From NCBI GenBank assembly GCA_003460745.1, contig QTVU01000018.1, positions 1-55,762 on the forward strand: a stretch of 55,762 nt of DNA, read 5' to 3'. The stretch is from Firmicutes bacterium AM55-24TS. GTDB taxonomy: Bacteria; Bacillota; Clostridia; UBA1381. The notes beneath the pieces were generated by a model, which had not been told where the DNA came from, did not search any database, and saw only the letters and a list, made by a program, of their open reading frames with translations. Below, in pieces: positions 1 to 55,762 of this stretch; position 1 is the stretch's first letter, and the number at the start of each line of letters is the position of its first letter. The translations under genes were made by a program, and so were the position numbers.

Positions 1-58
1 AACAAAAAACACTATAAAGTATAAGTCAATAGACTAAAAGACTGTTTTAAAAATTGTC

Positions 59-104
59 TACAATATTAAAAGTTTTTAGTATTGTAAAGAGTTTTTGAAA
101 CTCT
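59..104. repeat. Two inverted repeats downstream of the leftward regulator
   Basis: Two dyads lie just past the stop of the leftward regulator: TACAATA at 59-65 pairs with TATTGTA at 80-86, and AGAGTTT at 88-94 pairs with AAACTCT at 98-104. Read leftward they could end the regulator transcript, but neither is followed by a clean T-run, so a terminator is only a possibility. Confidence 0.4.
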
Positions 105-109
105 ACAAA

Positions 110-316
110 TTATTCTTTGTCTGGCACATATTCCATTATGTCACCAGGCTGGCAATTTAAAAACTTGCAAATATCATTAATAACTCTTAAAGAGATAAAC
201 TCATTCTTTGATATTTTGGCAATCGTAGCCGACGATAGATTTAACTTTATCCGCAATTCTTCTTTTGTCATCTCTCGGCGGTTGAGTACATCAAGCAATT
301 TGTAATATTTAATCAT
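110..316 (-). CDS. Small Xre/Cro-CI type helix-turn-helix regulator
   Basis: A 68-residue one-domain DNA-binding protein beginning MIKYYKLLDVL. The helix-turn-helix lies around residues 15-40 and the C-terminus reads CKFLNCQPGDIMEY, the hallmark of short Xre regulators of the YozG/DUF739-like type in clostridial mobile elements. I chose the ATG at 316 because AAAGGAG sits 8 bases ahead of it; a GTG three codons upstream overlaps that site. It is transcribed leftward, divergent from the promoter at 405-433. The two operators in the divergent region are the obvious targets, so it probably acts as a Cro-like or autoregulatory switch. The regulator class is clear; the targets are inferred. Confidence 0.88.
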   Translation of the reverse strand: MIKYYKLLDVLNRREMTKEELRIKLNLSSATIAKISKNEFISLRVINDICKFLNCQPGDIMEYVPDKE

Positions 317-346
317 GTAAAACACTCCTTTAATTTTGTAAAGATA

Positions 347-375
347 AGTATATCAAAATAAATTCAAAAAGTCAA
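347..375 (-). promoter_or_regulatory. Leftward sigma-A promoter for the small Xre regulator
   Basis: On the - strand, TTGACT (complement of 370-375), 17 bases, then TATACT (complement of 347-352). This places the start about 25 bases ahead of the regulator ATG. It lies next to the operator at 381-398. Confidence 0.65.
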
Positions 376-380
376 GAAAA

Positions 381-398
381 TCTTTAGAAAAATAAAGA
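381..398. promoter_or_regulatory. Operator 1: TCTTTA-N6-TAAAGA
   Basis: A perfect inverted repeat, TCTTTA and TAAAGA around GAAAAA, lies between the two divergent promoters and just upstream of both -35 boxes. It has the same half sites and spacing as the operator at 435-452. Confidence 0.65.
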
Positions 399-404
399 AA
401 ATGC

Positions 405-433
405 TTGACAAATTGAAGAAAATCTGATATAAT
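405..433 (+). promoter_or_regulatory. Rightward early promoter, full consensus
   Basis: TTGACA (405-410), a 17-base spacer, then TATAAT (428-433): a perfect sigma-A promoter. It reads into the structured leader and ardA. The second operator (435-452) covers the predicted transcription start, so repressor bound there would block initiation. Confidence 0.85.
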
Positions 434-434
434 A

Positions 435-452
435 TCTTTAGAAAGTTAAAGA
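435..452. promoter_or_regulatory. Operator 2: TCTTTA-N6-TAAAGA
   Basis: Second copy of the dyad (TCTTTA gaaagt TAAAGA), immediately downstream of the -10 box. Two identical 18-bp operators around one strong promoter indicate cooperative repression, most likely by the adjacent Xre protein. Direct binding is inferred. Confidence 0.65.
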
Positions 453-851
453 AAGACTTTATAACAATAAAGTCAATGCTTTAATGGACTAATAAATTAA
501 ATAAAAGCGGATTATAACCGCTCTATAAAATTAATATTAGGAAGCCGACACCTGATAAAAAACGGCAGGTGATGACGTACACCAACGCAAAAAAAATACG
601 TTGTGAGTCGCTCAACAAAACATTTTGTTTTTTGATGATGCACTCAAAAAGTTTACAAATGCAACAAATAAACAAATGTAACATATTACAACAGCCGCAC
701 ATGCGATAATGTAATAATTTACATTCAACATACATCTGTTAATACTTTGTAAAATATCGGGTATTGCTCCGCATGTAAAGCCTGGTTTCAATGTTTTTAA
801 GTGTATCAGTGAGAAAATAAAAAGAGAATAAATTAAAGGAGATGCAGGAAA
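453..851 (+). other. 400-nt structured non-coding leader
   Basis: I see no supported gene in this stretch. It holds several hairpins: AGCGG/CCGCT (506-522), CACCTG with CAGGTG (about 550-571), CAACG with CGTTG (about 583-603), and AACAAAA with TTTTGTT (about 615-632). Local base content is more GC-rich than the flanks, and no T-run marks a terminator. It separates a consensus promoter from the first gene, so it is either a long regulatory 5' leader or an independent small RNA. Confidence 0.45.
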
Positions 852-1016
852 ATGCAAATAGAGAAAATTGACTTGAGATATGCGGAATTTATATCAGATG
901 TTAGTGATAACATCAATAATATCCGAACAAGAATAATAAAATATAACAATAAATTGTATTATCATCAAATGTATAACGGTGAAGTAGTACAATGTTTTGA
1001 ATTGAAAAGTAACTAA
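852..1016 (+). CDS. Small hypothetical protein (54 aa)
   Basis: The product begins MQIEKIDLRYAEF and ends CFELKSN. A TAAAGGAG site lies about 10 bases ahead of the ATG, and it is the first gene after the leader, about 35 bases before ardA. No family recognised; mixed charge, no membrane segment. The position suggests co-expression with ardA immediately after entry. Confidence 0.6.
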   Translation: MQIEKIDLRYAEFISDVSDNINNIRTRIIKYNNKLYYHQMYNGEVVQCFELKSN

Positions 1017-1021
1017 AAAAA

Positions 1022-1043
1022 TAATCAAACAATGAAAGGAAGT
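1022..1043 (+). repeat. Translation-leader repeat, copy 1 (second copy at 1986-2007)
   Basis: A 22-base stretch containing AATCAAACAATGAAAGGAAG appears directly upstream of ardA and again, identically, at 1986-2007 before the gene at 2015. Each copy carries the ribosome site, which points to duplication of a gene cassette together with its initiation region. Confidence 0.6.
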
Positions 1044-1050
1044 AATTAAA

Positions 1051-1557
1051 ATGCTAAAAATATTTATATCAAATCTAAAAGAATACAACAACGGAAAAAT
1101 CATCGGTGAGTGGGTAAGCTTGCCTTGTGAAGGACTTGAAGAAGTCCTTAACAAAATAAGCAATAATGGTAATGATGAGCTATTTATTTCTGATTATGAA
1201 ACGGATATAAGCAATTTAAAAATCAGCGAATATGATGATATTCTACAACTTAACGAAATTGCAGAAGAAATTGATAACTTGTCGGATGATGAGTTAATCG
1301 CATTTCAAGCATACTTGGAGCAGTATGCAAACAATATGGAACAAGCACTTGAAGAAGTACGTCAAGGCAATTATAGAATTTATTATAATTGCGACAATAT
1401 GGAAGATGTCGCATATCAAGCCGTTAATGAGAGCGGACTACTTGACGGAGTACCGGAACAAGTAAAAATGTATTTCGACTATGAAGCATACGGTCGAGAT
1501 ATGGATATTAATAGAACATTTATTCAAATTGATAATAGTTTTGTAGAATTATATTAA
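1051..1557 (+). CDS. ardA: ArdA-family antirestriction protein
   Basis: This 168-residue, strongly acidic protein matches ArdA in length (Tn916 ArdA is 166 residues) and pattern: GEWVSLPCEGLEEVL near residues 22-36, a FISDYET segment near 47-53, and SEYDDILQLNEIAEEI near 61-76. ArdA proteins mimic B-form DNA and bind type I restriction-modification enzymes, shielding incoming DNA. The ATG at 1051 is preceded by AAAGGAAG. It is first in line after the 0.4 kb promoter, the expected place for a gene needed at DNA entry. The family call is firm; which host restriction system it blocks cannot be seen. Confidence 0.9.
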   Translation: MLKIFISNLKEYNNGKIIGEWVSLPCEGLEEVLNKISNNGNDELFISDYETDISNLKISEYDDILQLNEIAEEIDNLSDDELIAFQAYLEQYANNMEQALEEVRQGNYRIYYNCDNMEDVAYQAVNESGLLDGVPEQVKMYFDYEAYGRDMDINRTFIQIDNSFVELY

Positions 1558-1574
1558 TAAGGAGGGTTTTAATA

Positions 1575-1907
1575 ATGACAACATATAATTTTAACTTATC
1601 AAATTATCACCTAAGCGAAAACACTTGTAGAATTGCAAATTTAAACTTTATAGAAGAAACCACGAACAGAAACGGCGAGTATATGTTACGTGGTCTTTGG
1701 GTATCAGATTTATGTTATCAATTTGCGAAGAAGTGTAAGTTTACTTTGGTTCAGGTGGACGGATACAGTGCTTATGCTTATTCAGATGAGCAAATGGCAA
1801 TATTTACATATTGTGAAAGGGATATAACATTGACACCTTATACAAATAAAGAAGATTACGAAAAAGCAAAGGAGAATACAATTAAATTTTATAAAGAGGA
1901 GTATTAA
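1575..1907 (+). CDS. Hypothetical protein (110 aa)
   Basis: The product begins MTTYNFNLSNYHL and ends IKFYKEEY. It follows ardA by 17 bases with a GGAGG site and surely shares its transcript. No family recognised; aromatic-rich with scattered cysteines (residues 18, 45 and 52) and no signal or membrane segment. Being next to ardA, an accessory anti-defence role is possible but unsupported. Confidence 0.75.
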   Translation: MTTYNFNLSNYHLSENTCRIANLNFIEETTNRNGEYMLRGLWVSDLCYQFAKKCKFTLVQVDGYSAYAYSDEQMAIFTYCERDITLTPYTNKEDYEKAKENTIKFYKEEY

Positions 1908-1917
1908 TATATAAAGT

Positions 1918-1982
1918 TGTTTCGGCAACTATAAACAGGATTTTAAGCCGGAAGCGTTCAGGCGGTGCAATAGTGCCGCTTG
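1918..1982 (+). other. Hairpin cluster between genes
   Basis: GTTG/CAAC with a TTTCGG loop, followed by a larger hairpin near 1960-1980 in which GCGGTGC pairs (with wobble) to GTGCCGC across AATA. Neither is followed by a T-run. They precede the second copy of the 22-base leader repeat and may stabilise or process the message. Confidence 0.35.
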
Positions 1983-2014
1983 AGGTAATCAAACAATGAA
2001 AGGAAGTTTTTATT

Positions 2015-2412
2015 ATGAAAAAATATGTATGTTCAAAATGCGGAGGCAACTGCATAGGTTGCTTCTATACTGACTTGTGCGACAAGTGGCTTGATATTGC
2101 CCCGTATGAGCCGTATTATGAGGTGTCAGACCATGCCTCTATGGCTCTATGTGAGGAAGGCACGCAATCCCTCAGGCGGTGGACGGTGCTATTTTTAATA
2201 CTGTTATCAATCCACTTGATGTGGAAGGCTTGCAGTCGGAAGCGTACAACAAGTTAAAAGCTCTTGACATCAAGTCGCTTGACTTGTACGTTACGGGCTT
2301 GACAGTAGCTCTTGTGTCAGTACTGAATGCTTGTCGTCAACTTGGTATAGTGATAACATTGTACCATTATGACCGCGAAGAGGGGGGTTATTATCCACAG
2401 CAGGTACTGTAA
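2015..2412 (+). pseudogene. Cysteine-rich protein, apparently split by a frameshift near 2155
   Basis: Two reading frames overlap. The first starts at the ATG at 2015 (MKKYVCSKCGGNCIGCF, zinc-ribbon-like cysteines) and drifts into an implausible basic tail after about residue 46. The second is open from 2155 and reads GRHAIPQAVDGAIFN onward to YVTGLTVALVSVLNACRQLG and YYPQQVL at 2412, which looks like a genuine alpha/beta domain. A -1 shift around GAGGAAGG (2153-2160) joins them into one protein of about 132 residues. No start with a ribosome site serves the second frame. A contracted GGAA repeat, assembly error or programmed -1 frameshifting would all fit. Function unknown. Confidence 0.55.
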
Positions 2413-2426
2413 AGGAGGACTATAAA

Positions 2427-2645
2427 ATGACAAGAGATGAAGCGTTAAAAAGAGTACAAGATTATATTTTATCTAATATTAACAACATTAAATTTATTGT
2501 TGAATTTGAGGACGGAAGGCATCAAGCAACTTTGCAAGATTTTATTAAAGCAATGGAACTTGCAAAGTTAAAAGAATTACAAAACTTTTTCAAGAGTAAA
2601 TCTTTATTTTTTGAAGATGGATATATTAAAGTAATAAAGAGGTAA
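2427..2645 (+). CDS. Small hypothetical protein (72 aa)
   Basis: Starts MTRDEALKRVQDYI after AAAGGAGG, 14 bases past the preceding gene. Predominantly helical, with an EFEDGRHQATLQDFIKAME segment. No family recognised. Part of the ardA-led gene train. Confidence 0.75.
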   Translation: MTRDEALKRVQDYILSNINNIKFIVEFEDGRHQATLQDFIKAMELAKLKELQNFFKSKSLFFEDGYIKVIKR

Positions 2646-2652
2646 AAAGACA

Positions 2653-2736
2653 ATGCGATCACTTAAAGAATATTTAATAAATTGTATTATTGAACTATTC
2701 AATATATTTAATTATATTGACTCAAAAATGCAGTAA
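2653..2736 (+). CDS. Possible 27-residue peptide
   Basis: ATG at 2653 opens MRSLKEYLINCIIELF and stops at 2736. A GAGG sits 10 bases upstream and the frame ends just before a terminator-like hairpin. It is an amphipathic, partly hydrophobic peptide. It is too short for composition to prove coding, so this is tentative. Confidence 0.3.
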   Translation: MRSLKEYLINCIIELFNIFNYIDSKMQ

Positions 2737-2761
2737 CAGCGATATTAACAAATAGTTAGAG

Positions 2762-2790
2762 GGTACTATAAAACTATATAGTGCCTTTTA
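2762..2790 (+). terminator. Hairpin with short T-run
   Basis: GGTACTATA (2762-2770) pairs with TATAGTGCC (2777-2785) across a 6-base loop and is followed by TTTTA. This would close, or attenuate, the first early transcript before the gene at 2841. Confidence 0.6.
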
Positions 2791-2840
2791 TAGTGTTTAT
2801 TAATAGGACATTATAAATTTATAAAGGAGGTTATAAAACT

Positions 2841-2984
2841 ATGAGAAGTAGAGCATACAAGAGGAACAAACACGCACGAAAGGCAGATTTTAACGTCTGG
2901 AAGGCGGTAAGCATTGCGTTATTTATTGCCTTAATTTGTGCAATGAACACGTTATATAACGGCGGTATAACAGTAAATATTTAA
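2841..2984 (+). CDS. Small single-span membrane protein (47 aa)
   Basis: AAAGGAGG precedes the ATG by 10 bases. The first 17 residues are strongly basic (MRSRAYKRNKHARK), followed by a hydrophobic span at about residues 22-38 (AVSIALFIALICAM). The positive N-terminus should stay inside. Function unknown. Confidence 0.65.
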   Translation: MRSRAYKRNKHARKADFNVWKAVSIALFIALICAMNTLYNGGITVNI

Positions 2985-3004
2985 GAATTACGGAGGATTT
3001 TATT

Positions 3005-3445
3005 ATGAATTACGGAACACTTGCAAAAATGAAAAAAGAATTTGATACATATACAAATGCTAATAAACAGCATATCATTTATAATTTTAATATGCTAAAA
3101 GCAGAAGGCTTGACAGATGCTATAATTGAACAACTTAAAGAGAGAATTTATATGGATGATGACGCGCTTCCTACAAAAAGAGAAACGTACTTGAATCAGG
3201 CGGTTGATACTGTCAATAATTGTTTATTGTATATCAACGTATTTTTTAAAGTTGTAAATGTATATAATGCAAAAACCGGTAAGCGACTTTACATTTACAA
3301 GGAAGTTATCGGATATGAAATAAGTAAATATTTATTTAATCGTAACGGAGTTATACCGGGAAACGCTTGTCCCGATGAAGTCATTACAAAAGGAAGTATA
3401 AGACATCCATATTATAACCGAGTAATAGAAGATGCCGAAATATAA
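3005..3445 (+). CDS. Hypothetical protein (146 aa)
   Basis: Begins MNYGTLAKMKKEF after a GGAGG site. A helical N-terminal half is followed by a beta-rich segment (VFFKVVNVYNAKTGKRLY) around residues 78-98. No motif or membrane span recognised. Co-directional with its neighbours. Confidence 0.75.
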   Translation: MNYGTLAKMKKEFDTYTNANKQHIIYNFNMLKAEGLTDAIIEQLKERIYMDDDALPTKRETYLNQAVDTVNNCLLYINVFFKVVNVYNAKTGKRLYIYKEVIGYEISKYLFNRNGVIPGNACPDEVITKGSIRHPYYNRVIEDAEI

Positions 3446-3482
3446 CAGCAAATATTTAAGAGTGAAAGGGAGGGAATAGTTA

Positions 3483-3692
3483 ATGTATATAGCAATAGCA
3501 AGACATGAGAATATAGCGGCTTACAAGGCTTTAAGAATGGCTGGGATTGAGCCGACTGAAGCAAACATGAACAGATATATTGAGTGTGAGTATCTCTCTT
3601 TTGAGATAAAAGCAGATGGGAAATATTACTGTTGTTACAATGACGGATTACAGAGCGTATCTGTTGAAGTATCAACTTTGAAAGCAATTTAA
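3483..3692 (+). CDS. Small hypothetical protein (69 aa)
   Basis: Starts MYIAIARHENIAAYKAL after GGGAGGG. The segment AALRMAGIEPTEANMN-like (residues 14-29) looks like two short helices before a beta-rich tail with adjacent cysteines (YYCCYNDG). No family recognised. Confidence 0.7.
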   Translation: MYIAIARHENIAAYKALRMAGIEPTEANMNRYIECEYLSFEIKADGKYYCCYNDGLQSVSVEVSTLKAI

Positions 3693-3721
3693 TATTAAAA
3701 TAAGAAAAGGAGAATAAAATC

Positions 3722-4666
3722 ATGTGCAGAAGTTTTGAAATTATAAGCGGTAAAGAAAACAGAGGAGATAAAGGACTATTAAAAGGTTTAACTAAAATGT
3801 ATCGTGATGCAAAGTATAATGTAGCAATTATTCCGATTCCAGTTGAACTGTTGGAGATTGACACACGTTATCAAACGGAGGTTAGAACGGATAGAAGCTT
3901 AATGTACCTTGTGAATAATTGGGATGAAAATAAATTATTGCCTTTAATCGGTGTCCCGCATTGGGAGGAAGGCAAAGTATACCTTGTAGACGGTTACGGC
4001 AGATGGATAGCAAGTCAGATGGTAGACAAAGAAAAATACACTGATTTACAAGTGTTGCTAATTCTCAATGCACCAAACAACGCAGAAGATCGACTTGAAT
4101 TTGAAGCCGAGATGTACGCTTACCAAAACAAGCAAGTTGCAAGAATGACGGCGATTCAAAAACATGGGGCAATGGTAGTGTTACACGATAAAGCAACAGA
4201 ACGACTTGAAAAGCTAAAAAAAAAGTATGGATTTGAGTATACATCTTGTAAAGGCAATAGAAGTGCTTCTGTCTTGGGTTCATATTCTGTCACGCTTAAT
4301 ATATGCAATATTGATGACGGCAAAGCAGCTGAATTTATATTTGACATATGCAAGGGTGCAGGATTTGACCGTAAACCAAACGGATATTCAACGGGAATAA
4401 TGAAGGTTTTACTTGATATGTACAAGCTATATTCTGAAAATAGAGATAATGTACAGAAGTATCTTGTTGATGAGTTTAGGAAGATTACACCGTTATTGTT
4501 AAAGGCAAGAGGTGTTGCAAAGTATCCATTTTTAGATTATAGACTTGCTATGTCTTTGTATGCAGAAGATATGATTGTTGAGAACTTAGGACTTGAGCAA
4601 GCAAGAGAAGTTAAAGAAAATAGTACAAAACTTGTAATGATTAAAAAACGTAAGAATATTGCATAA
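3722..4666 (+). CDS. ParB/sulfiredoxin-fold protein, DUF6551-like
   Basis: A 314-residue protein. Around residues 35-60 it carries the ParB-like opening (IPIPVELLEIDTRYQTEV), and around 83-100 GKVYLVDGYGRWIASQ, matching the VDGxxR core of ParB/Srx domains. The family includes DNA-binding CTPases, nucleases and regulators. No ParA gene lies nearby, so plasmid-style partitioning is not implied; a role in replication or regulation is possible. The ATG at 3722 follows AAAAGGAG. The fold call is fairly good, the function open. Confidence 0.7.
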   Translation: MCRSFEIISGKENRGDKGLLKGLTKMYRDAKYNVAIIPIPVELLEIDTRYQTEVRTDRSLMYLVNNWDENKLLPLIGVPHWEEGKVYLVDGYGRWIASQMVDKEKYTDLQVLLILNAPNNAEDRLEFEAEMYAYQNKQVARMTAIQKHGAMVVLHDKATERLEKLKKKYGFEYTSCKGNRSASVLGSYSVTLNICNIDDGKAAEFIFDICKGAGFDRKPNGYSTGIMKVLLDMYKLYSENRDNVQKYLVDEFRKITPLLLKARGVAKYPFLDYRLAMSLYAEDMIVENLGLEQAREVKENSTKLVMIKKRKNIA

Positions 4667-4683
4667 ATGAACGGAGGGATAAT

Positions 4684-4872
4684 ATGAGCATTTCACAGAT
4701 GGACTTGAAGCAAAAAGTCCGAGATTATATAAAGAGGGTTGGTATTCCGAAAACGACTTTTTGTAGCCGTATAGGTATCTCACCGAGCTATTTATATAAA
4801 TGGTTTAAAGGTGAAAAAGAGTTTTCGGACAGTTTGGTAAGTCGTATAAATGATTACATAGACAAATTTTAG
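4684..4872 (+). CDS. Small helix-turn-helix protein (62 aa)
   Basis: Residues 22-48 read IPKTTFCSRIGISPSYLYKWFKGE, a textbook Xre-type helix-turn-helix whose recognition helix has the Y-KWFKG end. The GGAGGG site is 9 bases from the ATG and the gene sits immediately after the ParB-like gene. Probably a DNA-binding regulator; target unknown. Confidence 0.8.
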   Translation: MSISQMDLKQKVRDYIKRVGIPKTTFCSRIGISPSYLYKWFKGEKEFSDSLVSRINDYIDKF

Positions 4873-4892
4873 GAGTGGAGAAGGTGTTATAT

Positions 4893-5411
4893 ATGAGAAC
4901 TTTGGAACATAGAGGGCAGAAGATAATCTGTCAATATATAAATGATAATTTTGGTCGTATTTTAGCAAAGAAAAATATAAAATATAGTATTTTGCCGGTG
5001 TTTAGTGACAATTACATTGTTTACAAATGTATCGTTGACGGCGTTGTAAAATACGAAATGGAGGACTTGCAAGATAGTTATGTTTATATAACGTCACAAG
5101 TGCCAGAGGACGGCTGGGATGCTTTATATAACACTGTACTACATGGAGAATGTAAAACATCAAGACTTAAAATGTGCATTAATCATATATGCACTATAAT
5201 TAATAAAGAAATTGCAGATGAGAAACTTGCGGAAGGAGTGCCGATATTTGCGCTTATGGCATATCCGCAAAAGGAGTATACATCAAAAGAATGGCAGAGA
5301 ATAGCTTTATATTTGATTACTTGCGGTTATTGCAAAGAGAATATCGAAATTGATACTAACGGAGTAGATCCTAAATGGATAGAAAAAATTAAGGAGTATA
5401 TAAGAGTATGA
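4893..5411 (+). CDS. Hypothetical protein (172 aa)
   Basis: I start it at the ATG at 4893 (MRTLEHRGQKIIC) because GGAGAAGG lies 8 bases upstream; a GTG at 4875 would overlap that site. The middle contains a helix with regularly spaced cysteines (CKTSRLKMCINHICTI). No family recognised. Its stop overlaps the next ATG (ATGA), implying translational coupling. Confidence 0.75.
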   Translation: MRTLEHRGQKIICQYINDNFGRILAKKNIKYSILPVFSDNYIVYKCIVDGVVKYEMEDLQDSYVYITSQVPEDGWDALYNTVLHGECKTSRLKMCINHICTIINKEIADEKLAEGVPIFALMAYPQKEYTSKEWQRIALYLITCGYCKENIEIDTNGVDPKWIEKIKEYIRV

Positions 5412-5587
5412 GTATATCAGATGCAATATATAACAATATGTTAGAAGAGAAGAAACAAGCAGTTTTAAGAAACGAATATAAGAGTATAAGAGCTTGTCCT
5501 CTAAAAGAAGTCAATGGACGTGTTGACAATTACACAGAGGAACAAACTAAAACATTATTAAAAATGATGATATTTGACAGAAGATAA
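5408..5587 (+). CDS. Small hypothetical protein (59 aa)
   Basis: The start codon overlaps the previous stop (ATGA at 5408-5411). The product begins MSISDAIYNNMLEEKKQA and ends MMIFDRR; helical and highly charged. The coupling makes it a believable gene despite its size. Confidence 0.65.
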   Translation: MSISDAIYNNMLEEKKQAVLRNEYKSIRACPLKEVNGRVDNYTEEQTKTLLKMMIFDRR

Positions 5588-5607
5588 GAATTGAACGGAG
5601 GATTAAA

Positions 5608-5856
5608 ATGTTAGAAAAGTTAATTGATAAAGCTAAGAACGCAATGAAAGAAGCTTTGGTATATGCAGAAAAAATTACAGATGGTCGCACTATGTCAGAA
5701 AAGACAAATATACTCAATGCAAACTATTATATGGCTCAATTTCATGCCTATTTGGAGTTGATAGAGGATATTGACTTAGATACATTTGTAAAACTTAGTG
5801 AAGAAACAATGAAGGACGGAGATAGGGTATTGGAACGTATCGGCAGATTGTATTAA
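5608..5856 (+). CDS. Hypothetical helical protein (82 aa)
   Basis: Starts MLEKLIDKAKNAMKEAL after a CGGAGG site. Almost entirely amphipathic helix, with acidic runs near residues 50-75. No family recognised. Confidence 0.75.
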   Translation: MLEKLIDKAKNAMKEALVYAEKITDGRTMSEKTNILNANYYMAQFHAYLELIEDIDLDTFVKLSEETMKDGDRVLERIGRLY

Positions 5857-5897
5857 TTGAAACGACAATTTCAGACGATATAAAGGATGATGATATT

Positions 5898-6215
5898 ATG
5901 AGAACTTTATTTTTTGAACAAATAACTGATGATAGGTTTGACAGCAATATCAAAGAATTGCTTGAAAAAAGAATTAAAAAAATAAAAGAACTGCTGGATA
6001 TAGAAGGTGTAGAAGTTATTGTATCTGATATAAGGAATATACATTTTGATGAATATACGGAGTATAAATCAGATGGAAGTATTTTTTATCAAGTGAGTCC
6101 GAATAATCAGTGTAGGTGTAATTTTCAAGTAAGAAAAACAACACGAAAAGTAACATGGAACGATATTTATGGTCTTATAAATAGCGTTAAAGCAACACAC
6201 TATACTTTGAGATAA
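5898..6215 (+). CDS. Hypothetical protein (105 aa)
   Basis: Starts MRTLFFEQITDDRF; an AAAGGATG site lies ahead of the ATG. A lysine-rich helix around residues 20-36 is followed by beta-like segments. No family recognised and no membrane span. Confidence 0.72.
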   Translation: MRTLFFEQITDDRFDSNIKELLEKRIKKIKELLDIEGVEVIVSDIRNIHFDEYTEYKSDGSIFYQVSPNNQCRCNFQVRKTTRKVTWNDIYGLINSVKATHYTLR

Positions 6216-6238
6216 TTAAGAGAAAGGCGGTTAATATT

Positions 6239-6664
6239 ATGTCAGTTGATTGGGGTTATTTTGATAAATTTGAATGGGCAGATGAGAAATATTTGCCTTG
6301 TCGGGGAGAAGGAGAAACGAAAGCAACACAAATTGTAACAGCTATAAATAAATTGGTTTATAAGTGGTATAATGACGGCGATGTGTTTGATAACACACAT
6401 TATCTTGTTGGTTGGTGGAACAACCTATCATCTTATGCGAATTGGTTGGAACACCATACAGATAAAGCAAGTGACATTTTGCATAAAATATCAAAATGCT
6501 ATGACGATGGGGATTATGAAGATTTGTTAAAGGAATTAGCCGACACCTTACTTGACGAAAATTATCTTGAAGAACAAGATAAAATTGGGAAAGAAGGTAC
6601 TATATATCAATGTTGGGGTAGCTTTGAATATGTTGAAATAGATGACGAAAATGATAAGTGGTAA
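6239..6664 (+). CDS. Hypothetical acidic protein (141 aa)
   Basis: Begins MSVDWGYFDKFEWADEKYLPCRGEGETKATQI and is rich in tryptophan and acidic residues throughout. Small, acidic and Trp-rich recalls proteins that bind host enzymes, but there is no homology I can name. It lies in an uninterrupted + strand train. Confidence 0.75.
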   Translation: MSVDWGYFDKFEWADEKYLPCRGEGETKATQIVTAINKLVYKWYNDGDVFDNTHYLVGWWNNLSSYANWLEHHTDKASDILHKISKCYDDGDYEDLLKELADTLLDENYLEEQDKIGKEGTIYQCWGSFEYVEIDDENDKW

Positions 6665-6693
6665 AAGCATGAAATTTAAAAGGAGAGAATATT

Positions 6694-6894
6694 ATGCACA
6701 TACATACAATGGACGAAAACTATGACTACAGAATGAGACGTCTTGTAGAAAAATTTGTACAAGACTATGAGATTGCAGAAAGAGATCCAACGGAATTACA
6801 AGATAAAATATGGATGGAATATGCAGAAAGCTTTGGCAGAATGGTATTAGAAGATATGATTGAATATGCCGGCGATGAATTATTTGAGATTTAG
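6694..6894 (+). CDS. Small acidic protein (66 aa)
   Basis: Starts MHIHTMDENYDYRMRRL after AAAGGAGAG. A single acidic helical domain ending AGDELFEI. No family recognised. Confidence 0.72.
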   Translation: MHIHTMDENYDYRMRRLVEKFVQDYEIAERDPTELQDKIWMEYAESFGRMVLEDMIEYAGDELFEI

Positions 6895-6907
6895 GGAGTG
6901 CTTATAT

Positions 6908-7348
6908 ATGAAAACAGAAATAAGAACACAAATACAAGAAGTTCTGGTATATATAGCAGATGACGGAACAGAATTTAATACAGAAGCAGAGTGTTGGGAG
7001 TACGAGGTACAGAATAAGAGAAAAACACAAATAGAAAAGGCGGAGAAATTGCGTATAACAGAGTTAGACGATGTAATACCTTTAATTAATGAAGATACAT
7101 CTGTCGCTTATGTATATCGTTGGTATAAGTTGACAAATAAAAAAGATTTCAAAATTGTTGATGAAGCATATAATTGTGGTTGGGATTTTGCAGAGCCTTT
7201 AAAATATCCTTCAATAATGTGTGTGGAATCATATAGTGAGGGGTATTATGGGGATGCTTATAATTATCTTTTATCCGATTGTAAACAAGCAGCGGAAAAG
7301 TTTTGGAAACAGATGGGATATAAAGTAACGATTGAAAAGGAGGATTAA
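6908..7348 (+). CDS. Hypothetical protein (146 aa)
   Basis: I take the ATG at 6908 (MKTEIRTQIQEVLVYIADDG), which has GGGAG upstream; the frame stays open further left into the preceding gene. The opening 'VYIADDGTEFNTEAECWEYE' resembles the small phage module that reads a sequence-checked 'D-G-x-x-F-x-x-x-x-x-C-x-x-Y-E' helix, seen in many unannotated Firmicutes phage proteins. Function unknown. Confidence 0.75.
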   Translation: MKTEIRTQIQEVLVYIADDGTEFNTEAECWEYEVQNKRKTQIEKAEKLRITELDDVIPLINEDTSVAYVYRWYKLTNKKDFKIVDEAYNCGWDFAEPLKYPSIMCVESYSEGYYGDAYNYLLSDCKQAAEKFWKQMGYKVTIEKED

Positions 7349-7352
7349 TATT

Positions 7353-7949
7353 ATGAACACAGACAAATTAGAACAATATCTTGACGAATTATCGGACGGA
7401 ACGGATTTTTCATTTGAAATATCAGAAGCAACAGATGAAACGATTGAGTTGTATATGTACGGTGATAATCCTTGTCGTGAGGATTGGTGTACTGAAATTA
7501 TAATAGATAATCCAACGACAAAGAAAGAATTAACTAAAATTTTGGCTAATAAGATATTGGAGCTCTATGAGGTTTTTGATGTAGAAGAAGAAACATATCT
7601 TATGTTGGAGGCAAAGAGAAATGGGTTTTCGGGAGTGCCTGGTGTGGTTGCCCTTGTACATAATGAAGAATATAAAGAGAACGCATTAAAAAAATTTGCT
7701 GAAAAGTTACAAAATTTGTACAATAATTTAGACAAAGAGGAAACAGACACAATGAATAAACAGCAATTTTTTGAGTATATTCAAGAAAATTTCAACATTG
7801 ACGGTGCAAGTCAAAGATTAATTTGGAATATCCTTAGTTACATAGAAGCAAATTATCCTGAAGAAAATGAACAGTATAATGCGTTGGTTTCATTACTTGA
7901 TGGTACTATTGGATTGGAAGATAGAGAATTGAAAAAAGTGTATATGTAG
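7353..7949 (+). CDS. Hypothetical protein (198 aa)
   Basis: Start at 7353 (MNTDKLEQYLDELSDG) after AAAAGGAGG, 5 bases past the previous stop. It looks two-part: an acidic N-terminal half (to about residue 125) and a C-terminal helical half from about MNKQQFFEYIQENFNIDG (residue 134). The latter could be a formerly separate gene fused in, because it starts with its own Met. No family recognised. Confidence 0.72.
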   Translation: MNTDKLEQYLDELSDGTDFSFEISEATDETIELYMYGDNPCREDWCTEIIIDNPTTKKELTKILANKILELYEVFDVEEETYLMLEAKRNGFSGVPGVVALVHNEEYKENALKKFAEKLQNLYNNLDKEETDTMNKQQFFEYIQENFNIDGASQRLIWNILSYIEANYPEENEQYNALVSLLDGTIGLEDRELKKVYM

Positions 7950-7964
7950 ATTGGAGTGATTATA

Positions 7965-8201
7965 ATGGAATTGCATTTATATTATCTTGATAGGAAATGG
8001 ACGAAACGTAGAGATTGTGGTCATCATTATAATCTTGTTGTCGATTTAGACAACAAAACATACAAGATATATGTCAGTCCTTTTTATGGATATGAACGTT
8101 CAAGTGATATAGAAGTTAAAAGAAAATCGGATATTTTAAATTATATAGAATATTTAAAAGAGAATGGGTTTGTGGATGCTGATGAGATTTATTGTGGATA
8201 A
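7965..8201 (+). CDS. Small hypothetical protein (78 aa)
   Basis: The ATG at 7965 (MELHLYYLDRKWTKR) follows TTGGAGTG by 6 bases. Beta-rich start, then a helix IEYLKENGFVDADEI. No family recognised. Confidence 0.7.
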   Translation: MELHLYYLDRKWTKRRDCGHHYNLVVDLDNKTYKIYVSPFYGYERSSDIEVKRKSDILNYIEYLKENGFVDADEIYCG

Positions 8202-8237
8202 AATAAGAAATTTATAAAAAGATAGGAGGTATATGTT

Positions 8238-8510
8238 GTGAATTATACCATAGATGAAGTCAAAAATATTTTAGCAAGTAAAAAGTCGCAAATATGCAAT
8301 TTAGGTATATCGCATACGGTTTTAACAGTAATACAAGATTTATTAGAATATCAGACACCTAAAAATCCATTGCCAAATGGAACGCATAAAGGCTTTAATA
8401 ATTACTGTTGTCCGTCTTGTAAGCGTCCATTATCTGCAATGTGTGAAGATTTTCAAATGCCATATTGTGAAAATTGTGGTCAGAAAATAAATTGGAATAT
8501 GAAACGATGA
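8238..8510 (+). CDS. Zinc-ribbon protein (90 aa)
   Basis: The start is GTG at 8238 with AGGAGGT 7 bases ahead. The C-terminal half holds two CxxC knuckles, CPSC (about residues 58-61) and CENC (about 77-80), with the usual spacing of a zinc ribbon. The N-terminus is helical. Probably a nucleic-acid or protein-binding adaptor; target unknown. Confidence 0.75.
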   Translation: MNYTIDEVKNILASKKSQICNLGISHTVLTVIQDLLEYQTPKNPLPNGTHKGFNNYCCPSCKRPLSAMCEDFQMPYCENCGQKINWNMKR

Positions 8511-8532
8511 TTTGATTAAGGAGGAAAAGAAT

Positions 8533-8703
8533 GTGTTATTTTTAAGAGAGCTTATTCAACAAAATGGACATAAACTTGTGCGATATAACGAAGCAATTGC
8601 AGGACATATTTATATGAGTGTTTTTAATTATAGTGAAAAACATGGTGGAACATTCGATAGTTTTAAGTATTATAACGATTACGTTGTTGATATAACAAAA
8701 TAA
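8533..8703 (+). CDS. Small hypothetical protein (56 aa)
   Basis: I choose GTG at 8533 because AAGGAGG ends 8 bases before it; the adjacent ATG is out of frame and stops at once. Product reads MLFLRELIQQNGHKLVRY. No family recognised. Confidence 0.55.
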   Translation: MLFLRELIQQNGHKLVRYNEAIAGHIYMSVFNYSEKHGGTFDSFKYYNDYVVDITK

Positions 8704-8732
8704 GAACGATGATTTGGATAGGAGTGATTATA

Positions 8733-9068
8733 ATGAAATGTAATTATATTGAATATCACAGATTAACAGATCAGATGTTTTCTGGCGTTGCACAAACAGA
8801 TACACACTTAAATCAGTATACGGAGATTTTAAGACAGTATCTTATAAATGGTGGTGCAGCAAACACAATGTTGAAACTTGGTATTGGAATACAAGTCACA
8901 ACTAAAAGATTTATGTTATTACCTAAGGAAGTTGTTATGAGAAGATTTATATGGCTCAAGGGTAGTAGAAAGGGAGAATTATTAGATAGAAATGAAATAG
9001 AAGCAATTGGAATGTTTCTTCCGGGTGGTGCTTTATATGGAAAAGAAGATAATTACATATGGGATTGA
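8733..9068 (+). CDS. Hypothetical protein (111 aa)
   Basis: Start at 8733 (MKCNYIEYHRLTDQMF) after GGAGTG. Contains a GGAANTMLKLGIGI stretch near residues 41-54 and a basic segment (RRFIWLKGSRKGE). No family recognised. Confidence 0.7.
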   Translation: MKCNYIEYHRLTDQMFSGVAQTDTHLNQYTEILRQYLINGGAANTMLKLGIGIQVTTKRFMLLPKEVVMRRFIWLKGSRKGELLDRNEIEAIGMFLPGGALYGKEDNYIWD

Positions 9069-9104
9069 ATCAACGATTTTATTTTGAAAGTGAGGTAAAT
9101 TATT

Positions 9105-9361
9105 ATGAAGCAGATTATTAACTTATTGATATAGACGTTGATGGTTGTGGTACAAATATAGAAACAATGATTCAGGTTGAAGGTAAACAGGAATTAACAA
9201 ACGGAATTATTCAGAGAGTGAAAGAAGCTATTAATAAACACAAAAAGGAAAACTGTGGAGAATATGACACGGATAGTATTACTGATGCGGTGTGTGAACA
9301 TTTAGAGTCAGAGGGGTATATGTGCGATTATGTTTCAGCAGATGTGACTATTGAATTTTAA
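9105..9361 (+). pseudogene. Small gene interrupted by a frameshift after codon 8
   Basis: The ATG at 9105 follows a GAGG site but reads only MKQIINLLI before TAG at 9132. The neighbouring frame continues smoothly as IDIDVDGCGTNIETMIQVEG to 9361 (about 85 residues once joined). The internal ATG at 9167 has no ribosome site. An indel in the A/T-rich stretch at 9112-9128 explains it, as decay or as assembly error. Family unknown. Confidence 0.6.
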
Positions 9362-9442
9362 TGAATCGGAAAATTCATGGTTCTAAATACGCATATTATT
9401 GTGATATTTTTGGATTTTAAAATAGAATTGGAGGACGATTTT

Positions 9443-9910
9443 ATGATTAAATTTATAGAAAAAGAAAGATATTATGATGATAGTCCATATACAGGAAGTT
9501 GCTATTATTACCCTACATATATGGTAAAAGATAGAAAAGAATTCTTTGTATTCAATCGAAGAGATCCTGACGATGAATGGAAGATAAAAGAGGATGAAAA
9601 AAGAAAAAATCAGTTGATAGAAAACGAAGGGAAATATTTTAAGTTTAACGGATTTTATGATAATCCACTAGAAATGTTGAAGAAGATTATTGAAAGAAAA
9701 CATCATTTTACAACACCAAAGAACATGTACTATGGTAATTTAGATACACATAGATATATAGATTTCCATGGTAATAGAAATGAAGTCAGTGCAGCTTTCC
9801 ATTATAGAATTTATGATATAGAGTTAGCATGTATAATTCAAAAAGTTGTCAAGCTAATCAATAGTGAAGATTGGAGCATGGCAAAAGTAATATTGAATAA
9901 AAAACAATGA
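9443..9910 (+). CDS. Hypothetical protein (155 aa)
   Basis: The ATG at 9443 (MIKFIEKERYYDDSPY) follows TTGGAGGA by 8 bases; an upstream in-frame start lacks a site. Rich in aromatic and charged residues. A conserved-looking FHGNRNEVSAAFHYRIYD segment lies near residues 112-129. No family recognised. Confidence 0.72.
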   Translation: MIKFIEKERYYDDSPYTGSCYYYPTYMVKDRKEFFVFNRRDPDDEWKIKEDEKRKNQLIENEGKYFKFNGFYDNPLEMLKKIIERKHHFTTPKNMYYGNLDTHRYIDFHGNRNEVSAAFHYRIYDIELACIIQKVVKLINSEDWSMAKVILNKKQ

Positions 9911-9937
9911 AAAGCACATTTTAAGGAGGAATGACAA

Positions 9938-10111
9938 ATGAATAAATTGTATCCATCGGATTTTAATGTATCTGAAAGTAATCCAAATGGTGTTTGGGTT
10001 AGATTAAACGAAATTAACGATATGATAGCTTGTGGAGCGTTGCAAGTTGATGATGATAAATTGAAGGAATATCATTGTGATACAAGAGTTAAGTTAGCCG
10101 ATGAAGTTTGA
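9938..10111 (+). CDS. Small hypothetical protein (57 aa)
   Basis: MNKLYPSDFNVSESNPNGVW onward, after AAGGAGGA. It contains WVRLNEINDMIACGALQVDDDKLKEY-like content and ends LADEV. No family recognised; the clear ribosome site supports it. Confidence 0.65.
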   Translation: MNKLYPSDFNVSESNPNGVWVRLNEINDMIACGALQVDDDKLKEYHCDTRVKLADEV

Positions 10112-10132
10112 TTAAAGAAAGGAAGTTTGAAA

Positions 10133-10753
10133 ATGTGCAAAAAATACAGTGAGAGTGAGTACCTTTGTGCGGTACAGCATTTCAACTGCAATATGCAGAA
10201 GATTGAGGTTGAGAAGAACGTAAAATACATTAGTACAGTAACTCCGCTTAATGAGTATGACCTTTTAGGCGGTTATGAAAAGGATGTAGTCTACTTGGTT
10301 ATCCCACATAATCAAGAGGACATTAATTGTCTAAACATAATAAACGGCTATTTCTTAAAGTATTGTGAACCTCTTTTTGAGGACGAGAATATCGGACAGG
10401 TAGTGATAGCTGTAATTCATTGCAGTTATTACTCAAAGGACATTACAGAGGATTGCTTTGGGGTAGACTTCAATCTTCTATCAAAATACACCACCGAAGT
10501 TACATCAGAGTTAGAGGAATTGAATAAGTTTGCCACAAAAGAGATTGCACAACAGATAGAAAAGTGCAATAAAAGTAAGGCAAAGAAAAAAGTATTCAAG
10601 TTGGTACAGAGCTACTTTGAGGAGTGTGAAAGAAATGGTTGGCACGACTTTGAGATGTGGTGTGAGGACAACATAGACAATGACATTGAAAAAATACTTG
10701 TTAAAAAAGTCGCAAATGAAGTAACACATATCGGCGATTGGCTATTTGAATAA
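10133..10753 (+). CDS. Hypothetical protein (206 aa), paralogue of the next gene
   Basis: Start ATG at 10133 (MCKKYSESEYLC) with AAAGGAAG 8 bases upstream. Residues around 36-80 (YDLLGGYEKDVVYLVIP, then INCLNIINGYFLKYCEP and IGQVVIAVI) align with the centre of the following protein (FSLLGGTSGDEIFVVMP, LDCINTIHRYLNGY, IGKILVLKL). The C-terminal half is a separate helical domain rich in Cys, Lys and Trp. Codons look less A+T-biased than in the neighbours. Function unknown. Confidence 0.75.
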   Translation: MCKKYSESEYLCAVQHFNCNMQKIEVEKNVKYISTVTPLNEYDLLGGYEKDVVYLVIPHNQEDINCLNIINGYFLKYCEPLFEDENIGQVVIAVIHCSYYSKDITEDCFGVDFNLLSKYTTEVTSELEELNKFATKEIAQQIEKCNKSKAKKKVFKLVQSYFEECERNGWHDFEMWCEDNIDNDIEKILVKKVANEVTHIGDWLFE

Positions 10754-10765
10754 AAGGAGATTATG

Positions 10766-11344
10766 ATGAATAATTGGAAAACATTAAAAGAAGAAACACC
10801 GACAGAGTGTTCTATTTGCTTAATCACGGTAAATGGCAATGTAACTTTGGCAACATACTCGGAGGGCGAATTTATTCAACATGGAAACGATGAGCGACAT
10901 TATAACAGCGTGTCGGCTTGGCAATATACAGACCCGCCGTATAATAATGCTAAAAGTAAGTTTGAAGGGGCTATGGACTACCTTAGAAATGACTTTGAAA
11001 ATATCAAAAAATATACGGAAGGTGAATTAGAATTTAGTCTTTTAGGTGGTACATCTGGTGATGAAATATTTGTTGTAATGCCGAGATGTACGGCTGATTT
11101 AGACTGTATAAACACTATTCACAGATACTTAAATGGCTATACAAAAGTAAGTAACAATGATATAGGGAAAATACTCGTATTAAAACTTGCACCTCCCGAT
11201 GAAAATATAAAGCAATATGCCCATTGGGAAGTATATTATTTATACGATATAATATGTAATAATACTGACAAGCTAATGGCAATTATGGATACATTAATTC
11301 AAAAAAATTTGAAAAGGAGAATGAATAATGAGCAGAATATTTGA
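10766..11344 (+). CDS. DUF551-like N-terminus fused to the shared domain (192 aa)
   Basis: The first 55 residues (NNWKTLKEETPTECSICLITV ... SAWQYTDPP) follow the pattern of DUF551, a small beta domain common in phage proteins that starts W-x-P-ExP and ends with a WxxxPxPP-like motif. Residues about 88-155 are the domain shared with the preceding gene. Two ATGs (10763, 10766) compete; the second has the better spacing from AAAGGAG. It overlaps the next gene by 17 bases, so translation is coupled to the ATPase. Confidence 0.72.
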   Translation: MNNWKTLKEETPTECSICLITVNGNVTLATYSEGEFIQHGNDERHYNSVSAWQYTDPPYNNAKSKFEGAMDYLRNDFENIKKYTEGELEFSLLGGTSGDEIFVVMPRCTADLDCINTIHRYLNGYTKVSNNDIGKILVLKLAPPDENIKQYAHWEVYYLYDIICNNTDKLMAIMDTLIQKNLKRRMNNEQNI

Positions 11345-11954
11345 AGTACCAACAAAACCATGGGATGATTATAAATTATATAATCATACAACCATTACTA
11401 TTAATCCGGGCGTAACCGTGCTAACTGGTTGCAATGGAACTGGGAAAAGCACATTGATGAGGCTTATGAAGGAACAGCTCGAAAGGGAAGAAATACCAGT
11501 GTATCTATATGATAATCTTCACGATGGTGGTGGACATTCTATGCAAATGTTCCTAAATAACGGGCAAATAGCAGAACTTGCAACAATGGCTTGTTCTTCA
11601 GAAGGCGAAAAAATAAATCAAAACATAGGTCAAACAACCGTACGCTTAGGTGGTTTTGTACGAAAGAACTCTAATCATGATGAGTTGTGGATAATGTTTG
11701 ATGCAATAGATAGTGGATACAGTATTGATAATATTGTAGAACTGAAAAGGGATTTGTTGCAAACAATTCTAAAAGATTGTGCAAGCCGTAACCAAACAGT
11801 TTATATTATAATTTCTGCAAATTCGTATGAAATGGTAGCCGGTGAAAGCTGCTTAGACGTGTGGAGTGGTGATTATATATCATTTGATAATTATGATGAG
11901 TATAAGAAGTATATTATAAAAACACGTACAAGAAAAGATAAAAGATATGTATAA
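11328..11954 (+). CDS. Small ABC/SMC-type ATPase (208 aa)
   Basis: Walker A GCNGTGKST spans residues 34-42, an ABC-signature-like SSEGE 90-94, and Walker B LWIMFDAID ends near residue 128, all in the order of RecF/ABC-type P-loop ATPases. The protein is the bare nucleotide-binding domain without the coiled coil of SMC proteins. It overlaps the upstream gene, so it is made together with the two related proteins at 10133 and 10766. The ATPase class is clear; the partner and the process are unknown. Confidence 0.85.
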   Translation: MSRIFEVPTKPWDDYKLYNHTTITINPGVTVLTGCNGTGKSTLMRLMKEQLEREEIPVYLYDNLHDGGGHSMQMFLNNGQIAELATMACSSEGEKINQNIGQTTVRLGGFVRKNSNHDELWIMFDAIDSGYSIDNIVELKRDLLQTILKDCASRNQTVYIIISANSYEMVAGESCLDVWSGDYISFDNYDEYKKYIIKTRTRKDKRYV

Positions 11955-11983
11955 CGAAAGTCGGATTTCAAGGAGGTAGCAAA

Positions 11984-12133
11984 ATGTATAGGGTGGAATG
12001 GATAGATAGTGAAGGAGATATACGAACGATTAAAGGATTCAAAACAAATGTAGAAGCAAGGGAATATATTAATCAAATGAGTAAATACTTTGATAAATTT
12101 GCATATCCAGAAGTGTTTTGGGATAATGAATAG
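11984..12133 (+). CDS. Small hypothetical protein (49 aa)
   Basis: MYRVEWIDSEGDIRTIKGFKT onward, after AAGGAGG. Resembles the many one-sheet-one-helix phage proteins where a short beta hairpin leads into an 'F-x-T-x-x-E-A-x-x-Y' helix. Function unknown. Confidence 0.65.
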   Translation: MYRVEWIDSEGDIRTIKGFKTNVEAREYINQMSKYFDKFAYPEVFWDNE

Positions 12134-12147
12134 AGGAGGACTAAGAA

Positions 12148-12270
12148 ATGAAAATAAATATAATATATAAATTATACCATGACGGTGATTTTCGTATAGA
12201 AAATCCAGAAGAAATTAATTGTCAGAAAATTAATGATTGGGAAATTTGTTCCAAGCAGTCAAACTTGTAG
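12148..12270 (+). pseudogene. 5' remnant of a phage gene cut by a TnpB-type element
   Basis: The ATG at 12148 follows AGGAGG and reads MKINIIYKLYHDGDFR, then runs off-frame into the TnpB remnant and stops at 12270. About the first 30 codons look native. The rest of the original gene is not seen beyond the element. Confidence 0.55.
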
Positions 12271-12418
12271 TTGCTGTGGTTTTATCAATGCAGAGACTAA
12301 AGATTTATCAGTAAGAGAATGGACATGCCCTAAGTGTGGTGTTCATCACGATAGGGACATCAATGCTGCTAAGAATATTCTTAATGAAGGATTGAGACTG
12401 TTAGAGAAAACAGTTTAG
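12233..12418 (+). mobile_element. TnpB C-terminal remnant (zinc ribbon and last RuvC motif)
   Basis: Roughly 60 residues survive: [15 protein letters not shown], then [16 protein letters not shown] and [13 protein letters not shown]. The four zinc-ribbon cysteines and the final RuvC aspartate (in DRDINAA) of the IS200/IS605-family TnpB nuclease are intact, but the first 300 or so residues are missing. It reads directly out of a truncated phage gene, so the left part of the element was deleted rather than merely mutated. No nuclease activity is expected. Confidence 0.85.
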
Positions 12419-12527
12419 TAATATATAAGTACGGTAGGAACTATCGGAACTTACGCTTGTGGAGTTAGTAGGTTACGACGACGTTGAAGCAAGAAGCCAT
12501 GAAGTCTTTAGCTTCGTGGTGGTTCAC
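12419..12527 (+). ncRNA. Omega-RNA / right-end remnant of the IS605-type element
   Basis: Downstream of the TnpB stop, GGAACTTACGC (about 12448) leads into GAAGCAAGAAGCC, a stem CATGAAG (12498-12504) pairing with CTTCGTG (12512-12518), and a terminal GGTTCAC ending near 12527. Many IS605-family right ends share this order (GGAACTTACG, GAAGCAGGAAGCC, hairpin, GTTCAC), where it forms the guide-RNA scaffold with the guide taken from bases just after TTCAC. The scaffold looks whole although the protein is truncated. Confidence 0.7.
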
Positions 12528-12670
12528 AGCAAGGTTTCAAGTCCTTTATATGGGGCATAAAAGGGTGTAAAATGTATATGTAATAAAAATATCACAGAAA
12601 TTTGTTTAAAAATAGCAAATGGTGGTATATATTAAATGAAAGGTAAATATAGAAAGAGGAGGGATTAATC
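12528..12670. other. Short intergenic stretch after the element
   Basis: No open frame with a ribosome site is visible before the AGAGGAGGG ahead of 12671. It may contain degraded 3' sequence of the interrupted gene. Confidence 0.3.
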
Positions 12671-12799
12671 ATGATGGATTTAATGGAAAGCTTTGGTGTT
12701 GGGCTATTAGTATGTTTGGGGATAGGTCTTGCATATTTTGTGATTAAAATTATACCATACTTACTATTTGGATTTGATGATACAGATGATAACAAATAA
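12671..12799 (+). CDS. Small membrane protein (42 aa)
   Basis: MMDLMESFGVGLLVCLGIGL begins a single hydrophobic span (about residues 8-30), followed by an acidic tail FDDTDDNK. AGAGGAGGG lies ahead of the ATG. Topology suggests the tail is outside or at the membrane face; function unknown. Confidence 0.65.
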   Translation: MMDLMESFGVGLLVCLGIGLAYFVIKIIPYLLFGFDDTDDNK

Positions 12800-12834
12800 T
12801 TCACAATGTAAATAAAGAAAGGAAGTAATTTGAA

Positions 12835-13050
12835 ATGGAACTTTTATTAACAATAGGTATGATAATCGGAGCATATATCTTATGTCATCTTGACGGATGG
12901 AGATCGGATAATCGAATGACTCCGCCGGGATATGAACATGATTATAACAAGGCAAATTATGACCTTGTTACGAAGGGAAAGCAATATTATTATCAACAGC
13001 ATTTACAAGGCAAATATGATAAAAAGATAGACGATAAAAACAAACATTGA
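12835..13050 (+). CDS. Small N-terminally anchored membrane protein (71 aa)
   Basis: A hydrophobic N-terminus (MELLLTIGMIIGAYILC, residues 1-17) precedes a polar, Tyr/Lys-rich tail (QQHLQGKYDKK). It may be an uncleaved signal anchor. AAAGGAAG site. It is the last gene before a strong terminator, next to another small membrane protein. Confidence 0.7.
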   Translation: MELLLTIGMIIGAYILCHLDGWRSDNRMTPPGYEHDYNKANYDLVTKGKQYYYQQHLQGKYDKKIDDKNKH

Positions 13051-13063
13051 TATATTTTACACT

Positions 13064-13098
13064 AAGAAGATACTTGTTATAGCGAGTATCTTCTTTTT
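13064..13098 (+). terminator. Rho-independent terminator
   Basis: AAGAAGATACTTG pairs with CGAGTATCTTCTT across a 6-base loop and runs into TTTTTG. It closes the left early transcript immediately before the recombinase. Confidence 0.85.
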
Positions 13099-13135
13099 GT
13101 GTACGGAGAATATGTTATTGAGGACGGTGAAGTTT

Positions 13136-14317
13136 ATGTGTTATAAGATTGAAGCTCAAAAGAAGTTGGAGGTAAAGCTAAATGAAAAGCTACAAGATGT
13201 TCCGAATATCATTAAGGACTTTTTGATAACTTTTAAAAGTAGTCGGACAAAAAATGTTAATTGGTCTTGTATCAAAGATATGTTTGAATTTTTTTTGAAA
13301 AACGATATAATACAGAAGGATAGCGTATCAAATATTGATGTGGATGATTTAAAAAAAATATTGCCGATAGACATAATAAAATACTTGAATGGTCTAACAT
13401 ATACCCATAAGATGTCAAGTATTAGAACGCAAAAAGCGATTATCAGTAGCTTTTGGACATACTTAGAAGCGAGTGGAATATGTGAAAATAATATTGTTTA
13501 TAAAATACCAAAAAAACTATATAGAGTAGAAAAATCAAATGTAGATACGAATGTAAAAATTCCAACACAAGAAGAACTCATTGCTTTTGAAAAAAATGTC
13601 AAAGATATTTCTAATGAATTTACAGAATTTAGAAATCTGACAATTATTAAGTTGTTCTGTGGAAGTGGTATTCGTTCAGAAGAATTAATTGGCTTAGATA
13701 TGAAAGATGTTTTTTTGCAAGAAGAATCCCCTTATATTATGGTGTGGGGCAAGGGGAATAAGGAAGTACAGGATAGAGTACCTTTGTCTTATGAGGCAAC
13801 AGACTACTTGACTGAATATTTTGAGTATCGTAAGTTATTCATTGAAGAAAAGAAGGAACAAAATAAAAGCATTGATGAAACACCTGTCTTTATCTCAAAC
13901 AAATGTGAAAGAATAAGTAAGGGGGCTATTGATGACTTTTTTAAACGATATAGCAATGATATGATTACTCCACATATGTTACGGCATTGGTGTGGGTCGC
14001 ATTTATACGAAGATACTAAAAATATTAAATTAGTACAAAGGGTGCTAAGGCACAAAAATATAGCTGTGACAGCTGAAAACTATGTTCATGTTTCAGATGA
14101 TGAAGTAGATTCGGCAGTCAAGATGTTGCGTACAGACAGACAAAATGTTGGACAATCTAATCAATTAAATCTTGAGGACAAAATCTTAACTATTTTTAGG
14201 GCGAAGATTATGCCGAATTTGTTGAGTATGTTAATCAATAGCGAGGAATGTTCAGAGGAAAATTTTGATGATAAGATTATGAATGTCATTCAACAACAAT
14301 TCACAGGGTTAATGTAA
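13136..14317 (+). CDS. Tyrosine recombinase / phage integrase family
   Basis: All catalytic residues are present, numbered from the ATG at 13136: Arg180 (SGIRSEEL), Lys206 (WGKGNK), His-x-x-Arg ending at Arg283 (HMLRHW), His306 (VLRHKN) and nucleophile Tyr316 (ENYVHV). A SAM-like N-terminal core-binding domain covers about residues 25-140. The fold matches XerC/D and phage integrases. ATG or TTG starts up to 39 bases upstream are possible. It stands alone between a terminator and a new promoter, 3 kb from the repressor module, and no attachment site could be recognised. It may integrate the phage or resolve multimers. Confidence 0.9.
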   Translation: MCYKIEAQKKLEVKLNEKLQDVPNIIKDFLITFKSSRTKNVNWSCIKDMFEFFLKNDIIQKDSVSNIDVDDLKKILPIDIIKYLNGLTYTHKMSSIRTQKAIISSFWTYLEASGICENNIVYKIPKKLYRVEKSNVDTNVKIPTQEELIAFEKNVKDISNEFTEFRNLTIIKLFCGSGIRSEELIGLDMKDVFLQEESPYIMVWGKGNKEVQDRVPLSYEATDYLTEYFEYRKLFIEEKKEQNKSIDETPVFISNKCERISKGAIDDFFKRYSNDMITPHMLRHWCGSHLYEDTKNIKLVQRVLRHKNIAVTAENYVHVSDDEVDSAVKMLRTDRQNVGQSNQLNLEDKILTIFRAKIMPNLLSMLINSEECSEENFDDKIMNVIQQQFTGLM

Positions 14318-14332
14318 TGATGTATTTAGCCG

Positions 14333-14361
14333 TTGACTATTCAACATCAATATGGTAAAAT
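14333..14361 (+). promoter_or_regulatory. Sigma-A promoter of the 14.4-16.7 kb cluster
   Basis: TTGACT (14333-14338), 17 bases, TAAAAT (14356-14361), 27 bases before the next ATG. It gives the anti-CRISPR-containing cluster a transcript independent of the recombinase. Confidence 0.7.
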
Positions 14362-14387
14362 AAAGGAAAGATTAAGAGGCGATTAAA

Positions 14388-14720
14388 ATGAAAGAATACA
14401 GAAATGCACCTCTATCAATAGAGGTGCAAAAATATGAAAGAGAGTTTACCGAAAGCGGTAAGGCTCTTATAAAAGAAATCACATCAAAAACACCTTACAC
14501 CGAAGCTCCAAGATGTCCCAATCCGAATGGAACACTTTGTTTTGGTATGCCGGCAATAGATAATGACGGTACATCATATTGGATTGAGGTCACAGGTTGG
14601 GAAGAACCAGTAGTTGGATATAGATGTGGAAATGGTCAAGGATGTTTTGCGGTAGAGGACTTTAGAGTCAATAATGTAGCAGACTTCATTAATGATAAAA
14701 TTAAATTTATATTTAATTAA
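14388..14720 (+). CDS. Hypothetical protein (110 aa)
   Basis: Begins MKEYRNAPLSIEVQKYEREF. The middle carries CPNPNGTLCFGMP and GYRCGNGQGCFAVEDF (cysteines near residues 43, 50, 80 and 86), a possible metal or disulfide site. A perfect 24-bp palindrome is embedded in codons 6-14. First gene behind the 14.3 kb promoter. No family recognised. Confidence 0.75.
   Translation: MKEYRNAPLSIEVQKYEREFTESGKALIKEITSKTPYTEAPRCPNPNGTLCFGMPAIDNDGTSYWIEVTGWEEPVVGYRCGNGQGCFAVEDFRVNNVADFINDKIKFIFN
14405..14428. repeat. Perfect palindrome inside the 5' end of a gene
   Basis: TGCACCTCTAT (14405-14415) and its exact complement ATAGAGGTGCA (14418-14428) are separated by CA. In RNA this makes an 11-bp hairpin 17 bases after the start codon; as DNA it is an ideal dimer operator 44 bases after the -10 box. 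Confidence 0.8.
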
Positions 14721-14738
14721 AAAATTGGAGGACATAAA

Positions 14739-14978
14739 ATAAGTTGGACAAATAAATTTGAAGGCAAAACTAATGATGAATTGATAAAGTTATATTCACA
14801 ATTTCTTAAAGCAGAGAAATCAGGAAATTTTGAAAGAGATACTGAACTTGGGAGAATTAAAGAAAAATATGAAGCGGAATTCGCCTTACGAGCTATGTTT
14901 GTATTACAGGTAGAATTGACACATGTAATATCGGACAGGTGGTATAATGAAAAATTAAAAAATAACACAATAAATTAG
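14739..14978 (+). CDS. Small protein whose start codon reads ATA
   Basis: The frame reads (I)SWTNKFEGKTNDELIKLYSQF and runs to 14978, 79 residues. A perfect GGAGG (14727-14731) lies 7 bases before ATA at 14739, exactly where ATG is expected. The first alternative, TTG at 14781, has no ribosome site. Either ATA initiates weakly, or the start was lost by one base change. Helical, charged, family unknown. Confidence 0.6.
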   Translation: MSWTNKFEGKTNDELIKLYSQFLKAEKSGNFERDTELGRIKEKYEAEFALRAMFVLQVELTHVISDRWYNEKLKNNTIN

Positions 14979-14991
14979 GAGTGATATTTAT

Positions 14992-15255
14992 ATGGAGAAT
15001 ATGGAAAAATATGTAGTAATCTGCTATGCAGTACATGAGGAGAAAATTGAAAGATATAAAACATTCGATAATAAAAAAGATGCGTACATATTTGTAAAAG
15101 AAGATTCACAAAATTTATATAAACAAAAAAGCCATAATTCAGATGATGATTGGAATGCAAAGATTGATTTTACATGTGGAGATGATGGTGTAGCTTATTT
15201 GTCAGTGGATGACAAAGAATATATATGGACTTGGGAAGTCATTGAAATAAATTAA
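14992..15255 (+). CDS. Hypothetical acidic protein (87 aa)
   Basis: MENMEKYVVICYAVHEEKIER onward, after AGGAGTG. Beta-rich, acidic, ending IWTWEVIEIN. It is small and acidic and two genes from an anti-CRISPR-like gene, but has no recognised homology. Confidence 0.7.
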   Translation: MENMEKYVVICYAVHEEKIERYKTFDNKKDAYIFVKEDSQNLYKQKSHNSDDDWNAKIDFTCGDDGVAYLSVDDKEYIWTWEVIEIN

Positions 15256-15266
15256 GGAGTGATATA

Positions 15267-15403
15267 ATGAGGTTGCCTATACAATTTATATATACTGAAA
15301 ATGGCATAAAAAAGATTCTATTGCCGAAAATGAACGAATGAATTATGTAGATAAATTGAATCGTGATTTATTGAAAAACAACTTAAAAACAAAGAAATGT
15401 TAG
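15267..15403 (+). pseudogene. Frameshifted small gene
   Basis: ATG at 15267 follows AGGAGTG and reads MRLPIQFIYTENGIKKILL before TGA at 15339. In the neighbouring frame KKDSIAENERMNYVDKLN continues to a stop at 15401. The AAAAAA run at 15307-15313 is the likely site of a one-base indel. Joined, it would make about 45 residues. No homology recognised. Confidence 0.5.
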
Positions 15404-15430
15404 TTTTATTAAAATGATAGGTAATATATT

Positions 15431-16447
15431 ATGGAAGAAAAAATTGCACCATTAATTTTGACTCAAAAAGTCAATAAGAAATATCCGAATGTTTGGAAAC
15501 AAGTAGAAGATATGAGAAAAATGAACGGTAAAGAAGTTAATTGGGATACTCGCTGCTATGTGCCTATAGGCGTGGGTATTGCTATTGCAAGTGACGGAAA
15601 CGATAATATTAATTTGGGTATAATATCAGAAGCCAATATAATTGTTGCAACTGCTACATGGAGATTGTATAAACAAATCTTCAGCTTTGATAAAGATATG
15701 GAAGATGTTCTTACTGAACAAGGAAGTGAAGATTTAATTATACCAATCGAAGTTTTAAGTAATCTTCCATATCCCTGTATTTACATAGCAGTAAACGATG
15801 ATGAGTACAATGGATTCTTCGTCTACTTTGAATCAGATACTAACAACGGAGAATTGGAATTGCGATTTTTGTTTATAAATAATGACTATTCAGTTATGCC
15901 TATTTCTTTACATCTTATAGAAAATGGTACAATCAAAGATGGAATTGACCGAATGTTACAAGAAGTAGAAAAGAATTCATCAAAGAATTTTGTTGATAAA
16001 GATTATATTGATTTTGTAACAAACTTAATAACATCAAAATTGCAACTTGTGTTATATATCTGTGCACAGAACAGCGAAATTACTGAAGATGAACGACAAA
16101 AATACATAACTCGTAAGCCCAAAAAAAAAGAATACATAAAAGATAAATATAGAGAAATTCAAAAATGGAATTGTGGCACTCAAACCGGAAATATTATTCG
16201 CCAAATAAAACAAAATAAGGTTAAATCTCATATTGTTTATAATAATTCGGGAGTGGAAGCACATGGTTCTCCGAAACGCCCACATACACGGCGTGGACAT
16301 TGGCATCATTACTGGAAAGGAGAGAGGGGCTCAAGTCATAGAAAATTAATTTTAAAATGGCTTGCACCAATATTCATAAAAGGATATGATGTAAATGATA
16401 ATGTTGTAACCACAAATGTATTCTTAAAAGAAAATGGAAAGGTGTGA
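15431..16447 (+). CDS. AcrVA2-like anti-CRISPR (anti-Cas12a) protein
   Basis: The 338-residue product matches AcrVA2 (322 residues in Moraxella) across its length as I remember it. There is an N-terminal helix with YPNVWKQVEDMRKMN, a central LPYPCIYIAV followed by FFVYFES (the family's LPxWCVYV...FWAIYD), and above all the C-terminal signature RPHTRRGHWHHYWKG at residues 283-297 followed by LKWLAPIFIKG. AcrVA2 blocks production of Cas12a by destroying its message during translation. Homologues occur widely on phages and plasmids, so the real target here may differ. No clear ribosome site is visible ahead of the ATG (GATAGGTAA only). The family call is strong; the activity is inferred. Confidence 0.85.
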   Translation: MEEKIAPLILTQKVNKKYPNVWKQVEDMRKMNGKEVNWDTRCYVPIGVGIAIASDGNDNINLGIISEANIIVATATWRLYKQIFSFDKDMEDVLTEQGSEDLIIPIEVLSNLPYPCIYIAVNDDEYNGFFVYFESDTNNGELELRFLFINNDYSVMPISLHLIENGTIKDGIDRMLQEVEKNSSKNFVDKDYIDFVTNLITSKLQLVLYICAQNSEITEDERQKYITRKPKKKEYIKDKYREIQKWNCGTQTGNIIRQIKQNKVKSHIVYNNSGVEAHGSPKRPHTRRGHWHHYWKGERGSSHRKLILKWLAPIFIKGYDVNDNVVTTNVFLKENGKV

Positions 16448-16454
16448 AATAATA

Positions 16455-16739
16455 ATGTATACAGTAGAAAATTTAGAGATGATGGGCAGTGTATACGCTC
16501 AATTAACTCAGCTAAAAGGATTTAACGATCCATTTCAAGGGCAATGTGATATGTTTCCTATGAGAAGTATCACAACAATGATTAAACGAACTATGCCTTA
16601 TATATCCGATGAATTAAATCAGGAAATTGGTAAACTAATGGATATGTTGGACGTTGATGAAATGGACGAACTTATAAATAAACCAGTTTCAATGGAACTA
16701 CGAATGAATTTTTGGAAAGGATATAATAGGAAAGTTTGA
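16455..16739 (+). CDS. Hypothetical protein (94 aa) beside the AcrVA2-like gene
   Basis: ATG at 16455 (MYTVENLEMMGSVYAQL), 7 bases after the preceding stop, with GAAAGGTG upstream. Helical and methionine-rich (about one residue in ten), ending FWKGYNRKV. Immediate coupling with the AcrVA2-like gene makes it a guilt-by-association anti-defence candidate; nothing in the sequence confirms it. Confidence 0.72.
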   Translation: MYTVENLEMMGSVYAQLTQLKGFNDPFQGQCDMFPMRSITTMIKRTMPYISDELNQEIGKLMDMLDVDEMDELINKPVSMELRMNFWKGYNRKV

Positions 16740-16784
16740 TTGTTTTGCGAAAGGAAATGGTATTATGAAGAAAAGACTGTTATA

Positions 16785-16813
16785 TTGACGAAAAATATCT
16801 TCTTTGGTATAAT
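16785..16813 (+). promoter_or_regulatory. Strong promoter for a single 42-codon gene
   Basis: TTGACG (16785-16790), 17 bases, TATAAT (16808-16813), only 31 bases before the ATG at 16845 and followed by a terminator at 16960: a self-contained one-gene transcription unit. Confidence 0.78.
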
Positions 16814-16844
16814 AGATATATTATATTGTAAGGGAGATAATCAA

Positions 16845-16973
16845 ATGTTCAATAATGAACAAGATTTTGAAGAATGGAGAGTCGATTGCTTAAACAAGGC
16901 AAAAGAAATTCTCACTATGGACAAAGAAAAAGAAAATAATCGGAGTAAAAAAATAGAGACGACAGCGAATTGA
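16845..16973 (+). CDS. Small acidic/basic protein (42 aa) in its own transcription unit
   Basis: MFNNEQDFEEWRVDCLNKA leads into a lysine-rich tail. A longer open frame reaches left to 16740, but it would span the promoter, so I start at 16845 behind AGGGAG. A strong private promoter and terminator suggest constant expression, perhaps in the lysogen. Function unknown. Confidence 0.65.
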   Translation: MFNNEQDFEEWRVDCLNKAKEILTMDKEKENNRSKKIETTAN

Positions 16974-16995
16974 CTGTCGCCTTTATTTTTTTTGT
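16960..16995. terminator. Terminator between converging transcripts
   Basis: CGACAG pairs with CTGTCG across 8 bases, overlapping the stop codon of the 42-codon gene, followed by CCTTTATTTTTTTT. It separates rightward transcription from the leftward immunity block ending at 17001. Confidence 0.8.
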
Positions 16996-17000
16996 GTAAT

Positions 17001-17561
17001 TCAATTTGATAATATTAATGCGAATGATACTATGTCAAGTATCACCGTAAGAATACAGACAGAAATCATTATATTGAAGATTATTTTGGGTTTAATTATT
17101 TTTTTATGTAAGTAATTCCAATATTCTTCTGCATATGCAATAGGAATTTCAGCAAATACAGACAAGTCTCTTGCATTTTTTAAATATGTAGGCAACTTGT
17201 TTTTTGGTGCGATTAAAAGACAAGCCATTAAATTTGCTTCTTGTTCTTCTTGTAGAGAATCGGAAGTATGTCCCAACACATAATGAGCAATCTCGTGGAA
17301 TATGTAGAAACGCCAATACATAGACGTTTCATCAAAGTAAATTATATATGAAGGCACTTTACCTGATTCCTTGTAAAGAATAGCAGGAGTGGAGATTAAC
17401 GGATTGGTACCGGCAAAATCTTCTACTGCTTGAGATCTTACTTTAAAAGATATTTGTAATTGAGTGCATAGTAAAAATGGATTACAAGGGAAACTTGTAA
17501 ACTGTTTTGTATAGATTTGTGCAATATCCAATAATTGTTTAAAACTTCTCATCTTCGACAC
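17001..17561 (-). CDS. ImmA/IrrE-family metallopeptidase with a C-terminal membrane span
   Basis: The zinc site HEIAH covers residues 89-93 (numbered from the GTG at 17561; an ATG three codons in is also possible), and a downstream EEQEAN (about 105-110) supplies the third ligand. ImmA/IrrE proteases cut Xre repressors in response to DNA damage or other signals, as with ICEBs1 ImmA and ImmR. The gene overlaps the upstream Xre gene by 23 bases, the classic substrate-protease pairing. Unusually, residues about 160-183 form a hydrophobic span, which would tether the enzyme to the membrane. Confidence 0.87.
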   Translation of the reverse strand: MSKMRSFKQLLDIAQIYTKQFTSFPCNPFLLCTQLQISFKVRSQAVEDFAGTNPLISTPAILYKESGKVPSYIIYFDETSMYWRFYIFHEIAHYVLGHTSDSLQEEQEANLMACLLIAPKNKLPTYLKNARDLSVFAEIPIAYAEEYWNYLHKKIIKPKIIFNIMISVCILTVILDIVSFALILSN

Positions 17562-17898
17562 CTGTCATTGGCAAATGAGCCAATCCTTTCATATAAATTA
17601 ATGCAAATTCTTTTGATTTTGAGTCTAAAAGATCCCATAATGATATAACGTCTTGTTGTTCAGAGGACAAGACATTATTATCCACATGGTCCTCAATTCC
17701 AGCAAAAAATTGAGAAAGTGAAATATTTAGACCGTTACAGATTTTTATTAAATTATATATTGTCGGGACGTGTCTATGTTTAATCATATTATTGAGTGAC
17801 GAATAAGGCATATCAGACATCTTTGCAAGTCTATATATAGACAGATTTCGTTGCTTGCAAATCTCCATAATGTGCTGGTTGACTATAAATTCATCCAT
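17539..17898 (-). CDS. Xre-family repressor, probable ImmA substrate (119 aa)
   Basis: Residues 18-55 form an Xre helix-turn-helix (LSIYRLAKMSDMPYSSLNNM). The C-terminal part (SLWDLLDSKSKEFALIYM) is helical and probably the dimer or protease-recognition region. It is co-transcribed with the ImmA/IrrE gene, like ImmR-ImmA. A perfect dyad and a TATAAT box lie just upstream (17918-17936), so autorepression is likely. Confidence 0.87.
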   Translation of the reverse strand: MDEFIVNQHIMEICKQRNLSIYRLAKMSDMPYSSLNNMIKHRHVPTIYNLIKICNGLNISLSQFFAGIEDHVDNNVLSSEQQDVISLWDLLDSKSKEFALIYMKGLAHLPMTGVEDEKF

Positions 17899-17917
17899 AG
17901 AAATCTATTCCTTTACT

Positions 17918-17936
17918 AATAAGATTATATCTTATT
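17918..17936 (-). promoter_or_regulatory. Operator overlapping the -10 box of the Xre/ImmA operon
   Basis: AATAAGAT-TAT-ATCTTATT is a perfect 8-bp inverted repeat. Read on the - strand it contains TATAAT (complement of 17924-17929), about 25 bases from the Xre start codon. I see no good -35 box. Confidence 0.6.
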
Positions 17937-18023
17937 ATGTCCCAAAAATGCAGATGTATTCTATGGCAATAATAGTGTTGAGTTTGGTAGTAAAAGAGTC
18001 ACTACGCATGGTTACAAATAAAA

Positions 18024-18047
18024 AAAGCAATCCATTGAGGTTGCTTT
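18024..18047. terminator. Bidirectional terminator
   Basis: GCAA(T)CC and GGTTGC form a stem with flanking A and T runs on both sides, ending the leftward Xre gene at 18048 (seven T residues on the - strand). Confidence 0.65.
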
Positions 18048-18386
18048 TTAATATTGTTCAATCGCATTTTGAATTAAATCTAATATTGCATCAGGAATAT
18101 TTTTTTCAGCGATTTGCTTTAACAAATTTTCTTTTTTTGCGGAGATATGTTCTCCGCCATACGCAAGGTAATTTTTATCTGATGGGTTGATTTTTAGAAG
18201 TTCATTTGGTGTCATATCAAAAACTCTACATAAAGATATGATGTTAGATAATTTTAAGTCGGTTATCGTTCCATTTTCCCATTTGCTAATTGTACTTTTA
18301 CCAACATTAATCAATTCGCCCAACTCGTCTAAAGATAGGTTTTGTGATAATCGTTTGTCTTTTATTATATTTCCGATATTTGACAT
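18048..18386 (-). CDS. Xre-family regulator (112 aa)
   Basis: MSNIGNIIKDKRLSQNLSLD begins a canonical Cro/CI helix-turn-helix (LDELGELINVGKSTISKWEN, residues 19-38). A short C-terminal extension follows (SDKNYLAYGGEHISAKKENL). AGGAG lies 8 bases before the ATG. It sits between two other repressors, so the phage carries at least four Xre-type regulators in this window. Exact role unknown. Confidence 0.87.
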   Translation of the reverse strand: MSNIGNIIKDKRLSQNLSLDELGELINVGKSTISKWENGTITDLKLSNIISLCRVFDMTPNELLKINPSDKNYLAYGGEHISAKKENLLKQIAEKNIPDAILDLIQNAIEQY

Positions 18387-18409
18387 AACAGTTCTCCTAT
18401 GTTACAAAA

Positions 18410-18439
18410 TTATTACAAAAGCAAAAAAGCCATTGACAA
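18410..18439 (-). promoter_or_regulatory. Leftward promoter of the 18.0-18.4 kb Xre gene
   Basis: On the - strand TTGTCA (complement of 18434-18439), 18 bases, TAATAA (complement of 18410-18415). Two direct copies of TTACAAAA (18402-18409 and 18413-18420) overlap the -10 region and could be its operator. Confidence 0.5.
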
Positions 18440-18461
18440 TAGAAAATGACTATGTTAATAT
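18433..18461 (+). promoter_or_regulatory. Rightward promoter aimed into the repressor gene (antisense)
   Basis: TTGACA (18433-18438), 17 bases, TAATAT (18456-18461). No rightward gene follows: transcription would run into the 3' end of the LexA-like gene on its antisense strand. It overlaps the leftward -35 box head to head. Confidence 0.5.
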
Positions 18462-18464
18462 ATG

Positions 18465-18510
18465 TGTGTCTTTAAAGAAACAGAATAAAATAAATGTGTC
18501 TTTAAAGAAA
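18465..18510. repeat. Two 16-bp direct repeats, each holding a 10-bp palindrome
   Basis: TGTGTCTTTAAAGAAA occurs at 18465-18480 and 18495-18510, 30 bases apart start to start (about three DNA turns). Each includes the palindrome TCTTTAAAGA. The spacing suits cooperative repressor binding to one DNA face. Confidence 0.65.
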
Positions 18511-18520
18511 TGTGATACTA

Positions 18521-19135
18521 TTATATTTCGGTATCTTTAATGATTTTTCTCACTAATCCAAATATTCGGACACGAGTAACATCTTCGCCCTCAAAACGTC
18601 TTGGGGAATACATTGGATTTAAACTTTGCAGTTCAATCCAATTTGTACCGTACATTACTCGTTTGATGACACCATTATCATCATCAATTAAAGCAACGGC
18701 ATAACTACCACTGTCAACGGATTGTTGATAGCGGACAAGTGCAAGGTCTCCTTCTTCAAACTTGGGGATCATACTGTCGCCCTTGACACGAAGTAATACG
18801 TGTGGTTCATTGCCACTTAACCAATTAAGGGGGACGTATTGTGTGCCGATTATTTCATTGTCGGCATATTTACCATAGCCTGCCGAAACTTCGCCTAAGA
18901 TAGGGAGTTCAATCATTTGATTATTATTTTGTGGCTCGTCAAGTAAATATTCAACGGAAACGTTAAAATAGTTTGCAATGATTTCTATTTTTTCACGAGA
19001 AACGGATTTCTTGTTGGACATTTGATTGATGTAATTGACACCCAAACCACATTCTTTGCACAATTTACCGATAGAAATATTGTTGTCCTTTGCAAGTTGT
19101 TTTATTCTGCTTGCAATTATTTGTGGATTTTGCAT
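18521..19135 (-). CDS. LexA/CI-like repressor with S24 self-cleavage domain (204 aa)
   Basis: The N-terminal Xre helix-turn-helix spans about residues 18-50. The C-terminal S24 peptidase domain has Ser121 (KGDSM) and Lys158 (GVIKRV) as the catalytic dyad, with an Ala85-Gly86 cleavage site (VSAGYG). Such repressors split when RecA is activated by DNA damage, inducing the prophage. ACGGAGGTG precedes the start. Two matching dyads lie between it and the rightward promoter. This is the best candidate for the main lysogeny repressor. Confidence 0.93.
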   Translation of the reverse strand: MQNPQIIASRIKQLAKDNNISIGKLCKECGLGVNYINQMSNKKSVSREKIEIIANYFNVSVEYLLDEPQNNNQMIELPILGEVSAGYGKYADNEIIGTQYVPLNWLSGNEPHVLLRVKGDSMIPKFEEGDLALVRYQQSVDSGSYAVALIDDDNGVIKRVMYGTNWIELQSLNPMYSPRRFEGEDVTRVRIFGLVRKIIKDTEI

Positions 19136-19171
19136 AAATTACACCTCCGTTTTTTGTAGAATACCACAATA

Positions 19172-19188
19172 TCACGCCAAAAACGTGA
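19172..19188. promoter_or_regulatory. Operator: TCACG-N7-CGTGA
   Basis: Inverted repeat just upstream of the repressor gene, with the same half sites as 19203-19218. Probably read by the LexA-like repressor for autoregulation. Confidence 0.65.
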
Positions 19189-19195
19189 AAATAAG

Positions 19196-19224
19196 TTGAC
19201 ATTCACGTTAAAGCGTGATAATAT
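19196..19224 (+). promoter_or_regulatory. Rightward lytic promoter with an operator inside its spacer
   Basis: TTGACA (19196-19201), 17 bases, TAATAT (19219-19224). The spacer contains TCACG-TTAAAG-CGTGA (19203-19218), so a bound repressor would directly exclude RNA polymerase. It reads toward the sigma-like factor and replication genes. Confidence 0.82.
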
Positions 19225-19257
19225 GGTTTTGTTGATTTTTAAAAACAGAATATTTCT

Positions 19258-19405
19258 AATTAATCTAATATCCCCATATTAAATTAATTTACCCTTTTTG
19301 AAATGTGTTCCCCAACACGTTTATTTCATAATGGATAAAAGAAATATCCTTGCTTTTTATGTGTTTATTATAGCACATTATAAGGGAAATGTCAATCATA
19401 TTGAC
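19258..19405 (+). other. Hairpin-rich leader of the rightward operon
   Basis: About 250 bases lie between the promoter and the first gene without a supported frame. Hairpins: AATTAATCTAATAT/ATATTAAATTAATT (19258-19289, CCCC loop), GTGTT/AACAC (19305-19318, again a CCCC loop), GTCAA/TTGAC (19391-19405). The first is followed after 3 bases by CTTTTT, so attenuation is possible. Confidence 0.45.
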
Positions 19406-19430
19406 GTAAATTTTGTAAAGAAAATGTAAT
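19401..19430 (+). promoter_or_regulatory. Possible second promoter
   Basis: TTGACG (19401-19406), 18 bases, TGTAAT (19425-19430), 41 bases before the ATG at 19472. Moderate match only. Confidence 0.4.
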
Positions 19431-19471
19431 AAAAGAAAAGAAATTGTAACAAGAAAGGAAGCGATGAAACT

Positions 19472-19744
19472 ATGATTTCAATAATTCAAAAACCAGTCAG
19501 TTTTAAAATACGGCGTAAGTCAGATATTAACACATTCAAAAATGTTTGTTTGTGTAATGGTTCAAAGTACATAATTAAAATCAATCCGAATTATATCTTC
19601 ATGTTAGAGAAAACGGAGAATAATATAACAGGAACTATTAAACAAGGTGATTTATTCAATATTTTTAATCCCGAAATTCAGATTGATGCAGATAAATGGG
19701 TTTGGAAATTGCGAAAATATATTAATAAAAAATATTTTTCGTAG
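19472..19744 (+). CDS. Hypothetical protein (90 aa), first gene of the rightward operon
   Basis: MISIIQKPVSFKIRRKSDIN, basic overall, with an AAGGAAGC site upstream. No helix-turn-helix visible and no family recognised. Its position right after the repressor-controlled promoter is where Cro-like or antirepressor genes usually lie. Confidence 0.72.
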   Translation: MISIIQKPVSFKIRRKSDINTFKNVCLCNGSKYIIKINPNYIFMLEKTENNITGTIKQGDLFNIFNPEIQIDADKWVWKLRKYINKKYFS

Positions 19745-19864
19745 AGAATATTATACTGAGCGTTGAAATGAAACACTCGCCTATACGGGTTATACTTTTC
19801 CGAGCGGAAAGACAAAAAAGTAGTTTTGCTATGTATATGATAAAAGGGAAAGGATGTGAAATGT

Positions 19865-19939
19865 ATGTATCTAATTGGCTTGGCTATAACAGGTGTCGGC
19901 ATTGGTATAGTGTTGGCATGTAAACTGCAAGATTATTAG
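19865..19939 (+). CDS. 24-residue hydrophobic peptide
   Basis: MYLIGLAITGVGIGIVLACK is one membrane span followed by LQDY. GGGAAAGGATG lies upstream. Too short to prove by composition, but start, site and span are coherent. Confidence 0.45.
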   Translation: MYLIGLAITGVGIGIVLACKLQDY

Positions 19940-19979
19940 TGGAGAATAATCATAGAAATTGAGACAAGGAGTGTATAGA

Positions 19980-20600
19980 GTGAACGATAAAGAAAAAGAA
20001 GGTTTAATAAGTCAATATTGTGGTAATAAAATGAAACAATTGAGAGAAATTTGCGATCCGATTATTCGATTAATGAATGTTCCGTTGTCAGAATATGATG
20101 ATTTATATTCCGATGCGATGAATGTTGTATTGGAAAGTGTTGAAAATTTTAATCAAGAACGCAATTGTTCATTCAAGACATTTCTTATTGGCAATATCAA
20201 ACGTTCGTTTCAAGATTGGTTGCGAGATAGGCATCGTTGGAAAAGGTGTAATCTTGAAACTGATGAACGTGGTAATTTGAAGAAGAATGAACGAGGACAA
20301 ACTATTTCAATTCCCAATGTGTCATTAGATGTGAAAACGGAAGACGGAATTGACTTAGCAGAAAAGATAGCATGTGTGGAGAATAATAATGATGAGGAAG
20401 AATTATCTCAACAAATGGAGGAATATCTAAATGGGCTATCAAAAGTCCAAAGAAAGATACTATTCCTTTTATCAGACGGATACACAAAAGACGAAATTAT
20501 AAGTATGCTCAAAATTGACAATTTCTTGTACAACGACAGCATGATGGCAATTAAAAATGAAAAAAATAAACGAAAAATACAAATGCTTATTAGGAGGTAA
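19980..20600 (+). CDS. Phage sigma-70-like factor (206 aa)
   Basis: GTG start at 19980, 8 bases after AAGGAG. Residues around 36-90 (EYDDLYSDAMNVVLESVENF, then SFKTFLIGNIKRSFQDWLRD) match sigma region 2, including the -10-recognition helix pattern. The C-terminal LSKVQRKILFLLSDGYTKDE (about residues 151-170) is the region 4 helix pattern. It could redirect host RNA polymerase to late or middle promoters. The fold call is good; that it works as a true sigma is inferred. Confidence 0.78.
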   Translation: MNDKEKEGLISQYCGNKMKQLREICDPIIRLMNVPLSEYDDLYSDAMNVVLESVENFNQERNCSFKTFLIGNIKRSFQDWLRDRHRWKRCNLETDERGNLKKNERGQTISIPNVSLDVKTEDGIDLAEKIACVENNNDEEELSQQMEEYLNGLSKVQRKILFLLSDGYTKDEIISMLKIDNFLYNDSMMAIKNEKNKRKIQMLIRR

Positions 20601-20605
20601 ATAAA

Positions 20606-22057
20606 ATGGACGAATATAGAATTGAAAGAGACGTAGTGGGGCAGTATTTGGAAGATGTGCAGACTCAAACCATAGAACCCGAACCTAATGTTCAACGTGA
20701 TTTTTGTTGGACAAAAGAGGCTTTAAATGGGTTGGTGGCATCTGCGGTAAGTGGAACAACTTATATTCCTAACTTAATACTTTCAGAGGTGAAATCTGAT
20801 AATAATATAAAATCTACATATATTGTTGACGGTGGACAAAGAACAGAAGCATTAAGAAGATTTAGATATGATGGATATAGAGTTACAAATGAAATACGTG
20901 AGCCTATAGTTAAATATAATAGGAAAAAACATGATGAAGATGGTCATATTGTTTACAATGAATACGGCGAGGTCATTTGGGAAAGTGTGGAATATGATTT
21001 GAGAGGCAAAACATACGAAGACCTTCCAAAGGAACTAAAAAGACAATTTAACAGGACTCAATTAACGGTTACGATTTATCCAAATTGTACTCTTGAAGAA
21101 TCAGCTATTCTTGTTAATATTTATAATAATCACACAGCTATGAATACTTCACAAAAAGCACTTACATATATTGAAAACTTTGCAAAAGAAATCAGAAGAA
21201 TAAAAAATACAAGTGAATTTTTAAAGGATTGCACAATGCTGACTGAAGACCATAAGAAAAGAGGCTTTTGGGAACGAGTGATTTCTGAATGCGTTATGGG
21301 AGTTTATCATTTTAATGAATGGAAAAACAATCCTAAAAAAATGTGCGATTACCTCAACGACCATTCTTCCATAAAAGAATATCAACAAATCGAAAATTAT
21401 TTTAAACGTATTGCACCATTTTCAGACAAACTTGAAAATAAAAAGGTAGCCAACCTGTTTAAACTGAAAGATATATTGGTGTGGGTAATGGCATTTGATA
21501 AATTTACCGAACTTGGTATGGACGATGAGAGTTTTGGCGAGTTTTTGAATTCGTTTGATGATATGAAAAACAAAGAGGTAAATGGTGTTACTTGGGAAAA
21601 ATTAGACGAAAATAGAAATACGAAAAACAAGAAACTTATTAAACATAAAGTAGAACATATATTGTATTTAATGAAAGAATTTTTGGGTATTGAAGATAAT
21701 GATGCATTGTCAAATGAAGAAAATGTTGAAAATGATGTTTGCGACAATACTCAAAACAGTGTACAGAAAATAGAGAATAATATATTAGAAGGAATTGAGC
21801 AAGAAGATATAGAATTTTACGAAACAATGATTGAGGATGTGTTGCCAAGTAATTCCAAACTGGCACAAAAAGCACATGACGAATTAGTTAAGCTGATAGA
21901 TTATTCTTGTGAAAAAGATTATGATATGGCGTTAGAAAAATGGTTAAAAACGATAGACGAAAGTGTATTAATTTCGAACAATAAAACAGAGAACTATAAT
22001 AATATGAAGAAACTTTTCATTGAGTATATGCTTAATCAAGAAAAGAATGTGGCGTAA
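20606..22057 (+). CDS. DUF262 (ParB/GmrSD-N-like) protein (483 aa)
   Basis: Residues about 24-85 carry the DUF262 pattern: PNVQRDFCWTKEALNGL, IPNLILSEV and YIVDGGQRTEALRRF, the DGxQR core of the ParB/DUF262 superfamily. In GmrSD and SspE this domain binds or hydrolyses nucleotides to drive nucleases, but the partner DUF1524 (HNH) domain is absent; the C-terminal 300 residues are helical and acidic. It follows the sigma-like gene by 5 bases, so the two are co-expressed. Confidence 0.8.
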   Translation: MDEYRIERDVVGQYLEDVQTQTIEPEPNVQRDFCWTKEALNGLVASAVSGTTYIPNLILSEVKSDNNIKSTYIVDGGQRTEALRRFRYDGYRVTNEIREPIVKYNRKKHDEDGHIVYNEYGEVIWESVEYDLRGKTYEDLPKELKRQFNRTQLTVTIYPNCTLEESAILVNIYNNHTAMNTSQKALTYIENFAKEIRRIKNTSEFLKDCTMLTEDHKKRGFWERVISECVMGVYHFNEWKNNPKKMCDYLNDHSSIKEYQQIENYFKRIAPFSDKLENKKVANLFKLKDILVWVMAFDKFTELGMDDESFGEFLNSFDDMKNKEVNGVTWEKLDENRNTKNKKLIKHKVEHILYLMKEFLGIEDNDALSNEENVENDVCDNTQNSVQKIENNILEGIEQEDIEFYETMIEDVLPSNSKLAQKAHDELVKLIDYSCEKDYDMALEKWLKTIDESVLISNNKTENYNNMKKLFIEYMLNQEKNVA

Positions 22058-22072
22058 AGGAGAGTGATACAA

Positions 22073-22837
22073 ATGATATTTATAACAGGAGACACGCATG
22101 GAGATTGGAAAAATCGGTTTAAACCTGAATGTTTTCCGATAGGACAAAGTTTAAATCGAAGTGATTATGTCATTGTGTGTGGTGACTTTGGTTATTGGCA
22201 CGATACGGATATTGAAAGAAATAACCTTGATTGGCTTGAAAGTCAACCATGGACTACATTATTTGTAGACGGAAACCATAGTAACTTTGACCGACTAAAG
22301 AAATTGTTGGTTGAAGAATGGAACGGAGGGAAAATACATAAGATACGTCCGCATATTATTCACTTGATGAGAGGACAAGTGTTTACTATTGATGGCAAAA
22401 CGTTCTTTACTTTCGGTGGAGCACAATCTCATGATATTCGAGATGGTATATTGGAAACTGATGACCCAAGAATTGCGGAATGGCAATATGATTATTGCAA
22501 GATGTTTCGTATAAATCATATATCATGGTGGCAGGAAGAATTGCCTTCCCAAAAGGAAATGGACGAAGGTATTGAAAATTTAGTTAAATACGGTAATAAG
22601 GTGGATTATATTATAACACATTGCCCACCAACAAAGACTTTAGATGTAATGAATATGAGTAGAGGTTTCTTTAATAAATTGAAACCAGATAGATTAACAA
22701 ATTATCTTCAAGAAATTCAACAAGATGTCCAATATAGTAGTTGGTATTGTGGACATATGCACGAGAATAATCGTTACAAAGATAATATAACTGTTTTGTA
22801 TCATAACATTATAGAGATTGGTGGCGATGCTCAATGA
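22073..22837 (+). CDS. Calcineurin-like metallophosphoesterase (254 aa)
   Basis: The five metal motifs are in order: GDTHGDW (about residues 5-11), GDFGYW (38-43), GNHSN (about 64-68), THCPPT (about 182-187) and GHMHE (about 227-231). Such enzymes cleave phosphodiesters or phosphoesters using two metals. The ATG at 22073 has AAAGGAGAG upstream; a GTG at 22064 is too close to it. It overlaps the next gene by 4 bases. Substrate unknown; a second phosphoesterase lies in the RNA-repair operon. Confidence 0.9.
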   Translation: MIFITGDTHGDWKNRFKPECFPIGQSLNRSDYVIVCGDFGYWHDTDIERNNLDWLESQPWTTLFVDGNHSNFDRLKKLLVEEWNGGKIHKIRPHIIHLMRGQVFTIDGKTFFTFGGAQSHDIRDGILETDDPRIAEWQYDYCKMFRINHISWWQEELPSQKEMDEGIENLVKYGNKVDYIITHCPPTKTLDVMNMSRGFFNKLKPDRLTNYLQEIQQDVQYSSWYCGHMHENNRYKDNITVLYHNIIEIGGDAQ

Positions 22838-23619
22838 TATATGTAATCACGAATGGAGAACAATACATTAGAACCAATCCAAATGGACGATTGGCATGGT
22901 CGGGTAATCCGACTTTAGCCAACTCGTTTGAGACCTTCCCAGCTGCATTGGGTTTCTTAAAGACCAAAAGAGTACAAAATTTCTTGAAAGGGAATTCAAG
23001 AAGAAGTTGTGTTATCGAATTGACAGATGGTTATATGCCCGTTGAAAAACCAGAGAATTGTTGTGAAGAAAATTTAAATGATGTTGATGATATTAAATCA
23101 ATGGACATAGACAGATTGTTAAAGACACCTCATTTACCAGATGAATATAATCCATATACTTACTATGGAGATGCTGAATTGGATTTGGAGAATATAGCAA
23201 ATGTATTGCAATCAGCGAACAAAATACTTTCAAATTTGGACAGATATTATGAAAGTATAAAATATCTTGAAAGAGAAATGGATTTAAGAATTTTTGATAT
23301 CAGACATACTCTTGTAGAGGATGAAACAAAATTGAGTGGTGTTGCAATGCAACGTGGAGGATATTATGGACAACAAGTAGATCAATATAGAAAAAAGATT
23401 AAACGAAATAGACTTATTCTTGAGTTAATTAAAGATGATATAAATAAAATTAAAGATAAAAACTTATCAAACGAAATACATAAGATTATGACTACACCAC
23501 ATAAACCAAGAAGAATATCTAAGAGTTTATTTATAGATTATTGTAATGGAAAGTACAGAAAGGAGAAAAAACATGAAACAAAAAGAGTATCAAAAACTAT
23601 TAGAACTGGTGTGCAATAA
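22834..23619 (+). CDS. Hypothetical protein with coiled-coil centre (261 aa)
   Basis: ATGA overlap with the phosphoesterase. The N-terminal 60 residues (YVITNGEQYIRTNPNGRLAW) form a beta-rich module, and residues about 135-225 are long charged helices. The tail is basic. Coupling suggests a partner of the phosphoesterase; no family recognised. Confidence 0.75.
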   Translation: MIYVITNGEQYIRTNPNGRLAWSGNPTLANSFETFPAALGFLKTKRVQNFLKGNSRRSCVIELTDGYMPVEKPENCCEENLNDVDDIKSMDIDRLLKTPHLPDEYNPYTYYGDAELDLENIANVLQSANKILSNLDRYYESIKYLEREMDLRIFDIRHTLVEDETKLSGVAMQRGGYYGQQVDQYRKKIKRNRLILELIKDDINKIKDKNLSNEIHKIMTTPHKPRRISKSLFIDYCNGKYRKEKKHETKRVSKTIRTGVQ

Positions 23620-23722
23620 ACAAGACAGCTTATTGGCACATGGATTGTGGGATAGTGAAGAATATAAGCAAATGGAACGATTAAAAGTCAAATTAAAGAA
23701 AAAAGTAAAGAAAACTAAGTAA
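23573..23722 (+). CDS. Small basic protein (49 aa)
   Basis: MKQKEYQKLLELVCNKQDSL with a poly-lysine tail; AAAGGAG upstream. It overlaps the end of the previous gene by 47 bases in another frame. Helical, possibly nucleic-acid binding. Confidence 0.55.
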   Translation: MKQKEYQKLLELVCNKQDSLLAHGLWDSEEYKQMERLKVKLKKKVKKTK

Positions 23723-23739
23723 ATTGGAGGTAAAACAGT

Positions 23740-24309
23740 ATGAAAAAATATGAATTGACTGATGAAACAATAGAGGTGTATGGAACAGCATTACACAGAA
23801 TTAAAGCTCTAAAAGATTTTGGTAATGTAAAAAAAGGAGAGCTTGGAGGTTATGTTGAAAGCGAACACAATTTATCTCAAGAAGGTAACTGTTGGGTGTG
23901 CGGTAATGCAGAGGTGTATGATAATGCAGAGGTGTATGATAATGCAGAGGTGTGCGGTAATGCAGAGGTGTATGATAATGCTTTGGTGTACGGCAATGCA
24001 AAGGTGTACAGCAATGCAAAGGTGTACAGCAATGCTTTGGTGTGTGGCAATGCAGAGGTGTGCGGCAATGCTTTGGTGTACGGCAATGCAGACTATATAA
24101 CAATAAAAGGATTAGGTTCAGTGTGTAGGAATACAACCATTTTCAGAACAAAGGGTAAAAATATAGCTGTTAAATGCGGTTGTTTTTACGGAACATTAGC
24201 CGAATTTGTTGACAAGGTAAAAGAAACACACGGTAATAGTAAGTTTGCCAAAGAATATCTTGCGTTAATTGATTTGGTAAAAATCCACTTCGAATTGGAG
24301 GATAAATAA
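23740..24309 (+). CDS. Hexapeptide-repeat (beta-helix-like) protein (189 aa)
   Basis: An N-terminal module (YELTDETIEVYGTALHRIKA, then GELGGYVESEHNLSQEG) leads into 11 tandem units of the form V-[YC]-[DGS]-N-A-[EKL] (residues 53-118), predicted to wind into a parallel beta-helix. A C-terminal cap (GCFYGTLAEFVDKVKETHG) follows. This architecture is frequent in phages and prophages of Clostridia, with variable repeat number. Biochemical role unknown; the family link is from memory of similar proteins. Confidence 0.8.
   Translation: MKKYELTDETIEVYGTALHRIKALKDFGNVKKGELGGYVESEHNLSQEGNCWVCGNAEVYDNAEVYDNAEVCGNAEVYDNALVYGNAKVYSNAKVYSNALVCGNAEVCGNALVYGNADYITIKGLGSVCRNTTIFRTKGKNIAVKCGCFYGTLAEFVDKVKETHGNSKFAKEYLALIDLVKIHFELEDK
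23896..24093 (+). repeat. Eleven 18-bp tandem repeats within a gene
   Basis: Units of the type GTGTATGATAATGCAGAG encode the hexapeptides. The DNA identity between units is high enough to allow slippage in steps of six residues, keeping the frame open. Confidence 0.9.
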
Positions 24310-24310
24310 T

Positions 24311-24610
24311 ATGGGTGAAGTATTGATGCTATTGGTTGCAATGATTGTTGGATTTGCCGGCGGTGTAGGTGTGTTTGCTTTGATTCTTAATTGTTGTAAT
24401 GACAACGATGAAAAATCTGTTTCAAAGAAAGAGAATAATGTACCGACAGAAGTATGTGCTAAGAGTTTTGAGGGCATGGCAATGGCTTTTCAAACAATGG
24501 GAGAGAATATGAATAAGGGATATACAAGGTACATCGGAAACAGCGATAAGATGACCGAACAAGAATTTAAAGAAGCGTTAAAAATGAAAATAAAAAAAGG
24601 AGAATATTAA
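24311..24610 (+). CDS. Membrane-anchored small protein (99 aa)
   Basis: A hydrophobic, glycine-rich N-terminal span (VLMLLVAMIVGFAGGVGVFA, residues 4-28) is followed by a Cys-Cys pair and a polar helix rich in Met. Cytoplasmic tail likely. Directly after the beta-helix gene. Confidence 0.72.
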   Translation: MGEVLMLLVAMIVGFAGGVGVFALILNCCNDNDEKSVSKKENNVPTEVCAKSFEGMAMAFQTMGENMNKGYTRYIGNSDKMTEQEFKEALKMKIKKGEY

Positions 24611-24759
24611 TGATGAAAGAAATAAGCAAATCTAATGTTTTTGAAGTATTTATTAACGAAAAAGATAAAAAGAAAATAAACGGTGGTCGAGTAACAAGAT
24701 CTTATATTAACAAGTGTTCAGAGATTGTAAAAAGATTGAAAGGAAAAATAAATGAATGA
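24610..24759 (+). CDS. Small basic protein (49 aa)
   Basis: Starts on the last base of the previous stop (TAATG) with GGAG upstream: MMKEISKSNVFEVFINEKDK. Lysine/arginine-rich. No family recognised. Confidence 0.6.
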   Translation: MMKEISKSNVFEVFINEKDKKKINGGRVTRSYINKCSEIVKRLKGKINE

Positions 24760-24964
24760 TTTAAAAAAAGTAAAAGTTACATGTTGCGAGGGCGAAGGTC
24801 AAGGTTCTTGCAAAAGATGTGTTGATAAAGGCATATGGAATCGAATGTGGATGAGTTTTCTATACAAAATAGAAGGTCTTGAAGGCTGTTATTGTGTAAA
24901 ATGTGTAGATGAAATAATGGAGGAAATGAAATGCGTGAGATATTATTCAGAGGTAAACGTATAG
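24752..24964 (+). CDS. Cysteine-rich zinc-finger-like protein (70 aa)
   Basis: Cysteines occur as CC (11-12), CKRC (20-23) and CYCVKC (46-51), a treble-clef or ribbon arrangement. It overlaps genes on both sides. Probably a small metal-binding adaptor. Confidence 0.65.
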   Translation: MNDLKKVKVTCCEGEGQGSCKRCVDKGIWNRMWMSFLYKIEGLEGCYCVKCVDEIMEEMKCVRYYSEVNV

Positions 24965-25509
24965 ACAATGGAGAATGGATAACGGGCGGTATATTTCAGC
25001 AAAAAGCTGATGATGTAAAAGATGAAGTAGTGTATATAATTGATAATTCATCAAATGATGTTGACTGGGCACATAGGGTTATACCTGAAACAGTAGGACA
25101 ATTTACAGGAGTTACCGACAAAAAAGGAAACCGAGTCTTTGAGGGAAGTATATTCCGATATGAACCGCATTTCACAACGGAGAAAGCGTGTTCAGAGGCA
25201 GAAATGGTAAACTACAATATGTCAAAACAGGCAGATTATTTTGAATGTGAACGAAAAATCACCGTTTACAATGCACGAACAGATAATATCGTGCTTGAGG
25301 CGGAGGGATATATGAGTATATCCAATAATACAACTAACGAATTGGTGATAACTGTTAAAACGGGTGAGAATTCGTATAAGAAAAACTATGTGTATTTAAA
25401 CGAATACACAATGTATGCGGTTGAGGATATAACAGGGACACATACAGACCCATATCATTACAAATTGTATTGGCACACGCACGAGGGCGTGAGTATTGAG
25501 GCGAAATAA
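24931..25509 (+). CDS. YopX-family protein (192 aa)
   Basis: MREILFRGKRIDNGEWITGG is the standard YopX opening; TVGQFTGVTDKKGNRVFEGS near residues 52-71 is its conserved middle. YopX was named from Bacillus phage SPbeta and occurs in many Firmicutes phages; its role is not established. This one has a longer than usual central insertion (residues about 80-150). GGAGG lies 5 bases ahead of the ATG. Confidence 0.9.
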   Translation: MREILFRGKRIDNGEWITGGIFQQKADDVKDEVVYIIDNSSNDVDWAHRVIPETVGQFTGVTDKKGNRVFEGSIFRYEPHFTTEKACSEAEMVNYNMSKQADYFECERKITVYNARTDNIVLEAEGYMSISNNTTNELVITVKTGENSYKKNYVYLNEYTMYAVEDITGTHTDPYHYKLYWHTHEGVSIEAK

Positions 25510-25527
25510 AATTAAGGAGGAACAGTA

Positions 25528-26055
25528 ATGAAAGTAGAATTAAAAGCAAATGGTAAAAGCGTTCAAGCTGAAATCAGCGAGGAACAGTTAAAAAAGCTAG
25601 GATTGATTGAGGATAAACCTAGAGCTGGGTATGAGAGGGTTGAAAAAGGTGAAATGTATTATCTTGTCGATATATACAATAATATAATGAGAGTTACAGA
25701 AGATAATGACCAAGGGGATGAGCAATGTTATAACACAGGCAATTATTACAATGATAAGGTGATTGCCGAGAACAACGCTCGTGCAGATAGGTTGCAACGT
25801 TGTCTAAGACAATGGCAGGCGGCAAATGACAAGGTTATTTCTATATCTGATTGGAAAAATGATGAAATCAATAAATATTTTATTACATATAACTATCGTT
25901 CCAGTCTATTTGAAATAGGAAGAAGCTCTCAAAGAAGAGAACCAAATATTATTTACTTCACAACGAAGGGGAAAGTGACAGAAGCGATTAAAAATTTTAG
26001 AAATGAATTAGAATGGTATTTTAGCGAATACCAACAACGTCTTGATGAAGAATAA
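25528..26055 (+). CDS. Hypothetical phage protein (175 aa)
   Basis: Opens with a short beta module (MKVELKANGKSVQAEISEEQ, then LKKLGLIED), followed by YYLVDIYNNIMRVTEDND and a helical region with AENNARADRLQRCLRQW. This layout is common in unannotated proteins of Clostridia prophages. GGAGG site. Function unknown. Confidence 0.78.
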   Translation: MKVELKANGKSVQAEISEEQLKKLGLIEDKPRAGYERVEKGEMYYLVDIYNNIMRVTEDNDQGDEQCYNTGNYYNDKVIAENNARADRLQRCLRQWQAANDKVISISDWKNDEINKYFITYNYRSSLFEIGRSSQRREPNIIYFTTKGKVTEAIKNFRNELEWYFSEYQQRLDEE

Positions 26056-26068
26056 GGAGAGTGAACAA

Positions 26069-27103
26069 ATGGGATATTATAGAGTGCGTAAAAATTGGAA
26101 CAATGGCAAATGGGATAGTTCACAAATTTGTGCATATACGGACAAGCAAAAAGCTATTCAAGAATGCACAGAAGAAAGGGTTCAACAGGGATATAAAGTA
26201 TTTGACCCAGATGGTAAAATTGTCTATCCAATTACATTGGAAAAACAAACAAAGGTATTGAAGAACGATGGTGTTATTCCTGATGACGAAATTGAATATT
26301 GGAATGATATATTTAATAGGAAGAAACTCGTTCACTTGGATGATTTAAATGTGATTATTAACCGATATTCTGAACTGTTAAATAAGAATGAAACAAAGAT
26401 AGTTTCACATAATGGTATTTGTATGTTAAGAGTGCCGGCGAATAGATTTCAAATTAAATTGGTTGATAAATCAAAGAGCAACTTGGACGAAGATACATAT
26501 TTTAATCTTGGTTATTTTGCAAACTTCAAAGAGGACGGAATTTTCTTTACTTTGCCCGTTGCAAACCTTGTTGCTGATTTAGATGAAAACACACTTTCAT
26601 CGCCATGTTTGAAATATTTAAAGGAACGAAAAGTCAAGGATAATAAGGTTTATTTCTATGCAAGTCAAAATGCGTCTGACCAATTTAAAAAGAAAGACGT
26701 GTCTACGTTGATTATTTGTAACGACAATACAGTTTTTATTGATAAGTACAACAGTTTATATGATGAAGATGTTAAATATGCTGTTTCGGGTGCTCCGATT
26801 ATAATTGATGGTTTAAGAGCAACGACAGAATATTTGGACGAAGGTTGGGATAATTCGATAGTTAGACCGACAGTCCACGGATTTTTAGGAGTCAAAGACA
26901 ATTATATTTATTATTTTTACATTGAAACGAAGACCTCGAATTGTATCACAAGTGGAGAGGTTTACGACAAAATTAAAGACTGTGGATTTTCAGATGTTAT
27001 TAAAGTTGATGGTGGTGGAAGCTTCTATTGTAAAATTAATGGAGAAATTCAAAAGAGTACAAGTGAGAATAGACAAATTAATAACATTGGTGTTGTGATG
27101 TAA
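26069..27103 (+). CDS. Phosphodiester-glycosidase-like protein with an SPOR/SH3-like N-terminus (344 aa)
   Basis: ATG at 26069 (MGYYRVRKNWNNGK) follows AAGGAGAG. The first 60 residues resemble the YYRVRK-AYTDKQKAIQ-GYKVFDPDGK module often found on clostridial cell-wall amidases. The C-terminal 150 residues fit the NAGPA/DUF2233 phosphodiester glycosidase domain: GFLGVKDNYIYYFYIE and the hallmark DVIKVDGGGSF with INNIGVVM. There is no signal peptide, so it would act in the cytoplasm or after lysis. Substrate unknown. Confidence 0.7.
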   Translation: MGYYRVRKNWNNGKWDSSQICAYTDKQKAIQECTEERVQQGYKVFDPDGKIVYPITLEKQTKVLKNDGVIPDDEIEYWNDIFNRKKLVHLDDLNVIINRYSELLNKNETKIVSHNGICMLRVPANRFQIKLVDKSKSNLDEDTYFNLGYFANFKEDGIFFTLPVANLVADLDENTLSSPCLKYLKERKVKDNKVYFYASQNASDQFKKKDVSTLIICNDNTVFIDKYNSLYDEDVKYAVSGAPIIIDGLRATTEYLDEGWDNSIVRPTVHGFLGVKDNYIYYFYIETKTSNCITSGEVYDKIKDCGFSDVIKVDGGGSFYCKINGEIQKSTSENRQINNIGVVM

Positions 27104-27122
27104 GGGGAATAAGGTAGTATAA

Positions 27123-27415
27123 ATGAGCGATGATATGGAATTGGTCAATGCTGGCGAGTATCTCAACAAATTATGTGCTGATATGAGTGCATCAAAATCA
27201 TACTATTACGATATTCAATATACACTTTCGACAACATTATTGGAATATCGGTTAAACATAGCTTGACCTCAAAAGATATGGCAAGTTATTTGGAAGTAAG
27301 TCCTTCAATGCTATCCAATTATGAAAGTGGTGATTATGATTTTTCTCTTTCTCAAATTTGTGATATATGTGAAAAATTAAATCTAAAACTTAACCTTTCG
27401 ATTGCCGAAAATTAA
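27123..27415 (+). pseudogene. Xre-type antitoxin-like gene broken by a one-base deletion
   Basis: The ATG at 27123 reads MSDDMELVNAGEYLNKLCAD and stops at 27264 after EYRLNIA. One frame over, KHSLTSKDMASYLEVSPSML continues as a clear helix-turn-helix to 27415. Adding one A to the AAA at 27253-27255 restores a protein of about 97 residues. Either inactivated or an assembly indel. Confidence 0.7.
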
Positions 27416-27435
27416 ACACAAAGGAGAATATTGTT

Positions 27436-28107
27436 ATGATAACAAAAACTATGAAATTGTCGGATATAAAGATTTCGGATGCGTTTGCAAGAACTCATGT
27501 ATCTGAAAGAAAACTACAGAAATGTAGAGATTATTTTGATGTATTTGAAAAAGCCGACCGAGATATTGTACTTTCTTCAAATAATATTTTGATTGATGGA
27601 TATATTATGTATCTCGTTTATAAGGAGAATAATATAGAGGAAGTTGAAGTCAAGGTAAAATCTACTTATAGAGATTATCCAACGACTTATATCTATGGCA
27701 AACACGTCAATGGTAGTAATAAAGTGTATGTTTGGAGAATTCCGCATGATAGAAAATACAATTGGGATAAATTTATTACGCTGATTGAACCTGGCGATAT
27801 TATTTTGTGTAGAACAAAGTATGGCACACAAGCAATATCGGTTGCCGACATTCAAGTTTACGATAAATGTCCTGTAAATTATAGTGTCAAGAAAGTGGCT
27901 TGTTCATTATTTTGGAAAGTGACAGCATCAGCAGAAATGAGGGAGCGAGATTATTCATGTTCTGATAATACAAAAGAAATTGATAAAAATTTGAAAGATA
28001 CATTGCAGAATTTAAAAGAATTAAGTGATGAATCAGCTTTGTACTCAACTTCTAATTTGATGAGAGAACTACACATTATTAGAAATGGATATGAAAAAGG
28101 AGAATAA
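27436..28107 (+). CDS. ParB-like N-terminal domain protein (223 aa)
   Basis: Residues 6-75 (MKLSDIKISDAFARTHVSER ... SSNNILIDGYIMYLVYKENN) match the ParB/Srx pattern including the 'LIDGYxRYxV' core. The middle is beta-rich and the tail helical. AAAGGAG site. No ParA is nearby. Third ParB/DUF262-superfamily protein in the window. Confidence 0.7.
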   Translation: MITKTMKLSDIKISDAFARTHVSERKLQKCRDYFDVFEKADRDIVLSSNNILIDGYIMYLVYKENNIEEVEVKVKSTYRDYPTTYIYGKHVNGSNKVYVWRIPHDRKYNWDKFITLIEPGDIILCRTKYGTQAISVADIQVYDKCPVNYSVKKVACSLFWKVTASAEMRERDYSCSDNTKEIDKNLKDTLQNLKELSDESALYSTSNLMRELHIIRNGYEKGE

Positions 28108-28111
28108 ATAT

Positions 28112-28516
28112 ATGAGCAGATGGACACATGTGGCGGCAATATTTAGAATAGACAGTATAGGTGAGATTTCTGACAATGAGATTATCGAACAGTTTGGAAG
28201 AACAGTTGATTGGGGAGAGATGGCAGATTTTGATTATGACGATTCTGACGAATGGGTTCAACAAGAGTTTCTTCCAATGGGTAGCGAAGGAAGTCTTCAA
28301 ATGAGCATTTGGCATAATCCTATTAAAAATGAGATGGCATCTACTACAGTTTCGGTATTCGGAGATTTGAGAGATTATGGTGGGAGTGATGATATTGAAA
28401 AGCTGGAGCAATGGTTTGCCAAGTGTTGTGAGAATAATTGGACAAGACAGGCAGTTATGCAAGTTATAGATGAATACTGTGATAAGCCAACAATTTTTCA
28501 ATATATACAGAACTAA
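28112..28516 (+). CDS. Hypothetical acidic phage protein (134 aa)
   Basis: ATG at 28112 (MSRWTHVAAIFRIDSIGE) after AAAGGAG. The opening W-T-H-V-A-A-I-F-R-I-D is a recognisable start of an uncharacterised phage family. Strongly acidic residues 40-60. The C-terminal third is helical with CCENNWTRQAVMQV. Confidence 0.75.
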   Translation: MSRWTHVAAIFRIDSIGEISDNEIIEQFGRTVDWGEMADFDYDDSDEWVQQEFLPMGSEGSLQMSIWHNPIKNEMASTTVSVFGDLRDYGGSDDIEKLEQWFAKCCENNWTRQAVMQVIDEYCDKPTIFQYIQN

Positions 28517-28549
28517 TTGAAACGGCAGTTTTAATGGAGAATTTCTATT

Positions 28550-28756
28550 ATGGAAGAAATAAAAATTGACTGTGTTTATGATTATCAAGGCTCAACACAT
28601 TCATACCTGACTGTACGCATTATGGATGTCGATAATTTTGAGATATATTCATCTCATGGAGACCTCATTGAAAAAATACACGATGTGGCTGATTGTTTAT
28701 ATATTTTGTATTTAGTATCCATAGGGGAATATCCACGAAAGGAAGTATCATTATGA
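28550..28756 (+). CDS. Small hypothetical protein (68 aa)
   Basis: MEEIKIDCVYDYQGSTHSYL, beta-rich, ending YPRKEVSL. The ribosome site (GGAGAA) is fair. Its stop overlaps the next ATG (ATGA). Confidence 0.68.
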   Translation: MEEIKIDCVYDYQGSTHSYLTVRIMDVDNFEIYSSHGDLIEKIHDVADCLYILYLVSIGEYPRKEVSL

Positions 28757-28971
28757 GTTTTACAAAAACATTCCCAATCAATACAGGAACATTTGTTGTT
28801 GTTCAAGTAGGAAATACAAAGAGATTGGGTACAGTGGCTTGTTATCAATGCGTAACAGAGGAGGATGAAGAAGATGTGGTTATGGTTTCGGGGTACAAAG
28901 AAAGTTGGTGTGGAGAATATTTACTTAGTGAAGTGAAAATTGCAACGGATGAAGAAATTAGGCATATATGA
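28753..28971 (+). CDS. Small hypothetical protein (72 aa)
   Basis: ATG at 28753 overlaps the upstream stop; AAAGGAAG precedes it. MSFTKTFPINTGTFVVVQVG suggests a small beta-barrel; a CYQC pair lies near residue 31. Confidence 0.7.
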   Translation: MSFTKTFPINTGTFVVVQVGNTKRLGTVACYQCVTEEDEEDVVMVSGYKESWCGEYLLSEVKIATDEEIRHI

Positions 28972-28986
28972 AAGGGAGAAAATGAT

Positions 28987-29433
28987 ATGTTATTAAGTGA
29001 AATTGCAGAAAAGATTATAGAAAAAGATCCGGAAGATTTCTTGAGATATGCTGTTGAGGTTGGTAATAGAGAAAAGTCCTATGAGGATTCTTTAATCAAT
29101 CCATTAATAGATCATTACTTGTACAATGAATTAAATTTATGTTCTTGTGGATCACCTGATACCACTTTGGAAGTCATTCGAAGATATCTTCATATTCGGA
29201 AAGAATGGAAGGATTTAAGTTATGATGAGGTGCAAGAAAGATATAAAACGGAATTGCATATAGACACCGAAGATTATGAGCAGTATGGAGTATTTCAATT
29301 CATGGCATATGAAATAGACAGTCTTGGGTTTACAGATCATGGTAGTAGTATTGGCTACTGTTGGTTGACTGAAAGGGGCGAGATGTTTCTTACAGTGCTG
29401 GATGCATGGAGTCAACATAATAAGGAGAATTAA
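28987..29433 (+). CDS. Hypothetical phage protein (148 aa)
   Basis: MLLSEIAEKIIEKDPEDFLR onward; helical, with CSCGSPDTTLEVIRRYL near the middle and a C-terminal WLTERGEMFLTVLDAW. AAAGGGAG site. No family recognised. Confidence 0.75.
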   Translation: MLLSEIAEKIIEKDPEDFLRYAVEVGNREKSYEDSLINPLIDHYLYNELNLCSCGSPDTTLEVIRRYLHIRKEWKDLSYDEVQERYKTELHIDTEDYEQYGVFQFMAYEIDSLGFTDHGSSIGYCWLTERGEMFLTVLDAWSQHNKEN

Positions 29434-29435
29434 TT

Positions 29436-29624
29436 ATGAACATAGGAGAAAAGAAAGAATATGTTGGATATGTAGGTCAATATAGTGATACTTGGCTGTT
29501 TGAAACAGACAAAACTTCTTACAGTAAGAATGTTGTGTTGGCTATAGATGAATTATTACTCATTGAAACAAAAGATTGCGAAAAGTATAAAATTACGATA
29601 GAAAAATTAGAGGATGGAAATTAA
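29436..29624 (+). CDS. Small hypothetical protein (62 aa)
   Basis: MNIGEKKEYVGYVGQYSDTW, two bases after the preceding stop, AAGGAG upstream within that gene. Beta-rich. Function unknown. Confidence 0.68.
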   Translation: MNIGEKKEYVGYVGQYSDTWLFETDKTSYSKNVVLAIDELLLIETKDCEKYKITIEKLEDGN

Positions 29625-29626
29625 TT

Positions 29627-29920
29627 ATGAATAATGATATGTTTGCAGCTATTATGGCGATGTACATAATTACATCAGCTTTATGCGGAATTTTTCTTCT
29701 AACTCTGGCTGATACAATAAATCCGATGATAATTGGATTAAATGTATTGCAAAATTTATTTAAGAAATTATTTTTTAATAAAAATATATTAGGAATTATT
29801 ATAGGGACAATTGTTTTTATAGTATTAATTGCAGCTATATTATTTCTTTTAGTGCTGCAAGTAATGTTTTGGATTGTGTATGGTTTTATGTGGCTTTATA
29901 GAAAGGGTGTAAAGAAATGA
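29627..29920 (+). CDS. Membrane protein with two or three spans (97 aa)
   Basis: Hydrophobic segments at about residues 5-32 (MAMYIITSALCGIFLLTLA) and 50-88 (two adjoining spans, IIIGTIVFIVLIAAILFLLV then VMFWIVYGFMW). The C-terminus is basic (YRKGVKK), predicted inside. Function unknown; a holin is unlikely in this position. Confidence 0.72.
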   Translation: MNNDMFAAIMAMYIITSALCGIFLLTLADTINPMIIGLNVLQNLFKKLFFNKNILGIIIGTIVFIVLIAAILFLLVLQVMFWIVYGFMWLYRKGVKK

Positions 29921-30267
29921 AACTAACTCATAGATATGATTGTTATTTAGAATTAAACGAATATCTTTCTCATGAGTATCACTGTAAATTAACCAAAGAA
30001 CTTGATGAATTAGCCGGCTTTGATAAGAAAATGATTGACGAATATGCCTATGGACATTATATATTGGCAACTGAATCTGATATGAGACAAAAACTTTTGT
30101 ACATAAGAATTCCAGGCGGAACGGTTGGCAATATATTTTTGGACAAGACGGAGAATATTATTACGAAGATAACAATTGATAAGGATTATGTCGTAGATTC
30201 GTATCCTGAGAATGTTCAAGAATATGTTCAGAAATATGTTGGAGAGAAAATTGAAATAGGAGATTAA
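29917..30267 (+). CDS. Hypothetical protein (116 aa)
   Basis: ATGA overlap with the membrane-protein gene. MKLTHRYDCYLELNEYLSHE is followed by YIRIPGGTVGNIFLDKTENI. Acidic C-terminus. No family recognised. Confidence 0.72.
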   Translation: MKLTHRYDCYLELNEYLSHEYHCKLTKELDELAGFDKKMIDEYAYGHYILATESDMRQKLLYIRIPGGTVGNIFLDKTENIITKITIDKDYVVDSYPENVQEYVQKYVGEKIEIGD

Positions 30268-30272
30268 TAGCC

Positions 30273-30563
30273 ATGAAAAAACTTGATAGTGAATTTAGTG
30301 AATGGGACGATGTAGTCAATAAGATAAACGAAATTGTTGGTTATATAAATAAACAAGAATCCCAACTGGTAACGGTGTTATGGGTAATCAAAAACAAAGA
30401 CACGAATGAATTGATATTTAATGCAAGCGGTGGAGCTTACAAAGATAAGGAAGCGGCTTTAAATAAAATAAAAAAGTTAGGTTCTCAAAATCATTGTTTG
30501 CTTAGATATGAATTAGTTAATGAAATGCGTGTTTCAACGGATAAGAAATGGAGGAAAATATGA
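30273..30563 (+). CDS. Hypothetical protein (96 aa)
   Basis: MKKLDSEFSEWDDVVNKINE; a central LVTVLWVIKNKDTNELIFNA strand pair. AGGAG upstream. The stop overlaps the next start. Confidence 0.7.
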   Translation: MKKLDSEFSEWDDVVNKINEIVGYINKQESQLVTVLWVIKNKDTNELIFNASGGAYKDKEAALNKIKKLGSQNHCLLRYELVNEMRVSTDKKWRKI

Positions 30564-30709
30564 GTAGTTCACGAAAAATCGCAAAAATCGAGGGTTATGA
30601 GGACGAAGACATGAAGAACATCATAAAATGTCTTGAAAAACAAGGGTTTTTAGTGTCCGAATATGACGAACTTGACGACGACTATAAAATTTGGAACATT
30701 CTAAAATAG
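30560..30709 (+). CDS. Small acidic protein (49 aa)
   Basis: Translation-coupled to the previous gene (ATGA at 30560-30563), GGAGG 5 bases ahead. MSSSRKIAKIEGYEDEDMKN, then acidic EYDELDDDYK. Function unknown. Confidence 0.65.
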   Translation: MSSSRKIAKIEGYEDEDMKNIIKCLEKQGFLVSEYDELDDDYKIWNILK

Positions 30710-30757
30710 AGAAAAAAACGATGAAAGCTTAATTTCAAGACAAAGGGGGTGAGGAAA

Positions 30758-30835
30758 GTGGCGGATAGTATATTGCTTACAGTATTTATAACAATGCTCG
30801 TATTATATGTCATAAGTGAAGTTATACAAAGATGA
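30758..30835 (+). CDS. 25-residue membrane peptide
   Basis: GTG start after AAAGGGGGTGAGG: MADSILLTVFITMLVLYVIS then EVIQR, one hydrophobic span. Plausible but short. Confidence 0.45.
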   Translation: MADSILLTVFITMLVLYVISEVIQR

Positions 30836-30883
30836 TATTTTAATAATTTAGTATAAAAAGCACAATTTATGGAGGTAAATAAT

Positions 30884-31315
30884 ATGAAAGATTTTAATAA
30901 AGTGGCAATTGTTAATTTGTTTGACGATTATGCATGCGATGATTATGCAGTTGCATTGTATGATGACGAAGCAAAGCTAATATGTGATTCATGGTTGGTC
31001 GTTGTGAATGGATGGGGAAATGAAAATGCAAGGGTACTTGGAGAAATTAAACGTGTTTTTCCTATTGAAGATTGTGATAAAGAAATACTTGGACAAGTTA
31101 TTGGTGTTGTGAATATGGATGCGTATAACAAAAGACATATAGAAGAAAAAAGATTAAAAGAGACGGCAGAAAAGAAAGCTACAATTGAAAAGGAACTGGA
31201 ACAAGAAATCAATAAATACAAAACGGTTACGTATTATGAAGATATGGCAAAGAAATATCCGAATAATTCAAGGTTGCAAGATTTGGTCAATAAGTTATTA
31301 GAATTAGGAGAATAA
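30884..31315 (+). CDS. Hypothetical protein with charged coiled-coil tail (143 aa)
   Basis: ATG at 30884 follows GGAGG; an in-frame ATG at 30869 overlaps the site. The N-terminal half (KVAIVNLFDDYACDDYAVAL) is alpha/beta. Residues about 85-115 are a charged helix (EEKRLKETAEKKATIEKELE). No family recognised. Confidence 0.75.
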   Translation: MKDFNKVAIVNLFDDYACDDYAVALYDDEAKLICDSWLVVVNGWGNENARVLGEIKRVFPIEDCDKEILGQVIGVVNMDAYNKRHIEEKRLKETAEKKATIEKELEQEINKYKTVTYYEDMAKKYPNNSRLQDLVNKLLELGE

Positions 31316-31319
31316 TCAT

Positions 31320-31601
31320 ATGTGGGAAGATATTTTAGGTCAATTAACAAAGTTGTCCAAAGAGCAACTCATTTACATAATTGAACAATACCGCAAAGCA
31401 ACTCTGAGAATGAGTAATGCCCTCGTAAGAGAAAGTATGTGTTATATTCATTCAACGGATGCATGCGATATTATAAGGGATTGTATATCTGATTGTGATT
31501 TTATTCGCAATCATGAATTGGCTGCCTATGTAGATATGAAGCTTGGCAAGATTTCCGGTGAAGAATATAGAGATATAGTGTTGAGAGAAGATGCCGATTA
31601 A
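31320..31601 (+). CDS. Hypothetical helical protein (93 aa)
   Basis: MWEDILGQLTKLSKEQLIYI, predominantly helical; CYIHSTDACDIIRDCISDCD gives four clustered cysteines (about residues 42-62). It ends 100 bases before the ATPase gene. Confidence 0.72.
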   Translation: MWEDILGQLTKLSKEQLIYIIEQYRKATLRMSNALVRESMCYIHSTDACDIIRDCISDCDFIRNHELAAYVDMKLGKISGEEYRDIVLREDAD

Positions 31602-31701
31602 ATATTACTTTCAAAGGATAGAAAAGGAGAATAAACTTATAAGTCAGTATGTTAAATCACATAAGATGATTTTTCAAATATACAAAAAAAGGAGAAATAA
31701 A

Positions 31702-34275
31702 ATGAACGGATTAAACGAAAAAGAAGTTCTGAAAAGTCGAGAACAACACGGAAGTAATAAACTTCCCGAACCAAAGCTGAAAAAGTGGTATGAATTTGCC
31801 AAAGAGGCATTGAGTGAAAAAATAACACTCATATTAATTGCAATTGCAGCATTGCAGTTGGTATTGGGTATTATGGGTGTTATGGATTTATCTGACCCAA
31901 TTATGATATTAGTTGTATTAGGAATTGTAACAGCCATAGCAATAAAAACAGGCTTAGGAGTTCAAAAGTCGGCAGCAGAGTTGAGAGCTAAAACGTCATT
32001 AAGATATTGTGATGTTATTCGTGATGGCAAGGTGCAAACAATCAATAAAGATGATTTAGTTGTTGGTGATATAGTTTGTATCGGAATGGGACAAGAAATC
32101 TTTGCTGACGGTTATATCATAGAAGGAAAAGTTTCTGTTAATAATGCTGCAATTAACGGAGAAACGAAAGAATGTTTAAAAACACCTGTCGAAGGTTATA
32201 AACATGTAAAAACAACTTCAACGGATGCATATACAAATCAGAATTCTTTATTTGCCGGCACAACAGTTATGTCGGGTGAAGGTAAGATGATTGTAACTGA
32301 TGTCGGTATAAACACTGTCAACGGTGATACACTTGTTAAAATGCAAACTCTTGAATCACCAAAAACAGCACTTGATATTGCTCTCGATAATTTAAGCGAT
32401 TTTATATCTAAATGGGGTACTATTGCAGCAGTTGTTACATTCATAGTTTTGACTATTTCGGGTATTCTGCAAGTAGGTTTTGGAGCATATTTCGATGGTG
32501 GTATTTTAAATATCATTCAGAAAATCGCACAAAATTTTTCAATCGCATTGACGATTATAGTCGCTGCTGTACCAGAGGGACTACCGCTGATAGTTAAATT
32601 GGTTACAAAGCAAAATGTTAAAACGATGGAAAGGTTCAACATTTTAGCTAAGAACCCAAACAAAATACCTGAGCTTGCGTATGTTGATATAATTTGTACA
32701 GATAAGACTGGTACTTTAACTACAGGTGTTATGACGCCGAAAAAAATCATTGATATGTTCGGTAATGATATTAATAAGAATTCGGAAGTTTGGGGAGATA
32801 TTGAAAAAAATATCTGTTTGAATAATAGTGCAAAATTCGATTCTGAAAATAATATTACAGGCGGTAACTCTATTGACAGAGCAATATTAAGCCTTGTATC
32901 GTCAGAAAAATATGCTGAAATTCAAACGGAATATCCGATAAAATCTCGCCAAGCGTTTAATAGCGAATACAAATATTCAGCTTATACCACTCAAAACGGT
33001 GTTACATATTACAAAGGTGCTCCTGAAAAACTTATCAAACACTGTAATTTGAATACGGAAGATAAGGACAATCTAAACAATGATATAAAATCTATGACAA
33101 AGAATTCAATGAGATGTATAGCATTAACAAAGTCAAACGAAGATTTAAAAGAAAGTGAATTACCTGATGATATGACATTTCTCGGTATTATCGGTGTTGT
33201 TGATCCAGTAAGAGAGGAAGTTCCACAGGCAGTAAAGATGGCACATGAAGCAGGTATTCAAGTTATCGAAATCACAGGTGATTGTATTGAAACTGCCGTC
33301 GCAGTTGCTAAAGAATGTGGTATTTATAAAGATGGTGACGTTGCTCTTACAAATGATGAATTTGAAAAGATGTCAGATGAAGAAGTAAAAAACATTATTC
33401 CGTCTTTGAGAGTAATCTCAAGATGTTCACCAAATACCAAACTTCGTCTTGTGACATTAGCACAAGAAATTGGTAAGTCAGTTGCTATGACAGGTGATGG
33501 TGTAAACGATTCACCGGCACTTAAAAGAGCCGATGTAGGCTTTGGTATGCAGTCGGGCAGTGATGTAGCAAAGGAAGCATCAGATATAATCCTTACTGAC
33601 GATAACTTTGCAAGTATTGTAAAAGGTATTGAACTTGGAAGAACATTTATGCACAACATTATGATGTTTCTTGAATTTCAATTGCCTATAAATATATCTT
33701 TGTTGATATTAAGTGTTATTTATCCTATGTTGGCAACCGGAGCTTTACTTGCATCGGTACAAATTTTGATTGTAAACATTATAATGGACTCGCTTAATTC
33801 ATTGTCTTTCGGTGGCGAACCACCTAAAGAAGAATATATGACAGAAAAACCAATTAAAAAAGGCTCAGGTCTATTTATTCGAGGTGCAAAGAAACGTATT
33901 ACAATCAGTACGGTAGCATTCGTAGTTTTGTATGCGATTATAACATTTACACCAATAGCGAATATGTTTGCTACCGAAACAGAAGCCATAACAGCAAGAT
34001 TCGCTTTGTTGTGTTTCATGGCGGTATTTAACGGTTTCAATATCCGTACAGAACATATTAATCTGTTTGAGGGTATTAGCAAAAATAAATTGTTTTCTAT
34101 TATAGCAGCCGGTATAGTGGTGATGACATTTTTCTTGTGTAATATTGCTCAAAATCTCATTAAGGTTACTGCATTAGATTTAAAGCAATGGATAGTTGTC
34201 ATATTGCTATCATTTATAGTTATACCGATTGATATTGTCAGAAAATTATGTGTAAAAAGTAAAAAGCAAAATTAA
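31702..34275 (+). CDS. P-type cation ATPase, Ca2+-transporting (P2) type (857 aa)
   Basis: All landmarks are present: actuator-loop NGETKE, M4 motif AAVPEGLPLIV, phosphorylation site CTDKTGTLT with Asp334, KGAPEKL in the nucleotide domain, hinge MTGDGVNDSPALK, and M6 VNIIMDSLNSLSFGGEPP resembling the plasma-membrane Ca2+ pump pattern. About ten membrane spans are predicted. It would pump Ca2+ (or Mn2+) out of the host at the cost of ATP. ATG at 31702 follows AAAAAGGAG; a longer upstream frame lacks a site. It is followed 15 bases later by three TerD genes, whose products bind Ca2+. Full-length and apparently functional, remarkable for a phage. Confidence 0.93.
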   Translation: MNGLNEKEVLKSREQHGSNKLPEPKLKKWYEFAKEALSEKITLILIAIAALQLVLGIMGVMDLSDPIMILVVLGIVTAIAIKTGLGVQKSAAELRAKTSLRYCDVIRDGKVQTINKDDLVVGDIVCIGMGQEIFADGYIIEGKVSVNNAAINGETKECLKTPVEGYKHVKTTSTDAYTNQNSLFAGTTVMSGEGKMIVTDVGINTVNGDTLVKMQTLESPKTALDIALDNLSDFISKWGTIAAVVTFIVLTISGILQVGFGAYFDGGILNIIQKIAQNFSIALTIIVAAVPEGLPLIVKLVTKQNVKTMERFNILAKNPNKIPELAYVDIICTDKTGTLTTGVMTPKKIIDMFGNDINKNSEVWGDIEKNICLNNSAKFDSENNITGGNSIDRAILSLVSSEKYAEIQTEYPIKSRQAFNSEYKYSAYTTQNGVTYYKGAPEKLIKHCNLNTEDKDNLNNDIKSMTKNSMRCIALTKSNEDLKESELPDDMTFLGIIGVVDPVREEVPQAVKMAHEAGIQVIEITGDCIETAVAVAKECGIYKDGDVALTNDEFEKMSDEEVKNIIPSLRVISRCSPNTKLRLVTLAQEIGKSVAMTGDGVNDSPALKRADVGFGMQSGSDVAKEASDIILTDDNFASIVKGIELGRTFMHNIMMFLEFQLPINISLLILSVIYPMLATGALLASVQILIVNIIMDSLNSLSFGGEPPKEEYMTEKPIKKGSGLFIRGAKKRITISTVAFVVLYAIITFTPIANMFATETEAITARFALLCFMAVFNGFNIRTEHINLFEGISKNKLFSIIAAGIVVMTFFLCNIAQNLIKVTALDLKQWIVVILLSFIVIPIDIVRKLCVKSKKQN

Positions 34276-34290
34276 AAGGAGGATTTGTTT

Positions 34291-34869
34291 ATGTCGATTA
34301 GTTTGGTAAAAGGTCAGAAAATCGACCTTACAAAAGGTAACAGTGGGTTGAGAAAAGTTGCGTTTGGTCTTGGTTGGGACACAAATAGATACGATGGCAA
34401 TTCAGACTTCGATTTGGACGTGTCAGCTTTTCTTACAGATGACACAGGGAAAGTAACAAGTGAAAAGGATTTTGTATTCTATGGTCAACCACAACATCCA
34501 AGTGGAGCATTAATTTATTCAGGTGATAATAGAACTGGTGAGGGTGATGGTGATGACGAAACAATGATTGTTGATTTAAATAAAATCCCGTCTAATATCA
34601 TAAAAATCAGTTTCTCTGCAACAATATATGATGCAGATGAGCGTTTGCAGAATTTCGGTATGGTTGATAACTCATATATCAGAGCTTATGATGTCGACAC
34701 AAATGAGGAATTGTTTAAATATGAATTGAATGAAGATTTCTCATTGGAAACAGGAATTATTGCCGGTGAATTATATCGTAAAGATAATGAATGGCGATTT
34801 AATGCCGTTGGCAGTGGGTACGAAAATGGCTTGGCTGCTATTGGAAGAACATTTGGATTGGATATTTAA
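34291..34869 (+). CDS. TerD-family Ca2+-binding stress protein 1 (192 aa)
   Basis: ATG at 34291 (MSISLVKGQKIDLTKGN) behind AAAAGGAGG. It has the TerD signature: [36 protein letters not shown] with the acidic Ca2+-site residues, and a C-terminal GELYRKDNEWRFNAVG. TerD proteins are beta-sandwiches that bind Ca2+ and belong to the Ter stress system (tellurite, phage and colicin phenotypes). First of three tandem copies. Confidence 0.94.
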   Translation: MSISLVKGQKIDLTKGNSGLRKVAFGLGWDTNRYDGNSDFDLDVSAFLTDDTGKVTSEKDFVFYGQPQHPSGALIYSGDNRTGEGDGDDETMIVDLNKIPSNIIKISFSATIYDADERLQNFGMVDNSYIRAYDVDTNEELFKYELNEDFSLETGIIAGELYRKDNEWRFNAVGSGYENGLAAIGRTFGLDI

Positions 34870-34887
34870 AAGTAGGAGGATATACAT

Positions 34888-35475
34888 ATGTCAGTTAATT
34901 TAAGTAAGGGACAAAGAATAAATTTATCTAAGGAAGTTGAAGGACTATCAAAAATTATGGTTGGACTTGGCTGGGATGCTGCAAAACAAAGTGGTGGAAT
35001 TCTAAATCATTTATTTGGTTCTACAAGCTATAGCATTGATTGCGATGCATCTGCAATAACTATGGGAAATGGTAATAAATATAGAGCTTGTATTTATTAC
35101 GGAAATCTATCTGAAGATAATGTTTATCATCATGGTGATAATCTAACCGGCGATGGTGATGGCGATGACGAACAAATAACAGTAGATTTAGCTCATTTGT
35201 CAAGTGAGATTGAACGAATAGTTTTTGTTGTAAACATTTATAATTGTACAGAAAGAAAACAAGATTTTGGCTTGATAAAAAATGCATATATTCGACTTGT
35301 TGATGAAAGTACAGGAAAAGAGATTTGTAAGTATAATCTTTCGGATGATTATGCAGGCAAGACTGCAATGATATTCGCAGAAGTATATAGAAACAATGGC
35401 GAATGGAAGTTTAATGCCATAGGTCAAGGCACGAACGATGCCAGCATTAGTCAATTAATAAATAGATATAGATAA
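34888..35475 (+). CDS. Divergent TerD-family protein 2 (195 aa)
   Basis: Same fold (KGQRINLSKEVEGLSKIMVG, then GDNLTGDGDGDDEQI, C-terminal AEVYRNNGEWKFNAIGQG). The usual FDLD is replaced by SIDCDASAI after a longer loop (KQSGGILNHLFGSTS). Variant TerD-like paralogues with altered sites sit beside canonical ones in bacterial ter operons too. A distinct partner or ligand is likely. Confidence 0.92.
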   Translation: MSVNLSKGQRINLSKEVEGLSKIMVGLGWDAAKQSGGILNHLFGSTSYSIDCDASAITMGNGNKYRACIYYGNLSEDNVYHHGDNLTGDGDGDDEQITVDLAHLSSEIERIVFVVNIYNCTERKQDFGLIKNAYIRLVDESTGKEICKYNLSDDYAGKTAMIFAEVYRNNGEWKFNAIGQGTNDASISQLINRYR

Positions 35476-35494
35476 AAATTAGGAGGTAACTATA

Positions 35495-36076
35495 ATGGCA
35501 ATTTCATTACAAAAAGGACAAAGAGTTGATTTAACAAAGGACAGACCATCATTGAAAAATGTACTTATTGGACTAGGTTGGGATATCAACCATTATGACG
35601 GTGAGACAGATTTTGACTTGGATGCATCGGCTTTCATGACAAAAGCAAATGGTAAAGTAGGTAACGAAAACGATTTCATTTTCTATGGAAATCTTAACCA
35701 TGTATCAGGAAGTGTCCAGCATATGGGTGATAATCGTACTGGCGAAGGCGATGGAGATGATGAGGTAATTAAAGTTCAACTTGATAAAATTCCATCGGAT
35801 TACGACACAATTTCATTTACTGTTACAATTTATGAAGCTGAAAAAAGATTGCAGAATTTTGGAATGGTTGAAAATGCTTATGTACGTCTTATAGACGAAG
35901 ATACGGGTGAGGAACTTGTTCGTTTTGATTTGACGGAAGATTTCTCAACAGAAACAGCTTTAGTTGTTGCTGAGATATATAAGCGTGATGGACAGTGGAA
36001 ATTTGCAGCTATCGGAAGTGGTTATGACGGCGGTTTAAAAGCATTATGTAAAGAATACGGCATTGATGCTGAATAA
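35495..36076 (+). CDS. TerD-family Ca2+-binding stress protein 3 (193 aa)
   Basis: [55 protein letters not shown] and [16 protein letters not shown]: a canonical TerD, closer to copy 1 than copy 2. AGGAGG upstream. Ends just before a strong hairpin. Confidence 0.94.
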
Positions 36077-36101
36077 CAATTCTTAAACAAATTTTATACA
36101 T

Positions 36102-36133
36102 AGTCATACTCAAAGATTCTTTTGGGTATGACT
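36102..36133 (+). terminator. Stable hairpin between terD3 and the membrane coiled-coil gene
   Basis: AGTCATACTC pairs with GGGTATGACT (one wobble) across a 12-base loop. No T-run follows, so it may attenuate or protect the terD transcript rather than fully terminate it. Confidence 0.5.
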
Positions 36134-36165
36134 CAACACTAGATTTAATGGAAGGATATGATGTT

Positions 36166-36915
36166 ATGACCAACTTTATGTTTATTGTTATTGTAGCAAT
36201 TATTTTAATTACTTTAATTCTTTTCTTTACTCCATTTGGAAAACAAATTCGAGTAAAACTTAGAGGTAAAGGCGATGAAATAATGAGACAAGACGCTCAA
36301 ACACCGGAAGGTGCGAGGGATTATTACAATACTGCAATCAGAGAAAAAGAAGAATTTTATAACAAAGCATCGGCTACATATACTGAAATTTCAGGGAAAA
36401 GAAATACCGCCGAAAAAGATTTGTATCAAGCAAACAAAGATATAATGCAAGTCAATCAAAATATCAATGCTTGTCTTGATGAAAATAAAGAAAATGAAGC
36501 AATGCAATACGCTATGAAAAAAGCCACTTTGGAGAATAAAATTAAAGTTCTAAAAGAAACTATTTCTGAAATGAAAGAAGCAGAGGCACATCAAAAAGAT
36601 ATTCGAGATCAAGCAGCTGAGGAATTGCAAAAACTCAAAGAAGAAAAGGAACAGACTCTTTTCCAGATGGAAGCAGATAATCAAATTATCGAACTTCATC
36701 AAAGTATGGATAATTTGAATACAAATAGCGAAAGTGACAGAATGCTTGAACGAGTAAGGGAAGGAGCGCGTAAAACAAGAGAGCGTGCAGAAGGAAGTAG
36801 GATTGCATATGATTCAAGTGCTCAAGCAAATGACAGAAGATTAGCAAATTCCGAAAGAGAACGTAATGCACGACAAATTCTTGAGGATATGAAGAAACAG
36901 AGAGGTAACAAGTAA
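36166..36915 (+). CDS. Membrane-anchored coiled-coil protein, PspA-like (249 aa)
   Basis: One N-terminal span (FMFIVIVAIILITLILFF) is followed by a long, highly charged coiled coil (residues about 45-190) and a basic Arg-rich tail. Length and organisation resemble PspA/IM30-type or Ter-associated membrane-stress proteins, but I see no definitive motif. ATG at 36166 has GGAAGGA 8 bases ahead; a start at 36148 is possible. Its stop overlaps the next start. Confidence 0.72.
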   Translation: MTNFMFIVIVAIILITLILFFTPFGKQIRVKLRGKGDEIMRQDAQTPEGARDYYNTAIREKEEFYNKASATYTEISGKRNTAEKDLYQANKDIMQVNQNINACLDENKENEAMQYAMKKATLENKIKVLKETISEMKEAEAHQKDIRDQAAEELQKLKEEKEQTLFQMEADNQIIELHQSMDNLNTNSESDRMLERVREGARKTRERAEGSRIAYDSSAQANDRRLANSERERNARQILEDMKKQRGNK

Positions 36916-37007
36916 TGATTGTACTTAATATAGGTGTATTCTTAGTTTGTATTGCCGTAGCATTTTTTAGTGGAATGATTGTAGGACGAAAGACAAAGAA
37001 GAAATAA
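36915..37007 (+). CDS. 30-residue single-span membrane peptide
   Basis: Overlaps the previous stop (TAATG). MIVLNIGVFLVCIAVAFFSG then MIVGRKTKKK: one span with a strongly basic inner tail. Coupling suggests it is a subunit or anchor working with the coiled-coil protein. Confidence 0.6.
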   Translation: MIVLNIGVFLVCIAVAFFSGMIVGRKTKKK

Positions 37008-37020
37008 AATAATGAGACTG

Positions 37021-37040
37021 CATACGGTGAAAACCGTATG
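37021..37040 (+). other. 8-bp hairpin with GAAA tetraloop
   Basis: CATACGGT-GAAA-ACCGTATG, a very stable GNRA-capped stem downstream of the stress module and without a T-run. Likely an RNA stability or processing element, or a protein-binding hairpin. Confidence 0.5.
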
Positions 37041-37100
37041 TGGTCTTGAAAACCTGATTTCAAACAATGAGGATTTATAGAGAGTTAGGACGAAGGTAGA

Positions 37101-37388
37101 ATGAACGTAGTAGATTTAATTAATAAACTAAATGATATTGGCTATGATGAAAATACAGAATTGACATTTAGTTTTGTGGATAGAAGAACAGGAGATTGGC
37201 ATGTTGTATCACTTGATAATATTTCATATGGAGAAGAATTAACAGGGAAACCTTATGACAAAGAGTTGATTGATATTTGTGCTGATGTTGATTCTTGTGA
37301 AGAATATAAATTATCAGTATCAAAAAATGTAGTAGATGATTTAATTGAAGATATAAATGGTATTGTAAATAAATATCGTAGTTATTAA
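37101..37388 (+). CDS. Hypothetical acidic protein (95 aa)
   Basis: MNVVDLINKLNDIGYDENTE followed by a beta segment (LTFSFVDRRTGDWHVVSL). Its N-terminus resembles small 'LIxxLxxIGYDENTELTF' phage proteins. Function unknown. Confidence 0.7.
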   Translation: MNVVDLINKLNDIGYDENTELTFSFVDRRTGDWHVVSLDNISYGEELTGKPYDKELIDICADVDSCEEYKLSVSKNVVDDLIEDINGIVNKYRSY

Positions 37389-37430
37389 ATTTTCGACTTA
37401 CAAGAAAATACTAATGAGTAGGAGGAATTT

Positions 37431-38237
37431 ATGAAAGGTTACGTTATTGAAAAAGAATTTGAACATAAAGGTTTAAAATGTGTTGTGTTGCTTTTAGCAA
37501 TAGGACATAGATGTGGCTATGTAGGAGTACCGAAAGAACATCCTTTATACAATGTGGATGAGATGAATTGTCTGTCAGATTTTTCTTGTCATGGAGGTCT
37601 TACATATTCCGGAGGAGGAGAGAATTCTTCGTATCCTATTAGTAGTGATTTGTGGTGGTTTGGATTTGACTGTGCTCATTGTGCAGATGAACCGGATTGG
37701 AATTCTACATTAAAAGCCTTCCCAGAACAATACAAGCAAATATATCAACAAAAAATGATAGGTAAGATGTTTCATTCGGAAGGGAAAATCCGCACGACAG
37801 AATACGTAGAAAATGAATGCACGGCACTTGCGGAACAATTGGCTAATTATGAAGGCTATAAAACTTCATCTGATGAACAAGAAGGCGTTGTAAAACAATA
37901 TTACAATGAGAATAAAGATACGGTTGAACGATATTATAATGAGAATAACGAGCTGGGTGTATTATACAGCCCTGATTATGGGTCTGGGTGGAGCTCTTGG
38001 AACAGTCCGGAATTAGCATACGATAAAAGAATTGTAGAATATTGGTTAAATAAACATCCTAATGCTCAAAAGATGAAAATGCATCTTGAAAGAATTGGAT
38101 ACCACGATGTTTGGATGGGCGGTTATAATGATTTAAAAATTGCTTGGATTCCAAAAGGTACAATGTTTTATATTCATGAGTATGATGGCTCAGAAAGTAT
38201 TGAAACACCCAAAAGTTGTGGAATGATGATGGCATAA
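37431..38237 (+). CDS. Phage protein with a GHRCGYVGV domain (268 aa)
   Basis: Residues 18-80 (VLLLAIGHRCGYVGVPKEHP, CHGGLTYSGGG, YPISSDLWWFGFDCAH) belong to an uncharacterised domain that is common in Firmicutes and other phages. A charged, repetitive linker (YYNENKDTVERYYNENNELG) divides it from a C-terminal domain. AGGAGG site. Function unknown; the many Cys and His suggest metal binding. Confidence 0.78.
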   Translation: MKGYVIEKEFEHKGLKCVVLLLAIGHRCGYVGVPKEHPLYNVDEMNCLSDFSCHGGLTYSGGGENSSYPISSDLWWFGFDCAHCADEPDWNSTLKAFPEQYKQIYQQKMIGKMFHSEGKIRTTEYVENECTALAEQLANYEGYKTSSDEQEGVVKQYYNENKDTVERYYNENNELGVLYSPDYGSGWSSWNSPELAYDKRIVEYWLNKHPNAQKMKMHLERIGYHDVWMGGYNDLKIAWIPKGTMFYIHEYDGSESIETPKSCGMMMA

Positions 38238-38261
38238 GATTGATAGGTAGGAGGAATTATT

Positions 38262-38633
38262 ATGAGTTTGTTATGTGATAGAGCGAAAAACAAATTGGAC
38301 AAAAGTAAAAGAAAATATAAAGAATGTCCGCAATCAAAATTTCCGGATCGAGAAGCAGAATTGTTTTGTGAAAATTGTGGACACTCTTTAGGGAAAAAAG
38401 ATGTTTTAATTATTGATTTGGAAACAGTGAAGTATTGTTCAAAATGTATTGAAAAATATATAAAAGAGACACCGTTTGATATTCCTGATGGTACGGTGGT
38501 TAAAGACTTTGGTGATTCTGTTTATTTAAAATATAAAAGTGGTGGTTATATAGAACAAACAGTTCTGAAGGATTGTTATTTTAACACAAAAGGCAGATAC
38601 ATTAAAGTAAAAGGCAAAAGAGTATATATTTAA
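38262..38633 (+). CDS. Zinc-finger protein (123 aa)
   Basis: FCENCGHSLGKKDVLIIDLE and YCSKCIEKYI give a CxxC-x(~20)-CxxC zinc finger around residues 38-68, followed by a beta-rich tail. AGGAGG upstream. Likely a nucleic-acid-binding or scaffolding protein. Confidence 0.75.
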   Translation: MSLLCDRAKNKLDKSKRKYKECPQSKFPDREAELFCENCGHSLGKKDVLIIDLETVKYCSKCIEKYIKETPFDIPDGTVVKDFGDSVYLKYKSGGYIEQTVLKDCYFNTKGRYIKVKGKRVYI

Positions 38634-38863
38634 GTTTGAAATTTTGCTTTCATTTTGATTTTTAAATAGAGAATAATTTCATGTAGTATTTACTACGTCT
38701 TTGGGCTATTCGCCCGATATTTCAAATAAAATTTAATTACAAAATATTATTTTTTTATGTGGTTGCAAACACTGAAGGAATAAACGCAAAAATAAACATA
38801 GAAAGGATAAAACAGTAAACACCGGTTATAAATGATTGTACAATCTCTGTATGGTAAATAAAT
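38634..38863 (+). other. Leader region before the methyltransferase
   Basis: About 230 bases without a supported gene. It holds GTAGT-ATTT-ACTAC (38683-38696) and GGGC-TATTC-GCCC (38703-38715). The second is not followed by a T-run. No clear promoter consensus. Confidence 0.4.
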
Positions 38864-40366
38864 TTGAACACAGAGAAAAATAATTCATTAGAAAATTTAA
38901 CAGTTGTTGAACTTTGTAGTGGCATTGGAGCTCAGATTAAAGGTATAAATAATACTCATTTATTTAATGCTAATATGATTGCAACAGCAGATTTGGATAA
39001 AGAAGTAGTGGTCAGTTATGCCGCCATACATTGTGGTTTGACTACTGATATGATAGAAAATTATACAGACTATCCAAGTAAAGAGGATATGGTAAAAGAC
39101 TTGACAGATAAAAGACTTGGATATGATTTTAAGAAAGACAAACCATATGATTGGGAAAAATTATCACGAAGAAAGGACAAAACAAAAGGAATTGAAAAAT
39201 ATTGGTTGGCTGATTATCTATCACATAATCTTGGAGATATGATGCAAATAAAATCCCTTCCATATAGCGATTTACTTACATACTCTACACCCTGTACTGA
39301 TCTTTCAATCGCTGGCAAACAAGAGGGTTTAAAATGGACTTGTCAAGATTGTGAGTGTGAATATAATCCATCAGAATTAGATGTTGATACTCGTTATACT
39401 TGTCCCAATTGTGGTAGCCATAATATTAAATCAACTCGTTCGGGTTTGTTGTATGAAGTTGAACGACTTCTTGTAACGGCAAAAGAGAATAATACATTGC
39501 CAAAATATTTACTTATGGAAAATGTCGATGCTCTTATATCGAAAAAATATATTGATAGTTTTAAGGATTGGATTGGTAGACTTGATAATCTTGGATACAA
39601 TTCATATTATCAAACAATTAATGCGAAGAATGCAGGTATTCCACAAAATCGTAATAGAATTTTTTGTATATCAATTCGTAAAGATATTGATACAAAGTTA
39701 TTTACATTTCCAAAACCATTTGATACAGGAATCAGATTAAAGGATTTATTAGAAACAGATAAAGATGTTTTGGAAAAATATTTTTTATCTGATGAGGTAC
39801 AACAAAGACTTCAAATTACTGACCCAACATTTGAGAAGAATGTTATTGGGACGACCAAACCTGAATTTCGAACTATAGGTCAGAGAGATTTAGTTTATAA
39901 GGAAGGCTCGATTATGGGTGCACTGGTGGCAACAGATTATAAACAACCTAAACAGATTTTTGCAGATTCAAATAATTTAATTCATATTGCTGATTTATGT
40001 AGCGAAAGATTTCAAAAAACGAATGAACAATCTCGCAGAGTATATAGCGAAGACGGTATTGCACCAACAATGCATACTTGTGGAGGTGGCAATTCAGAGC
40101 CAAAGGTTGAAAGAAATAACCTTAGAGTGGTGAGAAAACTTACTCCTAAAGAAGCACATAGGCTTATGGGTTTTGATGACATTGATTATGAAAGATGTAA
40201 GGCGGTCGGTATGTCAGATTCTCAAGGATATAAACAGTCGGGAAATAGTATTGTAACAACTGTTATTTCATTATTAGCAGAACACCTTTATAAAGCTCAG
40301 TACGATAATACATATGTTTGTACCGATGAGAAAATGATAAATTTTCAGAAACCGCAAGTGGATTGA
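38864..40366 (+). CDS. DNA (cytosine-5) methyltransferase (500 aa)
   Basis: C5-methyltransferase motifs appear in order: I VELCSGIGAQIKGI (residues 14-27), IV TPCTDLSIAGKQEG with catalytic Cys, VI LLMENVDAL, VIII QNRNRIFCI, and IX-X RKLTPKEAHRLMGFDD with GYKQSGNSIV. A zinc ribbon (CQDCE ... CPNCG) is inserted between motifs IV and VI. The start is TTG at 38864 without a good ribosome site, so the true start is uncertain. No restriction endonuclease is adjacent, so this is an orphan enzyme, probably protecting phage DNA. Confidence 0.93.
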   Translation: MNTEKNNSLENLTVVELCSGIGAQIKGINNTHLFNANMIATADLDKEVVVSYAAIHCGLTTDMIENYTDYPSKEDMVKDLTDKRLGYDFKKDKPYDWEKLSRRKDKTKGIEKYWLADYLSHNLGDMMQIKSLPYSDLLTYSTPCTDLSIAGKQEGLKWTCQDCECEYNPSELDVDTRYTCPNCGSHNIKSTRSGLLYEVERLLVTAKENNTLPKYLLMENVDALISKKYIDSFKDWIGRLDNLGYNSYYQTINAKNAGIPQNRNRIFCISIRKDIDTKLFTFPKPFDTGIRLKDLLETDKDVLEKYFLSDEVQQRLQITDPTFEKNVIGTTKPEFRTIGQRDLVYKEGSIMGALVATDYKQPKQIFADSNNLIHIADLCSERFQKTNEQSRRVYSEDGIAPTMHTCGGGNSEPKVERNNLRVVRKLTPKEAHRLMGFDDIDYERCKAVGMSDSQGYKQSGNSIVTTVISLLAEHLYKAQYDNTYVCTDEKMINFQKPQVD

Positions 40367-40369
40367 TTT

Positions 40370-40682
40370 TTGTTGGCGGTATAGATAGTAATATGTGGCT
40401 TGATAATGGTAAACAATTATCAAGAAATTTTAAACAAGGATATAGAGTATATAGTAGCGAAGGCATTGCTTGTTCAATTACATCTAATGGTGGTGGGTTC
40501 GGTGCATGTAATGGATTGTATTTGATGTGAAATGAGGTAAGAAAATTAAATACAACAGTAGCAGATCGATTGCAAACATTGCCTGATAATTATACATTCT
40601 GCGACGGTGTTTCCGAAGCACAAGTATTGGTAATGGTTGGACGGTTTCAGTAATATCTCATATATTAAGTTTTATAAAATAG
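40370..40682 (+). pseudogene. C-terminal wreck of a second cytosine-5 methyltransferase
   Basis: Fragments appear in three frames: IFVGGIDSNMWLDNGKQLSR ... YRVYSSEGIACSITSNGGG (target-recognition region), then TVADRLQTLPDNYTFCDGVS, then SIGNGWTVSVISHILSFIK ending at TAG 40680-40682 (motif X, GNGWT). The N-terminal catalytic part is absent. At least two frameshifts separate the pieces. It touches the end of the intact enzyme and the start of TnpB. Confidence 0.78.
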
Positions 40683-40687
40683 AGAAT

Positions 40688-41920
40688 ATGTTAAGTAAGG
40701 GGGGTATTAATTTTAATAAAGTAGAGAGACATATAATCAACAAAAATCATCCAATGTATTCAGCTTGTGATAATTTATGCTTTTTGGCAAAGAACATGTA
40801 TAACCTTTGTAATTATACAATTCGGCAAGAGTTCTTCAGAACAAAGACAGTTAAGAAGTATGGTGTCTTGAATAAGGAATTAAAGCATACTGACGCTTTT
40901 GTGGAACTTGGATCAAATGCAGCACAGATGGTTACAAAATCTTTATGTAAGTCATGGAAATCATTTCTTGTAGCAGTTAAAGATTACACGATGCATCCCA
41001 AAAAGTATTTGGGTAAACCTAAAATTCCTGCTTATAAAAAGAAAGATGGCAGATTTATTTGCACATTGACTAATATGCAGACACATATTAAAGATGGATA
41101 TTTATATTTTTCTTTTAAAAGAATGAAGAAGTACAATAATCTTATTCACACAAAAGTTATAGGCTATCATCTTGGGACAAGAATTATTCCTAAGGGTGGT
41201 TGTTACATTATTGAAATTGTCTATAGGGATGAAAAGCAGTTTATAAATAATTTGGATAGAAACAGAATCTCCTCAATTGATTTAGGAATAAACAACTTTG
41301 TAACAATGGTAAATAACATAGAAGAACCTTCTATTGTTATAAATGGCAAAGGAATCAAATCTTATAACCAATATTGGAATAAGAAAGTTTCTAATCTAAG
41401 AAGAATTGCGAAAGCTATAAATGGATCGGATTGGACTAAACGGATGCAAAATCTCACGAATAAAAGATATTTCAAGATGGAATATTTCATGCATTGTACA
41501 AGTAGGTGGGTCGTTGACTATTGTGTAAATCATAATATTGGAACACTTATTATTGGTAAAAACGATGGTTGGAAACAGAAATCAAATATGCATAAGGTTG
41601 TTAATCAAACATTTACTCAAATACCGTATGAGAGTTTCATTAAAAAACTTGAATACAAATGTGAAGAGGCTGGCATTGATTTAATTGAAACAGAAGAGAC
41701 TTATACATCAGGAACATCTTTCTTAGATGATGAATTACCTATAAAAGAAAATTACAACAAATTACGAAGAGTCTATAGAGGGCTTTTTAGAAGCAACAAC
41801 GGAAAATATATAAATGCCGATGTTAATGGGGCATTTCAAATAATGCGCAAAGTATTCTCAAATGTGAAAGCAAATGAGATAGTGGGTGCATATTCACATC
41901 CTGTAATTATAAATTTGTAA
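40688..41920 (+). mobile_element. tnpB: TnpB-family RNA-guided nuclease, zinc-ribbon-less type (410 aa)
   Basis: The N-terminus matches the TnpB pattern VERHIINKNHPMYSACDNLC and NLCNYTIRQEF. The RuvC active site is complete: Asp198 (SIDLGINNF), a Glu at 336/337 (ETEETYTSGTSFLDDE) and Asp378 (INADVNGAFQI). The usual CxxC zinc ribbon is replaced by YTSGTSFLDDE, as in one known TnpB subgroup. No TnpA transposase is present. The longer frame from 40637 only reads through methyltransferase debris, so I start at 40688, though its ribosome site (AGAG) is weak. TnpB proteins cut DNA beside a short motif, guided by RNA from their own 3' end. Confidence 0.9.
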
Positions 41921-41983
41921 TTATGAATGGCAGACAAAAGCTGATGAATGAAACATTTCAAAGGAAGAATTTAGGAGTAAATT

Positions 41984-42295
41984 ATGAATGATTTTCACAA
42001 AATAGGAAGTTTCATTAAACTAAAAATGATGGAACAGAATAAGAGCATTCAATCGTTGGCTGAAGAAAGCGGATATTCTACAAAAGATATCGGAAAAATT
42101 TTAGACGGAAGATTGTTTTTATCTCCAAAACAAATAGAAGAAATAGCTGGTATTTTAGATTTGGACATTAATGAAATGATTAATTGTATAGATGTAGATT
42201 CTATTGAATATGTAGGGGAATTTACAAAAGAAGAAAATAAAGATATGCTTCTTGATTACATTGATAGATATGTTGATTTAAAAGAGGCAACTTAA
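41984..42295 (+). CDS. Xre-type helix-turn-helix protein (103 aa)
   Basis: Residues 18-42 (KSIQSLAEESGYSTKDIGKI) are an Xre helix-turn-helix and SPKQIEEIAGILDLDINEMI its third and fourth helices. The acidic C-terminal tail may be a partner-binding segment. AGGAG precedes the ATG. First gene after TnpB; likely regulator of the following genes. Confidence 0.78.
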   Translation: MNDFHKIGSFIKLKMMEQNKSIQSLAEESGYSTKDIGKILDGRLFLSPKQIEEIAGILDLDINEMINCIDVDSIEYVGEFTKEENKDMLLDYIDRYVDLKEAT

Positions 42296-42334
42296 TTTAC
42301 ACAAATGGAGAATAGATAACTAGGAGGTAGAAAA

Positions 42335-43024
42335 ATGAAAAGACAAATTAGAAGAAATGTTTTTGAAACAAATTCATCGAGTATGCACTCTCTTACTGTA
42401 ATGAAAAGAGATGAACATTATTCGCCAGAAGAATTTTTAGATGGCTTTTATTTGGGAGATGATGGGATATGGAGTCCTTGGGACGATGATTTAGAATTTG
42501 GTAGAAGCCCATTTAGAGCATTAGGAAATTTTCATGATAAATGGTTATATGCTTGTGCGTCTTTAGTGGACGAATATAATGATGATACATATAAAGAACT
42601 TGAGCAAATTGCATTAAAATATGTTCCAGGTTTAAAGAAAATCGAAATTCCTATGAGGTCGGATTTTGTTTATAACAAAGATTATCCAGATTATAGCAAC
42701 GATGAATTTGTGCAAGAATATGGGAAAACAGAAGATGAATTAAATGAATATTTTAATCAAAAAGGTGAAAAATGGGGAGTCGATTCAATTGATTATTATG
42801 AGAATAAAGGACGATTCTATTTTGAAGAACCATATACGGGTTACGTTGATGAAAATATATTGAGCGGTTTTCTTGAAAGAGAGAATATATCTTTAGAAGA
42901 ATATTTAACCAATAAAAAATATGTAGTTATTCAAGACGGTGATGAAACTTGCTATTGGAATGCTATGAAGAAAACTGGATTGGTAAATATGGATATTATT
43001 GATTATGAGTATCCAAAAGAATAA
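42335..43024 (+). CDS. FETNSSS-tag protein 1 (229 aa)
   Basis: The N-terminus MKRQIRRNVFETNSSSMHSL is a conserved opening known from many uncharacterised phage and mobile-element proteins. The rest is acidic and aromatic (WSPWDDDLEF, EEPYTGYVDENILSG, VVIQDGDETCYWNAM). The next gene starts with nearly the same 20 residues but has a different body. AGGAGG site. Conserved leader-like N-termini on variable bodies resemble recognition tags for a modifying enzyme; a radical SAM enzyme lies two genes on. Function unknown. Confidence 0.8.
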   Translation: MKRQIRRNVFETNSSSMHSLTVMKRDEHYSPEEFLDGFYLGDDGIWSPWDDDLEFGRSPFRALGNFHDKWLYACASLVDEYNDDTYKELEQIALKYVPGLKKIEIPMRSDFVYNKDYPDYSNDEFVQEYGKTEDELNEYFNQKGEKWGVDSIDYYENKGRFYFEEPYTGYVDENILSGFLERENISLEEYLTNKKYVVIQDGDETCYWNAMKKTGLVNMDIIDYEYPKE

Positions 43025-43044
43025 TATAAGGAGAATAAAAATAT

Positions 43045-43458
43045 ATGAAAAGACAGATTAGACGTGGAGTATTTGAAACCAATTCATCAAGTACCCATTC
43101 ATTAACAATGTGTAGTGAGGAAGAATTTGAGCAATGGAAGAAAGGTAAAGTCCTATTTGATGAGAATTATGAAACATTTGTAAAAGTAAGTGAACTATCA
43201 AATAAAGATAAGGAATATGCTGCTCAAGAGTATGAGGATAATAAAGATGAGTATTCAAAAGATTGGTCAGAATTATCAGAGACTGCGAAAGAAAGATATT
43301 ATACAAAATATGCAAAAGAGAATGATCTTATAAATGAAGATGCAAAAACTTATGAGGAATGGGGATGTTGTGACTATCTGGAAACTTTCGTAGATAAATA
43401 TACAACCAAAAGTGGAGACCGAGTTGTTGCGTTCGGTAAATACGGATATGATGGTTGA
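43045..43458 (+). CDS. FETNSSS-tag protein 2 (137 aa)
   Basis: MKRQIRRGVFETNSSSTHSL opens a charged, helical protein (QEYEDNKDEYSKDWSELSET) with a short Cys-Cys (EEWGCCDYLE) and the C-terminus VAFGKYGYDG. Compared with gene 1, 18 of the first 20 residues are identical and the remainder shows no similarity I can see. It may be shortened relative to longer family members. AAGGAG site. Confidence 0.8.
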   Translation: MKRQIRRGVFETNSSSTHSLTMCSEEEFEQWKKGKVLFDENYETFVKVSELSNKDKEYAAQEYEDNKDEYSKDWSELSETAKERYYTKYAKENDLINEDAKTYEEWGCCDYLETFVDKYTTKSGDRVVAFGKYGYDG

Positions 43459-43515
43459 TTAAGAGTCAAAACATTATAGTGAATGAAAAGTATGAAGGAT
43501 ATTTGGGAGGTAAAA

Positions 43516-44412
43516 ATGAAAATTTTAGGGAGTTACACGAATGGAAATTTTAGAACTGCTATATTTGAAGATGGAACAAAAATAAGAGAAACAAATGATG
43601 ATGAGTTTCAGGCTGCCTTTGCAGAAAATATGGATATAAAAATAACAAACTATTGTGATATGGGCTGTCCGTTCTGTCATGAAGGAAGTACAACAGATGG
43701 CAAGTTCGGTGATATTATGAATGAAAAATTCATTGATACTCTACATCCATATCAAGAAGTTGCACTTGGTGGTGGAGACGCTACAAGTCATCCTGATTTA
43801 ATTCCATTTTTGCAAAAACTAAAGGATAGAAAAGTCATTGTAAATATGACAGTAAATCAAACCCATTTCGAAAAAAAACAAGGCTTGATAAAGAAGCTTG
43901 TAGACGAAAAGCTCATATATGGTTTAGGAGTTTCACTTGTAACTCCCACAGAAAACTTTATTAAACTTATCAAACAATATCCTAATGCAGTCATTCATGT
44001 AATCAATGGTGTGTTAAAGCCATCAGACATACAGGCGTTGGAGAATAATAATTTGAAGATTTTGATTTTGGGATATAAACATTTAAGACGTGGTGATGAT
44101 TTTTATGATATAGACCATGAGAATATTGAAATTAGGCAAAGCTGGTTGTATGAAAATCTTTCGAATATTATTGAAAAGTTTAATGTTGTTAGTTTTGATA
44201 ATTTAGCCATTGAACAATTAAATGCGCGAAGATTAATGACGGACGAAGAATGGAATGAGTTCTATATGGGTGACGATGGTACAATGACCTATTATATAGA
44301 CATGGTAGAACGAAAATTTGCAAAGAGTTCAACGGCTGCGTTTGACAAAAGATATGATTTGTTAGATTCTGTTGATGAAATGTTTGAGCAAATAATATCT
44401 CAACAGAGTTAA
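43516..44412 (+). CDS. Radical SAM enzyme (298 aa)
   Basis: The 4Fe-4S/SAM motif CDMGCPFC supplies Cys47, Cys51 and Cys54 (CX3CX2C). A GGGDATSHPDL segment (about residues 83-93) is the GGE-like SAM-binding strand, and VNMTVNQTHF continues the barrel. There is no C-terminal SPASM cysteine cluster, so it is a single-cluster enzyme. ATG at 43516 follows GGGAGG. Directly downstream of the two tag proteins, which makes them candidate substrates. Reaction unknown. Confidence 0.88.
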   Translation: MKILGSYTNGNFRTAIFEDGTKIRETNDDEFQAAFAENMDIKITNYCDMGCPFCHEGSTTDGKFGDIMNEKFIDTLHPYQEVALGGGDATSHPDLIPFLQKLKDRKVIVNMTVNQTHFEKKQGLIKKLVDEKLIYGLGVSLVTPTENFIKLIKQYPNAVIHVINGVLKPSDIQALENNNLKILILGYKHLRRGDDFYDIDHENIEIRQSWLYENLSNIIEKFNVVSFDNLAIEQLNARRLMTDEEWNEFYMGDDGTMTYYIDMVERKFAKSSTAAFDKRYDLLDSVDEMFEQIISQQS

Positions 44413-44470
44413 AGACAAAATAACAATAAACAGTTCAAATAGAGAATATTAAATAAAGAGGATAAAGATT

Positions 44471-44827
44471 ATGGGATTTTTTAGAAACATTAACTGTATA
44501 AGAAAAGTGATTTGTGATATTCGGTGGGATATGACTGTTATCAGAGATCAATTAAAAATAATTAATGAAACTATAATTGATAAGCCTGAAGATTCAGATA
44601 GAGTAAAGTTGCTTGAAGAACAAGTTGATTGCCTTATCAAAAATAATTTTAAAGATGGAAAGGCATATGATTCAATTGTTCTTATACCATCAAAAAAGAT
44701 GAGTGATATGGGTCAAATGCCAATGATTATACATCGTGGCGAAAAGATTAATACAGATAATATGACTTCATTCAATGTGTCGTGGAGTTATGGTGATGGT
44801 GCAATTCTTACAACTGAAAAGGAGTAA
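44471..44827 (+). CDS. Hypothetical protein (118 aa)
   Basis: MGFFRNINCIRKVICDIRWD then a helical stretch (VKLLEEQVDCLIKNNFKD) and a beta-rich tail. AAAGAGG site. No family recognised. Confidence 0.7.
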   Translation: MGFFRNINCIRKVICDIRWDMTVIRDQLKIINETIIDKPEDSDRVKLLEEQVDCLIKNNFKDGKAYDSIVLIPSKKMSDMGQMPMIIHRGEKINTDNMTSFNVSWSYGDGAILTTEKE

Positions 44828-44831
44828 TGTT

Positions 44832-45014
44832 ATGGATATTATATGTATGAATGGGCTATATAAGCTGACAATTAATAAAGAATATACGATAATAGCAGAG
44901 AATATCATGAAAGCAAAACAAGAATTTCTTCAATTTCTTTCTACAGATTTTGATAGAGCGGTCGATAAAAAGCTTGGCGATTATGGTTTTGATTCGGAGA
45001 ATATAAATAGATGA
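44832..45014 (+). CDS. Small hypothetical protein (60 aa)
   Basis: ATG at 44832 follows AAAGGAG, 4 bases past the previous stop. MDIICMNGLYKLTINKEYTI; helix EFLQFLSTDFDRAVDKKL. Function unknown. Confidence 0.68.
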   Translation: MDIICMNGLYKLTINKEYTIIAENIMKAKQEFLQFLSTDFDRAVDKKLGDYGFDSENINR

Positions 45015-45045
45015 AAACAATGTTTCAAAGGGAGAGTGTTGCGAC

Positions 45046-45543
45046 ATGATGAAGGGCGATAAGATAAAATTGAAAAAGGGAATAGGTACACTTAGACATA
45101 TTGGTGCAATATGCGAAGTGACTGATGTGTCAGAAGACGGCATAATTTCTTTTAGATACAAAAATAAATATGAAGGCTGTATCTCAGAAGATGTGTGTGC
45201 AGAATATTTTGATGAAGTTCACAAGTGGAGCGAATGGAGAAAGAAAAATGGTGGGAATTACTTCAACAGTGATGGAAGATTTTATGCATTTGTTTATGAA
45301 TACAGAACCGATGGCAAAAAGATTCAAGTACGAAGTGGGAAATATAAAGCAGAGGCTTGTTGCCATAAAGATGATACATATAATGAGGAGATAGGTTTAT
45401 TCCTAGCAAGCAATAGATTGTTTATAAAAATTCTTCAAGACATGGTTAATTCTGAAATTCGTCAAATGAAATATGATGTAGTAGATGAACTTTTTAGGAA
45501 TGTGGCAAAGGCAAGTGCAAAATTAGGTGTTAAATTTGTATAA
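45046..45543 (+). CDS. Hypothetical protein (165 aa)
   Basis: MMKGDKIKLKKGIGTLRHIG, ICEVTDVSEDGIISFRY: an SH3-like beta-barrel N-terminus. A basic central part and a helical C-terminus follow (NSEIRQMKYDVVDELFRNVA). GGGAGAG site. No family recognised. Confidence 0.72.
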   Translation: MMKGDKIKLKKGIGTLRHIGAICEVTDVSEDGIISFRYKNKYEGCISEDVCAEYFDEVHKWSEWRKKNGGNYFNSDGRFYAFVYEYRTDGKKIQVRSGKYKAEACCHKDDTYNEEIGLFLASNRLFIKILQDMVNSEIRQMKYDVVDELFRNVAKASAKLGVKFV

Positions 45544-45603
45544 GTAAATAAACTTTTCATCGGATGAAACGGAGAATGTATAGGTAGAAGGGTAGAAAAT
45601 ATA

Positions 45604-46173
45604 ATGAGTACAAAATATTATATACATACACAAAACAAGGAATTTGTTGAGAAGTATTTCTTTAATGAGTATAGACTTGTGGACGAACCTTGTTTTGGCT
45701 ATGAAATTTGTATTGGGCGTAGAAGTGGTGGATGGAAGCCTTTGTTTAATCAACACAACGACGCATATACTTCCGTTAAAGAAATGAAAGAATTTTTATC
45801 CATACATTCCGATAAAATTTCTATATATGATGAATCTGAACGATTTATTACTTTAAATGAATTAGAAGATGAGTTAATAAATTGGGGAGAGCATCAGGCA
45901 GTCAAGTATATGAAGTATAACGCTCAAGAATCCGACTTAGACGATATTCGTTTTGATATAAGCACAAAAGACGATTATGATATAAAAGCTCCATTTGACC
46001 ATATTGAATATGACAAAGTAATAGATAAGCTTGCTCCTGAATTGAAAACATACAGAGGTCATTATACTCATGATAAAGATAATTATGATTTTGTGTCGGG
46101 CTGGTGGAGTAACCCAAGACCAAGAGGATTATTAAGGAGGTTGTTTAATGAGTTGGAATCCAGTAATGAATAA
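45604..46173 (+). CDS. Hypothetical phage protein (189 aa)
   Basis: MSTKYYIHTQNKEFVEKYFF, then EICIGRRSGGWKPLFNQHND: an alpha/beta N-terminal domain common in T4-like and other large phages, adjacent to unknown C-terminal sequence. It overlaps the RNA ligase start by 26 bases and provides the ligase ribosome site (AAGGAGG), so the two are coupled. Confidence 0.75.
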   Translation: MSTKYYIHTQNKEFVEKYFFNEYRLVDEPCFGYEICIGRRSGGWKPLFNQHNDAYTSVKEMKEFLSIHSDKISIYDESERFITLNELEDELINWGEHQAVKYMKYNAQESDLDDIRFDISTKDDYDIKAPFDHIEYDKVIDKLAPELKTYRGHYTHDKDNYDFVSGWWSNPRPRGLLRRLFNELESSNE

Positions 46174-47455
46174 ATTCATTGAAATAAAAAATGAGTTTCA
46201 TAAAAGAATGGGATATATTACATATGACATGGACGGGAAGAAAACCTGTTTGGATTTATGGGTCGAATGTTTAAATAACATTAAACCCATAAATCAATAT
46301 CCTGAATATACAGATTTGCTTTCAATACTAGAACTAAACCAAAACGGACAGTTTCTTCTTTTGAGATACGGTCAATATAGCGACATCTATAATGGAGAAG
46401 TTGATAATTCTGGTGAAGAATTATGGAATAAATATGATGGATTCTATCGTGAATGTAGAAGCATAGTAATTGATATAGTAAATGACAAAATAGTTTTGTG
46501 TCCATTTGCTAAATTCTTTAATATTAATGAACTTGAAGAAACAAGTTTGGAGAATATACAAAGTAGAATTGACAATGCAAAAACAGTTGAATTTTCAAAT
46601 AAGTTGGACGGTTCTATGCAATCAGCTACTTGGTATAACGGTCAAATTGTAATGGCAGGGAGTCAATCTATTGACCCAAATATGTCTTGGAGATTACAAG
46701 ATGGTTATAAAATGATATATCAGCTACCTGGTTATGAGCAAATGTTGCGAGAATATCCCGATATCACTTTTGTTTTTGAGTACATTTCATTGAAAGATAC
46801 ACATGTCGTTAAATACACAAAAGAGCAAGAAGGATTATATCTTATCGGCATGAGAAGTAATTTGACCGGCGAAGAATATTCATATGAATCAATTCTCAAA
46901 TTCGCAAAATTATACAATATTCCAACAACAGAAATCTTCAACAAGACCTTGGATGATGTTATGACCGAATTAGACGATAAGTCATCTGATGAAGCGGAAG
47001 GTTTTGTAATCAACATTGACGGTTATAAGGTTAAATTAAAATACAATGATTATGTTCATATTCATAAAGTATTATCTAAGTTATCGTCTATCAATTTAGT
47101 GATTTCTTCTATCGCCGACGGCTGTTATGATGATTTACTATCGAAATTACCAAAGGCTTATCATGAAAATGTTAAGAAGATAGCAACCGTTGTTATGAAG
47201 TATATTAATGAGACCACAAAAAATATAAAACAATACTATGATGATGCTCCCAAAACCAATAAAAAAGATTTTATGATATATGTTTCAGAAAATGTTCCTA
47301 AGGAGTATCAAGTATATTGTAGAGAATTATATTATGGTCATGATATCAATGTTTTAAAAAGTGGCAACAAAAAGTCACCTCGATATAAAAAATTAAAGGA
47401 AATGGGAGTAGACGATTATTCTGTACTCTTCAAGGAGGAATTGAAGGATGTTTAA
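46148..47455 (+). CDS. T4 Rnl1-type RNA ligase (435 aa)
   Basis: Nucleotidyltransferase motifs run in order: I NKLDGS with the AMP-accepting Lys152, RECRSIVIDIVNDK upstream as in T4 RnlA, IIIa FVFEYIS, IV EAEGFVIN and V VKLKYNDYVH. The C-terminal 130 residues are the helical, RNA-specific domain. Rnl1 seals 3'-OH to 5'-phosphate ends in tRNA anticodon loops cut by defence nucleases. Overlaps the next gene by 8 bases. A complete, probably active enzyme. Confidence 0.94.
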   Translation: MSWNPVMNKFIEIKNEFHKRMGYITYDMDGKKTCLDLWVECLNNIKPINQYPEYTDLLSILELNQNGQFLLLRYGQYSDIYNGEVDNSGEELWNKYDGFYRECRSIVIDIVNDKIVLCPFAKFFNINELEETSLENIQSRIDNAKTVEFSNKLDGSMQSATWYNGQIVMAGSQSIDPNMSWRLQDGYKMIYQLPGYEQMLREYPDITFVFEYISLKDTHVVKYTKEQEGLYLIGMRSNLTGEEYSYESILKFAKLYNIPTTEIFNKTLDDVMTELDDKSSDEAEGFVINIDGYKVKLKYNDYVHIHKVLSKLSSINLVISSIADGCYDDLLSKLPKAYHENVKKIATVVMKYINETTKNIKQYYDDAPKTNKKDFMIYVSENVPKEYQVYCRELYYGHDINVLKSGNKKSPRYKKLKEMGVDDYSVLFKEELKDV

Positions 47456-48251
47456 ACAAGAAGTGCAAAATCAAATTCAACAACATTATGACAAACTTAT
47501 ATCGTTAGGCTACAATGTTGTTGGTGTATTTTTATACGGTTCACAAAATTATGAGTTGGATTACTCTGGTTCAGATGTCGATTCAAAAGCAATAATTCTT
47601 CCTACATTAAACGATATTGTGTTTAATCGTCAACCGGTAAGTACGACACTTGATATGGGGAATGGTTGCTTATGTGATGTGAAAGATATTCGTAAAATGT
47701 TTGAGTGTTTTAAGAAACAAAATATTAACTTTGTTGAACTTTTGTTTACTCAATATTATATTTTAAATCCAATTTATGAAGAACTATTCGCACCTATGCT
47801 TGATAATGCCGAAAAAATTGCAAGGTACAACAATTACGCAAGTGTTAATTGTATGTGCGGAATGGCATTTGAAAAGTACAAAGCTCTTACATATCCGTAT
47901 CCAAGTATTGTAGATAAGATTGAGAAATATGGTTGTGACCCCAAACAATTACATCATATTTTACGTTTGAAAGATTTTATCGAAAGATATTGTAATGGCG
48001 AAAGTTACCGTACTATTTTAATCCCTAAAAATAAGGATATGTTGCTCGATATTAAATCTAATTATCATTATGAATTAGAATATTCAAAAAATTTAGCAAA
48101 AGAAACGTGTGAGTGGATTAAACAATATAAACAAGAGTATATGGAGAATAATCCATTGGAGATTAATACTGAAGCAAAAGATGTTATGGAAAAGGTGATG
48201 ACAAACTTAATTACATTCAGTATAAAAAATGAGGTGTGTAGGAATGAGTAA
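47448..48251 (+). CDS. RlaP-type nucleotidyltransferase (267 aa)
   Basis: The polymerase-beta-fold motif is visible as VFLYGSQNYELDYSGSDVDS (residues 26-45), with GS and the DxD pair for metal and nucleotide. The pattern YGSQNYGLxxxxSDxD is that of RlaP, the RNA-ligase-associated predicted nucleotidyltransferase (PF10127). It should add or repair nucleotides at RNA 3' ends before ligation. Overlapped by genes on both sides, as in dedicated repair operons. Confidence 0.9.
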   Translation: MFKQEVQNQIQQHYDKLISLGYNVVGVFLYGSQNYELDYSGSDVDSKAIILPTLNDIVFNRQPVSTTLDMGNGCLCDVKDIRKMFECFKKQNINFVELLFTQYYILNPIYEELFAPMLDNAEKIARYNNYASVNCMCGMAFEKYKALTYPYPSIVDKIEKYGCDPKQLHHILRLKDFIERYCNGESYRTILIPKNKDMLLDIKSNYHYELEYSKNLAKETCEWIKQYKQEYMENNPLEINTEAKDVMEKVMTNLITFSIKNEVCRNE

Positions 48252-49128
48252 ACCAAAACTATATGTTATGTGTGGTTTGTCCGGAAGTGGCAAATCTACT
48301 ATTGCAAAACAGATTACAAATGATAATCCTGATACAGTTATTATATCAACTGATATGATACGAGAACAATTAACCGGCGAAATCGGAGACCAATCTCAGA
48401 ATGATGAAGTCTTTGAAATTTTTCATACACTAATCCGAAAGCGTTTGGAGAATAAATACAATGTGATAGCTGATGCAACAAATATTACAATGAAATCTCG
48501 CCGGGCAATTCTAAATAAGGTTAACGGATTAGACATAGAAAAGATTTGTTACATAATACCGAAACCATTCGAGTGGTGTCAACAAGATAATAAAAATAGA
48601 CCACACCCTGTTCCCGATGAAGTGTTGGAAAAGCAAATTAGAAGATTTGAAATCCCTTTCATTGAGGAAGGGTGGAGCAAGATTATTATTCATGATGAAT
48701 TTAAAAATCATGTGAGAAATTTGGTTAATGAAATAGCTTATATGGGAGATTTCGACCAAAAGAATCCTCATCACACAATGGATTTGTACAAGCATTGTTT
48801 AAATACTAAGAAATTAATGAAAGAAAAGGGTTATGAAAATCCTTGGCTGGGCGGTGCGATGATGCATGACTTAGGTAAATTGTCAACTCAAACATTTGAT
48901 GATCTTGGCATAGCTCATTACTTTGACCATCACGCATACGGTTCGTATTTTGTATTGAGTCGAATACCTCAAAATTTAGAAGTATTAGACATATGTTTCC
49001 TTATCAATTATCATATGTTGCCGTTTAGTTGGGAAAGTGAAAAAACGAAACAACGCTGGCGAAAAAGATTCGGAGAATATAAGTATAAGATACTTATGGA
49101 TTTTCATGAATGCGATATACAGAGGTGA
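48244..49128 (+). CDS. Polynucleotide kinase fused to an HD phosphohydrolase (294 aa)
   Basis: Walker A GLSGSGKST (residues 11-19) with Asp37 (ISTDMIR) is the T4-Pnk-type 5'-OH kinase. After about residue 165 comes an HD domain (PHHTMDLYKHC, MMHDLGK with His208-Asp209, HYFDHHAYG). T4 Pnkp uses a HAD domain for 3' end cleaning; here the HD domain probably plays that role on 2',3'-cyclic or 3'-phosphate ends. Start at 48244 rather than 48229, because GAGGTG serves it. Confidence 0.9.
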   Translation: MSKPKLYVMCGLSGSGKSTIAKQITNDNPDTVIISTDMIREQLTGEIGDQSQNDEVFEIFHTLIRKRLENKYNVIADATNITMKSRRAILNKVNGLDIEKICYIIPKPFEWCQQDNKNRPHPVPDEVLEKQIRRFEIPFIEEGWSKIIIHDEFKNHVRNLVNEIAYMGDFDQKNPHHTMDLYKHCLNTKKLMKEKGYENPWLGGAMMHDLGKLSTQTFDDLGIAHYFDHHAYGSYFVLSRIPQNLEVLDICFLINYHMLPFSWESEKTKQRWRKRFGEYKYKILMDFHECDIQR

Positions 49129-49140
49129 TAAAGGAAATAT

Positions 49141-49548
49141 ATGAGTAAAGAGTTATCTAATAGAGAACAAAAGTTTCGGGATGAGTATATGGATATTTTG
49201 TATCAGGCTATAAGGAAAGAACATCCACCTGGGAAATACCTTCTCTTAGACAAGGACGATTTGAGAAAATTGACGGAACTGTTCAAAAGAGTTTATCAAG
49301 AAGGAGAATATATCGATATGAATGATATTAAAGAATTTCTTACAAAAGAGCATAAAGAACTTATTCATAAGAAAATTGTAAAAACAATTGAGGATATGGA
49401 CTTTACTTCCATAATACAAGATTTTATCAAAGATGAATTAGATTATGTCAAATGCAATGCTAATGTTGATGCATTCTTAGAAAATCAGATTATAGAAATT
49501 ATCCATCAGCATTTAGTCAAGAGCGGTTTGTTAAAGGAGAATAATTAA
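49141..49548 (+). CDS. Hypothetical helical protein (135 aa) in the RNA-repair operon
   Basis: MSKELSNREQKFRDEYMDIL, all helical, charged, with IKDELDYVKCNANVDAFLEN. AAAGGA upstream. Its position between kinase and phosphoesterase suggests a subunit or specificity factor; no family recognised. Confidence 0.75.
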   Translation: MSKELSNREQKFRDEYMDILYQAIRKEHPPGKYLLLDKDDLRKLTELFKRVYQEGEYIDMNDIKEFLTKEHKELIHKKIVKTIEDMDFTSIIQDFIKDELDYVKCNANVDAFLENQIIEIIHQHLVKSGLLKENN

Positions 49549-49550
49549 GC

Positions 49551-50117
49551 ATGAACTATTTTATTTCAGATTTACATTTGGGTCATAAGAATGTTTTAAA
49601 GTTTGATAATCGTCCATTTATCAATATAGAAGAACATGACAAAACAATTATTGATAATTGGAATAGCAAAGTTAATGATAATGACGATGTATATGTCTTG
49701 GGTGATATTAGTTGGCACAATGCCACCAAAACTATTGAAATTTTTAAACAGTTAAAAGGGCACATACATTTAGTTCAAGGAAATCATGACAATAGAATAT
49801 TAAAAAACAAAGAATTATACAACTTGTTTGTCGAGGTTGTAGATTACAAGGAACTAAAAATTGACAATGAAGTTTCAGTTGTTCTATGTCATTATCCAAT
49901 GCCATGTTTTAAAAATCATTACTATGATTGGATACATCTTTATGGGCACGTACATAATAGTTTTGAAGAAAATATGATACAACATTTTAGATATGAAATG
50001 GGAGCATTATATGATAAACCTTGTCATATGTACAATGTCGGTGCGATGATGAAGTATATGGATTATACACCGAGAACACTAGAAGAAATTAGAACAGGAT
50101 GGATATTAGAATCATAA
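49551..50117 (+). CDS. Calcineurin-like phosphoesterase of the RNA-repair operon (188 aa)
   Basis: Motifs SDLHLGH (Asp7, His9), VLGDISW, GNHDNR, CHYPM and GHVHNS are complete. This compact type is frequent in phages and sits in RNA-repair operons as a candidate 2',3'-cyclic phosphodiesterase or phosphatase. Two bases separate it from the previous gene. Substrate inferred from context. Confidence 0.9.
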   Translation: MNYFISDLHLGHKNVLKFDNRPFINIEEHDKTIIDNWNSKVNDNDDVYVLGDISWHNATKTIEIFKQLKGHIHLVQGNHDNRILKNKELYNLFVEVVDYKELKIDNEVSVVLCHYPMPCFKNHYYDWIHLYGHVHNSFEENMIQHFRYEMGALYDKPCHMYNVGAMMKYMDYTPRTLEEIRTGWILES

Positions 50118-50196
50118 GATAGGGTGTCATGATAAAAATGTTCGTAAGGTCTAATTGGAAAACTATAAGTAGGAATAAGATTATAGAGGTGATAAA

Positions 50197-50367
50197 TTGA
50201 AAGTATACAATACTTGTTGTAAAGTTAGTAATTATTGTACTGGCGAATTAGAAGAAGTGTTAAATCAATATTCAGATTATGGGTTCAATTTGGTTTCAAC
50301 GCTTATTGCAAAGAATGAATGTGACATAGATGTTATGTATTTGTTTTTTACAAAAGTATGCGAATAA
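50197..50367 (+). CDS. Small DUF4177-like protein (56 aa)
   Basis: TTG start at 50197 after GAGGTG. MKVYNTCCKVSNYCTGELEE then LNQYSDYGFNLVSTLIAKNE follows the 'LNxYGxxGWELVS' pattern of DUF4177-like small beta proteins. No known function. Confidence 0.55.
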   Translation: MKVYNTCCKVSNYCTGELEEVLNQYSDYGFNLVSTLIAKNECDIDVMYLFFTKVCE

Positions 50368-50426
50368 TTAGCAACCTAATGAAAATTAAATTTCAATTCG
50401 ATTGACAGAAAGAAAGGATGAGGTTA

Positions 50427-50723
50427 ATGTATCCATATTATAAATTAAGAAGAACAGAAGAAGATAAAGAGTTTTTCTTTAATAATATCGGATTATTCAA
50501 TTTCTGGGATGAATATTTGATTTTACATACTCCCAAAATGAAAGATTATTATTGGTGTGTTGTAAACAGAACTGATAAAAAGTTTTCTGGCTCGAAACTA
50601 AACAATGAAGTAGAAGTTGAAGCAACACAAGTAATGAATAAGTCATTTGAGGAAAGAAAACCAGAAGAAATGTATGAAGACTTCCCAGAATTGAAAGATA
50701 TTGAATGTATTAATTATGAATAA
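50427..50723 (+). CDS. Hypothetical protein (98 aa)
   Basis: MYPYYKLRRTEEDKEFFFNN; I prefer 50427 over the ATG at 50418, which overlaps the AAAGGATGAGG site. Aromatic-rich with an acidic C-terminus (EEMYEDFPELKDIE). Last gene before the replication leader. Confidence 0.7.
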   Translation: MYPYYKLRRTEEDKEFFFNNIGLFNFWDEYLILHTPKMKDYYWCVVNRTDKKFSGSKLNNEVEVEATQVMNKSFEERKPEEMYEDFPELKDIECINYE

Positions 50724-51016
50724 AAAATAGACAACCAACTCCTCGACCAAAATTTGTTGATTGCCTATATAAAAGGATACTTCGTAATGGGATATGCCAT
50801 TAGTCTGTACTTTTATATTCTAACATAATTTTGCAGAAATATCAAGTATTATTTTTATCATTTTGTTTGGGTGGGAATTAGCATACCCTTGGACAATCTG
50901 TGTCCATAAACCACTGTTCATATAGTTCACATAAATTTAATTCTATGTTCCGTCCATTTGGGCGTTCAGATAGATTTTATTACGTTAATTTTTATTTCAA
51001 GGAGGATTTTATTTTA
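50724..51016 (+). other. 293-nt leader before the replication genes
   Basis: An open frame runs from about 50900 in phase with the next gene but has no start with a ribosome site, so the region is treated as non-coding. Hairpins: AATGG-GATATG-CCATT (50786-50801) and GGACA-ATCTG-TGTCC (50891-50905). GGGT/ACCC (50869-50888) may add a third. No promoter of good quality was seen. It could be a regulatory leader or the replication origin area. Confidence 0.4.
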
Positions 51017-52198
51017 ATGGCGAAAACAAAGAAAATACTAGAGAAAAAAAATTGGTCTAACTCGTTTATGCTTATTGGAGAAGCAAAAATTAATGATTAT
51101 ACATATAAGTTAGACGAAAAAGCTGGACAATCCGATTGGATTTATAACAGTTTGAATCTTGGTGTGTACTGTGGTGAAACTTGTGGAACTGTATATGCAG
51201 AACTTATGGGTGGTTACGGTGCAGAAAGAGATAATGTTATTTATGTTCATGGCAAGGACGAAAACGGCAAAGATGATTTTAGTAATAAATTTACTATTGA
51301 TTGGGAAGACAGATTTGATGAAACAATTCTAGAATCTGTGGGTGATCTTTGTTACTTAACTGTAGGCATTGAGAGAGATAAGGGTGGCAAGGTTTACTAT
51401 AAGAAATTTCTAGCACCATATGACATGATTGCATATATTAATGAAAATCTTGAAGATGGAATGGTTGTTAATGTAAAGGGCAACTTGAAATATTCTATGT
51501 ATAATGATGAATTGCAAGTTAAAAAGGAGATAAATAGCGTTGTTCTTTCTAAAGTTAATGACTCAAGTAAGTATTGTGCTAAATTCACACAGACAATGCT
51601 ATTAACAAAAGATAGTCTCGGCAAGGTAGATAAGACAACCGGCATTCTTCCGATCTATGCAAAGGTGTTGGACTACATTAAGGAATACAAAGGTAAGGAA
51701 GTAAGAGCTAATATTCCGTATAATAAGACATTTGAATTCGAGCTTGATTTATCAACACCTGACATTGCACAAAAAGTCATAGATAAGATATTTAAGGTTA
51801 GAAAAGATGTTACAGAAGTGACTTTTGAAGGAGATCTTATTGAGGGTGGTGCTTTAGTCACAGCAACAGAAGACGATCTTCCCGATGATATTAAAGCACT
51901 TATTGCAATCAATGTATTTACGCTTGAAGAGGCGCTTGCAAAGTGTACTGCAAATTCTGGACGAGAAAAAAGAATGGTTATTCGAAAGCCAGTTATTAAA
52001 CTAGTCGAAGATAAAGAGGGCAACAAAACTCCTGTTATTCAGAAGTTTGAAAGAAAATACGAAGAAGAAGACTTGATTCCTGATTTTATGTATAGCACAG
52101 AAGATGAGGATTATGAAGATGAGATAGATGATGATACAGATTCAGATGAAAATGAAAGTACATCTAACGATGACAACGATTGGTTAAATAGACTGTAA
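51017..52198 (+). CDS. OB-fold ssDNA-binding-like protein with acidic tail (393 aa)
   Basis: ATG at 51017 behind CAAGGAGG. Residues about 105-190 (LCYLTVGIERDKGGKVYYKK, then MVVNVKGNLKYSMYNDELQV) look like an OB-fold. The C-terminus is an intensely acidic, disordered tail (DEDYEDEIDDDTDSDENE) ending DNDWLNRL, typical of single-stranded DNA-binding proteins that recruit partners. It immediately precedes recombinase-type and helicase genes. SSB-like role inferred from fold, tail and context. Confidence 0.72.
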   Translation: MAKTKKILEKKNWSNSFMLIGEAKINDYTYKLDEKAGQSDWIYNSLNLGVYCGETCGTVYAELMGGYGAERDNVIYVHGKDENGKDDFSNKFTIDWEDRFDETILESVGDLCYLTVGIERDKGGKVYYKKFLAPYDMIAYINENLEDGMVVNVKGNLKYSMYNDELQVKKEINSVVLSKVNDSSKYCAKFTQTMLLTKDSLGKVDKTTGILPIYAKVLDYIKEYKGKEVRANIPYNKTFEFELDLSTPDIAQKVIDKIFKVRKDVTEVTFEGDLIEGGALVTATEDDLPDDIKALIAINVFTLEEALAKCTANSGREKRMVIRKPVIKLVEDKEGNKTPVIQKFERKYEEEDLIPDFMYSTEDEDYEDEIDDDTDSDENESTSNDDNDWLNRL

Positions 52199-52231
52199 AT
52201 ATAAATATAAGTACGAATAAAAAATATAAAT

Positions 52232-52252
52232 GAGGTCGTAAAATGCGACCTC
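52232..52252. other. Hairpin between SSB-like and Sak4-like genes
   Basis: GAGGTCG pairs with CGACCTC across TAAAATG. On the + strand no T-run follows; on the - strand an A/T-rich tract does. Probably an RNA processing or pausing site. Confidence 0.45.
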
Positions 52253-52281
52253 AAAACAAATTAAACAAAGGAGATTTTTAT

Positions 52282-53421
52282 ATGGCATACGGAATAAAAA
52301 ATGTAGTTAAAATTGATCCATTGGCTTATAATATTGGCTTGATAGGAGAAAGTGGGATTGGTAAAACGACAATTATTAAGGAAATGTGTGAAAAACTTAC
52401 GGGTTCAAATGATGGTTATTTGTTTTTGGAATGTGGCAAGGAAGATGGTGCAGACGCAATTCAAGGTATTAATTATATTAATTGCCGTGAATGGTCTGCC
52501 GACTATGATGAGATAGAAAATTCTATTGGTTTCGAAGATGTGGTTGATGATATCATTGATAATAAAACTACAGAATATCCATTGTTGAGAACGGTTGTCA
52601 TTGATACATATGACCAATTGATTGATATCGCAAAAGCAGAGGTTATTGAAATGCATAACCGTGAAAATCCCGACAAACCAGTCAAATCAATTAAGGCTGC
52701 TTTTGGTGGCTATATGGCTGGCGAAGACAAAGCTGTAGATATGGTTTTAGAAAAGTTATGGAATTTAAAAAGAGTTGGTGTTTCATTTATCATTATTGGA
52801 CATGTTAAACGACGTGACCAAGAAGATATGTTTACTGACCAAAAGTATCGTTCGTTGACAACAAACATGTCAATAAGAGATTTTAATGCAATAAAAACAA
52901 AGCTTCATTTTTTGGGAGTGGCTTCCATTGATAGAGAAATTGTTCAGCAAAAAACAGGCAAAAAAGACAATAAAGGTAATGAAAAGATGAAAGGCGTAGT
53001 TGCTAAAGAAAGCAGAAAGATTACTTTTAGAGATGATTCTTATTGTATTGATAGCAAAAGTCGTTTCGCAGATATTGTTCCTGAAATTGAATTTACTCCA
53101 GACGCACTTATAAAAGCGATTACCGATGCAATTAAAGCAGAACAATCTAAGTCAGGCAAAACTTTTGAACAATCAAAGGCTGAGCAAGAATTAGAAACAG
53201 CAAAAAAGTTGAAAGAAGTAGCAAAAGCAGAGCAGGTAAAAAAAGAAACCAAAAAACTTGAAGATGTAGTTACACAAATTACAGATTATATTAAAAATAA
53301 TAAGTCCGATATGGACAAGATTAAGCCTATTATTGCCAAGACAAAAGAACTTGGATATGAAAATCCGACAACAATTAGTAAGGTTGAAGATGCTGAAATA
53401 GTATTAGAACTTATTTCGTAA
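52282..53421 (+). CDS. Sak4/RecA-like AAA ATPase (379 aa)
   Basis: ATG at 52282 follows AAAGGAG. Walker A GESGIGKTT (residues 22-30), Walker B LLRTVVIDTYDQ (around 107) and a sensor-like FIIIGHVKRR fit the phage RecA-like ATPase family (AAA_24, Sak4 group) that works with SSB in single-strand annealing and recombination. The last 100 residues are a charged repetitive helix (AEQSKSGKTFEQSKAEQELE). The SSB-like gene next door supports the assignment. Confidence 0.85.
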   Translation: MAYGIKNVVKIDPLAYNIGLIGESGIGKTTIIKEMCEKLTGSNDGYLFLECGKEDGADAIQGINYINCREWSADYDEIENSIGFEDVVDDIIDNKTTEYPLLRTVVIDTYDQLIDIAKAEVIEMHNRENPDKPVKSIKAAFGGYMAGEDKAVDMVLEKLWNLKRVGVSFIIIGHVKRRDQEDMFTDQKYRSLTTNMSIRDFNAIKTKLHFLGVASIDREIVQQKTGKKDNKGNEKMKGVVAKESRKITFRDDSYCIDSKSRFADIVPEIEFTPDALIKAITDAIKAEQSKSGKTFEQSKAEQELETAKKLKEVAKAEQVKKETKKLEDVVTQITDYIKNNKSDMDKIKPIIAKTKELGYENPTTISKVEDAEIVLELIS

Positions 53422-53429
53422 AATTCTAT

Positions 53430-53464
53430 ATGGGGACAACATGCACGATATATGTTGTTCCCAT
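53430..53464. other. 13-bp hairpin downstream of the Sak4-like gene
   Basis: ATGGGGACAACAT pairs with ATGTTGTTCCCAT (one wobble) across 9 bases. No T-run, so attenuation or stabilisation rather than full termination. AGGAGG of the next gene follows. Confidence 0.55.
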
Positions 53465-53483
53465 GAAATAGGAGGTTGATTTT

Positions 53484-53945
53484 ATGAGAGAAATAAGAAA
53501 AAAGGAAAATAAAAATCAAGAATTTTTTGATTTATGTAAATATATAGAAAGAGAAATTTTCAAATATGATGAAAATCAAAAATTAAAACAAGCATCCTGT
53601 TTGCAACTAAGAGGTCTTGTAAATGGCAAAGATTTTGGACATAGAGAATATAACGGAGAAAGTAAGTATCCAATTAAATCTGTTCTCATTGCATTTCAAA
53701 TAAACAAAAATAAAATATTAAATAGCATACAAGGGAAAAATTTTACTAATGAGATTTCTCAAATGAGATATATATGTAAAATTATTGAAAATGATATTCC
53801 CAATATATATATGAGATTAAAGAACGCAGAAAAGACGCAAGAAAGCATTCAGAATATGGACACGGATATTCTTTCTCATAACGGTGGTACATATCAGAAA
53901 AAAACAGAAGACCTAAAGAATGAACGATTAAATGAGTTATGGTAA
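53484..53945 (+). CDS. Hypothetical protein of the replication operon (153 aa)
   Basis: MREIRKKENKNQEFFDLCKY, helical; LQLRGLVNGKDFGHREYNGE followed by YPIKSVLIAFQINKNKI. It overlaps the helicase start by 14 bases. The position suggests a helicase loader or accessory, but no loader motif (Walker A) is present. Confidence 0.75.
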   Translation: MREIRKKENKNQEFFDLCKYIEREIFKYDENQKLKQASCLQLRGLVNGKDFGHREYNGESKYPIKSVLIAFQINKNKILNSIQGKNFTNEISQMRYICKIIENDIPNIYMRLKNAEKTQESIQNMDTDILSHNGGTYQKKTEDLKNERLNELW

Positions 53946-55464
53946 GGCGGCGAGGACAATAGCAACGAAAAATGTTACAAAAGGCAACAAGATAACTCCA
54001 TTTGAACAGGAGCTAATTGAGACAGTAAAGAAGATAAATGAATATAAAGAAGCTTGCGAAGCTAATGTGGTAAGTATTTTATATAAAAAGCCAGATTCAA
54101 TATTTGAAACCAATTTAACATTGGAAGAATTTCATAATAATATTTGGCGTGTGTATTGGACTATTGCAAATGATATAGTAAAAATTGAAAAGAAAAATGC
54201 ACTTGATGATATTACAGTTGGTTTGTATCTCGAAAAACACCCCAAATTAAGAAGCAAATATGAAGAATATGGTGGATATGACACCATTGTAAGTGCAAGT
54301 GCTTATGTAAATACAGAAAATCTATATGGATATATTCAGGAATTACGCAAGTGGAATAGTGTTATAAAATTAGCAAAACGTGGCTGCCCTGTGAGAGATA
54401 GATTAAGTGATTATTGTGATATGGCGGCTGAGGAAATCTATAATGAATGGGAGGCTTTTATTAATGATATATTTGTAAATATAGATTGCGATGTAAAAAG
54501 TTATGATATATGCGATGGTATTTATGATTTAATCGAAGAACTTGATGAGGGGCTGGCGATCGGGCTTCCATATCATAATATGGATATGATTACAAAAGAA
54601 ACAGGTGGGCAGTACTTAGGTTCTATTACATTAGTTGGGGGATTAAGCAATGTAGGAAAGTCTACATTTGCTAGAAACGCTACAGTCCCAACTGCAATAA
54701 AAGAAAAAGAACGTGTTGTTGCAATGATTAACGAAGATAACTTAAAAAAGTGGCAAAGAGAACTTCTTATATTTGTTGCAAATAACATAATTAAAGAGGA
54801 TTTACAAAAGCATATCGTCAGAGATGGACATTATCAAGACGACACAAAGGAATTGCTCTATAAAGCCGCTGATTGGATTAAAGAACAAACACAAAATCAT
54901 ATACTTACAATTGTTCCTTTTAAACAATATAAGACAAAGAATGCAATTAAAATTATAAAAAAATATTCGAGTATGGGTGTAAAATACTTTATTCTTGACA
55001 CATTTAAAATGGATGCTGGTGATGTAAGCGACAAATCTTGGCTTGAAATGCAACAGAACATGGTTGAGATTAATGATGTAATTAAACCCGAATCGAAGAA
55101 TCTACATATTCTTATTACATTCCAATTAGCAAAAGGAAGTGTAAAACAAAGATACTATACTCAAGATAATATTGGAATGTCAAAGAATATTATCGATCCC
55201 GCTTCGACTTGTATTATGATTCGTGATTTATATGATGATGAATATACTGGCGAAAAAAGAGAATTAAAAGTATATAGGCTTGAAGGGAAAAACGGCAAAA
55301 CGAAAATTCCAGTTAAGTTAGACAAGGACAAACATTATCAAATTGCTTTTATTATTAAAAATAGAGAAGGCTCTGCTAATAGATATCAAGTAGTATTTTC
55401 GCATGATATGTCAAGAAATATTATGCATGAAATTGGTATCACAAATGTGCCTGTTGATTTTTAA
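53932..55464 (+). CDS. dnaB: DnaB-type replicative helicase (510 aa)
   Basis: The N-terminal DnaB-N domain (EANVVSILYKKPDSIF near residue 43, ITVGLYLEKHPKLRSKYEEY) is followed by the RecA core: Walker A VGGLSNVGKST (about residues 235-245), Walker B YFILDTFKMDAGD and ILITFQLAKGS. Such helicases ring the lagging strand and unwind the fork. The primase begins 15 bases later and the SSB and Sak4-like genes precede it, so this is a classic phage replication core. Confidence 0.92.
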   Translation: MSYGKAARTIATKNVTKGNKITPFEQELIETVKKINEYKEACEANVVSILYKKPDSIFETNLTLEEFHNNIWRVYWTIANDIVKIEKKNALDDITVGLYLEKHPKLRSKYEEYGGYDTIVSASAYVNTENLYGYIQELRKWNSVIKLAKRGCPVRDRLSDYCDMAAEEIYNEWEAFINDIFVNIDCDVKSYDICDGIYDLIEELDEGLAIGLPYHNMDMITKETGGQYLGSITLVGGLSNVGKSTFARNATVPTAIKEKERVVAMINEDNLKKWQRELLIFVANNIIKEDLQKHIVRDGHYQDDTKELLYKAADWIKEQTQNHILTIVPFKQYKTKNAIKIIKKYSSMGVKYFILDTFKMDAGDVSDKSWLEMQQNMVEINDVIKPESKNLHILITFQLAKGSVKQRYYTQDNIGMSKNIIDPASTCIMIRDLYDDEYTGEKRELKVYRLEGKNGKTKIPVKLDKDKHYQIAFIIKNREGSANRYQVVFSHDMSRNIMHEIGITNVPVDF

Positions 55465-55479
55465 GGTGGTGAGTATTAT

Positions 55480-55762
55480 ATGACCGTTTTGGAGTTAAAA
55501 AAATATATTTTCCAAAAAGGTAAAATTGAATTTATTTTAAATGAGATTGGGTGCGGTCATATATTATACCACCCAGCCAAAGAATATTATAGTTGTTCAA
55601 ATTGTGATGGCGATAATAAAACGGCTATCAATATAAAAAATAATGAATATTTAGGCTGCAAAAATTATACAAGAGAAAAGTATTTTGACGATAATTCGGA
55701 TTTGCTCACTCTTGTACAGTATAATAAAAGCCTAAAAGATAAAAAATTTTCTTTTTTTGATA
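55480..55762 (+). CDS. DNA primase, N-terminal CHC2 zinc domain (cut by window end)
   Basis: MTVLELKKYIFQKGKIEFIL leads into CGHILYHPAKEYYSCSNC and YLGCKNYTREKYFDD, the CHC2-type zinc-finger arrangement at the start of DnaG-like primases. AAGGTGG site. Only 94 codons are in the window; the TOPRIM core would lie beyond it. Directly downstream of DnaB, the expected partner. Confidence 0.85.
   Translation, partial: MTVLELKKYIFQKGKIEFILNEIGCGHILYHPAKEYYSCSNCDGDNKTAINIKNNEYLGCKNYTREKYFDDNSDLLTLVQYNKSLKDKKFSFFD

Follow-up and report, generated by a model that had tools for sequence, protein, structure and literature searches.

A near-invariant N-terminal tag on unrelated phage proteins is linked to a dedicated radical SAM enzyme in a putative protein-modifying module

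Why two proteins with unrelated bodies should begin with nearly the same 20 residues, next to a radical SAM (rSAM) gene, is the question raised by contig QTVU01000018.1 of Firmicutes bacterium AM55-24TS (GCA_003460745.1). The contig was analysed over its full length of 55,762 nt and is referred to as the window in the following. All three genes are located on the forward strand. The first one (42335..43024) codes for a protein of 229 aa, the family-A protein, in which the tag MKRQIRRNVFETNSSSMHSL (42335..42394) precedes an acidic body with a predicted fold. The second one (43045..43458) is separated from the first by 20 bases and lies directly 5' of the rSAM gene. It codes for the family-B protein of 137 aa, which carries the tag MKRQIRRGVFETNSSSTHSL (43045..43104) and a conserved C-terminal FGKYGYDG. 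Both ORFs were confirmed, and the two products indeed start with the near-identical sequence described in an earlier note on this DNA (MKRQIRRxVFETNSSSxHSL), with differences only at positions 8 (N/G) and 17 (M/T). The DNA pattern of the tag was found twice in the window and in none of 100 shuffles. The same note had called the bodies unrelated, which is in line with the profile-profile comparison of body A and body B (probability 2.3%, E 0.021, 16 columns). No Pfam or NCBIfam family was matched by either protein at E 0.1. Locally, the bodies resemble each other only in a short FGx[FY]G motif, which body A carries shortly after the tag and body B at its very C-terminus (43432-43455); the motif may be a second shared element.

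An rSAM gene following the tag genes had also been claimed, and the product matches PF04055 with 33.8 bits (cut-off 29.5) as well as phrog_16999 (E 2.7e-46). The previous numbering of the cluster cysteines (Cys47, Cys51 and Cys54) could be retained, as it fits a start at the ATG at 43516, whereas the listed ORF start at 43483 is likely too early. Since a GGAGG site, read by eye, precedes this in-frame ATG, the gene most likely extends over 43516..44412 and codes for 298 aa. Conservation of cysteines in the enzyme is confined to the CxxxCxxC motif (43654..43677): its three cysteines are invariant in 16 enzyme rows, no others are conserved in 58 rows (next cysteine column 26%), and exactly three cysteines are present in 85 of the 120 enzyme relatives among the matches listed. 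The rSAM barrel fold is present in the window enzyme, and the nearest solved structures are those of the peptide maturases SkfB, SuiB and EpeE. In a joint model of the enzyme and a tag protein, the barrel is preceded by three strands, and the helices that would complete an RRE are absent. Within the N-terminal part, residues 22-31 (KIRETNDDEF) resemble the IRxxVFETN of the tag loosely by eye, and this segment might mimic the tag. Relatives of the enzyme are numerous (7,954 at E 1e-20, among 7,999 candidates scored). Assignment to a defence system was considered and rejected, as PADLOC gave no match below E 0.01 except for a weak pVip hit.

The earlier note had proposed to count rSAM genes beside tags across genomes, and this count, run in both directions, yielded a very strong enrichment; the computable outcome named there as refuting, an absence of enrichment, did not occur. 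A tag-only scan of viral contigs, limited to the best 80 of 279 relatives, led to 78 loci, 76 of them new. A same-strand rSAM gene of the window subtype is present in 64 of these 76 and also at the two remaining loci, L003 and L005. For genome contigs, the tag-only scan gave 49 loci, which sit in bacterial and MAG records, and 43 of them contain an rSAM gene. In the opposite direction, an rSAM-only scan (best 80 of 126 relatives) led to 75 new loci. The tag was found in 67 of them, or in 68 if L218 is included, in which a different residue follows the histidine. In five of the seven tagless loci, no more than 1,710 bases separate the enzyme from a contig end, which is not the case for L188 and L196. 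In 42 of the 75 loci, there were two or three proteins with the tag within 5 kb.

An rSAM gene lies at most 1 kb from a tag on 62 of 76 contigs, compared to 6.0 expected when one enzyme is placed randomly per contig; the maximum over 100,000 simulations was 17. On contigs of at least 60 kb, the numbers are 37 of 47 observed and 1.7 expected. Related contigs are not independent, and 64 representative rSAM enzymes less than 60% identical to each other, drawn from 203 enzyme places, were therefore also counted. A tag was found within 1 kb of 58 and within 3 kb of 62 of these enzymes; L218 is the 63rd tag-linked representative via variant tags, and L216 sits at a contig end. In 35 of the 64 loci, the tagged gene closest to the rSAM gene is a family-B gene 5' of it. 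No third conserved partner was found among ORFs of at least 70 aa within 6 kb (BLAST E 1e-6), limits under which a partner that is very short or evolves fast could be missed; the next commonest same-strand neighbour family without the tag occurs in 7 of the 64 loci. A cluster of 16 neighbours on the opposite strand has both its example and its median position inside the enzyme gene itself. For the twelve tag loci without a nearby rSAM gene, the whole records were searched. Four of them contain the enzyme elsewhere, in three cases well away from the tags, and eight contain none. Two of these eight records stop at the tag (L026 and L096), and the longest of the others comprise 183,649, 135,854, 121,629 and 67,719 bases, none of them known to be complete. 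The module of tag and rSAM enzyme is genuine and occurs widely in collections of phage sequences.

Among 50,697 phage records, the tag was found in 24, and a close rSAM enzyme (193-298 bits) was detected in these 24 and no others. These belong to two lineages, with 15 Lak phages (Prevotella) and 9 records of the Microcystis Ma-LMM01 kind. In Ma-LMM01 (L022), the genes for the tagged gp130 and the rSAM enzyme gp128 flank that of an untagged protein of 112 aa (gp129, 12535-12873). Distant enzymes with 57-74 bits were detected in 8 further phage records, with no tag match there, and no partner was recognisable by eye among the annotated neighbours of tagless distant enzymes (Salmonella phage Arash and two plasmids). 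A host chromosomal system was considered and rejected, with the enzyme in none of 391 genomes of the nearest genome's class at E 1e-25 in a search run without a positive control, for which an empty result carries no weight by itself. The window itself features further genes. A TnpB-type transposon-like ORF (40637-41920, by eye) immediately precedes a small gene for an HTH protein and the tag genes. A P-type cation ATPase-like ORF is followed by three consecutive TerD-like ORFs (31591-36076, by eye), which is unusual phage cargo. An RNA-repair-like group (46148-50117) comprises a T4 Rnl1-type RNA ligase (PF09511), a nucleotidyltransferase (phrog_388) and, by eye, kinase-like and phosphoesterase-like ORFs. 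A protein encoded at 23740-24309 shows central tandem short repeats, e.g. NAEVYDNAEVYDNAEVCG.

The tag is near-invariant. In 286 distinct tags found with a profile, which is biased toward tag-like sequences, E11, N13 and S15 occur in all 286, S14 in 285, R6 in 284, H18 in 281, T12 and S16 in 277 and F10 in 272. Rare variants among proteins from database searches are N13T and S15C (P0089, P0050), and D replaces H18 in L105. Within the loci, the tag is present on 392 of 398 matches to the body profile above 40 bits. The six tagless matches comprise three at contig edges, one gene read twice with the tag in another frame, and the L105 variant. As the loci had been fetched via the tag or the enzyme, the 229-aa body was also searched alone, which yielded 384 proteins. 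The tag was found on 101 of the 120 among the matches listed. Of the remaining 19, 15 start precisely with the tag's internal methionine, probably due to a misplaced gene start. A search with one tag protein found 2,071 relatives at E 10 among 2,109 candidates. Tryptophan was observed at tag position 10 in L094, L133, L178, L192, L195, L220 and L222, and four of them each encode one protein in which H18 is changed to N. The seven loci belong to a clade of eight among the 124 enzymes, and W10 is tracked by one column of the enzyme (K versus Y/H). Coevolution of tag and enzyme was considered as evidence and rejected: the association falls within one enzyme clade and corresponds to one evolutionary event, and it was therefore not counted.

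When 291 distinct tagged proteins were grouped by single linkage, 149 were assigned to family A and 110 to family B. None of 104 family-A members matched any Pfam family, and 78 of the 104 matched phrog_28997. The AF2 model of family A (104 rows) reached a mean pLDDT of 93.9 and a pTM of 0.88. Mean pLDDT was 65 for residues 1-10 and 75 for residues 11-20, compared to 91-98 for later blocks, and secondary structure is absent before residue 16. In family A, the tag is thereby predicted to be a flexible tail that precedes a confidently folded body. Conservation in this family peaks where confident folding is lacking, as expected of an enzyme target or docking signal. The tagged proteins of 137 and 229 aa had been contrasted with short precursor peptides in the earlier note. 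Among 287 tagged proteins of at least 80 aa, the 5th, 50th and 95th percentiles of length are 97, 166 and 254 aa, and tagged proteins of up to about 330 aa were observed. These 287 proteins are acidic, with a median whole-protein pI of 4.60 and 95% below 5.5, compared to a median of 5.51 and 50% below 5.5 for 1,531 other ORFs of 80-260 aa from the same loci. Minus the tag, the median pI is 4.39, while the tag alone is basic (pI 11.7). The acidity hints at binding to proteins or nucleic acids.

Based on these results, we consider it probable that the genes form a two-part phage module, in which the rSAM enzyme recognises folded phage proteins by their tag and modifies this tag. The module would consist of one single-cluster rSAM enzyme and one to several phage proteins with the common N-terminal tag. 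The basic start of the tag (xxIR) would be recognised by the enzyme, perhaps as an added beta strand, and the 5'-deoxyadenosyl radical would then alter one residue of the near-invariant and flexible stretch F-E-T-N-S-S-S-x-H. The most likely target residues would be E11, N13, S14 and S15, because these vary least. In the joint model (pTM 0.71), tag residues 2-6 (KRQIR) form a strand; tag residues 1-10 have a mean pLDDT of 92 and residues 14-19 are below 50. It is possible to read the N-terminal strands of the enzyme in this model as a minimal docking sheet, from which ETNSSS could swing into the active site. A redox-neutral change or a reductive quench would be likelier than an oxidation, given the absence of an auxiliary cluster. 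The folded acidic bodies would be carried along and do the work, and the modified tail may provide them with a common functional group or act as an address label. The tryptic tag peptide starts with GVFETNSSSTHSL.

The reading with the best support is a RiPP-like logic, in which a dedicated rSAM enzyme is combined with a recognition segment resembling a leader. Compared to SkfB, SuiB and CteB, which act in sactipeptide, streptide and ranthipeptide systems, the putative substrates are whole proteins instead of short precursors, SPASM or Twitch cysteines are missing from the window enzyme, and no helical part of an RRE was seen in the enzyme model. Also, no gene for a protease or exporter is conserved (at most 7 of 64 loci per same-strand neighbour family), and sequence identity of the enzyme to these structures is 11-16%. 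With short precursor, auxiliary cluster and a conserved peptidase or exporter gene all missing, the locus was not filed as a RiPP system. The His-Xaa-Ser system (HxsC) and other pairs of rSAM enzyme and target were found by the same discovery logic, a target family adjoining a dedicated rSAM gene. The match to the HxsC profile is weak, however (E 0.03, 13.2 bits compared to a family cut-off of 267.9), and the tag differs in being N-terminal, single and free of repeats. Glycyl-radical enzymes are recognised by the motif RVxGY; a test for an activase of such enzymes revealed no adjacent substrate with this motif. EpeE and the proteusin rSAM epimerases reportedly use a critical cysteine (PMC8326336), whereas only the three cluster cysteines are conserved here; EpeE has two clusters. 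In PHROG, phrog_16999 is labelled 'Fe-S oxidoreductase' and phrog_28997 is of unknown function, with no link between them stated. The titles and abstract starts listed from open PMC, a scope outside which bioRxiv and most subscription papers fall, contained no paper on the pairing of tag and rSAM enzyme, and the string ETNSSS was found in no paper there. Within the reach of these searches, the combination of one dedicated rSAM enzyme with an N-terminal tag that is portable between unrelated phage proteins looks new.

Alternatively, the tag could be a leader that only docks the enzyme, with the radical chemistry taking place in the bodies as in leader/core peptides. For NisB, LynD and CteB, a three-stranded enzyme sheet is described to take up the leader as an extra strand, which is also predicted for SkfB, while leader binding in SuiB bypasses the domain with this sheet (PMC6231123). 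The strand formed by tag residues 2-6 and the FGx[FY]G common to both bodies are in line with this alternative. However, the bodies share no other residue pattern, body A is a confident compact fold, and the strictest tag residues are the polar flexible ones and not those of the strand. We regard a docking leader as unlikely. The same holds for tagged proteins that act as regulators or adaptors of the rSAM enzyme and leave a nucleotide, an RNA or a host protein as the true substrate. Peptide maturases are the better structural match, no conserved third gene offers another substrate, and two or three tagged proteins with unrelated bodies within 5 kb (42 of 75 loci) argue against regulators.

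It is very improbable that the tag reflects a feature of the DNA or RNA, such as a shared promoter or a recombination or duplication site, that is merely translated, although tags are located at gene starts and often in tandem. Codon use in the tag is mixed and codons are freely exchanged, with all three serines coded by both TCN and AGY. Among the 22 codons compared between the window tags, 9 differ synonymously and 3 nonsynonymously, so that the likeness is held at the protein level and a recent DNA copy is excluded. Chance adjacency of common phage genes, to which a conserved local gene order and hence non-independent contigs could contribute, can practically be dismissed, because the linkage persists over the 64 divergent enzymes, is far above expectation on the contigs of at least 60 kb and recurs in Prevotella and Microcystis phages.

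Thousands of proteins, mostly unnamed, hypothetical or annotated as plain radical SAM proteins, would join one linked system. If the tag is modified, a phage would put one radical modification on many different proteins via a portable N-terminal signal, which would also be useful as a protein-labelling tool. As a tentative suggestion, large phages of gut bacteria and cyanobacteria might use one enzyme to put the same unusual residue on unrelated acidic effectors, with the tail as a reactive group, cofactor or address tag against host targets; such labelling would constitute a modular protein-tagging system and not a natural-product pathway. The module also suggests a function class for genes that are conserved in the Lak and Ma-LMM01 phages.
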